Positions 1 to 38,621 of a DNA stretch of 38,621 bases are shown here, piece after piece. Positions within the stretch are counted from its first letter, which is position 1, and each line of letters begins with the position of its first letter. The stretch is from Bryobacteraceae bacterium (GTDB taxonomy: Bacteria > Acidobacteriota > Terriglobia > Bryobacterales > Bryobacteraceae), in the NCBI GenBank assembly GCA_019748195.1, contig JAIEPW010000093.1, positions 1-38,621 of the forward strand. The letters are read 5' to 3'. Made by a program: the position numbers and the translations under genes. The notes beneath the pieces were generated by a model, which searched no databases, was not told the origin of the DNA, and saw only the letters and a list, made by a program, of their open reading frames with translations.

Positions 1-731
1 CCCTGCGTAACTCCTTTTCCCCACATCCCGCCCGCGCCCACGGCGATTCGGGATTGGATCACCTGATATCCGGCTCCTTTCGGATCCTGCGCCGGATTCA
101 CGAAAGTCATCAGCCGGGCCTTCTGGTAATCATGAAGCATCAGCCAGCCCAGCGGCAAAATCACCAAACAAATCAACCCGATCGCGACGGCGTGCTGCCA
201 GCGAAGCCCGGCCAGGAACACGCCGCCCGCCAGCACCGGCAGATAGGTCAAGGCCGTCCCCAAGTCCGGCTGGAGCATCACCAGGCCCATCGGCAAACCG
301 ACTAAGCCCAGCAATTTCAACAAGTCCCGGGTTTCGAGCTGTTCACCCTTCAGCTCCGCTAAGTATCTGGCTACCAGTAATATTATCACTAGTTTGGCGA
401 TTTCCGAGGGCTGAAGATTGAAGGCCCCCAGCGGAATCCAGCGGCGCGAGCCGAACACCACCCGGCCCACCAGGAAGGTGGCGATGAGCAAAATCACCGT
501 GCCCACGTACAAGATTGGCACCTGGCCGAGGAGCGTGTGGTAATCGATCTGTGAAATCAACCACATAGCGACGAGCCCGATGGCGACCCAGACGATCTGC
601 CGCCACCAAACCTCGCGCCATTTGGTGTCCAAGGTGGCCGAATAGATCTGCAAAACGCCCAATCCGCACAGCAGCAGCGTGAGCAGGATCATCGGCCAAT
701 CGTAATCGCGGACGGAGCGGTGAGCGGCCAT
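1..731 (-). CDS. rodA: Rod shape-determining protein RodA (partial, C-terminus beyond window)
   Basis: SEDS-family peptidoglycan glycosyltransferase of the elongasome, an inner-membrane partner of PBP2. The minus-strand reading starts MAAHRSVRDYDWPMILLTLL and shows successive hydrophobic segments. It has the SEDS-typical stretches FGSRRWIPLG, LQPSEIAKL, LQPDLGTAL and, at the cut edge, IAVGAGGMWGKGV. About 243 codons are present; a full RodA is roughly 360-400 residues, so the last third lies outside. The ATG follows the mrdA stop codon directly (TAG then ATG, no gap), so translation is probably coupled. Another SEDS protein such as FtsW is less likely because the gene follows mreBCD and PBP2. 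Confidence 0.93.
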   Translation of the reverse strand, partial: MAAHRSVRDYDWPMILLTLLLCGLGVLQIYSATLDTKWREVWWRQIVWVAIGLVAMWLISQIDYHTLLGQVPILYVGTVILLIATFLVGRVVFGSRRWIPLGAFNLQPSEIAKLVIILLVARYLAELKGEQLETRDLLKLLGLVGLPMGLVMLQPDLGTALTYLPVLAGGVFLAGLRWQHAVAIGLICLVILPLGWLMLHDYQKARLMTFVNPAQDPKGAGYQVIQSRIAVGAGGMWGKGVTQ

Positions 732-2630
732 CTAGCGGGCGCCTCCCGGCGGGGTGAGCAAAGCCATGCGGGCTCGCATTTGCTCGTCGCGCGCAGCGCG
801 GGCTTTCTTGTCGAAGTGAGCCTTGATGACATCGCGGACAATGGGCGCGGCCAGATTTCCATGCTCGCCGGCTTCAAACAGCGCCACCACGACGATCTCC
901 GGATTGTCCTGCGGGGCGAAACCGACGAACCAGGCGTTGTCCTTGATGTGCGTAATCTTCTGCGCCTTGATCAACTCCTTGGAAACGAGCTGCGCGGTGC
1001 CGGTCTTGCCGCCGACGGGGATGCCCGGAAGCCGGGCGCGGACGCCGGTGCCGCCTTCGTTCACCACCCCGAACATCCCGTACTTCACCAGTCGAATCGA
1101 TTCGGGATCGAAGGTGAAAGAACGTGGACGCTCGCCGCGCGCCTCCCTCACCAGGTGAGGCCGGTGCCAGGAACCGCCGTTGACAATGCCGCCGATCGCG
1201 TAAGCAAGCTGCAGCGGCGACATCTGCACGGCGCCCTGGCCAATGGCCACGGAAATCGTTTCTCCGGCGTACCACTTTTCGCGCTGCGTGCGGAGCTTCC
1301 ACTTTGTCGAGGGCATGACTCCTTCCGCCTCGGCGGGAAGGTCGATTCCGGTGCGTTTACCCGCGCCGGCCATCTGCGCGTACTCGGCGATTTTGTCGAT
1401 TCCCAGGCGGTTGCCGATGGAGTAGAAATACGTGTCGCAGGACTGGATGATGGCGCGGTGCATGTTCACCACGCCGTGGCCGGATTTCAGATGGCAGCCG
1501 AAGCGGCGTCCGTAGTAATAAGCGCCGCCCGCGCAGGAGACCGTGTCCTTAGGGTCGATGCCGGATTCCAGCGCCGCCAGCATCATGATGGGTTTGAAGG
1601 TGGAGCCTGGAGCGAGTTGCGCCTGAATCGCCCGGTTCATGAAGGGCTTATCGGGGTTGTTCACCAGCTCCCGGTACTCCGCGTTGGAGACGCGGCCGGC
1701 AAAGGTGTTGAGGTCGTACGCGGGCCGGCTGACCATGGCGAGCACTTCGCCGGAGCGGGGATCGAGAGCGATCACCGCGCCGCGCTTCGATTCCATGCTC
1801 AACTCCGCCACCGCTTGCAGGTCCAGGTCGAGCGTGAGCTGCAGCGTCTTTCCGGGGAGGGCCTCTTTCTTGCCCATCACCTCGCGCTCGCGCCCCATGT
1901 TGTCCACCACCACCTGGCGCTGTCCGTCGATGCCCATCAGTTGATCGTTGTACTGGCGCTCCAGGCCGGTCTTGCCGATGATGTCGCCCTGTCCGTACTT
2001 GGCGAACTCAGCCGTATTCAACTCGCTCTCGCTCACTTCGCCGACGTAGCCGATGGCGTGGGCGGCAAAACCGTCGCGAGGATAGAGGCGGCGCTGGGAA
2101 TGAATGATCTCGAGTTCGGGGAACGTATCCGGATCGCGGTGCGACTCCACGAAGGCGAGCTCGCCGGGCGTCAGCTCCTGCTTAAGCATCATCGGCTCAT
2201 ACTTGGGCCGGTTCTGGAAGCGCTTCACGCGATGCAGGAGTTCCTCGTAATCCAGATTCAGGCCTTCGGCGATCGGCTTCAGGTGCTCCGGCTTCAGGTT
2301 CTCGCGGGTCAGGATGACGCTGAAGCTGGAGTGGTTGTCCACGATGACGCGGCCGTCTCGATCCAGAATCTTGCCGCGAGGCGCCAGAATCGGGATGCTC
2401 TTGATGCGGTTCCGCTCCGCGCGTTCGGTGTTGACCTCATAGTGCTGAACCTGCAGTTCCCAGAACCCGCTGATCAAAAAGACCAGGACGCCGACGGCTA
2501 CGTACTGGAAAAAAGCGATTTTGCCGGACGCGAATTTGCCGTCGTCGCGATCGAGCAGATCGGGCCGGGGCGCTTCATGCGGCGCCTTCTGCACGGCGGC
2601 GGGATCGGGCCCGGTGGTTTGGGTCCTCAC
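732..2630 (-). CDS. mrdA: Penicillin-binding protein 2 (elongasome transpeptidase)
   Basis: Class B PBP of 632 residues that cross-links peptidoglycan during cell elongation. One N-terminal membrane anchor lies at about residues 38-57 (FFQYVAVGVLVFLISGFW). It is followed by a dimerisation/pedestal domain with the R-G-x-I-x-D-R-x-G motif (PRGKILDRDG), then the transpeptidase domain. The three active-site motifs are visible: S343-T-F-K (catalytic Ser), S397-C-D and K542-T-G-T. The start overlaps the end of mreD by 4 nt, and the stop abuts the rodA start. The gene order mreBCD-mrdA-rodA supports the elongation role over a division PBP3 role. Length is normal for the family. Confidence 0.96.
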   Translation of the reverse strand: MRTQTTGPDPAAVQKAPHEAPRPDLLDRDDGKFASGKIAFFQYVAVGVLVFLISGFWELQVQHYEVNTERAERNRIKSIPILAPRGKILDRDGRVIVDNHSSFSVILTRENLKPEHLKPIAEGLNLDYEELLHRVKRFQNRPKYEPMMLKQELTPGELAFVESHRDPDTFPELEIIHSQRRLYPRDGFAAHAIGYVGEVSESELNTAEFAKYGQGDIIGKTGLERQYNDQLMGIDGQRQVVVDNMGREREVMGKKEALPGKTLQLTLDLDLQAVAELSMESKRGAVIALDPRSGEVLAMVSRPAYDLNTFAGRVSNAEYRELVNNPDKPFMNRAIQAQLAPGSTFKPIMMLAALESGIDPKDTVSCAGGAYYYGRRFGCHLKSGHGVVNMHRAIIQSCDTYFYSIGNRLGIDKIAEYAQMAGAGKRTGIDLPAEAEGVMPSTKWKLRTQREKWYAGETISVAIGQGAVQMSPLQLAYAIGGIVNGGSWHRPHLVREARGERPRSFTFDPESIRLVKYGMFGVVNEGGTGVRARLPGIPVGGKTGTAQLVSKELIKAQKITHIKDNAWFVGFAPQDNPEIVVVALFEAGEHGNLAAPIVRDVIKAHFDKKARAARDEQMRARMALLTPPGGAR

Positions 2631-3160
2631 AGCGTTGTCACTCTCAGTTTATCGAAGACGCGGAACAGAGGCACCGCGACTATCGCGTTGAGCACCGCCA
2701 GCACCGCGGTTTGTTGCCAATCGAAATCCACGGCCTGACCCAGCAAAGCCCGCGTCATCACCCAGTAAAAGAACTGGTGGAAGACGAAGAAGAACAGGGC
2801 CAGGAAAAAACGAACCACACTGCTATCGACGTCAAAACGAAGGCTGACGGATGCGGCAAAGTAGCCCACCAGCGTTTTCACGATACCGAACATCCCGAGG
2901 GGCTGGTGCGACAGCGAGTCTTGCGCCAGTCCCACCGCCGCCCCGAACAGCAGGCCCATGATGGCGGACCGCCGCATGAGCGAAAAATAGACCGTTACGG
3001 TCAGCGGAAGCTCAAGATAGGAAAGGGATTGAAAGAACCGAGGCACGTAAACCTGAAACAGGATGGCGATCAGCGGCAGGCCGATCCAGGATACGGCGGC
3101 GAACCGGAACCCACGCGACCGCAGAGGACGCGTCAGCAGCTCTTCCCGGTAATCGTTCAT
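2627..3160 (-). CDS. mreD: Rod shape-determining protein MreD
   Basis: Small polytopic inner-membrane protein of 177 residues, the membrane component linking MreC/MreB with the wall synthases. About five hydrophobic segments are visible, for example around residues 22-40, 48-62, 64-80, 113-135 and 148-165. Sequence conservation in MreD is low, so the call rests on size, topology and position between mreC and mrdA. It overlaps mreC and mrdA by 4 nt each, which indicates translational coupling. Nothing is unusual. Confidence 0.9.
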   Translation of the reverse strand: MNDYREELLTRPLRSRGFRFAAVSWIGLPLIAILFQVYVPRFFQSLSYLELPLTVTVYFSLMRRSAIMGLLFGAAVGLAQDSLSHQPLGMFGIVKTLVGYFAASVSLRFDVDSSVVRFFLALFFFVFHQFFYWVMTRALLGQAVDFDWQQTAVLAVLNAIVAVPLFRVFDKLRVTTL

Positions 3161-4308
3161 GCGGGAGGCTTCCGCGGTGCGGGTATGACGGCGCCCGGCG
3201 CGGCGGGCGGAACCGGTGAAGCTCCGGCAGGCGGCTTAACGGGAGCCGCGGGATTTTGCGGCGGTTGGGCGGGATTGACATTGAAGTTCGGCACGGCGCC
3301 CATGCCTTCGCCGTACACGTGGCGCTGCGCTTCCCCGATCCGGCGGTATCTCTCCATGGCGCGATCGGCCTCGGTGAGCAGCGGCGCCGGAGACGTGGCG
3401 GCTTGCGGTTGCTGTTCCGCCGGTTCGGTTGGCGACGGCGGGGCAGGCAGCAGCGTCACCGGCGCCGCGGTCGGCGCTTTGTCCGGGATCTGCGAGTGCA
3501 CGCCTTCGACAATCACCAGGACTTCCTCCAACCCGTTACGGAACCCGCTGGGAACAATGAAGATTTCCTTGAAAGTTTTGCCCTGCCGGACCACCTTCGC
3601 CTGGCCAACCGGCAAGCCTTTGGGGAATACGCGATCATCCCCCGAAGTGTAGAACCATTCGCCCTGCTCCACCTTCTCTTCGTTCTCGACATAATCCACC
3701 AGGCAGGTGGAGTGACCCTGGCCTTTTAAGGTCCCATGGACACGGTTCTTCTGCGAGATCACCCCGGCGGCGAAGGTTGGATCGTTGATCAGCAGGACCT
3801 GGGACGCGGTGGGGTAGACGCCGATCACCTTGCCGACAATTCCGTCCGGCGTGATCACGGCCATGCCGCTGGCCAGCCCGGCAGTGGCCCCTCGATCGAT
3901 GAAAACCACCTTCGCCGTTGCGCCGGTCCCGTTGCCGATGATTCGCGCGCCGATGGTCTTGGACGGCGAGCGTTCCTGGAAAGCCGCCAGGGCGCGGGCG
4001 CGATCCGCCGTGGACAATTCGGTGCGAAGAAACTGGTTCTCCATCTGCAGGCGATTCAGCTCCGCGCGCAGATGCTTGTTTTCATCGCGCACATCCAGCA
4101 AGACGAAGTAATCGGTGAAAAACCGGTGCGTGGAGCCGCGCACCGTTTCAATCACGCGCGCCAGTGGGGTGACGGCGCTGACTGCCCAGACGCGCACCAG
4201 CCGGGCCTCTTCCTTGCTGCGGACCTGCCAGGCGAGCAGCAGCACCTGGGCGATCACGACAACCGCCAGCACCGTCAGATTCCGATAGCGATTGAGGAAA
4301 CTTTCCAT
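3157..4308 (-). CDS. mreC: Rod shape-determining protein MreC with long proline-rich tail
   Basis: Periplasmic scaffold of the elongasome, 383 residues. A membrane anchor lies at about residues 10-28 and a coiled coil at about 72-112 (DENKHLRAELNRLQMENQFL). The MreC beta-domains span about 117-270, including GLASGMAVITPDGIVGKVI and VLLINDPTFAAGV. The end of the canonical fold (VLVIVEGVHSQIP) is followed by about 108 extra residues very rich in Pro and Ala (275-383), likely a disordered periplasmic tail. A strong ribosome-binding site (GGGGAGGGGAGC) precedes the ATG. The gene lies 27 nt after mreB and overlaps mreD by 4 nt. Confidence 0.94.
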   Translation of the reverse strand: MESFLNRYRNLTVLAVVVIAQVLLLAWQVRSKEEARLVRVWAVSAVTPLARVIETVRGSTHRFFTDYFVLLDVRDENKHLRAELNRLQMENQFLRTELSTADRARALAAFQERSPSKTIGARIIGNGTGATAKVVFIDRGATAGLASGMAVITPDGIVGKVIGVYPTASQVLLINDPTFAAGVISQKNRVHGTLKGQGHSTCLVDYVENEEKVEQGEWFYTSGDDRVFPKGLPVGQAKVVRQGKTFKEIFIVPSGFRNGLEEVLVIVEGVHSQIPDKAPTAAPVTLLPAPPSPTEPAEQQPQAATSPAPLLTEADRAMERYRRIGEAQRHVYGEGMGAVPNFNVNPAQPPQNPAAPVKPPAGASPVPPAAPGAVIPAPRKPPA

Positions 4309-4335
4309 GCTCCCCTCCCCGTCCCCCGGGAGAGC

Positions 4336-5361
4336 TTATTCGATGGCAATGCGGCGCAGTAACTTGAATTCCGTCAGCATCTTGCCTGTTCCCAACGCGA
4401 CGCTGGCCAAGGGATCCTCGGCAATGGAAACGGGCAGGCCCGTCTCCTCCCGGATGCGCCGGTCCAGGTTCTTCAGCAGGGCTCCGCCGCCGGTCAGGAC
4501 GATGCCGCGATCGCTGATGTCGGCGGAAAGTTCCGGCGGTGTCCGCTCCAGCGCCACGCGAATGGCATTCATGATGGTAGCCACGCACTCCGCCAGCGCT
4601 TCCCGGATCTCGCCGTCCACGATGGTGATGGTCTTGGGGACGCCCTCGATCAGGTTGCGGCCCTTGATCTCCATGGTCACCGGGCGGTCGAGGGGATAGG
4701 CCGAGCCGATGTTCATCTTGATCTGCTCCGCCGTGCGCTCGCCGATCAGCAGGTTATACTTCCGCTTCAGGTACTGCATGATGGCGTCGTCCATCTCATT
4801 GCCGGCGACGCGGACAGAGCGCGAATACACAATGCCGGAAAGCGAAATGACGGCCACGTCCGTGGTGCCGCCGCCGATGTCCACCACCATGTTGCCCGAA
4901 GGCTCCGTGATGGGCAGTCCGGCGCCGATGGCGGCGACCATCGCCTGTTCCACGAGATGCACTTCACTGGCCTTGGCGCGATAAGCGGAATCGATCACCG
5001 CGCGCTTTTCCACCTGCGTGATCTCACTGGGAACGCCGATGACGATGCGCGGATGCACCAGCATTTTGCGGCCGTGCGCCTTCTGGATGAAATAATTCAA
5101 CATGCGCTCCGTCACCTTGAAGTCGGCGATGACGCCGTCCTTCATGGGACGGATGGCGACGATGTTGCCGGGCGTCCGGCCCAGCATTTCCTTGGCTTCC
5201 TTGCCCACGGCTTCCACCTCACCCGTAGTCTTATTGATGGCGACAATGGACGGCTCGTTTACAACGATGCCCTTGCCCTTGGCGTACACCAGGGTGTTGG
5301 CGGTCCCCAGATCGATGGCTAAATCCGAGGAAAAGAGGCTGAACAGCGACCTCACGTTCAT
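4336..5361 (-). CDS. mreB: Rod shape-determining protein MreB
   Basis: Bacterial actin homologue of 341 residues that forms membrane-associated filaments guiding lateral wall synthesis. The phosphate-1 loop DLGTANT lies at residues 17-23, phosphate-2 [11 protein letters not shown] at 161-171, and the adenosine motif [12 protein letters not shown] near residue 290. The N-terminal [12 protein letters not shown] could be the membrane-contacting stretch. It is the first gene of the mreB-mreC-mreD-mrdA-rodA operon. An AAGG lies close to the ATG and an AAGGAG lies further upstream, inside a possible upstream ORF. A promoter with an extended -10 lies about 145 nt upstream. Confidence 0.97.
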
Positions 5362-5370
5362 AGGGCCTTA

Positions 5371-5466
5371 TTAAAGATTCTCCTTACTGATGCCGTGTGC
5401 GAGCGCGGCGTCCGCTGGCTGCGGAAGATCCCAAACGCCCTGCGCGTGACGCGCGCAGACATTCAT
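5371..5466 (-). CDS. Possible 31-residue leader peptide upstream of mreB
   Basis: Minus-strand ORF beginning ATG AAT GTC TGC and ending CTT TAA 9 nt before the mreB ATG. The peptide starts MNVCARHAQGVWDLP and ends GISKENL. An AGGA lies just upstream of its start, and its last codons contain the AAGGAG that could serve mreB. It lies wholly inside the predicted mreB leader and spans a perfect 7-bp hairpin. No family is recognised. It may be a chance ORF in GC-rich DNA; the position is the only argument for it. Confidence 0.25.
   Translation of the reverse strand: MNVCARHAQGVWDLPQPADAALAHGISKENL
5440..5458 (-). promoter_or_regulatory. GC-rich hairpin in the mreB leader
   Basis: Perfect 7-bp inverted repeat CTGCGCG / CGCGCAG with a 5-nt loop, between the mreB promoter and start codon. 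No run of T follows it on the minus strand, so it is not a typical intrinsic terminator. It could affect leader stability or translation. Confidence 0.35.
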
Positions 5467-5503
5467 CCTGAAAACGGCCAAGGCGGGGTGAACCCTGGTC
5501 CTA

Positions 5504-5532
5504 AGCGTACCACACGCCCCCTGCGTCTTCAA
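5504..5532 (-). promoter_or_regulatory. Promoter of the mreB operon
   Basis: On the minus strand, a -35 box TTGAAG (5527-5532), a 17-nt spacer and a -10 box TACGCT (5504-5509) preceded by TGG, making an extended -10. The 12-mer GCGTGTGGTACG here recurs at the DUF937 promoter (27586-27597, plus strand). It predicts a leader of about 135 nt before mreB. Confidence 0.5.
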
Positions 5533-5595
5533 CCCTTCGTCGCGAGAGTTTCTGATTGTTTTTCAACAAGTTGATGGAATTCTTGCGAGACACGG

Positions 5596-5601
5596 TAGAC
5601 T
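5596..5601 (+). promoter_or_regulatory. -10 box 9 nt before the lipoprotein start
   Basis: GG-TAGACT ends 9 nt before the ATG at 5611, so a transcript would carry only about 2-3 leader bases. No convincing -35 at 17-nt spacing; TTGATG lies at 19 nt. It fits a pattern seen at several other genes in the window. Confidence 0.4.
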
Positions 5602-5610
5602 AGGGGCAGG

Positions 5611-6717
5611 ATGTTACTCAGCCGCCGCGCGCTGCTCGCGCTGCCCCTTGCCGCGTGCAGCCGGAAGAAGGCTTCGGGCTTTCCGGGCTACGCTTTTGTC
5701 GCCAACGAAGAAGGCAAAGCGGTGGCGGCGGTCGATCTGACGGCGTTCGCGGTGGTAAAGCACATGCGCCTGGATGCCGCGCCTTCGGCGGTACTGGTTT
5801 CGGCTTCACGCCCCGCGGCCTATATCCTGACGCCGGAAACCGGCTCCGTTCACGAGATCTCGACGGATCATTTAACCGCCACGGGGCAAATCATGGCCGG
5901 GCAGAAGGCGCTTTCGATGTGGATGGCGGCGGATGGGAACGCGCTGTACGTGGTCTGCCGGTGGCCCCGCCAGGTGACGCGCATCGCTTGCAACCCGATG
6001 CGCGTGGAATGGAAGATGCCGCTGCCTTCCGAGCCGGTGGATTTCGCGCTCGCGGCCAACGGTGCGCTTGCCGCCGTAAGCTGCACCGGGCCGAAACCGC
6101 TCTTCCTGCTGGACTTGGAATCCCGCTCCGCCCATCCGCTGGGCGCCGGGGGCGAGATCGGCGCCGTGCGCTTCCTGTCGAACAGCAGAACGCTGATCGC
6201 GGCGGACCGCGGCGCCCGGCGGCTTTCGCTGTACGATGTGGCGTCGCGGCGGCTGGCCACGCACCTTCCGTTATCGGTCCGCCCCGATCACCTGTGCTTC
6301 AACGCGGACGGGGGCCAGCTCTTCGTTACCGGCGAAGGGATGGACGCGGTTGTCGTGGTTTATCCGTACTTCACGCCGCAGGTGGCGGGCACCGTGCTGG
6401 CCGGACATTCGCCCGGCGCGATGGCCGCCTCCGCGAATCCGCCCTACCTGTTCGTCGCGAATCCGAAGGCGGGCGACGTGAGCATTCTGGAAATGAACTC
6501 GCTGAAGGTGATCGCCTCGGTGCCGGTCGGCGCCGACCCCGGTTTTATCACGGTGACGCCGGACGACCAGTACGCGCTGGTGTTGAACCGCGAGTCCGGC
6601 GACATGGCGGTGGTGCGGATCGCCGCGGTAACGGCGAACCGCACCAAGTCCGCGCCGCTGTTCACCATGATCCCGGTGGGCTCCAGGCCGGTGAGCGTAG
6701 CCGTTCGCGCCGTCTGA
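5611..6717 (+). CDS. Tat-like lipoprotein with YVTN-type beta-propeller
   Basis: Exported protein of 368 residues. The N-terminus SRRALLALPLAAC combines a twin-arginine-like SRR motif with a lipobox ending at Cys16, so it is probably a lipid-anchored protein. The remainder is made of repeated blades of about 40 residues (for example AAPSAVLVSASRPAAYILTP and DPGFITVTPDDQYALVLNR), typical of YVTN/lactonase-like seven-bladed propellers. These usually bind ligands or proteins, and no catalytic residue set is evident. It is monocistronic, facing away from mreB and converging on rsgA with 1 nt between the stops. The substrate is unknown. Confidence 0.85.
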   Translation: MLLSRRALLALPLAACSRKKASGFPGYAFVANEEGKAVAAVDLTAFAVVKHMRLDAAPSAVLVSASRPAAYILTPETGSVHEISTDHLTATGQIMAGQKALSMWMAADGNALYVVCRWPRQVTRIACNPMRVEWKMPLPSEPVDFALAANGALAAVSCTGPKPLFLLDLESRSAHPLGAGGEIGAVRFLSNSRTLIAADRGARRLSLYDVASRRLATHLPLSVRPDHLCFNADGGQLFVTGEGMDAVVVVYPYFTPQVAGTVLAGHSPGAMAASANPPYLFVANPKAGDVSILEMNSLKVIASVPVGADPGFITVTPDDQYALVLNRESGDMAVVRIAAVTANRTKSAPLFTMIPVGSRPVSVAVRAV

Positions 6718-6718
6718 G

Positions 6719-7738
6719 TCAGTTCTCTCCGCGCCATCTCTTCATGGCGCGGTGGATCGATTTCCAGCGCCGCTTCTCAGCCTGCGCGGCGGCGACGTTC
6801 GTCCGCCGTTCCGCGAAGGCAAGCTCCCGGGAGAGCTTGCGGTAACTTTCCAGGCGTTGCGGATCCAGCGTCCCTTCCGATGCGGCGGCGATCACCGCGC
6901 ATCCCGGCTCCGTGGAGTGCCGGCAATCGGCGTAGCGGCATGCTTTCGCGAGTTCCGCGATTTCGCCGAAAGCGTCGCCGGCGTCGCCGCCCCAGAACTG
7001 CAGTTCGCGGATGCCGGGCTGATCGAGGAGCAGGCCTCCGCCGGGAATGGGAAAGAGCTGCCGCCGGGTGGTAGTGTGACGGCCGCGGTTGTCGCCGGCC
7101 CGGACCGGGTTGGTTTCCTGCAGGTCCACGCCGATCAGGCGGTTCAGCAGCGTACTCTTGCCCGCGCCGGACGAGCCGGCAAGGGCGGCGGTCCGGCCGG
7201 GTTGCAGCAGATCCCGCACGGCGTCCAGGCCCTGGCCGGTCTGGGCGCTGATGGCCAGCACCGGCGCGCCAGGCGCGATGCCGCGCGCGGCCGCCACCGC
7301 GGCGGCCACGTCCGGGTGCAGGTCGGCTTTGTTCAGGATCAGCGCGAGGTCCGCGCCGCTCTCGGCCGCCACGATCCTGTATCGTTCCAGGCGGCGGAGA
7401 TTGAAGTCGTGGTCGAGCCCCGTCACCACCAGCACGATATCGACGTTGGCGGCGAGCACCTGTTCCTCCTCGCGCTTGCCGGGCTGGCGCCGTGACAGCC
7501 GGGTGCGCCGGGGCAGAATCTGATCGATCACCATTTGCGAGCGCAGCCCCACCCAGTCGCCGGCGACCGGGGGTTCCGCCGCATAGAGCAGACGTCCGCT
7601 CGATTCCGCGGAGCGCTCGCCCGAGGCGGTGATTACCAGATAGTGATCGCGTTCCTGGGAAACGACCCGGGCGGGTTCCAACCCGGGCAAAAGTAATTCC
7701 GCAAACGAGGATTGCCATCCCCAGTCTCGTAGAGACAT
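6719..7738 (-). CDS. rsgA: Small ribosomal subunit biogenesis GTPase RsgA
   Basis: Circularly permuted GTPase acting in late 30S maturation, 339 residues. An N-terminal OB-fold covers about residues 20-85. The G motifs come in permuted order: G4 NKAD at 136-139, G5 SAQ near 164, G1 GSSGAGKST at 188-196 and G3 DQPG at 239-242. A zinc site follows, C267-x4-C272-x-H274-x5-C280, exactly as in the family. The C-terminal basic helix (EKRRWKSIHRAMKRW) suits rRNA contact. An AGGAG about 8 nt upstream supports the ATG. It is a single gene converging on the lipoprotein gene. Confidence 0.96.
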   Translation of the reverse strand: MSLRDWGWQSSFAELLLPGLEPARVVSQERDHYLVITASGERSAESSGRLLYAAEPPVAGDWVGLRSQMVIDQILPRRTRLSRRQPGKREEEQVLAANVDIVLVVTGLDHDFNLRRLERYRIVAAESGADLALILNKADLHPDVAAAVAAARGIAPGAPVLAISAQTGQGLDAVRDLLQPGRTAALAGSSGAGKSTLLNRLIGVDLQETNPVRAGDNRGRHTTTRRQLFPIPGGGLLLDQPGIRELQFWGGDAGDAFGEIAELAKACRYADCRHSTEPGCAVIAAASEGTLDPQRLESYRKLSRELAFAERRTNVAAAQAEKRRWKSIHRAMKRWRGEN

Positions 7739-7873
7739 GCCACAAGCTCCTGATGAGACACGAAGGCCGCGGGAGACACGAGCGCCGCGTCATTGGCCGG
7801 TGGACGGCCGGATGCGGCTAGAGGATGGAAACAATGGGTTGCAGAATGAGCGCCAAATCACAAAGGTAGCACT

Positions 7874-9157
7874 TCAGCGGGTCAGCCGGTAGATCATCAG
7901 CGCGGCGCGCTTCATCTGCACCGGCATTCGCGGCAGGTCGATCGTCTCGCCGGGCGCGTGCGCGCCGCTGCCGATGGCGCCGAAACCGGAGAGGCTGTCG
8001 ACGAAGGGCGCAACGAACGAAATGTCGCCCGCGCCCCGCAGTGACGGCGGCAGCGCGTCCATTGCCTCCAGGTTCAGATCGCGATTCACGGTGTTCAGTA
8101 TCCGCAGTAGATTGCGGTTGCCGCCCGTGGGCGACATCGGCGGGTAGCCGTCCTCGAACTCGAGAACGGCTTTCGTTCCGGGAAGATGCCGCGCAACGAT
8201 CTCGCGCATCTTGCGCTGCGTGCGAAGCACCTGCTCCTGCGTCAGCGCCCGCAAGTCGCCATGCGCTATTGCCTCGGCCGGCACGATGTTCGCCTTGCTG
8301 GCGGCGGAGATCATGGCGGCGGAGGCGTCGAAGCTCGTCGTGGTTCCTCCCGCGATGAGGCCGGCATTGAACGTCAGGTCCGGCTCGCGGAGCTGTTCCT
8401 GGAAGGCGGTGAGGATGCGAGCCATCTCGTAGATGGCGCCGTAGCCCAGCTTCTCTCCAAAAACTTGAGAGGAGTGTCCGCCGTTGCCGGTGGTGCGCAG
8501 CCGCCAGCCCACGTAGCCGCGCCGCGCGATCGTGGCGAAATCGCGGCCGTCGGTGCGGTGTCCGGCTTCGAACTCCAGCGCCGCATCGGATCGCTTTCCC
8601 GCCTCAATCAGATCGGCTCGAGCCAGCGACAGAGGCTCGCCCGGGGATTCCTCGTCGCCCGTGAGCACGGCGGTGATGCGCGTGCCCTCCAGCGCTCCCG
8701 CGGCGTGGAGCGCCTTCAGCGCGTAAAGCATCACCACCAGCCCGCCCTTCATGTCGTCCACGCCCGGACCTTCGGCGATGTCACCGCGGCGGACGAATTT
8801 CTGGAATGGGCTGGAGGGCTCGAACACGGTGTCCATGTGACCGACCAGCAGCAGCCGCTTCCCTTGCGAGCCCTGGCGCTCCGCGACCAGATGGCCGGCC
8901 CGCTTCAAGCGATCCATGGGAACCCAGCGCACCTGGAATCCGAGAGCTTCAAACTCGGGACGAAGCACGTCCGCTACCCGGCGGACACCTTCCAGGTTCA
9001 TGGTTCCGCTGTTGATGTTGACTACTTTCTCCAACAGCGCGAGGGACTTCGGAAAACCCGCGTCGACGGCGGCGGCAATCTTCTTTTCCACCGGATCGAG
9101 CTGCTGGGCGTTCAGAAGTCCCGCAAGAATCAGGACGGATGCCAGGCGCATCCGCAT
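7874..9157 (-). CDS. Secreted M20-family zinc metallopeptidase (CPG2-like)
   Basis: Exopeptidase of the glutamate carboxypeptidase/ArgE-like M20 family, 427 residues from the chosen start. A signal peptide (MRMRLASVLILAGLLNA) ends before QQLDP. Metal and catalytic residues are visible: H107-M-D109 (GHMDTVF), D134 in GVDDMKGG, E169/E170 in TGDEESPGE, E195 or nearby in EFEAGH, and the late His near 400 in GSGAHAPGE. A dimerisation domain with GNGGHSSQ is inserted. A longer reading to 9235 was rejected because it would overlap the upstream gene and bury the signal peptide. The ATG at 9151 is an equal alternative. Likely degrades peptides or acyl-amino acids outside the cytoplasm. Confidence 0.9.
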   Translation of the reverse strand: MRMRLASVLILAGLLNAQQLDPVEKKIAAAVDAGFPKSLALLEKVVNINSGTMNLEGVRRVADVLRPEFEALGFQVRWVPMDRLKRAGHLVAERQGSQGKRLLLVGHMDTVFEPSSPFQKFVRRGDIAEGPGVDDMKGGLVVMLYALKALHAAGALEGTRITAVLTGDEESPGEPLSLARADLIEAGKRSDAALEFEAGHRTDGRDFATIARRGYVGWRLRTTGNGGHSSQVFGEKLGYGAIYEMARILTAFQEQLREPDLTFNAGLIAGGTTTSFDASAAMISAASKANIVPAEAIAHGDLRALTQEQVLRTQRKMREIVARHLPGTKAVLEFEDGYPPMSPTGGNRNLLRILNTVNRDLNLEAMDALPPSLRGAGDISFVAPFVDSLSGFGAIGSGAHAPGETIDLPRMPVQMKRAALMIYRLTR

Positions 9158-9180
9158 ATGGTATCGGATGCGGGGTCGAG

Positions 9181-9957
9181 TTACCGCCGCATCCGGACGC
9201 GTTGCACGCGGCCGGTGTCGGCATCCACGCGGCACTCGAAGTCATACGTCTGGTTGGACCAGTTGTCGCGACCCATCGCCTGACCGCTCAGGATGGCCCA
9301 CCTCCCGTTGGGACTGGAGTCCGTCTCCTGACTGAAGCGGACATCGATGTTGTAGATGTTGTAGCGGCGCGAAGCCTCCGAGCGGACCGCCTCGCGGCAG
9401 TTGCGGCGAGCGTCGCGCAACTCCGTGACCTGCGGAGCATTGCCGGAGGGAGGCCAGTCTCCCCAGCCGCCACCTGGCCGGTTCGAATCGTTGGGATTAA
9501 CGTTGCCGTCGCGGCCGCCCCTGCCGCTGAAGCGGTCGGCTTGCCAGCGGATCTCGATGACGTAAGTGTCTTCGCCGGAATCGCGATCGCTGATGCGGGC
9601 AGCGAAGCCATTGCTATTCGCGCCCGGCTGTTGAATCATCTGCACATCGCCGCGACCGCCGGTCTTGCGGAAATCGAAGTTAACGATACCGCGGCGCGGC
9701 ATCGGGCTGGTGCACTGGCTGCCGGCATCGCTGCCGGGCCTGCCTCGCAACGTGCGAATTTGCACGCGATCCTGCTGCATCCGGACCTCGGCTTCTTCAT
9801 CAATCCGCAGCCGCAGGGTGCAGGAACCTTCCGTTGCGTTCGGATCGTACTGCTCGAAGTAAGGACGGAAGTCGGCCGGATTGCCGCCCCATTGCGCGTT
9901 CACGGGCATCAGGCCCGCCAGCGCGGCAGTCGAAAGTAGTAGGAACATTGTACGCAT
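9181..9957 (-). CDS. Secreted protein of unknown function
   Basis: 258 residues, not recognised as a named family. The start is fixed by AAGGAG 8 nt before the ATG. A signal peptide (MRTMFLLLSTAALAGLMPVNA) precedes QWGGNPADF. The mature part has an N-terminal beta-rich region, a Gly/Asn/Pro-rich linker (about 145-175), then a C-terminal stretch with RRNCREAVRSEASRRY and DFECRVDADTGRVQRVRM. It carries four mature Cys that could form two disulfides. The M20 gene starts 23 nt after its stop, and it follows the amidohydrolase by 48 nt, so it is probably part of the same transcript of exported proteins. Confidence 0.8.
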   Translation of the reverse strand: MRTMFLLLSTAALAGLMPVNAQWGGNPADFRPYFEQYDPNATEGSCTLRLRIDEEAEVRMQQDRVQIRTLRGRPGSDAGSQCTSPMPRRGIVNFDFRKTGGRGDVQMIQQPGANSNGFAARISDRDSGEDTYVIEIRWQADRFSGRGGRDGNVNPNDSNRPGGGWGDWPPSGNAPQVTELRDARRNCREAVRSEASRRYNIYNIDVRFSQETDSSPNGRWAILSGQAMGRDNWSNQTYDFECRVDADTGRVQRVRMRR

Positions 9958-10005
9958 CGCAGCACTCCTTAACTGGAAATGCTGCAATTCGACTGCCACC
10001 AAGTT

Positions 10006-11661
10006 TCAGGATTCGTAGACCCAGCGTCCGCCGGCCATGGTGCGTTCGATCGGAATCTTCACCAGACTGAGTGGATCTTCGCGGAACGGGTCGCGCCCGA
10101 GCACCACCAGATCCGCGAGCTTCCCTGCTTCGATGGAGCCTTTGTGTTTCTCCTCGAAGGAGGCGTACGCGCCGTGCAAGGTGCCGACGCGGATCGCCTC
10201 CTCCAGGCGGATCTTCTGCCGGGGACCCCACACGTTGCCCTTGCTGTCGGTGCGTGTCACTTCCGATTGCAGGGCCATCATCGGCTCGAACGGTCCGGGT
10301 GGATAGTCGGAGGCCTGCGTCGCCATCACGCCGGCGTCCAGGAAGCTGCGCAGCGCGAACATGCGATTCAGCCGCTCGGCGCCGTATTCGGCCATCTTTT
10401 CCCCGTGATAGTAGACGTACGTTGAAAACGGCGTGGGGATCGCGCCCAGCGCCTGGATCCGGCGCACCAGGGCGGAAGTAATCATGGTGCAGTGCTCCAG
10501 CCGGAAGCGCGGATCGCGGCGCGGAAACTCGCGATGCAGGCGTTCGTACACGCGCAAGGTCAGGTCGATGGCGTAATCGCCGTTGCAATGCGTGCCGATC
10601 TGCCAGCCCGCCTGATGGGCCTTGCGAGCCTGCTCGTAGAGCTGGTCCTCGGGTGTGACGAGGATGCCGTAATCGTCGGGACGCCCGATGTAGGGTTCGG
10701 CCAGGCGGGCGGTGCGTTCCGAGATGGAGCCGTCGCACATCAGCTTCACGCCGCCCACGCGGACCCATTCATTGCCCAGCCCGGTGCGAATGCCCGCCGC
10801 GGTCATGCGATCCAGATTCGCCTGCCCGAGGAAACAATAAACGCGGAGGTTCAGTTCGCCCGCTTCGAGCGCGTCCTGATAGGCGCGAAGGTCCTCCGGC
10901 GAGCCGCCGGTGTCATGCACGCTGGTGATGCCCGCGCGGGTCATCATGCCGGAGATGATCTTCACGCCTTCCCTGCGATCGTCACGGGTGTAGGCGGAGG
11001 GGATGCGACGCAGGAAAGGAGCGCGAGCGGTTTCCCGCAAGCCCCCGGTCAGCCGCCCGGAGGAGTCGCGATCCAGGTGGCCGCCGGGCGGGTCCGGGGT
11101 GCGGTCGTTGACGTCGGCGATCTGCATCGCCTTGGAATTCACGTAGGCGGTGTGGCCGCCGCGATGAGTGACCATCACCGGATGATCCGGGGCGGCCGCA
11201 TCCAGGTCCGTCCGGTTCAGCTTGCGTCCATCCGCGGTCTTGGTGTCGTCGTACTTGAAGCCCAGCACCCACTGCCCCGCGGGAGTTTTCGCCGCCTTGG
11301 CGCGGATGGCGGACTGGATGTCCGCAATGGACCGAAGGTCGCAATCCACTTCGCGAAGATGGCTGAGCCCGGAACTCGCCGGGTGGCTGTGGGCGTCGAT
11401 AAAACCGGGCAGCACGGTCTTGCCGCCCATGTCGGCCTGCCGCGTGCGGGCGGAGGCAAGGGCTCGGACTTCCTGGTTCGATCCCACGGCCAGGAAGCGC
11501 CCGCCGGCGATGGCCACCGCCTGCGCCCGCGGGTTCGCGGCGTCCACCGTGAAGATGTTCGCGTTGTACAGGATCAACTCCGGGGTGAGGACGCCCGCCC
11601 GTGAGACCAGCGGCGCGGCGCAAGAGCTGAGAAACGCGCGGCGCGAAGAGGCTCGCATCAT
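10006..11661 (-). CDS. Tat-exported amidohydrolase (Amidohydro_3 / YtcJ type)
   Basis: Metal-dependent hydrolase of 551 residues. The N-terminus SSRRAFLSSCAAPLVSRA is a twin-arginine-type signal; Cys14 could even act as a lipobox-like residue, but the fit is weak. The composite beta-sandwich precedes the barrel metal site H91-x-H93 (GFIDAHSHP). Later motifs GGHTAYVNSKA, MCDGSISERTA, GTHCNGDYAID, RLEHC and ATQASDYP are those of the YtcJ-like family, and the C-terminus closes with GKLADLVVLGRDPF. Substrate unknown; relatives hydrolyse amides or related bonds. A TATAAT lies 8 nt before the first ATG and no SD is present, so the mRNA is probably almost leaderless. Confidence 0.9.
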   Translation of the reverse strand: MMRASSRRAFLSSCAAPLVSRAGVLTPELILYNANIFTVDAANPRAQAVAIAGGRFLAVGSNQEVRALASARTRQADMGGKTVLPGFIDAHSHPASSGLSHLREVDCDLRSIADIQSAIRAKAAKTPAGQWVLGFKYDDTKTADGRKLNRTDLDAAAPDHPVMVTHRGGHTAYVNSKAMQIADVNDRTPDPPGGHLDRDSSGRLTGGLRETARAPFLRRIPSAYTRDDRREGVKIISGMMTRAGITSVHDTGGSPEDLRAYQDALEAGELNLRVYCFLGQANLDRMTAAGIRTGLGNEWVRVGGVKLMCDGSISERTARLAEPYIGRPDDYGILVTPEDQLYEQARKAHQAGWQIGTHCNGDYAIDLTLRVYERLHREFPRRDPRFRLEHCTMITSALVRRIQALGAIPTPFSTYVYYHGEKMAEYGAERLNRMFALRSFLDAGVMATQASDYPPGPFEPMMALQSEVTRTDSKGNVWGPRQKIRLEEAIRVGTLHGAYASFEEKHKGSIEAGKLADLVVLGRDPFREDPLSLVKIPIERTMAGGRWVYES

Positions 11662-11669
11662 GGCGAGCG

Positions 11670-11675
11670 ATTATA
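11670..11675 (-). promoter_or_regulatory. Consensus -10 (TATAAT) 8 nt before the amidohydrolase start
   Basis: GG-TATAAT is a perfect -10 on the minus strand ending 8 nt before the ATG at 11661. No good -35 is seen. It overlaps the gap and 3' end of the M23 gene, so the amidohydrolase can be transcribed separately. Confidence 0.5.
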
Positions 11676-11681
11676 CCGGAA

Positions 11682-12473
11682 TTACTGCTCGGGCTCGACG
11701 GCGACGCTGTCCCGAATCAGTTCCCGCCGGAGCAGTTCAGTCAGCAGCGGAAACGGATTCAGGATCCCGGCGTGCTTCCACCATCCCTCCTCGGGCCGCG
11801 CCTTCAAGATCTGGAAGTGCAGGTGTGGAGAGGTATAGCGCGCGTTTCCGGTGTTGCCCACATAGCCGATCACATCGCCGCGGCGGACCGCCTGGCCCTC
11901 GGCGATCCCGGGGGCGTACCCGTCCAGATGGGCGTAATAGAAGCGGTAGTTGCGCGTCTCGTCCGCCAGGTACAGCGTGGCGCCGCCCAGGCGATTGTGG
12001 TGGATCTTCTCCACCACGCCGTCCACCACCGCCAGCAGCGGAGCGCCGATGGGACGGAAGATGTCGATGGCGTAGTGCACCAGGCCGCTCCGCCGCCGGT
12101 GGAAGAACGAATTCTGCAAATCGGAAGGTGTCAGATCACTGAGCGGGGCGACCATCGGCGGCAGCTCATCAAACGCCGGATTCGCAACCGCCCAGCGCGA
12201 AAACGCAGCAGCAATCCGGCGGTTTCGCGGCCGTACCGGCTTACGGGACGCCGCCCGTTGAATTTTCGGCGCCGTCTTGTTGCGGACGATCGCTTTGCCC
12301 GTCCGCGGCGCAACCGAAACCGCCTTGGCGCGCGGCTTGGCCTTCGCCGCCGCTTTCACGGGAGTGGGCTTTCCCGCGGCCTTGGCGGACGCCGACAATG
12401 CTCCCGCCGCCAGAAACAGCCCTGCAAGGCATGCCACCAGCCCGGGTCCGAAGGTGACGCGGTTCCTTCGCAC
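11682..12473 (-). CDS. Secreted M23 (LytM-type) murein endopeptidase
   Basis: Peptidoglycan DD-endopeptidase-like protein of 263 residues from GTG 12473. A short basic start and hydrophobic signal (GPGLVACLAGLFLAAGALSASA) lead into a long Lys/Ala/Pro/Arg-rich linker (about 36-90) that may bind anionic wall polymer. The C-terminal M23 domain keeps the zinc ligands: H-x3-D in HYAID, a central His in FYYAHLD, and the H-x-H pair in SPHLHFQI. The residues for catalysis are intact, unlike in EnvC-type activators. A TTG at 12491 would add six residues but has no signals. The GTG has a TATGCT -10 box 8 nt upstream. The gene is divergent from uvrA. Confidence 0.88.
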   Translation of the reverse strand: MRRNRVTFGPGLVACLAGLFLAAGALSASAKAAGKPTPVKAAAKAKPRAKAVSVAPRTGKAIVRNKTAPKIQRAASRKPVRPRNRRIAAAFSRWAVANPAFDELPPMVAPLSDLTPSDLQNSFFHRRRSGLVHYAIDIFRPIGAPLLAVVDGVVEKIHHNRLGGATLYLADETRNYRFYYAHLDGYAPGIAEGQAVRRGDVIGYVGNTGNARYTSPHLHFQILKARPEEGWWKHAGILNPFPLLTELLRRELIRDSVAVEPEQ

Positions 12474-12481
12474 GGTTTTCC

Positions 12482-12487
12482 AGCATA
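12482..12487 (-). promoter_or_regulatory. Extended -10 box 8 nt before the M23 peptidase start
   Basis: TGG-TATGCT ends 8 nt before GTG 12473. It supports the GTG as start and a near-leaderless transcript. No clear -35. Confidence 0.4.
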
Positions 12488-12562
12488 CCAAGCCAATGCT
12501 GTAGGGCGCGACCCCGGTTCATGAGAAAATAGAGAGTTCGCCTCCCTTCCGGATCCCATCCT

Positions 12563-15310
12563 ATGCTGCGACAAATTACCGTCCACGGCGCGCGCCAACA
12601 TAACCTCAAGAACATCGACGTGCAGATCCCGCGCAACTCGCTCACGGTGATTACGGGATTAAGCGGGTCTGGGAAGAGTTCCCTCGCGTTCGACACGATT
12701 TACGCCGAAGGACAGCGGCGCTACGTGGAGACCCTCTCGCCTTACGCCCGGCAGTTCCTCGATCAGATGGAGCGTCCCGATGTGGACTCAATCGACGGGC
12801 TCAGCCCCGCGATTTCCATCGAGCAGAAGACCACCAGCCGCAGCCCCCGCTCCACCGTGGGAACGGTAACGGAAATCTACGACTACCTGCGCGTCCTTTA
12901 CTCCTCCATCGGCGTTCCGCATTGCCCGGAATGCGGCCTGGAGATCGCGCGGCAGACCGCGGATCAGATTCTGGAGCAGATCCTCGCCCTGCGCCAGGAC
13001 GAACGGGTGATGATCCTGGCGCCAATGGTTCGCGGCCGCAAAGGGGAGTACAAGAAGGAGCTTGAGAAGCTTGCCCGGCAAGGGTTTGTACGAGCGCGGA
13101 TTGACGGCGTACTGCGATCCCTGGATGAAGAAATTACACTGGACCGGCGCAAGAATCACACCATCGAGGTAGTGGTCGACCGGCTTCTCATCAAGCCGGG
13201 AATCGAAAAGCGTTTGGAAGCCTCCATCCAGACCGCCACCAAGATGGCCAACGGGCTGGTTCAGGTGGCGGTGGTGAATGGAGAGGAGCGCCTGTTTTCG
13301 CAGAAACTCGCCTGCCCGCAATGCGGCGCAAGCGTGCCCGAACTGGAGCCGCGGTCATTCTCCTTCAACAGCCCGTTCGGAGCGTGCGAGGCTTGCTCCG
13401 GCCTCGGCAGCAAGTGGAGCTTCGACCCGCTGAAGGTGATCGTGGATTCGTCCAAGCCCCTGTTCGACGGCGGCCTGGGACCCGGGGCCAGCTCCAGCTA
13501 CATGAGCCAGCGGCTGACGGATCTGGCGGCCAAGAGCAAAATCCCCATTCAGAAGCCGTTCGGCGAGTTGACCAAGAAAGCACAGGCGACCCTGCTGAAC
13601 GGATCGAACGGCACGCCGGGAATTCTGGGGATTCTGGACGAAACTTACCAGGAGGCGAGCGCCGGATATCGCGACTGGCTGATGGACTACATGTCGCCCG
13701 CCACCTGCCCGGTGTGCGGCGGCAAGCGGCTGAAACCGTCCAGCCTGGCGGTTCGCGTGAAGGGCATCTCCATCGTGGAGTTCACCGCGATGTCCGTGGT
13801 CCGCGCCCTGCCCGCGGCGCGCGCCTGGGAGCTCACCGATCGCGAGCGACAGGTGGCGGGACGAGTGGTGGAGGAGATCAGCAACCGGCTGGGATTCCTG
13901 GAAGCCGTCGGGCTGGGTTACCTGAGCCTCGATCGCTCCTCGGCCACCCTCTCGGGAGGCGAGGCGCAGCGCATCCGCCTGGCGACCCAGATCGGCTCCA
14001 AGCTGCGGGGCGTTCTGTACGTGCTGGATGAGCCATCCATCGGATTGCATCCCCGCGACAATGACAAGCTGCTGGATACGCTGACCACGCTCCGTGACCT
14101 GGGAAACACCGTTCTGGTGGTGGAGCACGACGCCGAAACCATCGAGCGCGCCGACTACGTAATCGACCTCGGACCCGGCGCGGGCCGGCTGGGCGGCGGT
14201 CTGGTAGCCCAGGGCACGCCGAAGGAAATCGAATTGTCGCCGGAGTCGCTGACCGGGCAATACTTGTCGGGCGCGCGCAGGATTCCCGCCCCGGCCTCGC
14301 GCCGCAAGCCCTCGCATGGAAAGCTGGTGATCCGGGGCGCGGCCGAGCACAACCTGAAGAACGCCGATGCCGAGTTCCCGCTGGGCCTCCTCACCGTGGT
14401 CACCGGTGTCAGTGGAAGCGGGAAGTCCACGCTGGTGAACGACATCCTGTACCGCGCGCTGGCCGCTCATGTGTGGGGTTCGCGCACCGAGCCCGGCGCC
14501 CACGGCGCCATGGAAGGCCTGGAGCTGGTGGACAAAGTGATCGACATCGACCAGTCGGCCATCGGCCGCACGCCGCGATCCAATCCCGCGACTTATACCG
14601 GTGTGTTTACTCCCATCCGCGATCTGTTCGCGATGCTTCCCGAAGCTCGCGAGCGCGGCTACAAGCCCGGCCGCTTCAGCTTTAATGTCAAGGGCGGGCG
14701 CTGCGAAGCCTGCCAGGGCGACGGATTGAAGCGCATCGAAATGAACTTCCTGCCGGACGTCTTTGTCACCTGCGACGTCTGCCGCGGCCGCCGCTATAAC
14801 TACGAGACGCTGCAGGTGAAGTATCGCGGTTATTCCATCGCGGACCTGCTGGAAGCCACCGTGGAGGAAGCGCTGGGCGCGCTCGAGAACATTCCCCAGA
14901 TCAAGAACAAGCTCGAGACCCTGGTCGAGGTCGGGCTGGGATATATTCACCTGGGCCAGTCGTCGACGACACTTTCCGGCGGCGAGGCGCAGCGCATCAA
15001 ACTGGCGCGGGAATTGAGCAGGCGGCAGACCGGCAAAACCGTCTACATTCTGGACGAACCCACCACCGGACTTCACTTCGAGGACGTTCGCAAGCTGCTG
15101 GACGTGCTGCAACGCCTGGTGGACCTGGGCAACACCGTCATCATCATCGAGCATCATCTGGATGTCGTCAAGGCGGCGGACTGGATCATCGACCTGGGCC
15201 CCGAAGGAGGCGATCGCGGCGGGCATATCGTGGCGGCGGGCACCCCCGAACAGATCGTGAAAGCACGCAAGGGTCACACCGCGCAGGCGCTGTCCAAGGT
15301 CCTGCGGTGA
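12563..15310 (+). CDS. uvrA: Excinuclease ABC subunit A
   Basis: DNA-damage sensor ATPase of nucleotide excision repair, 915 residues, acting with UvrB and UvrC. Two ABC modules: Walker [10 protein letters not shown] (K38) and GVSGSGKST (K621). The signatures are [14 protein letters not shown] and [14 protein letters not shown], followed by [12 protein letters not shown] and [12 protein letters not shown]. Zinc modules are visible as CPECG, CPQCG with CEACSG, and CEACQGDG with CDVCRG. The length is close to the usual 940. The ATG begins [19 protein letters not shown], the canonical UvrA start. The next gene starts 20 nt after the stop, so an operon is likely. No obvious LexA-type site was recognised upstream. 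Confidence 0.98.
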
Positions 15311-15330
15311 TCTAAACTAAATGGAATCCC

Positions 15331-16290
15331 GTGAGCAAATACCGCCACACGCCGCTCGAATTCGACAGGCTTTCCACCATCCCGATCGCGGATCGGGGCG
15401 GCAAAGTGCAGGTCCAGCACTTCGCCAGGCCGCATCAGAAAGGCGCCGGCTTCGCCGCCTGGCTGGATTCCCTGCCGAAAATACTGGCTGCCGATTCCCT
15501 GCGCGCGATCGCGGAGGCGATCCGCGGCGCCCGGCGGCGGAATCGGGCCATACTCTGGGGCATCGGCGGCCACGTGGTGAAAGTCGGCCTCGCGCCCGTG
15601 CTGCTCGACCTGATGCGCCGCGGCTACGCGAACGGATTCGTGATGAACGGCGCGGCCTCCATTCACGACTTCGAGATCGCCATCGCGGGCGCGACCAGCG
15701 AGGACGTGGAAGCGGTCCTGCCTGACGGCCGATTCGGAACGGCGGAGGAAACCGGCCGCGAGATGAACGCCGCGATCGCCCAGGGCGCGGCGGTGAATGC
15801 CGGCATGGGCGAGGCCCTTGGCGCGCGGCTGGAATCGCTGGCCGACCCGCGTTTCGCCGGTGACAGCATCCTGCTGGGCGCCTATCGCGCCGGCATTCCC
15901 GTCACCGTTCATGTAGCCGTGGGAACCGATACACCGCATACGCACCCGGCGGCCGACGGCGCGGCCATCGGCGCCGCCACGCATCGCGACTTCCGGCTGC
16001 TGTGCTCCCTGGCGCGGGACCTCGACAACGGCGGCGTGTATCTGAACGTCGGTTCCGCGGTGGTGCTGCCGGAAGTGTTCCTGAAGGCCGTTTCCGTCGT
16101 CCGCAATCTGCAGCATCCCCTGGCGAACTTCACCACCGTCAACTTCGATTTCCTCCAGCATTACCGCCCGGTGACCAACGTGGTGAACCGGCCCCATTCC
16201 AAGGCCGGCGGGAAAGGATATTCAATCACCGGGCATCATGAGCTGACGGTGCCGCTGCTGGCGGCGATTCTGATCGAAAGCGAATCATGA
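15331..16290 (+). CDS. Conserved protein of unknown function, uvrA-linked
   Basis: 319 residues starting with GTG (MSKYRHTPLEFDRL), 20 nt after uvrA and overlapping the CPBP gene by 4 nt. The reading is collinear and well conserved in style, with strong motifs: ILWGIGGHVVKVGLAPVLLD, FVMNGAASIHDFEIA, TSEDVEAVLPDGRFGTAEETG, VAVGTDTPHTHP and LNVGSAVVLPEVFLKAV. Glycine-rich loops after beta-strands suggest a Rossmann-like nucleotide-binding fold, and His/Asp-rich loops could hold a metal or substrate. A distant relation to the deoxyhypusine synthase superfamily is possible, but I could not confirm the catalytic lysine region. There is no signal peptide, so it should be cytoplasmic. Confidence 0.85.
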   Translation: MSKYRHTPLEFDRLSTIPIADRGGKVQVQHFARPHQKGAGFAAWLDSLPKILAADSLRAIAEAIRGARRRNRAILWGIGGHVVKVGLAPVLLDLMRRGYANGFVMNGAASIHDFEIAIAGATSEDVEAVLPDGRFGTAEETGREMNAAIAQGAAVNAGMGEALGARLESLADPRFAGDSILLGAYRAGIPVTVHVAVGTDTPHTHPAADGAAIGAATHRDFRLLCSLARDLDNGGVYLNVGSAVVLPEVFLKAVSVVRNLQHPLANFTTVNFDFLQHYRPVTNVVNRPHSKAGGKGYSITGHHELTVPLLAAILIESES

Positions 16291-17003
16291 CGCCGAGGGG
16301 CACTGACGAGCGGGCATTCTGGGGCTTTGAAGACGTCCTGCTGTTTTTTGGACTTTCGCTCCCCGCGCTGCTGCTGGCGAACCTGCTGGTGCGCCTGATG
16401 CAGTGGACGCTTCCCGGCGTGTTCTCCACCAAGGCGATGCAAGTGCTTCCGATGCAGTTCGTCTTTTACCTGCTGCTGTTCTCGATCCTGTGGATTCTGA
16501 TGCGGACCCGCTACCAGCGTCCCGTGCTCAGATCGCTGGGCTGGACCTACCCATTCCCGTGGCGCTGGACCATCATGCTGCTGGGACCCGTGCTCGCGTT
16601 TTCGCTTTCGGCCCTCGGCGCCGCGCTGAAAGCCCCCGTGCTGCCGATGGCCTTCGACGAGATGGCGCACGACCGGACCTCCGTGATCCTGCTCGGACTC
16701 TTCGTCACCACGCTGGGACCCATCTGCGAAGAGGTGGTATTCCGCGGATTCCTGTACCCGGTGATCGCCGGCGTGGCGGGGGCGGCGGCGGGGATTGTCT
16801 CCGCCGCGCTCATCTTTGGAATGCTGCACGGGCCTCAATACTCCTGGTCCTGGCAGCACGTGGTGGTGGTCTCAGCCGCCGGAATCGCGTTCGGCTTCGT
16901 CCGCTGGTTCACCGGATCCACCGCCGCCTCGGCCTTGCTGCACGCCACCTACAACCTGACGGTCTTCGCCGGATTCCTGGTGCAGACCGGCTGGCGATCC
17001 TGA
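16287..17003 (+). CDS. CPBP (CAAX-like) family intramembrane metalloprotease
   Basis: Polytopic membrane protein of 238 residues with about six hydrophobic segments. It carries the three CPBP motifs: E148-E149-x3-R153 (CEEVVFRGF), F177-x3-H181 (FGMLH) and H219-x3-N223 (HATYN). All putative zinc and catalytic residues are present, so it should be an active Abi/CPBP protease rather than a degenerate one. The start ATG overlaps the stop of the upstream gene (ATGA). The last 132 nt overlap the end of a convergent gene. The substrate is unknown. Confidence 0.92.
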   Translation: MTPRGTDERAFWGFEDVLLFFGLSLPALLLANLLVRLMQWTLPGVFSTKAMQVLPMQFVFYLLLFSILWILMRTRYQRPVLRSLGWTYPFPWRWTIMLLGPVLAFSLSALGAALKAPVLPMAFDEMAHDRTSVILLGLFVTTLGPICEEVVFRGFLYPVIAGVAGAAAGIVSAALIFGMLHGPQYSWSWQHVVVVSAAGIAFGFVRWFTGSTAASALLHATYNLTVFAGFLVQTGWRS

Positions 17004-17354
17004 TCTCGCCTGGACGCACCGGATCTGCGCCTCGATGGCTGCCGTCGGCGGCGCTTGCGCCGGGTAGCGCCCGTGCGATACAGGCCAGTGATCCGCTTCC
17101 AGCACCCAAACGAAACCGCTGCCCTCCCGCGACACGCGAACTGCGTCCGCGCGCTCGCCCTCCGGGAAGCGGCTGCAGCGCCCGCGCGCATAACCGGTAT
17201 TGCAGCAATCCTCCATCGTCCGCGCGCCGGGTTGCGGCTCGTTCGAAGGCGCGCTGCACCATCCCCGGTATCCCGTCCCCAGCGGCAGACGCGGCGGCTG
17301 CATCCAGGATGTCGAGCTCATGGGCTCCGTGGGTGTGAAGAACGGACAAGCCAC
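16872..17354 (-). CDS. Small cysteine-rich conserved hypothetical protein
   Basis: About 160 residues from GTG 17354; a TTG at 17363 adds three residues. It is judged real because of its compact motif-like N-terminal half: ACPFFTPTEP, RLPLGTGYRGWC, CCNTGYARGRCSRFP, ADAVRVS and VWVLEADHWPVSHG. The Cys pattern (C3, C33, C50/C51, C60) could hold a metal or Fe-S cluster. I recall similar uncharacterised Acidobacterial proteins, but this is unverified. The C-terminal part, opposite the CPBP gene, is of low-complexity Gly/Gln/Arg character and may be non-conserved run-on. A TACAAT lies 9 nt before the GTG. It is divergent from the TPR gene by about 47 nt. Confidence 0.6.
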   Translation of the reverse strand: MACPFFTPTEPMSSTSWMQPPRLPLGTGYRGWCSAPSNEPQPGARTMEDCCNTGYARGRCSRFPEGERADAVRVSREGSGFVWVLEADHWPVSHGRYPAQAPPTAAIEAQIRCVQARSGSPAGLHQESGEDRQVVGGVQQGRGGGGSGEPADEAERDSGG

Positions 17355-17363
17355 TCGCTTCAA

Positions 17364-17369
17364 ATTGTA
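17364..17369 (-). promoter_or_regulatory. -10 box 9 nt before the cysteine-rich protein start
   Basis: TACAAT on the minus strand, directly before TTG 17363 and 9 nt before GTG 17354. Because a transcript would begin 6-7 nt downstream of the box, the GTG is the better start. Confidence 0.35.
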
Positions 17370-17401
17370 GCGGTGCGCCTGCTACCCTGACCACTGACCC
17401 T

Positions 17402-17713
17402 ATGAATCGCCTGGAAACCTTACGACAACTGGTGGCGCAGGACCCCGGCAACAGCTTTGTTCGCTACGGCCTCGCCATGGAACTGGTGAATTCCGGCGAC
17501 CTGCGGGCAGGCGCGGCCGAATTCGAAGCCATCCTGGCAGGAAACCCGGACTACGCCGCCGCTTACTTCCACGGCGGCCAGACCTACGAGAAGCTAGGCG
17601 AGCTCGACCGAGCTCGGCAAACGTACCGGAGCGGCATCGAGGCCACCACCCGCACCGGCGATGCCCACACCCGGTCGGAGTTACAGGCCGCGCTCGATAT
17701 CCTCGGCGACTAG
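17402..17713 (+). CDS. Small TPR-repeat protein
   Basis: 103 residues with about two and a half tetratricopeptide repeats. SFVRYGLAMELVNSGDLRAGAAEFEAIL is followed by YAAAYFHGGQTYEKLGELDRARQTY, both with the A/G/L/Y spacing of TPR helices. It has no signal peptide and no enzymatic domain, so it is probably a protein-interaction adaptor in the cytoplasm. It is the first gene of a plus-strand series: the decarboxylase starts 39 nt downstream. Similar small TPR proteins are common in this phylum, and no partner can be named. Confidence 0.85.
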   Translation: MNRLETLRQLVAQDPGNSFVRYGLAMELVNSGDLRAGAAEFEAILAGNPDYAAAYFHGGQTYEKLGELDRARQTYRSGIEATTRTGDAHTRSELQAALDILGD

Positions 17714-17752
17714 GTCCCGCCGGCCCTGCCGCGCTACAGTTGACTCTGAACA

Positions 17753-19849
17753 ATGCCGGACCGTGAAGCGACCAAGAAGCTCGGCGCCTGGTTCCTCGGG
17801 CCCAAGGCCGAAAACGCGGAGTGGGAGGAAAAGATGATCTCCTACATCCTGCAAGATTACTTCCATTGGCGCCGCAACTACTTTCCTTCCGACGAAATCC
17901 TTATCACCCAGTCGCTGCGGCGTGAGGCGACTCCGTTCAACGATCGCCTCTTCCAGCAGCTCATGGAGATGCTCGCCGGCCTCCGGCGGCACTTCCCCTT
18001 CTACTCGCCGCGATACATCGCGCACATGCTGTCGGATCAGACCATCCCCGGCGTGCTCGGCTACTTCGCCGGGATGCTCTACAACCCCAACAACGTGACG
18101 CCGGAGGCCGCGCCCGTAACAGTGAAATGGGAAATGGACGTGGGCGCGGACATGCTCCGGATGCTCGGCTACGCGCCCCCTCCCGAACTCGGGGCGGACT
18201 CCAGGGAGGAGTTCGGATGGGCGCACATCACCGGCGGCGGCACCGTGGCCAACCTGGAAGCGCTGTGGATCGCGCGCGCGGTTCGCTACTTCGCGCTCGC
18301 CGTACGCGATTGCCTCTCGCGCCATAACCTCCCGCTGATCTGGAAGGTCCCAGGCGCCGGCGATCACCGCGACCTGCGCGAGTTCGATACCTCCGAATGC
18401 CTGGGCATCCGTCCCGGCGCGGCGATCTACCTGCTTCCCCGCTTCGTCGAAGCCGTCCGCCGCCGTTACGGAAACACGCGCCCGGAAGCCGCCGCCCGCG
18501 CGTTCGAAATGCTCGCCGAAAGCGAGTTCAGCATCGCCCATCACGGTGTCCGCGCCTGTTACGGCGAACGCCCTCCGGTGCTGTTCGCGGGCGGATCCCG
18601 CCACTACTCCATCGATAAAACGGCCGACCTGCTGGGCATCGGGAAGGAAAACATCGTCCTTGTGGACCTCGATCCCATGTTCCGAATGGAAATGCGGGAT
18701 CTGGAGGCGAAACTGAATCACGTTATCGAGCGGGGCATGCTGCCGCTCGGCGTGGTGGCGATCGCCGCCAGCACCGAGGAAGGCGCCGTGGATCCGATCC
18801 ACCGCATCGCCGCCCTCCGCTCCGCGCTGGAAGCCCGCGGACACAGCTTCTGGTTGCACATCGACGCCGCCTGGGGCGGCTATTTCCGCTCCCTGTTTCA
18901 CTCCGGAACCGCCGAGACCCCCGAACAGTGCGCCGCCGAAGTGCGCCAGTTCGTTCGCCGCGACTTGATCATCACCAGCGGCCGCTATGAAAAACACCTC
19001 AGCCTGCAGTGGGGCTTCCCCGATCTCTGCGCCGCCTTCCAGGCGTTCCCCCTGGCGGAGTCGATCACCGTCGATCCGCACAAGATGGGCTACGTTCCTT
19101 ACCCCTGCGGAGTGGCCGCATTCCGAAACGACATGGTGCGGCACTTCCTGACAGAGGAGGCGCCCTACATCTCCGACGCTTCCGAGGAAGACATCGCCCA
19201 GCGCAAGCATCAGCCGCCCGCCAGCATCGGACCTTACATCCTGGAAGGCTCCAAGAGCGGCGCGGCGGTGGCCGCGTGCTGGCTGTCCCACCGCATGATC
19301 CCGCCCACCCGCGAGGGTTACGGCGAGATCATGCGCGCTTCGCTGCTGGCTGCCCGCGAACTGTACGAACGCCTGATCCACTTCGAAACCGCCGCTCGCG
19401 TGAACGGCGAGGAGCCCGGCTTCCGCTTTGTTCCCATTACCTCCATGCCGCCCGATACCAACATCGTTTGCTTCGTGGTGGCGGAGGACGGACCCGTGCC
19501 TCTCGAACGCCGCAACCGCCTGAACCGCGCCGTATACCAGCGCTTCACCATCGATGCCGAGCACGGCGCCAGCCAGTACAGCTATCTGCAGCCCTTCTTC
19601 CTCTCCCGCACCACCTTCCGCCCGCCCGCATACCCGGCCGCGGCGCTCTCCGCCTTGCTGGACCGAATTGGCGCGGATCCGGTGGAGTATCACGAGCAAG
19701 GCTTGTTCGTGCTCCGGGCGACCCTGATGTCCCCCTACCTCACGCTCGCGCCCGAAACCGGGCACAAGCAGGAACTCCTTGCCGGTTTTCTCGAGGAACT
19801 ATCCCGGCGCGCGCGCGAGGCGTGGAACGAACAGCGGCGTCCGCTATAA
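17753..19849 (+). CDS. Group II PLP-dependent amino acid decarboxylase (tyrosine/glutamate type)
   Basis: 698 residues, long for the family. Fold-type I PLP enzyme that decarboxylates an amino acid to its amine in the cytoplasm. Cofactor residues are visible: H284 in RHYSIDKTAD (stacks on PLP), D371 in HIDAAWGGYF (pyridine N) and K444 in TVDPHKMGYVPY (Schiff base). The N-terminal HWRRNYFPSDEILITQSLRR and the overall length resemble bacterial tyrosine decarboxylases more than 460-residue GadB. The substrate cannot be fixed from sequence; Tyr, Phe, Glu or related acids are possible. The CorA-like gene starts 12 nt after the stop. Confidence 0.92.
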   Translation: MPDREATKKLGAWFLGPKAENAEWEEKMISYILQDYFHWRRNYFPSDEILITQSLRREATPFNDRLFQQLMEMLAGLRRHFPFYSPRYIAHMLSDQTIPGVLGYFAGMLYNPNNVTPEAAPVTVKWEMDVGADMLRMLGYAPPPELGADSREEFGWAHITGGGTVANLEALWIARAVRYFALAVRDCLSRHNLPLIWKVPGAGDHRDLREFDTSECLGIRPGAAIYLLPRFVEAVRRRYGNTRPEAAARAFEMLAESEFSIAHHGVRACYGERPPVLFAGGSRHYSIDKTADLLGIGKENIVLVDLDPMFRMEMRDLEAKLNHVIERGMLPLGVVAIAASTEEGAVDPIHRIAALRSALEARGHSFWLHIDAAWGGYFRSLFHSGTAETPEQCAAEVRQFVRRDLIITSGRYEKHLSLQWGFPDLCAAFQAFPLAESITVDPHKMGYVPYPCGVAAFRNDMVRHFLTEEAPYISDASEEDIAQRKHQPPASIGPYILEGSKSGAAVAACWLSHRMIPPTREGYGEIMRASLLAARELYERLIHFETAARVNGEEPGFRFVPITSMPPDTNIVCFVVAEDGPVPLERRNRLNRAVYQRFTIDAEHGASQYSYLQPFFLSRTTFRPPAYPAAALSALLDRIGADPVEYHEQGLFVLRATLMSPYLTLAPETGHKQELLAGFLEELSRRAREAWNEQRRPL

Positions 19850-19861
19850 TCAACGTTCCGG

Positions 19862-21571
19862 ATGGCCGCGGAACAAGAAATCGGGCGCGCGCAGCACCTC
19901 CATACCTTTTTCTTCTTCCCATTCTCCATTGACCAGAACGCCATCATGATCGACCATGAGTCGATCTGGCGTGACTGCCCGCAATGGATCGACGGCCTGG
20001 ATGCCTGGATCGCCGCCCACTGCACCCAGGCGGGAGCTCCCGTTCTGGCCGCCCTCGGACCCTGGAGCCGCAACAAACTGCAGCGGTTTGACATGGATTC
20101 CCGAGCCTACCAGAACATGGTGTTTTTCCACCCCATCGTGCGCCGCGTCTTCTTCGACCGCACCGAGCCGGGCCAGCAGTCCGAAGCCCTGCTCCGGGCT
20201 TATCGCATCCCGCTCGACGGTAAGCAGTTGAAGCTGGAGGCCGAGGACGCCCGCGGCCGCTCCGCAAGCGTCGACATCACCAGCCTCCGCCTGTATCTCT
20301 TCGACAACTCCATCGGCCTGCTGTGCATCGGCGTCGAGGCTCGCGACATCAGCCTCGATCACGCGCTCTGGATCAACGAAATGATGCGCAAGGTCTACCC
20401 CTCCAGCGGACGCCAGCTCCGCGAGGGACGCATGCCCTCGCGCACCGCCCTGGTGCTGCATCAGGAAGGCGCCGCGCCAAAGGTCCTGGTGGAGGAGCGC
20501 TTCCAGACCGCCCGCATGATCGGCTACCTCCCGCCGCTCTCCCGCGTTATCAAGAGCCTGCTGTACTTCACCAGCTACGAACGGCAGGAATTCGAGCCCG
20601 TGCTCGACGAGCGGATGATCGTCTATAGTTACTTGTCCGTGGACCCCGCCAGCGTCCCGCCGGATTACGTGCAGTCCCGCGACTACAAGGTCCTCATCTC
20701 GCGCTTCCTCTGGGTGGACCGCTGGTCCGATCGCTACCGCTACGATCGCGACTTCGCCGAGGAGCAACTGAAGAAGTTCCTGTACTCCCGCTGGGCTCAT
20801 CAGGGAACCTACTACGGCTTCACCAGCTATTCCAACGTCACCATTACCATCGGCAGCTTCGGCGCCGAGGAGCATGAGCTCAGCGAAGGCTTCCTGATCT
20901 ACCGCATGTTCCGCGGCCGTTACTTCATCACGGCCATCGCCGCGCTCTTCTACCGCGCCACCTTGCTCGACTTCGCCGAAGAGGCCGCGCTCGTGTCACG
21001 CCACCTGTTCCGCAAGTACGCCATCGGCGAGCTGACTCGCGCCGACTTCAAGCGCGCCGACAACCTCCTGTCCGAGTTCCAGCATTTCTCCAACTACTGG
21101 TACTTCGGCGAGCTCGCCAACAAGGACGAGGAGCAGGAGCACTTCCAGATGCAGTGCGATGCCTACCGCCTGGGCCCCATGAAAGACGAAGTGGAAAGCG
21201 AGATCGAGAAGCTCAACAACTCGCTCGACCGCTTCCTTGCCGTCCGCAACACCGAAGCCGTCAACCGCCTGGCCATGATCAGCACCATCCTGGGCGGCGG
21301 CGCCATGATCACCGGCTTCTTCGGCATGAACTTCGCCCGCGAGTTTGGAGACTTTCTCTTCGAGGGCAAAAGCAGCCCGGCGCCTCACTACCTGGCCATC
21401 GCGTTCGTCTCCGTGATCTTCGTGGGCGCGCTTCTCTTCGCCTTCTATCTGATCTCCTCCAACTGGACCGACTACAAGCCGATCCTTCTGCCGCAAAGCA
21501 AGCGCGATCGCACCCACGCCGACAGCCTTCGCCGCGTGGCCGGCGAAAACAGCGAGGAAGAGGACGCTTGA
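19862..21571 (+). CDS. CorA-like membrane protein with a long unassigned N-terminal region
   Basis: 569 residues. The C-terminus has the CorA layout: a long helix (MKDEVESEIEKLNNSLDRFLAVRN), TM1 with STILGGGAMITGFFGMNF carrying the GMN ion-selectivity motif (G488-M489-N490), then TM2 (about 505-528) and a basic cytoplasmic tail. The first 400 residues are larger than the normal CorA funnel domain and contain unfamiliar motifs such as HLHTFFFFPFSID, RVFFDRTEPGQQ, DYKVLISRFLWVDRW and GTYYGFTSYSNVTITIG. Magnesium or another divalent ion is a reasonable substrate guess. The ATG lies 12 nt after the decarboxylase stop; a second candidate at 19946 would delete the HLHTFFF segment. Confidence 0.85.
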   Translation: MAAEQEIGRAQHLHTFFFFPFSIDQNAIMIDHESIWRDCPQWIDGLDAWIAAHCTQAGAPVLAALGPWSRNKLQRFDMDSRAYQNMVFFHPIVRRVFFDRTEPGQQSEALLRAYRIPLDGKQLKLEAEDARGRSASVDITSLRLYLFDNSIGLLCIGVEARDISLDHALWINEMMRKVYPSSGRQLREGRMPSRTALVLHQEGAAPKVLVEERFQTARMIGYLPPLSRVIKSLLYFTSYERQEFEPVLDERMIVYSYLSVDPASVPPDYVQSRDYKVLISRFLWVDRWSDRYRYDRDFAEEQLKKFLYSRWAHQGTYYGFTSYSNVTITIGSFGAEEHELSEGFLIYRMFRGRYFITAIAALFYRATLLDFAEEAALVSRHLFRKYAIGELTRADFKRADNLLSEFQHFSNYWYFGELANKDEEQEHFQMQCDAYRLGPMKDEVESEIEKLNNSLDRFLAVRNTEAVNRLAMISTILGGGAMITGFFGMNFAREFGDFLFEGKSSPAPHYLAIAFVSVIFVGALLFAFYLISSNWTDYKPILLPQSKRDRTHADSLRRVAGENSEEEDA

Positions 21572-22290
21572 CTCCGTCCCTGCGCGTCGTTCTGGTGGCG
21601 CCCCGCAACCCCCTGAACATCGGCGCCGCCGCGCGCGCCCTCTCCAACTTCGGTATCGGCGATCTCCGCCTTGTGAATCCCTACGAAGTCGCCTACCAGG
21701 AGGCCCGCTCCGCCGTCGGCGAATCCAAGACCGTGCTCGCCCGCTCCCGCGAGTTCGCGACCCTCGCCGATGCCGTCGCCGATTGCAGCCTGGTGGTGGG
21801 CACCACTTCCCTCGGACCGCGCGGGCTCGAACATCCCCTGAAGCGCCTGGAAGCAGGCGCGCGCGTGATCCGGAAAACACTGGCCTCCGCCCCCGTGGCG
21901 CTGCTCTTCGGTTCGGAAAAGTATGGATTGTCGAATGAGGACCTCAGCTATTGCCACTGGCTGATGCGCATCCCGACACGCGAAGAACACGGTTCGATGA
22001 ACCTGGGCCAGTCCGTCGCCGTGTGCCTGTATGAGCTGATCCGCAATCCCCGCGCCCCGTCTCCGGCTGCCCGCAAACGGGCCGATGCCGCAAGCGAAGA
22101 GCGCATCTCCGCGCTGCTCCTCGAGGTTCTGGCGGCGTCCGGCTATGTCCACGAACGCGCCGCCGGCTCCACCTCGCAAAAGGTCCGGCGGCTGGTCCGG
22201 CGCATGCATCTCGAAGCCCACGACGCCGAAATCTGGCTCGGCATTCTGCGGCAGATCCGCTGGAAAATCGGCTATCCTGATACCGGATGA
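21568..22290 (+). CDS. TrmJ/TrmH-type RNA 2'-O-methyltransferase
   Basis: SPOUT-class methyltransferase of 240 residues that uses SAM with a trefoil knot. Motif 1 is VAPRNPLNIGAAARALSNFG, motif 2 VALLFGSEKYGLSNEDL, and motif 3 IPTREEHGSMNLGQSVAVCLYEL, the signature of the TrmJ/LasT group acting on tRNA (position 32 in known TrmJ) or rRNA. The start is TTG 21568, overlapping the CorA-like stop (TTGA), with AGGAAGAGG at a proper distance. The open frame continues far upstream, but that part is a shadow of the CorA-like gene. It overlaps the next gene by 4 nt (ATGA). Confidence 0.9.
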   Translation: MTPSLRVVLVAPRNPLNIGAAARALSNFGIGDLRLVNPYEVAYQEARSAVGESKTVLARSREFATLADAVADCSLVVGTTSLGPRGLEHPLKRLEAGARVIRKTLASAPVALLFGSEKYGLSNEDLSYCHWLMRIPTREEHGSMNLGQSVAVCLYELIRNPRAPSPAARKRADAASEERISALLLEVLAASGYVHERAAGSTSQKVRRLVRRMHLEAHDAEIWLGILRQIRWKIGYPDTG

Positions 22291-22496
22291 CCAAGGTCCA
22301 GCACGTCTACAATCTCACCCGCCCGCTGGAGGATCATGACCTGGAAGGCATTCGCAAGGCACACTCCGTGTACGGGATGCTGCGGGTCCAGGCTGCGGCG
22401 GCGAATCAGTTAATCGTCGAGTGGGACGCTTCGCGCCTCGCCCAGGACGACGTGGACGCGGTACTCGCCACCCACGGCCTTCCCGCGGTTAAATAG
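22287..22496 (+). CDS. Small HMA-like (ferredoxin-fold) protein without CxxC
   Basis: 69 residues. The pattern of alternating strand and helix (IRKAHSVYGMLRVQAAAANQLIVEWDASRLAQDDVDAVL, read in parts) resembles heavy-metal-associated domains with a beta-alpha-beta-beta-alpha-beta fold. It lacks the metal-binding CxxC and has no Cys at all. The ATG overlaps the methyltransferase stop, which supports a real, translationally coupled gene. It is the last gene of the TPR-decarboxylase-CorA-like-TrmJ unit. The function is unknown. Confidence 0.7.
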   Translation: MTKVQHVYNLTRPLEDHDLEGIRKAHSVYGMLRVQAAAANQLIVEWDASRLAQDDVDAVLATHGLPAVK

Positions 22497-22543
22497 AGCG
22501 CGCGGCAGGGCATACACTGGTGACGCCGCGGAGGCCTTCGGTA

Positions 22544-22714
22544 CTACGTCCAGCTTGGTCTTGAAGCCTCCGTCAACCGGGACATCACCGTATCGTTGCC
22601 CTGTCGGCGCCATCCGGACACTTGGTCCTCAAGCCAGTCGCCGCCGCGAGGCCGGGACGAAAGCAACAGCTTTCCGGACCACGAACCGGTAATCGGATAC
22701 AGATTGGAAACCAT
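22544..22714 (-). pseudogene. Truncated protein-tyrosine/dual-specificity phosphatase-like fragment
   Basis: Minus-strand ORF of 56 codons starting MVSNLYPITGSWSGKLLL and continuing RPRGGDWLEDQVSGWRRQ, then DTVMSRL. These segments match, from memory, the N-terminus of small bacterial phosphatases of the form G-x-L-x-RPRGGDWLEDE-x-W-x-x-G-x-D-x-VxSLL. The frame then runs into TAG, and the catalytic Cys-x5-Arg half is absent: only about 50 nt separate it from the next gene end. It starts about 30 nt after the nitroreductase stop, with GAAGAG upstream of its ATG, so it looks like the remnant of a second gene in that transcript. Confidence 0.55.
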
Positions 22715-22744
22715 GCGATCTCTTCTTTATAGCCTCACCGCGGT

Positions 22745-23710
22745 TTAGGGCAGAATCAACTGCGCCGCCGCCCGCCTCGGCGTCGACCGCCCGGTTTGCC
22801 CGTACCCGATCCGCAAGAGCAACTGCGGCGAGCCTTGGATGCCCAACAGGGCCGCCACCTTGGGCCGCAGATCGTCCACCTCGATGGGCTGGTTCAGGTA
22901 CGACGCCGACAGGCCTTCCTGCTGCGCCCGCAGAAGCACGCGCGCCAGCGCTTCTCCGGCATGGAGCCAGCTTCGCGTGGCATCATGTTCCGTCGCGATT
23001 ACCGCCAGCACCGGCGAACCCTCCATCAGCTTGCGGTCGTCGATCGCCTGCGCGGTGCCCCAGTCGAACGTCCGCACCACGAACGGCGTCACGTACGATG
23101 CCCACTCGGAAGCGCCCATCGCGTATCCGGGAATGCCGTCGTGGCTGTGCGTGCGGTTGTTGTGCAGCCAGCTCGCCAGCTCGCGCCGGAAGCGCTTGTC
23201 GGCGCCCTGCCGCCGGTCGCCTTCCATCACCAGTTGCGCCAGGGCCTGCCGCTGTTCGTCGGGCGCCAGGTGAAACGCGGCGCCTTCCTGCTCGCAGGCG
23301 CCGCGCAATTCGTCAATTACCGGGCCGGGAACGATACGCATTTCGAATGGAAAACGGAAGGTGTGGCGCGCCGGGATCGCCTCGAACAACGCCTTCTCCG
23401 CCGGCGTGGCCGCATGCGCTCCCGCCGCATGGACCCGGGCCAGAAGGTCCGGACGCGCCTCCGGCTCCGGCGCCCGTTCCACCCTGTCCGCGAGGCCATG
23501 AACGCGCATTCCCAACCGCACATGGTACAGCAGCGCGCCGCAGCTCATCGTGAGTTCGCGATCTTCCGGATCGACTACCGGCAGCGCCCGCGTCCGATCC
23601 GCCAGGATCTCCACTCCATCCTCCAGCAGCCGGAACAGCCACGGCTGCGTGTTGTGCGAGGAAGGCGCCATCACGGCATAGTTGAGTAGCTTTCGAAATA
23701 AGTCCTGCAT
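22745..23710 (-). CDS. Acg-family FMN nitroreductase-like protein
   Basis: 321 residues. The MAPSSHNTQPWLFRL start is that of the nitroreductase superfamily, and the long form with RELTMSCGALLYHVRLGMR, IPARHTFRFPF and the C-terminal GEALARVLLRAQQEGLSASYLNQPIE is typical of the Acg (Rv2032-like) group. That group binds or sequesters FMN and has unclear activity. The start at 23710 is chosen because GGAGG lies 8-12 nt upstream (AAAGGAGGATCATCCG). A longer reading to 23773 would run through the rseP terminator. Downstream lies a phosphatase remnant on the same strand. Expression may be stress-linked, by analogy only. Confidence 0.88.
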   Translation of the reverse strand: MQDLFRKLLNYAVMAPSSHNTQPWLFRLLEDGVEILADRTRALPVVDPEDRELTMSCGALLYHVRLGMRVHGLADRVERAPEPEARPDLLARVHAAGAHAATPAEKALFEAIPARHTFRFPFEMRIVPGPVIDELRGACEQEGAAFHLAPDEQRQALAQLVMEGDRRQGADKRFRRELASWLHNNRTHSHDGIPGYAMGASEWASYVTPFVVRTFDWGTAQAIDDRKLMEGSPVLAVIATEHDATRSWLHAGEALARVLLRAQQEGLSASYLNQPIEVDDLRPKVAALLGIQGSPQLLLRIGYGQTGRSTPRRAAAQLILP

Positions 23711-23771
23711 CGGATGATCCTCCTTTTGAGAAATCGGATAAAATCCGCACTCATCATACGCCTTCAGGCAC

Positions 23772-23802
23772 AAAAAAGGCGGCCCCGTTCGGAGGCCGCC
23801 TT
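23772..23802 (-). terminator. Intrinsic terminator of dxr-rseP
   Basis: On the minus strand, a 9-bp stem AAGGCGGCC / GGCCGCCTT with a 9-nt loop is followed by TTTT, 26 nt after the rseP stop. It is a textbook rho-independent terminator. Confidence 0.85.
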
Positions 23803-23828
23803 CTGATTCCGGATTGCGGTTCGTGTCG

Positions 23829-25151
23829 TCAGCCGCCCGACGGCAGCATCTTGGCGATGTCGTTGTAAAGGACGAAAACCACCACCATCATCAGGAAGAC
23901 GAAGCCGGCTTTCACCACCGCTTCCTTGACGTTCAGGCTCAGGTCCCGCCGCAGCACCATCTCCACCAGCAGCATCAGAATCACGCCGCCGTCCAGGATG
24001 GGAATCGGCAGCAGGTTGAAGATCGCCAGGTTCAGGCTGACCATCGCCATCAGTCCGATGTACGGCACCGCCCCCTCGCGCGCCGCGTCGCCCGAGATCT
24101 GCGCGATCCGGATCGGCCCTTCCAGCGATTTCGCCGACATCCGGCGCTCCACAATGCCTTCCAGCAGCTTGAAGATCAGTGTCGCGCTCTTGGTGTTCTG
24201 GCTGATCGATTCGCGGATCGCGTCCGGGAAGCTCAGCTTGGTGATCACCATCCGCGGCTCCAGTTGCACGCCGATCATCCACCGCTCCTGCGCGCCGTCC
24301 GCGTTCGACTTCTGCGGCTGTACAGTCACCGTGTTCTCCACGCCGCCGCGCCGGTACGTGATTTCCACCGGCTTGCCGTCCGCCCGTTTCAATACCTCAT
24401 GCAGCTTGGGCACCGCGCGGATGGGCTCGCCGTTCGCCTTCACCAGCATATCGCCGCTCTTCAGCCCGGCCTTTTCGGCGCCCATGTCTTTCATCAGCGA
24501 CGCGATCTGGATGTCGGCTTGTTCCGTCCATCCCAGGATCCCGATCCCCTGCCGCGCGTCCAGCGCGGGCGTCACGGGGATCACCAGCCGTTCCCCATTC
24601 CGGCGCACAGCCACCTGAATCGGCTTGTTCGCGCTCGCGACCTCGGTCAACAGAATGTCTTCCCAGACTGGATTCGCCTTGTCGTCGAATTGCACCACCT
24701 GGTCGCCCTCGCGAATCCCGGCCTTCGCCGCCGCTCCGTCCGGCAGCACGTAGCCCACAACCGGAGAGGGTGTGCTGGGGAATTTCGGGTAATGCACCAT
24801 GAACAAACCCGCCAGCAGCGCCACCGCCAGAACGATGTTGATAAACGGCCCGGCGAACACGATGATCAGCCTCTGCCAGCGCGGCTTGGACTGAAAGCCT
24901 CGCGGATCGGCGCTGCCGTCCTCGCCCGGATGCTCGCCCGCCATCTTCACATAGCCGCCGAAGGGAATCGCCGATACCCGGAAGTCTGTTTCCCCGCGCC
25001 GGAATCCGAACAGGCGCGTGCCGAAACCGAAGCTGAACGCCTCCACCCGGACGTCGAAAAACCGCGCCGCCCAGTAATGGCCCAGCTCGTGGACCAGGAT
25101 CATCACCCCGATCAGGACCAGATACCACCAGATGTTTTCGAGCAGGACCAT
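23829..25151 (-). CDS. rseP: RIP-type site-2 zinc metalloprotease RseP
   Basis: Intramembrane protease of 440 residues that cleaves anti-sigma factors or signal-peptide remnants in the inner membrane. The zinc motif HELGH lies at residues 21-25 in the first TM segment. Two PDZ-like domains occupy the periplasmic region (about 115-290), with GAAAKAGIREGDQVVQFD and GAEKAGLKSGDMLVKANG. The second metal motif N-x2-P-x4-D-G (NLLPIPILDGG) lies near 379-389. Last TM segments follow. GAGGAAATAT before the ATG is a good ribosome-binding site. It sits 9 nt after dxr and ends in a strong terminator, giving a two-gene operon. Confidence 0.96.
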   Translation of the reverse strand: MVLLENIWWYLVLIGVMILVHELGHYWAARFFDVRVEAFSFGFGTRLFGFRRGETDFRVSAIPFGGYVKMAGEHPGEDGSADPRGFQSKPRWQRLIIVFAGPFINIVLAVALLAGLFMVHYPKFPSTPSPVVGYVLPDGAAAKAGIREGDQVVQFDDKANPVWEDILLTEVASANKPIQVAVRRNGERLVIPVTPALDARQGIGILGWTEQADIQIASLMKDMGAEKAGLKSGDMLVKANGEPIRAVPKLHEVLKRADGKPVEITYRRGGVENTVTVQPQKSNADGAQERWMIGVQLEPRMVITKLSFPDAIRESISQNTKSATLIFKLLEGIVERRMSAKSLEGPIRIAQISGDAAREGAVPYIGLMAMVSLNLAIFNLLPIPILDGGVILMLLVEMVLRRDLSLNVKEAVVKAGFVFLMMVVVFVLYNDIAKMLPSGG

Positions 25152-25160
25152 ATATTTCCT

Positions 25161-26345
25161 CTACGCGCCCAAAGCCGCCGTGGTTTGGACCAAGTTACTG
25201 TTCATCCGCTCCCGCGCCACTGCCCGCGCTTCCCGATCCACTTCCAGCACTTCGGCCACCGAAGTGGGAGTCCGCGCCGGCATCCGGTTCAGCGTCTCCT
25301 CTACCACAACCGGGATCGCCAGGAACGGAATTTGCCGGGTCAGGAACGCCTCCACCGCCACCTCATCGGCGGCGTTTAGAACGCAGGTCGCCGCCCCGCC
25401 TGCTTGCTGGGCTTCGTAAGCCATTCTTAGCAAAGGGAATCTCTGGAAGTCAGGCGCCTCGAAGTTCCACGTCCGGCTCTCCCGCCAGTCAAGCCTCGGC
25501 ACTGGCGCGTCCATACGCTCCGGATACGTCATCGCGTACTGAATCGGCATCCTCATGTCGGTCGCCGAGACTTGCGCGATGACACTCCCATCGGTGAACT
25601 CGACCATGGCGTGAATCGACGACTGCGGATGCACCACAACATCCACTTGCGACGGCGGAAAGTCAAACAGCCAGCACGCCTCAATGACCTCAAAACCCTT
25701 GTTCATCAACGTCGCCGAGTCTATCGTGATGCGCGGGCCCATCTTCCAGGTAGGATGATTCAACGCCTGCTCCGGCGTCACCGCCGCCATTTTTTCCTGG
25801 GGTGTATTGCGGAACGGTCCACCCGAGGCGGTCAGGATCAGCTTCGCGACTTCGCCCCGCAGCCCCGCCCGCAAACACTGGTGCGCGCCGTTGTGTTCGC
25901 TGTCCACAGGGATGATCTCCGTGCCCGCCCGGCGCGCCGCCTCCATCACCAGCCGCCCGGCGGCGACCAGCGTCTCTTTATTCGCCAAGCCCACTCGCTT
26001 GCCTCGAACCACGGCTTCGTAGGTCGCTTCCAGCCCCGCGACTCCGACAATCGCGCTGAGTACGAACTGCGCTTCCGGCGCGATCGCTGCCTGCACATAA
26101 GCCGAGGATCCGAAGGAGATTTCCGGCTTGTGCTCGCCCAACAGGGGGCGCAGGCGCAACGCCGCGGCCTCGCTGGCCAGAACGACTACCTCCGGCCGGA
26201 ATTCGCGTACTTGTTGCGCCAGCAGTTCGACATTGTTCCCGGCCACCAGTGCAAACACTTGAAACTGGTCCGGACGCTTGCGGACCACGTCCAAGGTGCT
26301 GGTTCCAATGGAGCCAGTAGAGCCGAGAAGAGTCAGTCTCGTCAC
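25161..26345 (-). CDS. dxr: 1-deoxy-D-xylulose 5-phosphate reductoisomerase
   Basis: Second enzyme of the non-mevalonate (MEP) isoprenoid pathway, 394 residues from GTG 26345 (MTRLTLLGSTGSIG). It has the NADPH loop GSTGSIGTSTLDV, the ANKETLVAAG segment, the metal/substrate residues in VDSEHN, ASGGPFR and HPTWKMGPRITIDSATLMNKGFEVIEA, and the C-terminal helical domain. The first open codon is GTG 26363, but GTG 26345 gives the usual N-terminus and has an extended -10 (TGG-TATCAT) ending 8 nt upstream. Co-transcribed with rseP. A structured RNA candidate lies about 60 nt further upstream. Confidence 0.96.
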   Translation of the reverse strand: MTRLTLLGSTGSIGTSTLDVVRKRPDQFQVFALVAGNNVELLAQQVREFRPEVVVLASEAAALRLRPLLGEHKPEISFGSSAYVQAAIAPEAQFVLSAIVGVAGLEATYEAVVRGKRVGLANKETLVAAGRLVMEAARRAGTEIIPVDSEHNGAHQCLRAGLRGEVAKLILTASGGPFRNTPQEKMAAVTPEQALNHPTWKMGPRITIDSATLMNKGFEVIEACWLFDFPPSQVDVVVHPQSSIHAMVEFTDGSVIAQVSATDMRMPIQYAMTYPERMDAPVPRLDWRESRTWNFEAPDFQRFPLLRMAYEAQQAGGAATCVLNAADEVAVEAFLTRQIPFLAIPVVVEETLNRMPARTPTSVAEVLEVDREARAVARERMNSNLVQTTAALGA

Positions 26346-26353
26346 GTTTTCTG

Positions 26354-26359
26354 ATGATA
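26354..26359 (-). promoter_or_regulatory. Extended -10 box 8 nt before the dxr GTG
   Basis: TGG-TATCAT on the minus strand ends 8 nt before GTG 26345. It predicts a near-leaderless dxr-rseP mRNA. No recognisable -35. Confidence 0.45.
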
Positions 26360-26404
26360 CCACTGCTGTTGGAGGAGTTTGCCCGGCGAACGATGGCTTG
26401 CTTT

Positions 26405-26511
26405 GCTCTGAAGCCCTGGTGAAAACTGAACCCTTGCGGGCGCCGGGGAGGATGCTTCAGGGGTCTTTAATGAGGTTAGTCTCGCTTTGGTGGGAGTTGC
26501 CTCCCCGGCTT
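26405..26511 (-). ncRNA. Candidate structured (pseudoknotted) RNA upstream of dxr
   Basis: This lies in the only long non-coding stretch of the window (26346-26678). On the minus strand, a perfect 10-bp stem joins 26509-26500 (GCCGGGGAGG) with 26451-26442 (CCTCCCCGGC). Its 5' half can instead fold locally as GGGAG-GCAA-CTCCC (26505-26492), a GNRA-capped hairpin. A second GCAA-capped hairpin lies at 26440-26431. A 7-bp pairing CTGAAGC (26460-26454) with GCTTCAG (26414-26408) links the loop to downstream sequence, forming a pseudoknot. I do not recognise a known riboswitch class. It could be a cis-regulatory leader of dxr or an independent small RNA. Confidence 0.4.
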
Positions 26512-26518
26512 GATTCCA

Positions 26519-26547
26519 ATACTAGTATAGTTCGCCCGTGAATGCAA
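26519..26547 (-). promoter_or_regulatory. Candidate promoter for the structured RNA, overlapped by ACTAGT palindromes
   Basis: On the minus strand, TTGCAT (26542-26547), a 17-nt spacer and TAGTAT (26519-26524). The -10 overlaps the 10-bp palindrome ATACTAGTAT (26519-26528), and the -35 abuts or overlaps AACTAGTT (26546-26553). The two ACTAGT cores are 26 bp apart, which could mark an operator. The surrounding 150 nt are clearly more AT-rich than the rest of the window. Confidence 0.3.
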
Positions 26548-26678
26548 CTAGTTTTTGTAGTTTACTGAAAAAAGTTTAATGGAAGGCAAGTGATTGTAAA
26601 CCCTATGTAAATAGAGACCCCCTACGCATACCGTCGAACGGGTATACGGTTCCTGGTAGAAGGCCGTACCATCTTTGA

Positions 26679-27563
26679 TTAAGAACCTTTCACCTTCACC
26701 CCGCCCCATCGCTCCATCACCTGGATTGTGGCGCAAAAATCCTCCTCCGCGTGCCCTTCGGCGATCGCAGCCTGGAACATCTGTTGCGTCAAGGCGGTAA
26801 GCGGCAGCGGTACGTCATTGGCCTTACCAGCCTCCAGCGCCAGTCCGATGTCCTTGTGCATCCACTTGGTAGCGAAGTTGGTCTGAAAGTCCCGCCGCAG
26901 TACGAAAGGCGCCTTGAAACTGATCAACCCGGACTTCGCCGCCGAGTTATTCAGAATCTCTAACATGAGCTCCGGCCGAACCCCCGCTTTTGTCGCCAAC
27001 ACCATGCCCTCGCTGAACGCCTGCATCACGTTCGCCAGGATCAGATTCTGGGTCAACTTGGCCTGAAGTCCCATACCCGGACCGCCGCAATAGTACAGAA
27101 GCTTGCCCATCGGCTCGAAGTACGGCCGGACCCGCTCGAACACGCCCTGATCTCCCCCCACCATGAAGGTCAGCGTTCCGCCCTCCGCCCCCGGCTTGGA
27201 ACCGGTGCACGGGGCATCCAGGAAATGGACACCCTTGGCCCGGTACGCTCCGTGCAGCTTCCGGCTTATTTCCGGGGAGATTGTGGAGCAGTCCACCGCG
27301 ACCCCGCCCGGCTTCATTCCTTCCAGTAAGGACATCGCCGTGAACTCGGACATCGCCGAGTCCCCGACGCAATAAAACACCACCTCGGACTCCGCCGCCA
27401 CCTGGCCGGGCGTCTCGCAGAACAGCCCGTCCGCGGTCGCAGCCAGTTCCCGGGCCTTGGCGGCCGTGTTCGACCACAGCGCGACGCGATGTCCCGCCTG
27501 AAGCAGTTGAGCCGCCATCGGCTTGCCCATGATCCCGAGTCCGCAAAATCCCAGCTTTGCCAT
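26679..27563 (-). CDS. Beta-hydroxyacid dehydrogenase (glyoxylate/succinic semialdehyde reductase-like)
   Basis: NAD(P)-dependent dehydrogenase of 294 residues. It has the N-terminal Rossmann loop GLGIMGKPMA, the substrate motif DAPCTGSKPGAEGGTL near residues 120-135, and the catalytic Lys in GLQAKLTQNLI (about 171-173). The ending KDIGLALEAGKANDVPLPLTAL is typical of 3-hydroxyisobutyrate dehydrogenase relatives. The TGSKPGAE form resembles the glyoxylate/succinic semialdehyde reductase (GLYR) branch, but the exact substrate is uncertain. The frame is open far upstream, but MAKLGFCGLGIMG is the obvious N-terminus, and TACAAT lies 9 nt before the ATG. Confidence 0.9.
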   Translation of the reverse strand: MAKLGFCGLGIMGKPMAAQLLQAGHRVALWSNTAAKARELAATADGLFCETPGQVAAESEVVFYCVGDSAMSEFTAMSLLEGMKPGGVAVDCSTISPEISRKLHGAYRAKGVHFLDAPCTGSKPGAEGGTLTFMVGGDQGVFERVRPYFEPMGKLLYYCGGPGMGLQAKLTQNLILANVMQAFSEGMVLATKAGVRPELMLEILNNSAAKSGLISFKAPFVLRRDFQTNFATKWMHKDIGLALEAGKANDVPLPLTALTQQMFQAAIAEGHAEEDFCATIQVMERWGGVKVKGS

Positions 27564-27572
27564 AAGCCGTTT

Positions 27573-27578
27573 ATTGTA
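27573..27578 (-). promoter_or_regulatory. -10 box 9 nt before the hydroxyacid dehydrogenase start
   Basis: TACAAT on the minus strand ends 9 nt before the ATG at 27563. It faces the DUF937 promoter only 13 bp away, so the two promoters overlap. Confidence 0.4.
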
Positions 27579-27591
27579 CGCCTGCGTGTGG

Positions 27592-27597
27592 TACGAT
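27592..27597 (+). promoter_or_regulatory. Extended -10 box of the DUF937 gene
   Basis: TGG-TACGAT, part of a GCGTGTGGTACG 12-mer shared with the mreB promoter. An in-frame GTG (27606) lies exactly 8 nt downstream and the conventional ATG lies at 27630. Confidence 0.4.
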
Positions 27598-27629
27598 CCG
27601 GCGGGGTGTCCGGAGCACCCGGAATCAGT

Positions 27630-28187
27630 ATGAACCTGCTCGAGACCGTTCTGAATGCAAACGGGGGAGACGCTGTCCGCAAAATGGGACAGCAATTCGG
27701 CCTGGACGATCACCAGACCAGTTCCGCGCTGTCCGCGTTGATGCCGGCCATCGCCGGCGCTCTGCAGCGCAATGCGTCCGATCAGGACGGGCTCGCCTCC
27801 CTGCTGGGTGCCCTCAGCGGCGGAAACCACGCCCAGTACCTCGATGACCCCTCCACCATCGGAACCGGGCGGGCCGTCCAGGAGGGCAACGGAATCCTCG
27901 GGCATCTGTTCGGCAGCAAGGAAGTGAGCAAGGAACTTGCCAGCCGCGCTTCCGCGCAGACCGGCATAGGGGGCGACATCCTGAAGCAAATGCTGCCGAT
28001 CGTCGCCGCGATGGCCATGGGCGGTCTCAGCAAGCAGGGCGTGGGAATCCCGCCTCCCGGAATGCCGCGGTCCCAGGCGGGCGCCGGCATTCTCGATATG
28101 TTGACGCCCTTGCTCGATCAAAACCGCGACGGCTCGGCCGTCGACGACATCCTGGGCATGGCGTCGCGTTTCTTCGGCAAGCGCTGA
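27630..28187 (+). CDS. DUF937 family protein
   Basis: 185 residues, alpha-helical, with no signal peptide. The N-terminal MNLLETVLNANGGDAVRKMG and GLDDHQTSSALSALMPAIAGAL are the DUF937 signature, followed by a second helical repeat (GIGGDILKQMLPIVAAMAMGGLSKQ) and a Gly/Pro-rich linker before GILDMLTPLLDQNRDGSAVDDIL. No biochemical role is established for the family. The ATG is chosen because family members start at MNLL. GTG 27606, in frame and 8 nt after a good -10 box, would add eight residues (MSGAPGIS). Divergent from the hydroxyacid dehydrogenase. Confidence 0.88.
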   Translation: MNLLETVLNANGGDAVRKMGQQFGLDDHQTSSALSALMPAIAGALQRNASDQDGLASLLGALSGGNHAQYLDDPSTIGTGRAVQEGNGILGHLFGSKEVSKELASRASAQTGIGGDILKQMLPIVAAMAMGGLSKQGVGIPPPGMPRSQAGAGILDMLTPLLDQNRDGSAVDDILGMASRFFGKR

Positions 28188-28226
28188 CGGCTCCCGGCGC
28201 GGCCCCCTGGCCCGCGGACGCCAAAG

Positions 28227-28232
28227 TATCAT
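28227..28232 (+). promoter_or_regulatory. -10 box 6 nt before the epimerase TTG
   Basis: TATCAT ends 6 nt before TTG 28239, the spacing expected if transcription starts exactly at the start codon. No -35 is evident. Confidence 0.35.
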
Positions 28233-28238
28233 AAAGCT

Positions 28239-29228
28239 TTGGGATCTAACACAAACAACGCCGGCAGGGTGCTGGTTACCGGAGGCGCCGGCTTCATCGG
28301 CTTCCATGCCTGCAAGTTGCTGCTCGGCCGCGGCCACCGCGTCCTGTGTGTCGACAACTTCGACGCCTACTACGATCCGGCGATTAAGCGGGCCAACGCA
28401 GCGGAGCTGTCACAACATCCCAACTTCCAGTTGCTCGAAGGCGACATCCGGGATCGCGACCTGCTGCGCCGCGCCTTCCAGCCCAACGTCGATCGAATGC
28501 TGCACCTGGCGGCTCGCGCCGGAGTCCGCCCCTCCATCGCCAACCCGCAGCTCTATTTCGACGTGAATGTCGGCGGCACACTGGAGATCCTGGAGTCCAT
28601 GCGGCAATACGGTTGCACCAAGCTCGTATTCGCATCCTCATCATCGGTTTACGGCAACTCGCCGCGCATTCCGTTCTCCGAGGACGATGCCTCGGCGGAG
28701 CCGATTTCGCCCTATGCGGCCTCCAAGCGCGCCGCGGAGCTGCTGTGCTACTCCTACCATCATCTCTACCGCTTCGATATCTCCTGCCTGCGTTTCTTCA
28801 CTGTCTACGGACCGCGCCAGCGTCCGGAAATGGCGATCTCTCTCTTCACCGACCGCATCCGCAAAGGCGAGCCGGTGGAAATGTTCGGCGACGGCGCCAC
28901 GGTTCGCGACTACACCTTTATTGACGACATCACCGCGGGCATCGAAGCCGCCCTCCAGCGCGTCTCCGGATTCGCCATCTACAACCTGGGCGGCTCCCGC
29001 ACCACCAGCCTGCGGCAAACGATCGCGGCGATCGAGGACGCCCTCGGCCGGCGGGCAATCATCCGGCAGTTGCCCATGCAATCGGGCGATGTCGACCGCA
29101 CCTTCGCCGACATCTCCAAGGCCCGGCGCGAGCTCGGCTATCAGCCCAACACCCCGTTTCCCGAAGGCATCCGCATCTTCTGCGAATGGCTCACCCGCAC
29201 CAAACCCCTGGCGGCGGTGACCCCATGA
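28239..29228 (+). CDS. NAD-dependent nucleotide-sugar epimerase (UDP-glucuronate 4-epimerase-like)
   Basis: Extended SDR of 329 residues. It has the NAD loop TGGAGFIG (14-21), the S134-S136 region in FASSSSVYG, and catalytic Y159-x3-K163 in YAASK. The sequence FFTVYGPRQRPEMAISLFTDRI, and the FGDGATVRDYTFIDDI block, are typical of UDP-glucuronate 4-epimerases, which supply UDP-galacturonate. UDP-glucose 4-epimerase activity is less likely. The start TTG 28239 is supported by a -10 box 6 nt upstream; a GTG at 28269 also fits (MLVTGGAGFIG). It overlaps the glycosyltransferase gene by 4 nt. Confidence 0.9.
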   Translation: MGSNTNNAGRVLVTGGAGFIGFHACKLLLGRGHRVLCVDNFDAYYDPAIKRANAAELSQHPNFQLLEGDIRDRDLLRRAFQPNVDRMLHLAARAGVRPSIANPQLYFDVNVGGTLEILESMRQYGCTKLVFASSSSVYGNSPRIPFSEDDASAEPISPYAASKRAAELLCYSYHHLYRFDISCLRFFTVYGPRQRPEMAISLFTDRIRKGEPVEMFGDGATVRDYTFIDDITAGIEAALQRVSGFAIYNLGGSRTTSLRQTIAAIEDALGRRAIIRQLPMQSGDVDRTFADISKARRELGYQPNTPFPEGIRIFCEWLTRTKPLAAVTP

Positions 29229-30199
29229 TCTCCCTGCTGCTTCCGGTTTACAACGAGAAGCCGAACCTGGTCCGGCTGCTCGAGGAAATCGAGACCGCGC
29301 TCGCCGGACAGCGGCGCCCCTACGAAGTGATCGCCGTGGACGACGGATCCAGCGATGGGAGCGCGCAATTGCTGGAGAAGCTGGCTTCGGAAAAGCCGTA
29401 CTTGAAGGTGCTGATGTTCCGCCGCAACCACGGCCAGACGGCGGCGTTCGACGCCGGCTTCCGGCACGCCAGCGGGGAGATCGTGGTCACGCTCGATTCC
29501 GACCTCCAAAACGACCCCGCCGATATTCCGCGCATGATCGCGAAGCTCGAGGAAGGCTTCGATTTTGTCTCCGGCTGGCGAAAGAACCGGCAGGACGGTT
29601 TCGTGCTGCGCCTGCTGCCCTCCCGGATCGCGAACTGGCTCATCCGCCGGATCACGGGCACCAGGGTCCACGACCTGGGGTGCTCGTTAAAGGTGTACCG
29701 CCGCGAAATCATTCAGGAATTGCACCTGTACGGCGAAATGCACCGCTTCATCGCCGTGCTCGCGGAGGGCGTCGGCGCGCGGATCGCCGAGTATGAAGTT
29801 CACCACCGTCCGCGCGTCGCCGGAGTCAGCAAGTACAACCTGACCCGCACCTTCAAGGTCCTCCTGGACCTCACCACCGTGTGGTTCCTGCAGGGCTTCC
29901 AAACCAAGCCCATCTACGTGTTCGGGACCGTTGGCGGCATCCTGATCGGCCTCAGCGGTCTGCTTTCCACCTACGTGCTGTACGAGAAATTTTGGCTGGA
30001 CATCTTCGTTCACCGCAACCCGCTGTTCACCATCGCGATCTTTTTCGCGCTGGTGGGGGTCCAGTTCCTGGCGATCGGCCTGCTGGCCGAGCTGTTGATC
30101 CGCATTTACTTCCAGTCGCAGGACTTCCGGCCGTATACGATCGCGCGGAAGATCGGTTTCGAGCGCCAGGACGAGGCCGTTGGATCGGGGCGGCCGTAG
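29225..30199 (+). CDS. GT2 glycosyltransferase with two C-terminal TM segments (GtrB/DPM1-like)
   Basis: 324 residues. It has a GT-A domain with the start MISLLLPVYNEKPNL, the nucleotide-binding DDGSSDGS (39-46), and the metal motif D91-S-D93 in TLDSDLQNDP. Two TM segments follow at about 233-255 and 265-292. This architecture is that of enzymes that move a sugar from a nucleotide donor onto a polyprenyl phosphate at the cytoplasmic face of the inner membrane. The ATG overlaps the epimerase stop (ATGA), and asnB begins 3 nt after its stop. It may use the sugar made by the epimerase. Confidence 0.92.
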   Translation: MISLLLPVYNEKPNLVRLLEEIETALAGQRRPYEVIAVDDGSSDGSAQLLEKLASEKPYLKVLMFRRNHGQTAAFDAGFRHASGEIVVTLDSDLQNDPADIPRMIAKLEEGFDFVSGWRKNRQDGFVLRLLPSRIANWLIRRITGTRVHDLGCSLKVYRREIIQELHLYGEMHRFIAVLAEGVGARIAEYEVHHRPRVAGVSKYNLTRTFKVLLDLTTVWFLQGFQTKPIYVFGTVGGILIGLSGLLSTYVLYEKFWLDIFVHRNPLFTIAIFFALVGVQFLAIGLLAELLIRIYFQSQDFRPYTIARKIGFERQDEAVGSGRP

Positions 30200-30202
30200 C
30201 CG

Positions 30203-32080
30203 ATGTGCGGCATAGCGGGCTTCGCCGGACCTCGCGACGCCGGCGATCCGGATGAGGTGCTCGCGCGAATGCTCGCCCGCCTGGAAAGCCGAGGCCCGGA
30301 CGGCAGCGGCGCGGTTATCCGCACCCATGGCGATTTCCTTTGCGCCCTCGGACATCGCCGCCTGTCCATCATCGACCTCGCGGGCGGGGCGCAGCCGCTC
30401 GCCAACGAGGACGGCTCCGTTCAGGTCACCTTCAACGGTGAAATCTACAATTTCCGCGAGCTGGTGACGGAACTCGAAGCCCGCGGCCACCGCTTCCACA
30501 CCCGCAGCGATACGGAAGTGCTGGTGCATCTCTACGAAGAGCGCGGTATTGACGGTCTGGAACGGCTGAACGGTATGTTTGCGTTCGCCATCTGGGACCA
30601 GAATCGCGGGCGGCTGCTTCTTGCCCGCGATCGTTTCGGCATCAAGCCACTCACCTACGCGGTGACGGATCGCGGGATCGTCTTCGCCTCCACCGTCGCC
30701 GCGCTTCTGGCGCACCCCGGCATCTCCCGCGCCATCGATCGCCGCGAACTCGCCGGCTACTTCTTCGCGGATTACGTTCACGCGCCCGGCTCGATTCTTC
30801 AGGGAGCGCGCAAGCTCGCCCCCGGCCATTTCCTGATCTGGGAAAAAGGCGGCGCCGCCGAGCCCGTGGCCTTCTGGAGTCTGGACCCGGCGGGCGGCCG
30901 ACGCACCGGATCGGAATCCGAACTTGCTTCCCGCTTGCAGGATACGCTGGAAGCTTCCGTGGAGCGGCAGTTGATCTCCGACGTTCCGGTCGGGTCGTTC
31001 CTCAGCGGCGGCATCGACTCTTCGCTGATCACCGCCATCGCCCAGAAGAAGTACGGCGTTCCGGTGCAGACCTTCTCCATCGGCTTCGCGGACAAGGAAT
31101 TCGACGAGAGCGAGTACTCGGACCTCGCCGCCCGCAAGCTCGGCACCGTCCACCGCAGCCGGCTGGTGGATGAGCGGGATCTGCTATCGGAGCTGGACGC
31201 CGCCCTCGACTCGCTGGATGAACCCCTGGCCGATCCCTCCATCGTTCCTACCTACATCGTCAGCAAGCTGGCGGCGGAGCACGTAAAAGTGGTGGTCGGC
31301 GGCGATGGGGGAGATGAATTGTGGGCCGGCTATCCCACCTATCTGGCGGAAAAGTTCGCCCGTTATTACTCAAGGATTCCCGCAATGGTCCGCGGCGCCG
31401 CCGGTTCCGCGATCGCCGCGCTGCCCGTCAGCGGTTCCTATCAAAGCCTGGAATGGAAGCTGAAGCGTTTCGCCAACCGCTGGGACGACGAACCGGTCCG
31501 CCGTCACCTCCGCTGGATGTCCAACACCGATGTGGACGATCTGCCGCTGATCCTGCCCGGAGTCAACGCCGAACCGCCGTTGCTGAACTCGTTCCGCTCT
31601 CCCGCCAACGGCGATCTCCTCACGCCGATGCTGGCTCTCGATTTCCGCACCTACTTGCCCGGCTCCGTGCTCACCAAGGTGGACCGCGCCTCCATGGCGC
31701 ACGGCCTCGAAGTGCGTCCTCCCTTCCTGGATAACCATGTCGTGGATCTGTCGTTTTCCATCGCCGCCGAGTGGAAGCTGCGCGGGCGCGAGCGCAAGTA
31801 CCTGCTCAAGAGAGTAGCGGAATCGTATCTGCCGCCCGAGATCATCTATCGCCCGAAACGAGGCTTCGCGATCCCACTGGCGAAGTGGATCGCTGGTCCT
31901 CTGCGGCCGAGAATCGAACAAATCCTTCGCGACTCACCGGCGTGGGACGGCATGAACCGCGAAACCTTCGCCGCCTGGCTGAAACTCCATCTCGCCGCGC
32001 GTCAGGATTTTTCCCGGTCTCTCTGGGCCTTGCTGGTGCTCGACCACTGGATGCGCCGTGAGAAGTGCTCCTTCGCCTAG
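30203..32080 (+). CDS. asnB: AsnB-type glutamine-dependent amidotransferase
   Basis: 625 residues. An N-terminal class II glutaminase domain with nucleophile Cys2 (MCGIAGF) precedes a synthetase domain with the PP-loop S268-G-G-I-D-S-S for ATP. LDSLDEPLADPSIVPTY and GDGGDELWAGYPTY are also typical. It could make asparagine. However, the long form and its place 3 nt behind a sugar epimerase and glycosyltransferase match polysaccharide-locus AsnB/WbpS-like enzymes, which amidate uronic acids. The sequence alone cannot choose between them. Ends 6 nt from a convergent gene. Confidence 0.93.
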   Translation: MCGIAGFAGPRDAGDPDEVLARMLARLESRGPDGSGAVIRTHGDFLCALGHRRLSIIDLAGGAQPLANEDGSVQVTFNGEIYNFRELVTELEARGHRFHTRSDTEVLVHLYEERGIDGLERLNGMFAFAIWDQNRGRLLLARDRFGIKPLTYAVTDRGIVFASTVAALLAHPGISRAIDRRELAGYFFADYVHAPGSILQGARKLAPGHFLIWEKGGAAEPVAFWSLDPAGGRRTGSESELASRLQDTLEASVERQLISDVPVGSFLSGGIDSSLITAIAQKKYGVPVQTFSIGFADKEFDESEYSDLAARKLGTVHRSRLVDERDLLSELDAALDSLDEPLADPSIVPTYIVSKLAAEHVKVVVGGDGGDELWAGYPTYLAEKFARYYSRIPAMVRGAAGSAIAALPVSGSYQSLEWKLKRFANRWDDEPVRRHLRWMSNTDVDDLPLILPGVNAEPPLLNSFRSPANGDLLTPMLALDFRTYLPGSVLTKVDRASMAHGLEVRPPFLDNHVVDLSFSIAAEWKLRGRERKYLLKRVAESYLPPEIIYRPKRGFAIPLAKWIAGPLRPRIEQILRDSPAWDGMNRETFAAWLKLHLAARQDFSRSLWALLVLDHWMRREKCSFA

Positions 32081-32086
32081 CCGGGT

Positions 32087-33451
32087 TCAGGGAGCGGTGC
32101 GCGCGGCGCGAAAGCCGTACGCCACCGCCCGCGGAGCCTCGCCCCACGCGCCGTAGGTGCGGAACTCCGTCCTGCTGTGCGGATTCAGCGGTCCCGCATC
32201 GAATCCATGCTGGTAGTACCCGCCTCCGCGATAGCCGAACCCGCCGCCTTCGTTGTCGCGCGGCCAATCGGGATTCGTCGCCGACCCGTAGGCCGACAAC
32301 CGCCCGTCCCCGTGCGAGCCGGTGAACGCCCGGCCCACCGGATGCCCGGGCGTAACCACCCGCTCCCAGACCGAGCCGGCCAGGTCCATCACCCAGTAGA
32401 ACGAAGCTCCCAAAACGTCGCGCGTGGCGTCGCTCAGGCGCGCTTCGTCAGCTTCGCCCTCCCGCGCGATGTCATCCACGGGCGGAACGATCAGCCGCCT
32501 CAACCGGTCCTTGCCGGCGGTGCCCCATGGGTAATCGCCCGGCGCCGGCTGGTCCGGACCCCGGCACGCCTTGGTGAACTCGAACTCGGTCATCGGCCGC
32601 AGCCCCATCCAATCGGCGAAGGCGATGCTGTCTTCCCAACTCACCCAGTTCGCGGGGCGGTCCGGCGCCGCGGCGTGATAGCGGCCGTCGCCAATCGAAA
32701 TGGATCCCCGCTGCGAGGCGTACAGAAGCCCGCCGTGAATCGCCCGGAAGTTGGCCGACGCCTCCGGGATGTGATTCAGAAAATCCGCGTACTGGCCCTG
32801 ATTCAGTTCGTACTTCATCAGGTAGAAGCCGCGGTATCCCTTGGGAAACGCCGCGGGAACCGGACCCTGCCGGTCGCCCTGATACTGCGGCTCGCGAACG
32901 CCGTAGTACAAAGCCTCGGGTCCGATCTCGATTGCTGCTTCCGACTCCACCCGCCACATCCCCGCGGGCTTTCCGTCCTTGGCGCGATAGAAGGAAAAAC
33001 GTTCCAGCGTTTCCGGATGCGTGGATCCCAGCCAGAACGGACCCTCCGGCACTTGCACCATCTCGATTCCGAAAACCCGGAAGGCAGTGGGTGGCGGCGC
33101 GCCCGCCGGCAGGTCCAGCCGGATGCGCAGCGTCCATTCCACCGCTCCACGATGAGGGGCTGCCGGGTGAAGAAACAACCCCACTCGATCGCCTGGAATC
33201 TGAATGGACCCCGGGACAGCGCCCTGCGCCTGATGCCCCTCCGCCTGCACCATCGCATGACGCCATACCGGCGAGTTGCCCGCGCGATACTTCACCACCA
33301 GCCACGCCGCGTCATGATTTCGCGCGGTGCGCCAGCCGTTCGCCCACCGTACCTTCGCCGTGAGGACGCCGCTTTCATGCGGACCGGTTTCCACCTGAAG
33401 CCCGGAAGCGGACAAGCAAATCGCAGGGATAAACAGCAGCAGAAGCAGCAT
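32087..33451 (-). CDS. Secreted FGE-sulfatase (SUMF1) fold protein lacking catalytic Cys
   Basis: 454 residues. The N-terminal MLLLLLFIPAICLSASG is a likely signal peptide, followed by a beta-rich domain (about 20-140) of unknown type, then the formylglycine-generating-enzyme fold: MVQVPEGPFWLGS, YLMKYELNQGQYADFLN, PANWVSWEDSIAFADWMGLRPMTEFEFTKACRG (read in parts), WVMDLAGSVWERV, YRGGGYYQHG and YGFRAAR. The active-site cysteines normally after RGGSW are absent, so oxidase activity is not expected. It may be a binding or accessory protein. There is no SD at the ATG. The frame stays open upstream with basic residues but no usable start codon. Confidence 0.85.
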   Translation of the reverse strand: MLLLLLFIPAICLSASGLQVETGPHESGVLTAKVRWANGWRTARNHDAAWLVVKYRAGNSPVWRHAMVQAEGHQAQGAVPGSIQIPGDRVGLFLHPAAPHRGAVEWTLRIRLDLPAGAPPPTAFRVFGIEMVQVPEGPFWLGSTHPETLERFSFYRAKDGKPAGMWRVESEAAIEIGPEALYYGVREPQYQGDRQGPVPAAFPKGYRGFYLMKYELNQGQYADFLNHIPEASANFRAIHGGLLYASQRGSISIGDGRYHAAAPDRPANWVSWEDSIAFADWMGLRPMTEFEFTKACRGPDQPAPGDYPWGTAGKDRLRRLIVPPVDDIAREGEADEARLSDATRDVLGASFYWVMDLAGSVWERVVTPGHPVGRAFTGSHGDGRLSAYGSATNPDWPRDNEGGGFGYRGGGYYQHGFDAGPLNPHSRTEFRTYGAWGEAPRAVAYGFRAARTAP

Positions 33452-33509
33452 CAGAAATCGGACGCGACAGCGGCCGAAAGGTGAGAGGCGCGGAAGTTCA
33501 AGCAGGAAG

Positions 33510-33535
33510 CCGGCGCGGGCCGCAACCCGCGCCGG
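33510..33535 (-). terminator. GC-rich hairpin after the metzincin gene
   Basis: 10-bp perfect stem CCGGCGCGGG / CCCGCGCCGG with a 6-nt loop, 11 nt after the metzincin stop. No T-run follows on either strand, so it is a weak or Rho-assisted terminator, or an mRNA-end stabiliser. Confidence 0.4.
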
Positions 33536-33545
33536 GCGAACATCC

Positions 33546-35492
33546 TTAGTTCTGGCCCGGCGCGCTCAGCACCAGCGAGAACCGGAAGTTGAACACATTG
33601 TTTCGGGTGAAGGTGACCCCGTCCGCCGAGGTGTAGGACAGGCCGAAGATCGGAACATCGTTGCTGGCGACGCCGCCGTCCAGACCCATCAGCGGCGCCT
33701 GCCCGCTCACTCCGGGAAACGGCGTTGCCGCGCCGACGCGAAGCACCAGGAACAGGTTCTGGATTGTCCCCGCCGCGATGCCTTCCCGTACCGTCTTGCC
33801 CAATTCGTGCGAATCGTCAAAGAAGAAGGGAGCGAAGTCGCCGTCCTGGGCCAGAAAAGGCGCCACCCGCCGCAGCGGATTGGCCAGGTTCAGCGTCGCC
33901 ACGGAGCCGTCAGCGTTGGTCGTGCCGGTGGTCAGCAGGGCTTCGCCGAACAGGACCGGAACTGACGCGTCGAGGTGGAACGTTTCGAAGTTGCCGGAGT
34001 GAATCAGATAGTCAGGACCCACCGAGGCGGAGTTCAGCGCCGTCACGGGGATCCTCACGGCGTAATACAGCCCCGCCGGGACGTTGATAAACCCCACGAA
34101 GTTGCGATTGCCGAACTGATTGATGTTGAACGTCCGGTTGGTCAGCAAGTCGATGCCCGACTGAATCCTGCCCGGCTGCATGGGGATGTTGACCCCGCGT
34201 CCCGGCCGGCGCTCCAGCACCGCCTCCTGCTGCCCCCGGTAGAACTCCTCGTTGAAATTCTGCTGGCTGAAAATCGCGCCGATTTGAGCTGTCAGATTAA
34301 CGGACGAAGCAGCCACCGGATCTCCGTCCACCGCCTCCACTCCCACCCAATATTGCCCCCGCGGCACCGGAAGGACGTAATTGCCGTTCAGAATGTTGAA
34401 CGCCGGGTTGATCAGGAACAGCCCTCCGGTGGGGCTTACCGAAACCTGCGTGGTTCCGCTGTATCCGGACGAGGAGATCGCCTCGTCCCGCCGGTCCAGT
34501 GCGAAGACGCTGGCCCCCGCCAGGGGCTGGTTCAGGACGCCATGCCGGACCTCCCCCTGAATCAATCCGAACTCCGCCGAAAACGGCACGTCCCCTGGTT
34601 GAATCGCGGCGGGACCGCTGGCCGCCGTGCCTTCCGGATAGAGATACGACGCCCATGCGATGTCGTCGATGTCCAGCGACCGCTGCGCCAATTCCGTCGC
34701 CGGATCGCTCGTGTCGATGAACGGGTACATGGTCGCGCCGCTGCCGTCCGTCGCGCTTTTCTGGTTGTTCAGCACATGCGCGAGGCCGATCGAGTGACCG
34801 AACTCGTGCACCGCCACCGCCATCAGATCCACGGAGCGGGACACCGTATCCACGGCGCCGTCGGCAACGGTGAAGCGCAGCCCGTTCGACGCCTTGGTAT
34901 TGAACTGGACGTCGTTGTCGAGTATCGTGCCGGCCCGGTAGAAGCCCGCAGGAAACTCGATATCGCCGTCGTTATCCACGTCCTGCGCCGCGGTGATGGC
35001 GCTCGATACGTCGGAGTCGCCATCGCCGTCGATGTCATCGCCGTGGGCGAAGGTGGAATCCGCGATCAGATTCACCGATGGCGAGGACGCGATGGCGCCG
35101 AAGCCGGCCGAGGTCCGGAACGAAACCTCGTTCACCATGTTGAACCCCACCAGTCCGGCATTCGCGGTGGTTCCATCCACGATCATCGAAATGAAGGAAG
35201 TGCGAATGTTGTTCCACTGATCCAGCGACTGCTGGATCGTAGCCGTCGCGGCCGCCAGGGTCAAGAACGGCGGTCCCAGCGGGTTGGGAACCGGATTCAG
35301 CGTGCTGTTCATGCGGTAGCGGACCGGCAGGCTGCGCGCGTCCCATCGGATGCCGATCACCCGGCCGATCACATGGCCGGGCAGCGGTGAAGGCGCCAGG
35401 CCGGTGATGTCGACGCTCTCCAGACGCCCTCCCGCTTGCAGCAGTCCGGCGGCGCAAAGTGCGATTGCGGCAAAGTTTCGCGGTCTCATCAT
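33546..35492 (-). CDS. Secreted metzincin-type zinc protease with calcium-binding loops
   Basis: 648 residues. A signal peptide lies at about 1-20 (FAAIALCAAGLLQAG). The catalytic domain carries H229-E-x2-H233-x2-G-x2-H239 (VAVHEFGHSIGLAH) and a Met-turn at M255 (SGATMYPF), the full metzincin signature, so it is probably active. Two Asp-rich loops just before it (DIDGDGDSD at 154-162 and DVDNDGDIE at 171-179) look like calcium-binding loops. The C-terminal 380 residues hold carboxypeptidase-regulatory or Ig-like repeats (GEVRHGVLNQPLAGASVFALD). AGGGGGAC precedes the ATG, which lies 6 nt after the stop of a small secreted protein. M10/matrixin-like relatives degrade extracellular proteins. Confidence 0.9.
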   Translation of the reverse strand: MMRPRNFAAIALCAAGLLQAGGRLESVDITGLAPSPLPGHVIGRVIGIRWDARSLPVRYRMNSTLNPVPNPLGPPFLTLAAATATIQQSLDQWNNIRTSFISMIVDGTTANAGLVGFNMVNEVSFRTSAGFGAIASSPSVNLIADSTFAHGDDIDGDGDSDVSSAITAAQDVDNDGDIEFPAGFYRAGTILDNDVQFNTKASNGLRFTVADGAVDTVSRSVDLMAVAVHEFGHSIGLAHVLNNQKSATDGSGATMYPFIDTSDPATELAQRSLDIDDIAWASYLYPEGTAASGPAAIQPGDVPFSAEFGLIQGEVRHGVLNQPLAGASVFALDRRDEAISSSGYSGTTQVSVSPTGGLFLINPAFNILNGNYVLPVPRGQYWVGVEAVDGDPVAASSVNLTAQIGAIFSQQNFNEEFYRGQQEAVLERRPGRGVNIPMQPGRIQSGIDLLTNRTFNINQFGNRNFVGFINVPAGLYYAVRIPVTALNSASVGPDYLIHSGNFETFHLDASVPVLFGEALLTTGTTNADGSVATLNLANPLRRVAPFLAQDGDFAPFFFDDSHELGKTVREGIAAGTIQNLFLVLRVGAATPFPGVSGQAPLMGLDGGVASNDVPIFGLSYTSADGVTFTRNNVFNFRFSLVLSAPGQN

Positions 35493-35498
35493 GTCCCC

Positions 35499-36056
35499 CT
35501 ATTGCCCCAGATTCTTTTTCACTTCGTTCCGGAATTCCTCCAGCGACGTCAACACGCGGGTGCCGCGCGCCGGTCCGGAAGCGGAAACGAGGGTTAGATT
35601 GGTGAGATCCCGCGACACGGACTTCTTCTGCTTGGAATCCGTGAGGATGCTGAACTTGCCCTGGGAGAAGCCCAGGACCGTCTGTCCGGACGAAATCGCC
35701 GGATCCGCCGCCAGGAAAAGGAACACTTCCTCCTCCGGCTGAATCGAGGGCGCGCCCGGAAAAGTCATGCTGACCGGGAACTTGCGATTCGTGTCGATAC
35801 CCCCGGGCAGAGTCACCGTGATCGACCCGGTAACGCCGCCCTTCAGCGTTTCGGAAATCGAAATCGTCGCCAGCGTGACCAGCGTTCGTCCCTCCCAGGC
35901 GCTCCGCACCGACTGGCACTTGCCGATCACGATCGTGTCGGCCTGCTGGGCCAGTTCCAGGTTGGTGAGTTCCACGGCGGTGGTCGCCTGCAGCGCGGCG
36001 GCAAACAGCACGGGCGCGATGCAGACGAGGGATGAGGCGAAGCGGCGCAGCTTCAT
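35499..36056 (-). CDS. Small secreted protein of unknown function
   Basis: 185 residues. The start is fixed by GGAGG 6-10 nt before ATG 36056; the longer frame to 36134 was rejected. A signal peptide (MKLRRFASSLVCIAPVLFAAALQA) precedes TTAVELTNLELAQQADTIV. The mature part is all-beta in character (ADTIVIGKCQSVRSAWEGRTLVTLATISISETLKG, read in parts), resembling secreted beta-barrel or sandwich proteins often found next to matrixin-type proteases. The C-terminus is helical (SLEEFRNEVKKNL). Lies 6 nt before the metzincin gene, so they are co-transcribed. Possible roles are chaperone, inhibitor or partner of the protease; none is shown. Confidence 0.82.
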   Translation of the reverse strand: MKLRRFASSLVCIAPVLFAAALQATTAVELTNLELAQQADTIVIGKCQSVRSAWEGRTLVTLATISISETLKGGVTGSITVTLPGGIDTNRKFPVSMTFPGAPSIQPEEEVFLFLAADPAISSGQTVLGFSQGKFSILTDSKQKKSVSRDLTNLTLVSASGPARGTRVLTSLEEFRNEVKKNLGQ

Positions 36057-36136
36057 GGATGTCCTCCGATTCGGTCGAAACGTTGATGCGAACGCGCGGG
36101 TTGACGGAGTCAAGGGAACAAGCCTCCTCGGCAAGC

Positions 36137-36173
36137 CGAAAAGCCGCGAGTCGCCTTACGCAACTCGCGGCTT
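36137..36173 (-). terminator. Intrinsic terminator after the TonB-dependent protein gene
   Basis: On the minus strand, an 11-bp perfect stem AAGCCGCGAGT / ACTCGCGGCTT with an 11-nt loop, followed by TT then CGGCTT; the stem ends in its own TT, giving TTTT. It lies 25 nt after the stop at 36198 and upstream of the small secreted protein. Confidence 0.75.
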
Positions 36174-36197
36174 CCTGATGACTCCGGCATTTTCCGG

Positions 36198-38621
36198 TCA
36201 GAACTCGATGCGCAGGCCGAACTGCACCTGCCGCGGGGTCGCGTACTGATCGGTGATGACGCCAAAGCCCGCCGGGTTGAACAGGCTAATCGTGTTCCCG
36301 GTCGGATCGGCGAACTCGCGCCGGTTGAAGAAGTTGATGAAATCGGCCGTGAACACCACCCGCACGCCTTCCGTGATGTTGGTGCGCTTGCCGAAGGACT
36401 GGTCATAGTTCCAGCGGGGCAGGCCGCGGAACACGTTGCGGCCGTGCCGGAAGTCGCGGCTGATCTCGATCTGCCGCAGCGAGCGGAACACCTGTTCGGG
36501 ATTGCCGAACAGATTGATCCCCGATCCCCGGCCGCCGGCATTGGTGCCGATACCATTCGATCCCACCGACGACTGGGACGAATTATCGTACTTCTGCGGC
36601 ACGATGGGCACCGCGCCCGCCGCCAGACCGCCGAACACCTGCGCGCCGCCGAACGCCTGGACGTTGGTCCCGGCCAGAATCGGCAGACCCGAGTTCGACG
36701 CGAAAATTCCCGAAACGTACCAGCCGCCGGCCACCTTGCTCAGCAGGCTGCTCTGGCCCTTCAGGAACGGCAGCTCATAGAAGTACTGCGCGTTGAAAAC
36801 GTGCGTCCGGTCGAAGATCGCCGGACCGTAGTCGACATCGAGATCGTAGGGCGTGGAACTCACCCCGATGTTCTCCTGGTTCAAACCGTACTGATCCAGC
36901 GTCTTCGACAGCGTGTAGTTCAGCGTATAGCTGAGACCGGATCCGAACCTCTTGGTGAGGCTGACGAATCCCGCGTTGTAGTTGGCCCGCCCGCCCGAGC
37001 CGCGCACGAACAGGTCGCGGACCTGGCGGCTGTAGAACGCCCCGCCCGGCCGCACTCCGTTCAGGAAGTTGGTCAGGTTGTTCACCTGATTGTTGGTGAA
37101 GTCCGCGCTTCTCGCGCCCGCCAGCCATGCCGTGCAGTTGGGAACGCACTGCGAAAGCCCGCGGAACTGATTCTCGAAGATCGGCTGCGCCGCCACGTTG
37201 GCGGCCACGGTTCCGCCCCGCAAGGAGCGGGCAACGGCGTCGTAGGCTTGCGCGAACGTCTGCCCCGACGAGTCCTTGAAGAACAGCGGCATCGAATTCA
37301 ACTGGAAATTCTGCGGCAGCTCATTCGACCACCGGCCGACGTAGCCGGCTTCCACGATCAGGTTGCCCGGAAGCTCCCGCTGAATCGTCACATTCAGGGA
37401 ATGCGATCGTCCGATCTGCATCTTGGGATCGATCGAGAAGCTCAGCGTCTCCCCGTCGATGCCCGGCGTAATGGGCACGCTGGGACGCGGCGTTGCCGGC
37501 AGCGGCACCGTCGCGCCGTCCACGCCGATGCGGAACGCGTTCGTTTCATCGCTCGCGCCCGCGCACTGTCCGTTGCTCCGCGGACCGGTGCAGTTGATCG
37601 TCTGCGAAAAGCCGACGCCCAGAATCGGCAGCATCACCACGCCCACGCCGTTCACACGGTCGAAGGTCATGCCCCAGCCGCCGCGCACCACCGTCTTCTT
37701 GTTGCCGAACAGCGCGCCCAGCAGCCCGCCCGACGCTCCCGGATTCCACGCCACCGCGATGCGGGGCCCGAAGTTGTTCGCGTCGATGTCATAAATCGCG
37801 CTGCGCTTGGACTGCGCGATCGGAATATACGACAGCGTCGGATTGAACACCCGGCCCGCTTCCGCCTCGCGCGTCCGCTGCTGGAAGAAGTCGCGCTGCA
37901 CCACTTCCGCTCCGGTCTGATCCACCAGCACCGTCTGCAGCCCGTTGTAATCCTTCGGCGGAGTCTGAATGGTGTAAGTCAGCCCCGCGGTGATGTTCAG
38001 GCTCGGCGTGATGCGCCAGACGTCGTTCACATACATCTCGTAGTTGTGGAAGTTGGCGAAAATCCGCATCGGAGTCCCGATCGGATTCGGATCCAGGTTG
38101 CCGTTCCGCGTCAGGATCACGCCCGCCTTGTCCACCATGCCGGTGGCCGCCGCGAACAGCGTATTGAACCGCGCCGCGTCCACCGAGCGGATCGCGCCCG
38201 GCCGCGTCGTTCCCGTTACCGTAGTGGCCGTGCCTTGCGTCAGCTCATACACCAGCGAGGTCAAGGACCCGATCACCTTATCGTCGCGCTCGTGGAACAC
38301 CCGGAAGAAGTTGTAGCTTCCGCCGAATTGAACCGTATGCCGCCCCTTGATCCAGGTCATGTTCTCGGTCACCGAGTACGTCTGGTCCCGCCAAACGCGC
38401 GACCGCGCCCGCTGCGTGTCCACGTCAATGCCCGAATCCAGCGTCCCTTGCGCCACCATCAGCGCTCCGGCGGTCCCGGGCACCTGCGGGAACGGGTTGA
38501 TCCGCTTGTACGCCCACCAGCCTCGCTTGTAGCCGATGTTGGTTTCGCTGATCAGCGTGGGCTTGATGCTGCCGTTCAGCGTCAGGCTGAAGAACCGCGG
38601 CTCCACCGGCGTGGACCCGCC
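36198..38621 (-). CDS. Oar-like TonB-dependent outer-membrane protein (partial, N-terminus beyond window)
   Basis: About 807 residues of the C-terminal beta-barrel are present. The N-terminal signal, carboxypeptidase-like domain and plug lie outside to the right. Typical Oar/Acidobacterial barrel features: FFSLTLNGSIKPTLISETNIGYKRG (read in parts), repeated aromatic-rich strands, NFGPRIAVAWNP, VEAGYVGRWSNELPQ, GRANYNAGFVSLTKRFGSGLSYTLNYTLSK (in parts), RTHVFNAQYFYELPF and a last strand RQVQFGLRIEF ending in Phe, as required for outer-membrane assembly. The substrate is unknown; these proteins are numerous in Solibacter-type genomes. A strong terminator follows. Confidence 0.93.
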   Translation of the reverse strand, partial: GGSTPVEPRFFSLTLNGSIKPTLISETNIGYKRGWWAYKRINPFPQVPGTAGALMVAQGTLDSGIDVDTQRARSRVWRDQTYSVTENMTWIKGRHTVQFGGSYNFFRVFHERDDKVIGSLTSLVYELTQGTATTVTGTTRPGAIRSVDAARFNTLFAAATGMVDKAGVILTRNGNLDPNPIGTPMRIFANFHNYEMYVNDVWRITPSLNITAGLTYTIQTPPKDYNGLQTVLVDQTGAEVVQRDFFQQRTREAEAGRVFNPTLSYIPIAQSKRSAIYDIDANNFGPRIAVAWNPGASGGLLGALFGNKKTVVRGGWGMTFDRVNGVGVVMLPILGVGFSQTINCTGPRSNGQCAGASDETNAFRIGVDGATVPLPATPRPSVPITPGIDGETLSFSIDPKMQIGRSHSLNVTIQRELPGNLIVEAGYVGRWSNELPQNFQLNSMPLFFKDSSGQTFAQAYDAVARSLRGGTVAANVAAQPIFENQFRGLSQCVPNCTAWLAGARSADFTNNQVNNLTNFLNGVRPGGAFYSRQVRDLFVRGSGGRANYNAGFVSLTKRFGSGLSYTLNYTLSKTLDQYGLNQENIGVSSTPYDLDVDYGPAIFDRTHVFNAQYFYELPFLKGQSSLLSKVAGGWYVSGIFASNSGLPILAGTNVQAFGGAQVFGGLAAGAVPIVPQKYDNSSQSSVGSNGIGTNAGGRGSGINLFGNPEQVFRSLRQIEISRDFRHGRNVFRGLPRWNYDQSFGKRTNITEGVRVVFTADFINFFNRREFADPTGNTISLFNPAGFGVITDQYATPRQVQFGLRIEF

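Follow-up and report, generated by a model that had tools for sequence, protein, structure and literature searches.

Upstream of dxr, on the minus strand of the window (the whole stretch of 38,621 nt that was analysed), lies a sequence with several possible pairings, and the question is whether it controls dxr or is an RNA gene of its own. A preliminary description took the range 26405–26511 for a candidate structured RNA, a riboswitch or other regulatory RNA upstream of dxr, with a long-range stem, two GCAA-capped hairpins and a pseudoknot. Comparison with relatives has to decide the case, because folding energy alone was uninformative: for the single sequence z was -0.01, and 93 of 200 shuffles folded as well. 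The conserved unit, listed in Table 1, is about 80 nt long (26511 to 26431) and is accompanied by a promoter at 26547–26519; the range 26405–26511 takes in non-conserved sequence 3′ of the RNA. Read 5′ to 3′ on the minus strand, the order is TTGCAT, a 17-nt spacer, TAGTAT, GCCGGGGAGG, a 48-nt loop, CCTCCCCGGC, P3 and dxr, which starts at GTG 26363 or GTG 26345. In its own genome the covariance model matched 26431–26519 with 110 bits (E 1.3e-28).

Table 1. Features of the RNA locus upstream of dxr, in window coordinates
Feature	Position	Strand	Evidence or remark
-35 hexamer TTGCAT	26542..26547	-	TTGC prominent in the profile of 137 copies from the window's family (f1), at constant distance 5′ of the stem
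-10 hexamer TAGTAT	26519..26524	-	A/T-rich, conserved; 17 nt past the -35; ends 10 nt 5′ of the stem
Small RNA, conserved body	26431..26511	-	both transcript ends putative; covariance model match 26431–26519
P1 5′ strand, long-range stem, GCCGGGGAGG	26500..26509	-	covariation
P1 3′ strand, CCTCCCCGGC	26442..26451	-	covariation
Competing hairpin P2, GGGAG-GCAA-CTCCC	26492..26505	-	excludes inner part of P1; 97.5% of cells paired, 7 double changes, controls mixed
Loop block 1, CTCCCACCAAAGCGAGACTAACCTC	26472..26496	-	nearly invariant in alignments
Loop block 2, AAAGACCCCTGAAGCA	26453..26468	-	nearly invariant in alignments
3′ hairpin P3, CCC-GCAA-GGG	26431..26440	-	some hairpin there in 130 of 156 copies, 47 expected
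Extended -10, TGGTATCAT, candidate dxr promoter, outside the RNA	26354..26362	-	motif counts upstream of dxr

The 10-bp stem of the preliminary description, P1, is perfect in the window (26509–26500 with 26451–26442) and covaries strongly in relatives. In an alignment of 104 of the 156 unique copies, from which near-duplicates were removed and which was not fitted to the structure, 98.7% of 1035 cells were paired and 31 double-change cells were spread over 5 of the 10 pairs, compared with 0–7 such cells in slid controls. By a weaker measure, which counts further pair types, 29 of 500 shuffles reached the value of P1. A more divergent set (30 matches from 29 chosen loci), aligned to a model that contains P1, gave 25 double-change cells over 7 of the 10 pairs, and its slid controls gave 0–1. 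Compensatory variants of the stem include GCCAGGGAGG/CCTCCCTGGC, GACGGGGGGG/CCCTCCCGTC and GCCGGGGAGC/GCTCCCCGGC. The loop closed by P1 is about 50 nt long and rich in C and A (A 40%, C 35%, G 12% and T 13% in the 104 copies); it holds two nearly invariant blocks with a predicted mean unpaired probability of 0.66–0.78.

The other pairings fared differently. The competing hairpin P2 (GGGAG 26505–26501 with CTCCC 26496–26492) is present and kept, but its covariation gives it moderate support: the double-change cells fell in 2 of its 5 pairs, slid controls had 0–4 of them, one slid control exceeded P2 in covariation score and two did so in pair types. The P2 loop varies in length and sequence. 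Predicted folds of growing chains had P2 at 30–66 nt and P1 at 70 nt and more, and the predicted full-length energies were -26.3 kcal/mol with P1 versus -20.4 kcal/mol with P2 enforced. The second GCAA-capped hairpin is also there (P3, CCC 26440–26438 with GGG 26433–26431). The proposed 7-bp pseudoknot (CTGAAGC 26460–26454 with GCTTCAG 26414–26408) exists in the window but is not a feature of the family: of the 140 copies with CTGAAGC, 5 have GCTTCAG after it, compared with 0.6 expected from shuffles, which makes it a rare pairing, above chance. An inner 3-bp hairpin, GAG/CUC, which was predicted by alifold and contained in the covariance model R1, is lost in genus g39 of the sister family f3 and was not credited. 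The sequence 3′ of P3 could not be aligned among copies, and they share no expression platform. As a separate observation, 33 of 140 copies (0.3 in shuffles) have 3′ of the RNA the sequence GGGTCTT, which complements the invariant loop sequence AAGACCC and is absent in the others; this pairing is possibly an extra helix specific to a lineage.

In the window's family, f1, searches with R1 found the RNA in 181 of the 200 genomes sampled (133 of 140 among the good ones); they also found it in 143 of 150 genomes of an order sample, including both genomes of the sister family f2, and, in a separate search, in 17 of 18 genomes of f3. The preliminary description had staked its claim of a structured regulatory-type RNA on conservation and covariation in relatives, and both are clearly present. 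Most of these f1 genomes (166 of the 181) have one match and 15 have two or three. One f1 genome without the RNA (G034) likewise had no dxr match, so some absences may be assembly gaps. Outside the order no convincing match was found in a phylum sample of 396 genomes: four matched, three of which belong to the window's family and one of which (L065) is a simple perfect hairpin and not the RNA, and the blocks are absent by eye from two weak matches (L243 and L244). Viral contigs had 0 exact matches to the core pattern, and plasmids had no match to the RNA.

Conservation within the order was followed by two further routes. Of 61 genomes, 60 had a dxr match, although that in G037 (E 9e-4) is too weak to be relied on. 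At 24 of 30 dxr loci read, own genome included, a search with a 33-nt core that tolerated up to 6 edits found the element; across these 24 loci the only change at positions 26491–26472, most of block 1, is a single base in a single genome, and block 2 too is almost invariant. An exact-core pattern scan of named genomes gave at least 119 stretches, and the 80 matches listed are by label Acidobacteria (many Bryobacterales, Bryobacteraceae, Solibacteraceae or Sulfopaludibacter), with one exception labelled Acidimicrobiia, which probably corresponds to contig 3 of G031, a genome placed in the window's own family. The 156 unique copies combine dxr-seeded loci, best model matches, hand-picked atypical loci and the exact-core scan matches listed; the set is thus enriched for dxr neighbours, and neither the proportion of copies near dxr nor that of identical cores is free of bias. 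One f3 copy (L103) escapes the text pattern and is present in the model-based sets only. Between the loop blocks the spacer varies in length, with each value from 3 to 11 nt represented, and this speaks against a coding sequence. In g39 block 1 has diverged and C-rich stretches are kept. An RNA that about nine-tenths of the sampled genomes of the family have kept, and whose blocks hardly change from one family to another, is likely to be important.

We consider it probable that this is a stand-alone small RNA gene of the Bryobacterales, which acts in trans by pairing of its C-rich loop with mRNAs; its transcription, its action in trans, the base pairing and the targets are what we infer, and the folding order and start site come from computation. 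RNA polymerase would start at the RNA's own sigma-70-like promoter, near 26512–26510 and about 3 nt before the stem, and make an RNA at least about 80 nt long. While the chain is being transcribed, its G-rich 5′ strand would pair first with CUCCC to form the short GNRA hairpin P2, which the distal strand would then displace to give P1. The stem would expose a C/A-rich, G-poor single-stranded loop with the blocks CUCCCACC...CUAACCUC and AAAGACCCCUGAAGCA, which may pair with purine-rich ribosome-binding regions of distant mRNAs, as C-rich and anti-Shine–Dalgarno sRNAs do. The conserved unpaired C-rich segments that mark C-rich sRNAs are found here in the invariant blocks, in their predicted unpaired state and in the loop composition; the stand-alone gene with its own promoter that marks trans-acting sRNAs is indicated by synteny and promoter conservation. 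Seed complements showed no excess in the start regions of dxr (125) or of the upstream dehydrogenase gene (84), and these two mRNAs were rejected as targets. Such an RNA can be tested in non-pathogenic soil bacteria.

A stand-alone RNA could also work without pairing to mRNA, by binding a protein or forming a ribonucleoprotein through the two blocks, like 6S RNA or protein-titrating RNAs. We regard this as rather unlikely, and it has real points in its favour, since the RNA is nearly single copy per genome, its long unpaired blocks are very highly conserved and its putative 5′ end is tucked into a stable stem. Moreover, the near-invariance of whole blocks of 16–25 nt exceeds the needs of a short seed, and protein binding could be its cause. 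However, Rfam gave no match to 6S RNA (RF00013) at the RNA, the genome's weak 6S-like match sits elsewhere and is below the cut-off, and the blocks are C-rich and G-poor, resembling the pairing regions of C-rich sRNAs. That other match, at G000:C124:1-166 (L123) of the window's genome, has 29.4 bits compared with a cut-off of 46.4 and is possibly the 6S RNA of this lineage.

A further reading, close to that of the preliminary description, takes the sequence for a riboswitch or other cis-acting leader of dxr, switched by the exchange of P1 and P2. It agrees with the mutual exclusion of P1 and P2 and with the position of dxr, since 113 of the 156 unique copies have dxr downstream and in the same orientation. 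However, among 147 copies with enough context (in the other 9 of 156 it is incomplete on one side) 34 have no dxr downstream and none within 2 kb, and 6 of these 34 run away from dxr. Of these 34 dxr-less copies 33 were inspected, and 17 of them face a called gene on the opposite strand as their next neighbour; the kinds of gene vary; the calls came from a crude ORF caller, and some small ORFs are doubtful. In six genomes (G007, G016, G019, G021, G028 and G036) the blocks are kept in the RNA and dxr is on another contig. A hydroxyacid-dehydrogenase-like gene, named from its sequence with no domain search behind the name, neighbours the RNA upstream in 125 of 156 copies, as frequently as dxr. 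The g39 copies have a different gene neighbourhood. Thus the RNA is independent of dxr in position and orientation, though it often adjoins dxr. By synteny the leader was already unlikely, and the absence of a conserved expression platform between RNA and gene, the 3′ sequence being unalignable, and the promoter motif of dxr itself also stand against it; we now consider a leader or riboswitch of dxr very unlikely. A conserved RNA upstream of a gene need not be that gene's riboswitch.

The promoters were examined in 154 copies, 2 of the 156 having been dropped. In the 137-copy f1 profile the -35 and -10 positions are prominent, with up to 1.9 bits, at constant distance from P1, and the commonest placement, a -35 at -38 with a 17-nt spacer, is found in 78 of the 154 copies. 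By generic consensus score the best promoter-like pair was barely better than shuffles, so the case for the promoter rests on conservation and not on score. Promoter conservation and synteny together suggest that the RNA, presumably transcribed, is a gene of its own. Terminators were examined with 1 copy dropped. An intrinsic terminator lies directly 3′ of the RNA in 7 of 16 f3 copies (0.3 expected), and in g39 a terminator stands at the end of 7 of 10 copies. In f1 and f2 copies together, 2 of 139 have one (2 expected); because they are no commoner there than in shuffles, which also agrees with a dxr leader, transcripts may read through into dxr. The extended -10 before dxr was found in 54 of the 105 dxr genes that have the RNA upstream and in 7 of the 20 that lack it, compared with 1.1 and 0.2 in shuffles. 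In the window this motif, TGGTATCAT, is about 8 nt 5′ of GTG 26345; should dxr be translated from that start, its mRNA would seem to have hardly any 5′ leader or none. At L072 (G123, three copies), L073 (G168) and L074 (G111) the RNA occurs two or three times in tandem between the upstream dehydrogenase gene and dxr, and each copy has a promoter-like region of its own.

A metabolite-sensing or otherwise self-contained structured RNA, such as an aptamer acting in trans, is highly improbable: invariant loop blocks and competing folds are as in ligand-binding RNAs, but the copies share no expression platform, and block 1 has diverged in g39 while C-rich stretches remain.

If the RNA is a trans-acting sRNA, as we favour, its relation to Hfq is of interest. 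A search for the Hfq family detected it in 18 of 19 f1 genomes (62% complete is the one without it), in 2 of 2 f2 genomes and in 5 of 18 f3 genomes; the f1 and f2 counts favour the sRNA reading, and the f3 counts speak against it. It was undetected in 13 of the 18 f3 genomes, namely all 11 of g39 and single genomes of g42 and g45, and the RNA is present in 12 of these 13. An sRNA dependent on Hfq should have Hfq wherever it occurs, and in f3 the RNA occurs in genomes where Hfq was undetected. Among the Hfq-less f3 genomes dxr was near the RNA in 0 of the 12 loci read; among the Hfq-bearing ones the RNA is beside dxr in 4 of 5. Hfq thus seems to have been lost throughout one f3 genus, in 11 of 11 genomes, and also in two other genera sampled by one genome each; in these genomes the RNA has moved from dxr and, in one genus, has partly diverged. 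The apparent loss and the relocation are correlated and may go back to one ancestral event.

The Rfam scan that the preliminary description called for was run on the window at the gathering cut-off and, with E up to 10, on the 361 bp around the RNA (26330–26690), and nothing fell on the RNA. This agrees with the earlier statement that it resembles no known riboswitch class. The suggested comparison with Acido-1 (RF01686) and Acido-Lenti-1 (RF01687) gave zero matches to either model even at E up to 10 in 26330–26690. The RNA family is therefore without Rfam counterpart, novelty being judged against Rfam models, and the 224 RNA motifs that a 2017 paper reportedly describes were compared as far as they are in Rfam. 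In open literature the non-cis motifs Acido-1 and Acido-Lenti-1 of the Acidobacteria (in the part of PMC2864571 available) share with the Bryobacterales RNA their phylum and their standing as orphan non-cis RNAs; they differ in that their models do not match it. Table 1 of the same source also lists Solibacter-1, marked ‘?’ as an RNA, not cis, from Solibacter usitatus and without an Rfam accession. It is a candidate RNA of the same order, set beside ours by that table entry, and identity is possible; as Solibacter-1 is known to us by its description, an earlier glimpse of the same RNA there is conceivable. This entry was the sole related one in the open-licence literature searched, so far as the sources were available, and no sRNA study of Bryobacterales was found there.

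In likely function the nearest analogues appear to be two groups of C-rich sRNAs, neither of which we claim as family. The alpha-r14 sRNAs such as NfeR1 carry the anti-Shine–Dalgarno motif CCUCCUCCC and, in the part of PMC10746234 that was available, resemble the Bryobacterales RNA in having stems that present conserved unpaired C-rich motifs. According to the same part of that source they belong to another phylum and have three hairpins with the same short motif in each, whereas the Bryobacterales RNA has one long-range stem and two long, differing blocks and lacks CCUCCUCCC. RoxS, FsrA and CsfG of Bacillus subtilis are sRNAs with C-rich regions, and in RoxS and FsrA these unpaired regions act on mRNAs (PMC8216469, in the part available), to which the C-rich loop of the Bryobacterales RNA corresponds. 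These three are from Firmicutes and are likened to it by description and not by sequence or structure.

A possible relative was found in other families of the phylum. A widened model (R2) matched a locus of another family at E 0.07 (L245), which is not significant alone and led to an RNA that we call type B; model R3 was built from nine type B sequences of that family. With E up to 0.05, R3 had matches in 46 of the 396 phylum genomes, one to four in each; the strong ones were in families f42, f48, f55, f61, f69 and f87. Type B begins directly after a TATAAT-like box and has varied neighbours according to a crude gene caller. It forms a pseudoknot of two covarying helices, with 51 double-change cells over 11 of 15 pairs in 32 distinct rows and 9 cells in 6 pairs for the first nine sequences. 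An Rfam scan of the nine type B loci gave no match on the RNA.

R3 was also run, with E up to 10, on 22 loci (122 kb) that hold the Bryobacterales RNA. It gave two matches, with E 0.12 and 0.36, each of which coincided exactly with the RNA over its full length and in the correct orientation; the remaining 20 of the 22 loci had no match, and neither did the window's own genome at 0.05. These matches suggest common descent of the two RNAs. They share a promoter box just 5′, the arrangement GCCGG...GGAG..AACUCCCACC and a C-rich loop closed by a long-range stem, and type B differs by an extra covarying 5′ helix that makes the pseudoknot, by its one to four matches per genome and by another second block. 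It is a tentative possibility that an ancient Acidobacteriota family of C-rich regulatory RNAs, whose 5′ strand swaps partners, has one branch in the Bryobacterales, the RNA by dxr, which would be a core post-transcriptional regulator able to work without Hfq. If this were so, the 5′ strand would be shared between a short hairpin and a long stem in the Bryobacterales and would form a true pseudoknot in the other branch. Examples of type B, each with a 5′ helix and a long-range stem, are at L249 1527–1602, L252 1494–1575 and L261–L287, and its C-rich block GGUUCCCAUCAUCAACCCCCCUUUUGCUGACA is nearly unchanged in many copies.
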